DNA of 5,543 nt from an uncultured bacterium. GTDB taxonomy: Bacteria; Methylomirabilota; Methylomirabilia; Rokubacteriales; CSP1-6. A program made the position numbers and the translations under genes. Location: positions 1-5,543 of the forward strand of contig CAMLFJ010000253.1 of assembly GCA_946479205.1 (NCBI GenBank). Reading direction: 5' to 3'. Under the pieces are notes generated by a model. The model saw only the letters and a program-made list of their open reading frames with translations. It did no database searches and was not told the origin of the DNA. Shown here one piece after another: positions 1 through 5,543 of this stretch (the stretch's first letter is position 1; the number at the start of each line of letters is the position of its first letter).

Positions 1-860
1 ACCGCGCTGCCGATGGCGGTCATGAGCGGGGAGCCGTTGAAGGTGCCGCCCTGGTCGCCGTACTCGAAGCAGCACACGTGCTCCGCGGCCAGCAGGGCCG
101 CGAGCGGCACGCCGCCCCCCAGTCCCTTGCCGAGGGTCAGGATGTCGGGCTCGACCCCCGCGTGCTCGAAGGCGAAGAAGCGCCCGGTCCGGCCGATGCC
201 GGTCTGGATCTCGTCGAGGATCAGGAGCAGGCCGGTCTCCTTCGTCAGGGTCCGGAGCCCGCGGATGAAGTCGTCGCCCGCCGGGTAGACGCCGGCCTCG
301 CCCTGGATGGGCTCGAGCATGACCGCCACCGTGCGGGGGGTGATGGCGCGCTTCACCGCGTCCAGGTCGCCGAGGGGCACCTTGGTGAAGCCACTGACCT
401 TGGGCTCGAAGAGCGCCTCCCACGCGGGCTTGCCGGAGGCGGCCATGGTGGCCAGCGTGCGGCCGTGGAAGCCGTGATCCATCGTGATGATCTCGTGGGC
501 GCCGTCGCGGTGGCGGGCCCCCCACTTCCGCGCGAGCTTGATCGCGCCCTCGTTGGCCTCCGCGCCGCTGTTGCAGAAGAAGACCTCGGCGAGGCCGGCG
601 CGATCGGCGAGCAGGCGCGCCAGCCGCGCCATCTCCGCGTTGTAGTAGGCGGGGCTGCAGTTGATCAGCCGCCGGGCCTGGAAGGCGATCGCCTCGGTCA
701 TCACGGACGGGGAGTGCCCGAGGCAGTTCACCGCCCAGCCCTGCACGAAGTCGAGGTAGGTCTTGCCCTCCTCGTCCTGGAGCCAGGAGCCGTGGCCCTC
801 CACCATGACCACGGGGGGCCGGTCCGCCACCTTCATGACTGCCGTCAGATCGGTGCTCAT
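1..860 (-). CDS. argD: Acetylornithine aminotransferase (class III, PLP-dependent), 3' end cut off by the window edge
   Basis: Transfers the amino group of glutamate to N-acetylglutamate semialdehyde, giving N2-acetylornithine in cytosolic arginine synthesis. From the ATG at 860-858 I read 286 full codons; class III enzymes of this type are near 400 residues, so roughly the last 110 lie outside. Visible landmarks in order: SGAEANE (98-104) and HGFHGRT (129-135), which form the cofactor pocket; EPIQGE (183-188); [11 protein letters not shown] (216-226), whose Asp contacts the PLP pyridine nitrogen; the Schiff-base Lys245 in TLGKGLGGG; and GGTFNGSPL (271-279). The wording [15 protein letters not shown] and [17 protein letters not shown] recalls betaproteobacterial ArgD from memory. 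The start is supported by AGAGGA at 865-870, four bases upstream, and by the ATGA overlap with the upstream acetyltransferase gene. Other class III transaminases (succinylornithine, GABA) are possible by sequence alone, but the ArgR-controlled operon favours ArgD. Confidence 0.9.
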
Positions 861-1345
861 GCTGTCCTCTCTTCGTGGGAGTGGCCGGCCTCGCTCAGGG
901 CATAGGGGCGCTCGGCGCGCCGCTCCATGAGCCGGTCCGGGTGGCGCGCGTCGCGGAAGCCGTGCTGGCGGTAGAGCCCGTGGGCGTCCCGCGTGAACAG
1001 GGTCCAGAGGCGCAGGTTCTGTAGCTCCGGGTGACTCGTGATGCAGGCCATGATCCGCTTGCCGATGCCCCGGCCGCGGTCGCGGTCCAGCACGAAGACG
1101 TCGCAGACGTAGGCGAACGTGGCGCGGTCGCTGATGACGCGGGCGAACCCCACCTGCCGGCCGCCGTCGAACGCGCCGAAGCAGATCGAGTGGCGGATGG
1201 ACCGCTCCATGACCTCGCGCGGAATCCCGGTGGCCCAGTAGGACGACCCGGCGAGGAAGTCGTGGATCGCGTCGAGGTCGAGCCGCGCGGGATCGGTGGT
1301 GACCAGGATGCCGCCGTCGTGCCGCTCGTGGTGCATGCGCCTCAC
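857..1345 (-). CDS. GNAT-family N-acetyltransferase, substrate unknown
   Basis: A 162-residue single-domain acetyl-CoA-dependent N-acetyltransferase. The acetyl-CoA signature R/QxxGxG/A is visible as R90-G-R-G-I-G95 after the strand [10 protein letters not shown] (77-86), and the C-terminal Y125xxxG-F130 motif follows RDAHGLY. The central strand [13 protein letters not shown] (61-73) is typical of small generic GNAT proteins. It sits between argR and argD with 4-base overlaps on both sides (GTGA at 1342-1345, ATGA at 857-860), so it is almost certainly co-translated with them. That context hints at a role in arginine or acetyl-amino-acid metabolism, but the sequence does not resemble the short N-acetylglutamate synthases I can recall, so I do not call it ArgA. 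The start is uncertain: GTG at 1345 overlaps the argR stop, while an in-frame ATG at 1336 has a GGAAGGGAG stretch upstream at a better distance (about 10 bases) and would remove three residues. Confidence 0.88.
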
Positions 1346-1833
1346 GCTCCCTTCCGGGCCGCGAGGGGGGCGCGCAGCCGCCGCTCGAGGAGCCGGGCGG
1401 CGGCCGGCCCGGTGGCGGCCACGAACACGGTGTCGTCGCCCGCGATGGTGCCGACCACCTCGGGCAGCAGGGCCTCGTCGAGGACGCGGGCGAGGGGATG
1501 GGCCCCCGCGGGCGGCGTGCGGATCACCACGAGCGAGGCGGCGGCCCGCACCGAGAGCACGAACTCGCCCAGCGTCCGCTCGAGCGCGGAGCGCCGGGTC
1601 TCCGCGGGCACGAAGGCGCCGGCGGGGGTGGTCACGTAGCCGGTCGGGGTCTTGGCGAGCCCGAGGGTCTTGAGGTCACGGGACAGCGTCGGCTGGGCCA
1701 CCGCGATCCCGCGCCGCCGCAGCCGGCGCTGGAGCTCCTCCTGCGAGCGCACCCCGCCCTGCCCGACGAGGGCGAGGATCTCCCGCCGCCGCCGCCCGGT
1801 CTCTCCGCCTTCCGGTGCATATATATTTTTCAT
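1342..1833 (-). CDS. argR: Arginine repressor ArgR/AhrC
   Basis: Arginine-responsive hexameric DNA-binding regulator of arginine synthesis genes; 163 residues against a usual 150-160. The N-terminal winged helix includes SQEELQRRL (30-38) and the recognition helix [16 protein letters not shown] (46-61), closer to B. subtilis AhrC than to the E. coli form. A linker leads to the C-terminal oligomerisation and arginine-binding domain, with [12 protein letters not shown] (109-120) and GTIAGDDT (128-135); the paired Asp133-Asp134 match the arginine-contacting aspartates of the family. It is the first gene of the argR-GNAT-argD operon. The ATG at 1833 is the only sensible start: no ATG or GTG lies in frame just upstream, and the next in-frame GTG would remove the first helix of the DNA-binding domain. 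No Shine-Dalgarno precedes it. Codons 2-6 (Lys-Asn-Ile-Tyr-Ala) are AT-rich in a gene otherwise very GC-rich because they overlap an ARG box; see the operator entry. Autoregulation is inferred. Confidence 0.95.
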
Positions 1834-1849
1834 GATGAATATTAATACA
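1816..1849. promoter_or_regulatory. Double ARG-box operator over the argR start
   Basis: Compared with the classical ARG-box core TGAATWWWWATTCA, positions 1836-1849 (TGAATATTAATACA) match at 13 of 14 bases, and 1816-1829 (TGCATATATATTTT) at 11 of 14. Core centres are 20 bp apart, which corresponds to two 18-bp boxes separated by 2 bp, so both lie on one face of the helix as in known ArgR operators. The stronger box covers the predicted argR -10 element; the weaker one lies inside argR codons 2-6. Arginine-bound ArgR here should block transcription of its own operon. The second box is less certain because any AT-rich tract scores fairly well against this consensus. Confidence 0.8.
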
Positions 1850-1871
1850 CCGACGACCGCCGCGCGGTCAA
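1842..1871 (-). promoter_or_regulatory. Predicted sigma-70-type promoter of argR-GNAT-argD
   Basis: On the minus strand TTGACC (1866-1871, 5 of 6 to the -35 consensus) is followed after 18 bp by TATTAA (1842-1847, 4 of 6 to the -10 consensus). Normal spacing would place the transcription start around 1833-1836, on or within three bases of the argR ATG, which agrees with the lack of a Shine-Dalgarno. The -10 lies wholly inside the stronger ARG box. Predicted by eye only. Confidence 0.55.
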
Positions 1872-1882
1872 GCCCGTTCTTC

Positions 1883-1904
1883 CCGCCCGCGGTTGCGCGG
1901 GCGG
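1883..1904. repeat. Perfect inverted repeat in the argR / DUF2939 divergent gap
   Basis: CCGCCCGCG (1883-1891) and CGCGGGCGG (1896-1904) are exact reverse complements separated by the 4-base spacer GTTG, giving a 9-bp GC stem. It lies upstream of the argR -35 and about 28 bases before the plus-strand gene start. No T-tract follows on either strand, so it does not look like a terminator. It could be a protein site, an mRNA structure in the leader of the plus-strand gene, or a chance product of high GC content. Confidence 0.5.
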
Positions 1905-1931
1905 CGGCGGCTGGGATAGCGTGGACGGGCG

Positions 1932-2504
1932 ATGTCGAGACGCGCGTGGGCGTGGGGCGTGCCGGCCGCGGTGCTCGTGCTGGCCGCGCTCGCCGGGCTC
2001 TACGCCGTGTCCACCCCGCGCTACGCGCTCTATCGCCTGGGGGTGGCGATGCAGGCCCACGACGTGGCGGCGGCCGAGCGCTACTTCGACGTGGAGCGGA
2101 TCGCGGACGGGGCCACCGAGGTGATCGTGGCCGACTACCTCGCGCGCCAGCCCGAGCCCACCAGCGCGGCCGAGACGGCGGGGCGCCAGCTCACCGCCAG
2201 CGTGGCCAAGCGCCGGCTACGGCCGCAGGTGATGACGCGGGTGCGTCTCGAGATCCGGCGGAGCGTGGAGCGGGCGGGCGTCCAGGCCACCGCCCTCGCG
2301 CTGCCGGTGGGAGCCGTCGCGGTCTTCCGCGCGTTCCAGATCTCGAGCGCGGGGCCGGACGTCTGGGTCACCTACCGCGATCCCACCCAGGGCCCGGTCC
2401 GGTTCCGGATGAGCCGCCAGGGCGGCCGCGGCTGGCAGATCAGCGAGCTCGACCCCGAGTGGGTGCGCCGCCGGACGCAGGAGGAGCCGCCGCGGATCCG
2501 CTGA
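1932..2504 (+). CDS. DUF2939-like membrane-anchored or secreted protein of unknown function
   Basis: A 190-residue protein. After a short basic N-terminus (MSRR) comes one hydrophobic segment, GVPAAVLVLAALAGLYAV (about 9-26), which could be a signal anchor or an uncleaved signal peptide; the rest would lie outside the cytoplasm. The following stretch PRYALYRLGVAMQAHDVAAAERYFDVERI (29-57) is the DUF2939 pattern of a helical segment leading to an aromatic-Asp-hydrophobic motif. The C-terminal half, with VWVTYRDPTQGPVRFRMSRQ (144-163), reads as beta strands. I assign no function; the family has no established one that I know. It is divergent from argR with a 98-base gap and its last 65 bases overlap the opposing end of trpE(G). 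The ribosome site is weak (GGACGGG just upstream of the ATG). A GTG at 1921 opens a different frame and is not an alternative start. Confidence 0.75.
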   Translation: MSRRAWAWGVPAAVLVLAALAGLYAVSTPRYALYRLGVAMQAHDVAAAERYFDVERIADGATEVIVADYLARQPEPTSAAETAGRQLTASVAKRRLRPQVMTRVRLEIRRSVERAGVQATALALPVGAVAVFRAFQISSAGPDVWVTYRDPTQGPVRFRMSRQGGRGWQISELDPEWVRRRTQEEPPRIR

Positions 2505-4653
2505 TCCGGTCCGCGATCAGCCCGGTCACCACGTTGCGGAGCAGCCGGAGCCCGACGTCGCCCTCGAGCGACATGATGGACTCGGGATGGAACTGCACCG
2601 CGGCCAGCGGCAGGTGCACGTGCTCCACCGCCATCACCACGCCGTCGTCGCTCTCCGCGGTCACCTCCAGCACGGACGGCAGCTTCTCGCGGATCGCGAA
2701 GAGGGAATGGTAGCGGCCCGCGGTGAACTCGCCCGGGAGGCCGGCGAAGAGGCGCCCGCCGCGGACCTGGATGCGCGAGGCCTTGCCGTGCATCGGGTAG
2801 TCGAGGACGCCCAGCTCGCCGCCCAGGTGCTCGACCAGGCCCTGCAGTCCCAGGCAGACCCCGAACGTGGGGATTCCGCGCGCGAGCAGCGCCTTCAACG
2901 TGCCGGACAGATCGAAATCGCTCGGGGTGCCGGGGCCGGGCGAGAGCACCACCAGGTCGGGGCGCAGCTCGTCGAGCACGCTCGCCGGGAAGCCGGCCCG
3001 CCGCGTCGTGACCTCGGCGCCGGTCTGGCGGAGATAGTTCGCGAGCGTGTGGACGAAGGAATCCTGGTGGTCCACCAGGAGCACGCGCCGGCCCGCCCCG
3101 CCGCGCGGGGCCTCGACCCGCGCGCCCGCCTCCACCCCGCGGGGGCGACGGAGAGCGTCGAGGAATGCGGAGGCCTTCAGCCGCGTCTCCTCCTCCTCGG
3201 CGTCGGGGTCGGAGTCGTAGAGGAGCGTGGCCCCGGCCCGCACCTCGGCCGCGCCGTCCTTGACCCGGATCGTGCGGAGGGTGAGCCCGGTATTGAGGTT
3301 GCCGTCGAAGCCGAGCAGGCCGACCGCGCCGCCGTACCAGGCGCGGGGCGACCGCTCGTGGTCCTCCAGGAACTGCATGGCCCACGCCTTCGGCGCGCCG
3401 GTGACGGTGACCGCCCACGTGTGCGCGAGGAAGGCGTCGAGCGCGTCGAAGCCGGGCCGCAGCCGGCCCTCCACGTGGTCCACGGTGTGGATGAGCCGCG
3501 CGTACATCTCGATCTGACGGCGGCCGATCACCCGCACGCTGCCCGGGACGCAGATGCGCGACTTGTCGTTGCGGTCCACGTCGGTGCACATCGTGAGCTC
3601 CGACTCGTCCTTGGCCGAGTTGAGCAGGGCCTGGATCTGGGCCGCGTCCGCGATGGCGTCGCGGCCGCGCGCGATCGTGCCCGAGATCGGGCAGGTCTCC
3701 ACGCGGTCGCCGTCCACCCGCACGTACATCTCGGGGGAGGCGCCCACCAGGTACTCCGCGTCGCCCAGGTTCATCAGGAACCCGTAGGGGGCGGGGTTGC
3801 GCTCGCGCAGGCGGCGGAAGAGCTCCGACGGCGGCGAGGGGCAGGGCTCGAAGAAGGTCTGGCCGGGGACCACCTCGAAGAGATCGCCGCGCTTGAAGGC
3901 CTCGCGGGCCACGCGGACGACCGCCGCGTACGCGCCGGGCTCGTGGTCGCCCGTCCGGGGCACCGTCGCGGCCCCCGCGAACGGGCGCGCGGCCGCCGCC
4001 GCGCGGGGCAGGCCGGCGGTGGCGCGGCCGCCCACCTCGAAGTCGTAGCGCCGCCGCTGGGCTACCTCGCGGCGGTGGTCCACGATGAGCAGCTCGTCGG
4101 GGAGGTAGAGGACGAGATCGCGCTGGTCGGCCGGGCGCGGCAGCCGCGGGCGGATCGGCTCGAACTGGAACGCGAGGTCGTAGCCGAAGGCGCCGTAGAG
4201 CCCGAGGTGCGGCTCCTCGGGGTGGCGGAAGAGCGCGATCAGCGCACGGAGCAGCGAGAAGACCGACGGCTGGCGGCTCCGGTCTTCTTCCGCGAAACCC
4301 GCCGCGTGCACGCGCGCGGTCACCGCCACCGCGTCGTCGGTCCGCTCGAAGTCCTCGATCTGATCGAGGCCCTGGAGCGCCTGGGCGATGGCGGGGAGCA
4401 GGACGAGGCCCCGGGGATTGAGCGCCTCCGCGCGGAGCCGGCGGCCGCGGGCCACCAGCGCGAGCGGCGGATCCACGAAGCCCATGTCCCACCGCGTGTA
4501 GCGGCCGGGATACTCGTAGCTCGATGCGAGGAGCGCGCCGCGGCGTGCGTCGAGGGCGTCCACGACCGGCTCGATCGCGTTCGCCATCGGGATGGGCTCG
4601 ACGGTCCGGTGGACGCGGATGCCCCCGCCGGTGAGGTAGCTGTCGCTGGTCAT
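2440..4653 (-). CDS. trpE(G): Fused anthranilate synthase, TrpE-TrpG in one polypeptide
   Basis: First committed step of tryptophan synthesis: chorismate plus glutamine gives anthranilate, pyruvate and glutamate. 737 residues, in the range of fused rhizobial-type enzymes. TrpE part (about 1-505): SSYEYPGRYTRWDMGFVDPP (44-63), where Trp feedback residues of the family sit; NPAPYGFLMNLG (286-297); GASPEMYV (304-311); CPISGTIARG (321-330); DVDRNDKSRICVPGSVRV (358-375); VTGAPKAWAMQ (417-427); YGGAVGLLGFDGNLNTGLTLRT (440-461 overall). A short linker (about 505-521) leads to the class I glutamine amidotransferase TrpG part (522-716), with LSPGPGTPSDF, nucleophile Cys600 in GVCLGLQG, and His689 and Glu691 in QFHPES, so ammonia-producing activity looks intact. 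The last 20 residues are an Ala/Gly/Pro/Arg tail lying where the gene overlaps the opposing DUF2939 gene. I choose the ATG at 4653, nine bases after AGGGAG; the frame stays open to a GTG at 4707, but that lies in the attenuator tail. Regulation: leader attenuation and probably Trp feedback. Confidence 0.95.
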   Translation of the reverse strand: MTSDSYLTGGGIRVHRTVEPIPMANAIEPVVDALDARRGALLASSYEYPGRYTRWDMGFVDPPLALVARGRRLRAEALNPRGLVLLPAIAQALQGLDQIEDFERTDDAVAVTARVHAAGFAEEDRSRQPSVFSLLRALIALFRHPEEPHLGLYGAFGYDLAFQFEPIRPRLPRPADQRDLVLYLPDELLIVDHRREVAQRRRYDFEVGGRATAGLPRAAAAARPFAGAATVPRTGDHEPGAYAAVVRVAREAFKRGDLFEVVPGQTFFEPCPSPPSELFRRLRERNPAPYGFLMNLGDAEYLVGASPEMYVRVDGDRVETCPISGTIARGRDAIADAAQIQALLNSAKDESELTMCTDVDRNDKSRICVPGSVRVIGRRQIEMYARLIHTVDHVEGRLRPGFDALDAFLAHTWAVTVTGAPKAWAMQFLEDHERSPRAWYGGAVGLLGFDGNLNTGLTLRTIRVKDGAAEVRAGATLLYDSDPDAEEEETRLKASAFLDALRRPRGVEAGARVEAPRGGAGRRVLLVDHQDSFVHTLANYLRQTGAEVTTRRAGFPASVLDELRPDLVVLSPGPGTPSDFDLSGTLKALLARGIPTFGVCLGLQGLVEHLGGELGVLDYPMHGKASRIQVRGGRLFAGLPGEFTAGRYHSLFAIREKLPSVLEVTAESDDGVVMAVEHVHLPLAAVQFHPESIMSLEGDVGLRLLRNVVTGLIADRISGSAAAPPASGGAPTRGRAR

Positions 4654-4662
4654 GGCCGGAAT

Positions 4663-4668
4663 CTCCCT
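4663..4668 (-). promoter_or_regulatory. Ribosome binding site deciding the trpE(G) start
   Basis: AGGGAG on the minus strand, nine bases before the ATG at 4653. It favours this start over the longer reading frame that opens at a GTG at 4707 inside the terminator tail. A 12-base palindrome, GGAGCCGGCTCC (4676-4687), lies just upstream and could influence access to this site. Confidence 0.75.
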
Positions 4669-4700
4669 TTCCCAAGGAGCCGGCTCCCAGGCGGGGCGGG

Positions 4701-4736
4701 AGAACACAGAAGCCGCCCCAGCCTGGGGGCGGCTCC
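4701..4736 (-). terminator. trp attenuator (intrinsic terminator, arms 3:4) before trpE(G)
   Basis: On the minus strand AGCCGCCCC (4734-4726) pairs perfectly with GGGGCGGCT (4719-4711) around the loop CAGGCT. The stem extends by a G-U pair (4735:4710) and a G-C pair (4736:4709) to 11 bp. It runs into TCTGTGTTCT (4710-4701), six T in ten bases, which stands out in this GC-rich region though it is not a pure U-tract. It lies about 50 bases after the leader peptide stop and 55 before the trpE(G) ATG, the expected place for a Trp attenuator. Confidence 0.8.
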
Positions 4737-4800
4737 GGTCTCGCCTAGGTCACTCGCGCACGTGCTTGAGCCGGCGGGCCCGCCCCTCAGGGGGAGGGCC
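4726..4800 (-). promoter_or_regulatory. trp leader switch region: pause hairpin 1:2 and antiterminator 2:3
   Basis: Arm 1, GGCCCTCCCC (4800-4791), pairs with arm 2, GGGGCGGGCC (4786-4777), at 9 of 10 positions. The loop CTGA contains the leader peptide stop codon, and arm 1 begins in the last Trp codon. Arm 2 can instead pair with the 5' arm of the terminator: GGGGCGG (4786-4780) with CCGCCCC (4732-4726), plus CCGG (4774-4771) with CCGG (4738-4735). A ribosome stalled at the Trp codons would cover arm 1, free arm 2 and block the terminator; a ribosome reaching the stop would permit termination. Pairings were read by eye; no folding energy was computed. Confidence 0.7.
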
Positions 4801-4837
4801 ACCACCAGGACCAGGCACCGGCACGCGTCGATTTCAC
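4787..4837 (-). CDS. trpL: trp leader peptide
   Basis: A 16-codon frame GTG...TGA encoding MKSTRAGAWSWWWPSP. Trp codons are at residues 9, 11, 12 and 13; four Trp codons in sixteen, directly upstream of an anthranilate synthase gene and followed by competing hairpins, is diagnostic of ribosome-mediated attenuation. The run of three Trp codons resembles the rhizobial leader peptide, which also precedes a fused trpE(G). Its role is cis-regulatory: scarce charged tRNA-Trp stalls the ribosome here. No Shine-Dalgarno precedes the GTG, and the predicted transcription start falls on or beside it, suggesting leaderless initiation. The only other in-frame start codon nearby is a TTG (4873-4871) that is part of the -35 box. 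Confidence 0.85.
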   Translation of the reverse strand: MKSTRAGAWSWWWPSP

Positions 4838-4844
4838 GAGCCGA

Positions 4845-4873
4845 AGAGTCGCAGAGACCGGCGCGCCTGTCAA
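4845..4873 (-). promoter_or_regulatory. Predicted trpL-trpE(G) promoter
   Basis: A perfect -35 TTGACA (4868-4873, minus strand) followed after exactly 17 bp by GACTCT (4845-4850), a poor match to the -10 consensus (2 of 6) though similar weak -10 elements are tolerated in GC-rich bacteria. Standard spacing puts +1 at 4837 or 4838, on or next to the GTG of trpL. Confidence 0.6.
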
Positions 4874-4889
4874 TGGGGCCGGGAATGGC

Positions 4890-4917
4890 TTGACTCACCG
4901 CGCGCCTCTGTGTTACT
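4890..4917 (+). promoter_or_regulatory. Candidate promoter of the garR-like gene
   Basis: On the plus strand TTGACT (4890-4895, 5 of 6) precedes GTTACT (4912-4917, 3 of 6) with a 16-bp spacer. Transcription would start near 4924, leaving a leader of about 45 bases before the ATG at 4970. This -35 lies 16 bp from the trp -35 on the other strand, so the two promoters are back to back. The weak -10 makes this tentative. Confidence 0.4.
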
Positions 4918-4969
4918 CCAACCTCCGGGCCGCTGCAGCTCCTCCCAATCCGGTCCCCACGAGGTCACC

Positions 4970-5543
4970 ATGGCGCAAGTCGTTGGATTCATTGGGCTTG
5001 GTATCATGGGTCGTCCCATGGCCAAGAACCTGCTAAAGGCCGGATATCCACTGGTTGTCCACAGCCGGAGCCAGGGGCCGGTGCAGGAGCTGGTCGGGGC
5101 AGGGGCCAAGTCGGCCTCGAGCCCGAAGGACGTCGCGGCCCGGTCCGACGTCATCATCACCATGCTGCCGAACTCGCCGGACGTGGAGCTGGTGGCGCTC
5201 GGCAAGGACGGCCTGATCGAGGGCGTCAAGCGCGGGCAGCTCTTCGCCGACATGTCCACGATCTCGCCGCTGGTCTCCCAGAAGGTCGGCAAGGCGCTCG
5301 GCGCCAAGGGCGTGCGCATGCTCGACGCGCCGGTCTCGGGCGGCGAGAAGGGGGCGATCGACGCCGCGCTGTCCATCATGGTGGGCGGCGAGAAGGCCGA
5401 CTTCGACGCGGCGCTGCCCGTCCTCCAGGCCCTCGGCAAGACCATCACCCACCTGGGGCCGCTCGGCGCGGGCGGGTTCACCAAGCTTGCCAACCAGATC
5501 ATCGTGGCGGTGAATCTCACCGCGCTCGGCGAGGCGCTCACGC
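4970..5543 (+). CDS. garR: 2-hydroxy-3-oxopropionate (tartronate semialdehyde) reductase, 3' end cut off by the window edge
   Basis: Beta-hydroxyacid dehydrogenase that would reduce tartronate semialdehyde to D-glycerate with NAD(P)H in glyoxylate/glycerate metabolism. 191 codons are present of a usual 290-300. Seen: Rossmann dinucleotide loop GFIGLGIMGRPMA (6-18); SDVIITMLPNSPDVELVALG (59-78), very close to E. coli GarR as I recall it; DMSTISP (94-100); substrate motif DAPVSGG (119-125); and the catalytic Lys172 with Asn175 in GAGGFTKLANQ (167-176 overall). Arg33 after the second strand (HSRS) may favour NADPH, an inference. The start is the ATG after GAGGT (4961-4965) with a short 4-base spacer; the Rossmann loop begins at residue 6 as is normal. 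3-Hydroxyisobutyrate dehydrogenase and other family members are the main alternatives; the PNSP and VALG wording favours GarR/GlxR. It is divergent from the trp leader and has no evident functional tie to it. Confidence 0.85.
   Translation, partial: MAQVVGFIGLGIMGRPMAKNLLKAGYPLVVHSRSQGPVQELVGAGAKSASSPKDVAARSDVIITMLPNSPDVELVALGKDGLIEGVKRGQLFADMSTISPLVSQKVGKALGAKGVRMLDAPVSGGEKGAIDAALSIMVGGEKADFDAALPVLQALGKTITHLGPLGAGGFTKLANQIIVAVNLTALGEALT

What the first reader, a model, noticed from the sequence alone, without database searches (positions are those of the whole stretch)
4701..4837. Complete trp attenuation leader upstream of a fused trpE(G)
Seen: a 16-residue frame with four Trp codons (WSWWW), then a hairpin around its stop codon, then an 11-bp terminator-like stem with a T-rich tail, then the trpE(G) ribosome site. 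Known: rhizobial fused trpE(G) genes are controlled by a trpL leader containing a Trp-Trp-Trp run. Inferred: this gene is attenuated by tRNA-Trp charging. Such a short GTG-started peptide gene is normally missed by annotation, and the neighbouring genes do not look rhizobial.
Basis: partly seen in the sequence, partly recalled or inferred. Interest (0 to 1): 0.75.

Follow-up and report, generated by a model that had tools for sequence, protein, structure and literature searches.

The report
Tryptophan attenuator before fused trpE(G)
Upstream of the first tryptophan-making gene of an uncultured bacterium lies a tiny tryptophan-rich reading frame followed by an off-switch hairpin, very probably the kind of tryptophan-sensing switch known from rhizobia, here in a different bacterial phylum.

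Summary
On the minus strand, 4837-4787 encodes VKSTRAGAWSWWWPSP*, followed by a hairpin around the stop codon, an 11-bp terminator-like stem (4736-4709) with an interrupted T-rich tail, and a ribosome site before fused trpE(G) (ATG 4653). TrpE(G) is 98% identical to a Methylomirabilota-labelled protein. A covariance model built from 22 other leaders finds exactly this stretch (40 bits, E 2.4e-7). Of 97 distinct trpE(G) loci, 88 have a short frame with at least two consecutive Trp codons there (about 1% of shuffles): the window, 81 of 84 Pseudomonadota, 6 of 12 Chloroflexota. Of the other six Chloroflexota, three match the T-box model and a fourth shows its motif. New here: TTGACA (4873-4868) is spaced to put the transcript start at the GTG, so trpL is probably leaderless, as reported for Sinorhizobium meliloti; similar spacing occurs in 5 of 6 Chloroflexota and 80 of 81 Pseudomonadota leaders. 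Verdict: very probably a real trp attenuator, a new member of a known kind. Main gap: no other Methylomirabilota DNA was reached, partly through my misframed query.

The parts
4868..4873 (-). -35 element TTGACA
   Evidence: Exact consensus starting 36 nt before the GTG; TTG[AC] at -34..-38 of a leader start in 5 of 6 Chloroflexota and 80 of 81 Pseudomonadota leaders
4845..4850 (-). putative -10 element GACTCT, 17 nt after the -35, 7 nt before GTG
   Evidence: Position by analogy only; matches TATAAT at 2 of 6 positions; the consensus scan found no promoter
4787..4837 (-). trpL leader frame, VKSTRAGAWSWWWPSP*, probably translated from a leaderless transcript
4799..4813 (-). Trp codon cluster TGG TCC TGG TGG TGG
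4778..4799 (-). 1:2 hairpin around the stop codon
   Evidence: fold predictions
4780..4786 (-). segment 2, GGGGCGG, can pair with the terminator 5' arm (antiterminator)
   Evidence: 7 contiguous pairs, not significant in this sequence alone (P 0.115); same place as the GGCGGC-like segment after the stop codon in other leaders
4709..4736 (-). 3:4 intrinsic-terminator-like hairpin, 11 bp
   Evidence: covariation across 23 leaders
4699..4708 (-). moderately T-rich tail TGTGTTCTCC
4663..4667 (-). ribosome-binding site GGGAG of trpE(G)
   Evidence: sequence; SD-like match
2440..4653 (-). fused anthranilate synthase trpE(G), 737 aa
   Evidence: NCBIfam NF010081 1166.8 bits and TIGR01815 1152.8 bits, both over cut-off (on the frame extended to 4707); Pfam Chorismate_bind and GATase; 98% identical to P0001

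Best explanation
A ribosome-mediated transcription attenuator of the trpL type controls fused trpE(G) in a Methylomirabilota (Rokubacteria-like) bacterium. RNA polymerase probably starts at or next to the GTG (4837), so the ribosome loads on a leaderless RNA and translates the 16-codon peptide. With enough Trp-tRNA the ribosome passes the four Trp codons to the stop codon, segment 2 is covered, the 4736-4709 hairpin forms and transcription stops near 4700. With scarce Trp-tRNA the ribosome stalls on the Trp codons, segment 2 (4786-4780) pairs with the terminator 5' arm and trpE(G) is transcribed. Shown by comparison: the conserved leader frame, the conserved stem with compensatory changes, the conserved spacing of a -35-like box. 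Inferred: the transcript start, translation of the frame, the switch, and the response to Trp.
For: Anatomy. Leader frame with at least 2 consecutive TGG in 88 of 97 distinct trpE(G) loci and with 3 in 57, against 1.0% and 0.02% of 4850 shuffles and 1.1% and 0.04% of 2807 other places in the same loci. Leave-window-out covariance model: 40 bits, E 2.4e-7, at 4702-4813 minus; the next best match in the window is 13 bits, on the complement of the same hairpin. Terminator stem: 5 of 10 pairs with changes on both sides (7 of 500 shuffles reach this); columns 81-108 are GC 10, AU 8, GU 4, none broken, 1 gap; covariation score above all 500 shuffles and all 6 slid versions. Spacing of -35 to start codon. 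Same mechanism, and a transcript beginning at the trpL ATG, stated for S. meliloti trpE(G) (PMC7298713, passages).
Against: No Methylomirabilota sibling could be checked. The U-tract is interrupted; 3 of 6 Chloroflexota leaders (L061, L070, L090) have a GC-rich stem without a T-rich tail by eye (L061 and L070). The 2:3 pairing is 7 bp and not significant in this GC-rich sequence (P 0.115). In the covariation test the number of further pair types is no higher than in shuffles (245 of 500 reach it), and pairs 79, 80, 87 and 88 are broken in 7, 7, 5 and 15 of the rows. The model R1 holds only 6 base pairs, so its match is largely one of sequence. The -10 box is poor and the promoter scan found nothing. 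Leaderless translation from GTG is less usual than from ATG (recalled).
Confidence: 0.87

Rival explanations
1. Trp codons and stalling are as above, but the output is translational: the structures control access to the trpE(G) ribosome site rather than termination.
For: Three of 6 Chloroflexota relatives lack a T-rich tail after the stem; an upstream stretch can pair with the ribosome site in L066, L061 and L065 somewhat better than shuffles (P 0.05, 0.06, 0.07).
Against: In the window this complementarity is ordinary (P 0.28), as in L090 (0.19) and L062 (0.62); in L070 no ribosome site was found. The window, 3 of the 5 Chloroflexota in which a hairpin was found (in L090 none was) and 69 of 81 Pseudomonadota have at least 4 T in the tail window, which includes the last 2 bases of the stem.
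Confidence: 0.07
2. The leader has become mainly a source of a small RNA or peptide acting in trans (rnTrpL/RcsR1-like, peTrpL-like), with trpE(G) control secondary.
For: Rhizobial rnTrpL and peTrpL act in trans (PMC7298713 and PMC7143759, passages); RF02552 RcsR1 matches L001 at this place.
Against: RcsR1 does not match the window up to E 10. Of 8 genomes with a model R1 match at E <= 0.01 among 201 Chloroflexota, 5 are the training leaders beside trpE(G) and 3 have no Trp-codon run at the hit. No trans target was sought.
Confidence: 0.03
3. Chance: a GC-rich intergenic region with an accidental TGG run beside an ordinary hairpin.
For: Two-Trp frames are not very rare in shuffles of this region (2.3%).
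Against: Three consecutive Trp codons in 0.075% of shuffles; a like arrangement in 88 of 97 loci; model built without the window E 2.4e-7.
Confidence: 0.02

Closest known systems
Rhizobial trpL-trpE(G) attenuator (S. meliloti rnTrpL, peTrpL; Rfam RF02552 RcsR1)
   Same: Fused trpE(G) directly downstream, short frame with consecutive Trp codons, hairpin at the stop codon, GC-rich terminator; in the fetched rhizobial and other Pseudomonadota relatives a TTG[AC] box at a like distance from the start codon (80 of 81)
   Different: GTG start; Trp pattern W-S-W-W-W; frame ends PSP (Ensifer adhaerens L001: IWWWAR); weaker U-tract; RcsR1 model does not match; different phylum; TrpE(G) 60% identical to that of L001
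Chloroflexota trpL-type leaders before fused trpE(G) found here (G098, G074, G204, G114, G014, G194)
   Same: Closest leaders available: WWWP after the Trp run in 4 of 6, GGCGGC-like segment after the stop codon, GC-rich stem; L066 stem differs from the window's in one of 22 arm bases
   Different: L062 and L070 have ATG starts, L061 and L090 also offer one; three lack the T-rich tail; L065 and L066 have a second hairpin downstream
Escherichia coli trpL attenuator and Rfam RF00513 Trp_leader (both recalled)
   Same: Logic of ribosome stalling at Trp codons and alternative 2:3 / 3:4 pairing
   Different: E. coli leader has a 5' UTR with a Shine-Dalgarno site, an operon with trpE and a TrpR repressor (recalled); no Rfam match here
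T-box leader (RF00230)
   Same: T-boxes sense tRNA charging; found upstream of trpE(G) in other Chloroflexota here
   Different: No peptide; binds tRNA directly; no match in the window

Membership tests
trpL-type ribosome-mediated transcription attenuator | Short upstream frame with consecutive codons of the regulated amino acid | tested here: met
   4 Trp codons in 16, three consecutive
trpL-type ribosome-mediated transcription attenuator | Regulated gene makes that amino acid | tested here: met
   trpE(G), NF010081 and TIGR01815 over cut-off
trpL-type ribosome-mediated transcription attenuator | Intrinsic terminator between leader frame and gene | tested here: met
   predicted: 11-bp stem with T-rich tail, covariation in relatives; tail interrupted
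trpL-type ribosome-mediated transcription attenuator | Mutually exclusive antiterminator pairing | tested here: inconclusive
   7 bp possible, conserved position, but P 0.115 against shuffles
trpL-type ribosome-mediated transcription attenuator | Termination responds to charged tRNA-Trp through leader translation | not testable with these tools
   needs expression data
rhizobial rnTrpL / RcsR1 (RF02552) | Match to the Rfam model | tested here: not met
   no match in the window up to E 10; L001 matches at 97 bits
rhizobial rnTrpL / RcsR1 (RF02552) | Transcript begins at the start codon (leaderless trpL) | tested here: inconclusive
   -35 spacing consistent; start site not measured; S. meliloti 5' end at ATG per PMC7298713
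Rfam RF00513 Trp_leader (accession recalled) | Match to the Rfam model | tested here: not met
   not among the 4 matches up to E 10
T-box (RF00230) | Match to the Rfam model | tested here: not met
   no match in the window, against E 9e-8 to 1e-5 in L069, L068, L057

The most novel reading that the evidence does not exclude
One homologous regulatory unit, a leaderless trpL attenuator plus fused trpE(G), is shared by Methylomirabilota, Chloroflexota and Alphaproteobacteria, having been inherited or transferred together with the gene. Within Chloroflexota the attenuator has been swapped for a T-box (or the reverse), so that two unrelated RNA sensors of tRNA-Trp charging alternate on the same gene.
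Probability: 0.45. Interest if true: 0.55.

Novelty: new member of a known kind. Interest (0 to 1): 0.38.

Why it matters
It extends trp attenuation coupled to fused trpE(G) from rhizobia to Methylomirabilota and some Chloroflexota, suggests that leaderless translation of the leader is a widely shared trait of this switch, and points to a natural case where the same gene is read by an attenuator in some lineages and a T-box in others. It also marks a 16-codon gene that predicts how an uncultured bacterium senses tryptophan.

Tried and rejected
Rfam on the window: 4 matches up to E 10, all below gathering and none relevant. Plasmid collection for the leader region: no match. Viral contigs for trpE(G): 1 stretch matched a pattern, none a relative. 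Model R1 across 201 Chloroflexota genomes (stricter filters, which lose weak matches): the 3 hits other than training leaders (L139, L140, L141) have no Trp-codon run at the hit and look like chance. An additional hairpin hiding the ribosome site is not significant in the window. Horizontal transfer was left open: in a tree of 61 TrpE(G) rows (window, 12 Chloroflexota, 21 of 84 Pseudomonadota, 27 of 120 listed database hits) the window sits in a supported set of 28 rows, itself and the 27 database hits, which have no DNA here; the trpL label needs 4 changes, starred branches force 2, and several long branches make joins unsafe.

Own error: the only genome-contig scan used window:2440-4651, which is out of frame (the ATG is 4653-4651, so the reference should end at 4653). 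It still returned 56 loci, all of which match TrpE(G) by a correct tblastn at 53-67% identity, 53 of them over at least 707 residues and three (L030, L035, L053) over part only. None is titled Methylomirabilota; a correct query might have brought such contigs. The count of 97 excludes 22 of the 133 loci then held (L058-L060 and L071-L089, which did not reach 50% identity over 400 aligned residues or were not matched) and 15 duplicates. L134-L141 were fetched later and are not in that count. In the 2:3 pairing test the stop position of L062 was set by hand inside its longer frame, and for L065 the hairpin chosen by the script was the second, downstream one.

Full report
What is there. The feature lies on the minus strand in the 316-nt gap between trpE(G) (ATG 4653) and a divergent gene starting at 4970 that resembles 2-hydroxy-3-oxopropionate reductase. 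Reading 5' to 3': TTGACA (4873-4868), 17 nt, GACTCT (4850-4845), 7 nt, GTG (4837), 16 codons VKSTRAGAWSWWWPSP, TGA (4789-4787), GGGGCGG (4786-4780), the stem GGAGCCGCCCC-CAGGCT-GGGGCGGCTTC (4736-4709), tail TGTGTTCTCC, GGGAG (4667-4663), ATG (4653).

Is it chance? In 20,000 dinucleotide shuffles of the 400 nt upstream, a short frame with three consecutive Trp codons arises in 0.075% and with two in 2.3%. Stretch 4652-4840 folds better than all 200 shuffles (z -3.0), stretch 4695-4840 better than 198 of 200 (z -2.5). Stronger evidence comes from relatives.

The host. No whole genome is held for the window. TrpE(G) is 98% identical to P0001, labelled Methylomirabilota by its source (only the 8000 candidates sharing most words were scored, 120 listed). 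Of the seven listed hits whose shown name includes an organism, four read Methylomirabilota or Rokubacteria, two Dormibacteraeota and one Deferrimicrobiaceae; all seven lie with the window in one supported set of 28 rows in a tree of 61. The labels are the depositors' own, so the phylum is probable rather than proven.

Relatives. My single scan of genome contigs used a misframed query. It returned 56 loci, all matching TrpE(G) by a correct tblastn, 53 over at least 707 residues: L002 from a MAG labelled Chloroflexi, the other 55 Pseudomonadota by title. Through L002, 400 genomes of its phylum (L002 is Chloroflexota by treekit's label) were searched: 12 of 400 have fused TrpE(G) at E <= 1e-200. 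Of 398 genomes of the phylum of L053 (Pseudomonadota by the same label), 32 have a match at E <= 1e-180, with new loci given for 30. After filters and removal of duplicates, 97 distinct loci remained: the window, 12 Chloroflexota, 84 Pseudomonadota.

Leader frames. 88 of 97 have a frame with at least two consecutive Trp codons ending 117-204 nt before the matched start of trpE(G), and 57 have three. Shuffles give 1.0% and 0.02% (4850 shuffles), other places in the same loci 1.1% and 0.04% (2807 places), and the reverse complement of the same upstream regions 1 and 0 of 97. By group: window 1 of 1, Chloroflexota 6 of 12, Pseudomonadota 81 of 84. The nine without: L022, L033, L053 (Pseudomonadota); L063, L064, L002, L067, L068, L069 (Chloroflexota). 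Only 230 nt upstream were available for L067.

What the Chloroflexota without trpL have. L069, L068 and L057 (same genome as L002) match the T-box model (47.2, 41.5 and 38.9 bits; E 9e-8 to 1e-5; below the gathering score of 93). L067, cut by its contig end, shows the same GGGTGGCACCACG motif by eye but gave no match at E <= 0.1. The four form one supported group in the tree. T-boxes before trpE in Chloroflexi (Dehalococcoides) are in print (PMC2494555, passages). L063 has a type I chorismate mutase gene (PF07736) directly upstream of trpE(G); L064 looks similar by eye but was not scanned.

Structure. An alignment of 23 leaders (the window, 6 Chloroflexota, 16 Pseudomonadota; chosen by me out of 88 to limit redundancy) shows a common order: Trp codons, stop, a GGCGGC-like segment, GCCGCC-like, GGCGGC-like. 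On the terminator stem 83.2% of 226 cells pair (1 of 500 shuffles reaches this), 5 of 10 pairs have changes on both sides (7 of 500), columns 81-108 are GC 10, AU 8, GU 4 with none broken, and the covariation score of 0.225 exceeds all 500 shuffles and all six slid versions. Against: the count of further pair types is no better than shuffles (245 of 500), pairs 79, 80, 87 and 88 are broken in 7, 7, 5 and 15 rows, and related rows inflate such scores. A covariance model from 22 leaders without the window (97 positions, 6 base pairs, so largely sequence) finds 4702-4813 minus at 40 bits, E 2.4e-7; the tool calls such E-values rough.

Antiterminator. Segment 2 (4786-4780) can form 7 contiguous pairs with the terminator 5' arm, but 11.5% of shuffled segments do as well. 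Pairing of at least 6 bp occurs in 4 of 5 Chloroflexota with a hairpin found (P 0.21, 0.00, 0.05, 0.105; the fifth, L070, 5 bp, P 0.345) and in 55 of 81 Pseudomonadota; means are 7.0 against 5.2 shuffled and 5.9 against 4.7. The switch is plausible by position and analogy, not proven by this statistic.

Leaderless start. No Shine-Dalgarno-like 4-mer precedes the GTG, and only 8 of 88 leaders have one before any in-frame start. TTG[AC] lies 34-38 nt before an in-frame leader start in the window, in 5 of 6 Chloroflexota (0.17 expected from other positions) and in 80 of 81 Pseudomonadota leaders (4.8 expected); strict TTGAC in 1 of 1, 4 of 6 and 32 of 81. In S. meliloti the RNA 5' end is the ATG of trpL (PMC7298713, passages). 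The simplest reading is that transcription in the window starts at the GTG. The -10 box is weak, the promoter scan found none and the start was not measured.

Distribution of the RNA element. Model R1 in 201 Chloroflexota genomes gave 8 with a match at E <= 0.01: five are training leaders; the other three have no Trp-codon run at the hit. It thus gave no sign of this element elsewhere, within the tool's stricter filters.

Novelty. Trp attenuation of fused trpE(G) is known in S. meliloti (PMC7298713, passages). Eight searches of open-licence PMC papers showed, in the part of each listing I saw (20 of 28, 20 of 35, 20 of 27, 12 of 1482, 15 of 53, 10 of 20, 12 of 12, 12 of 19), no title on a trp attenuator in Methylomirabilota/Rokubacteria or Chloroflexota. 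I saw passages of four papers and none in full. A 2010 comparative survey of attenuation cited in PMC4833913 was not looked up, so an earlier report is not excluded. I rate the finding a new member of a known kind.

Noticed in passing
L057, L068, L069 (and L067 by motif), upstream of trpE(G): T-box leaders instead of trpL before fused trpE(G) in Chloroflexota; in the two alignments shown (L069, L068) a UGG triplet follows the GAA of the specifier region, which would fit Trp, but the register is uncertain.
   Followed up: partly
L065 and L066, between trpL terminator and trpE(G): A second GC-rich hairpin followed by T-rich sequence lies downstream of the first, looking like a tandem terminator.
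   Followed up: no
L061, L070, L090: Leader stems without a T-rich tail, so these may act differently from an intrinsic terminator.
   Followed up: partly
window 4684-4675 and the like place in L065, L066: A GCCGG(G)CTCCT-like stretch recurs just before the trpE(G) ribosome site and could pair with it or with the terminator 5' arm; not significant in the window.
   Followed up: partly
window 2440-2504: trpE(G) (minus, ends 2440) and a DUF2939 gene (plus, 1932-2504) overlap tail to tail by 65 bases.
   Followed up: no
window 3-1833, minus: argR, a GNAT acetyltransferase gene and an argD-like gene overlap by a few bases in a row; an AT-rich stretch around 1820-1850 before argR could be an ArgR operator (motif recalled, not tested).
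   Followed up: no
L063:3630-3980 minus: A type I chorismate mutase gene (PF07736, 133 bits) directly precedes fused trpE(G), overlapping its start by a few bases, in a Chloroflexota genome where neither trpL nor a T-box motif was seen.
   Followed up: partly
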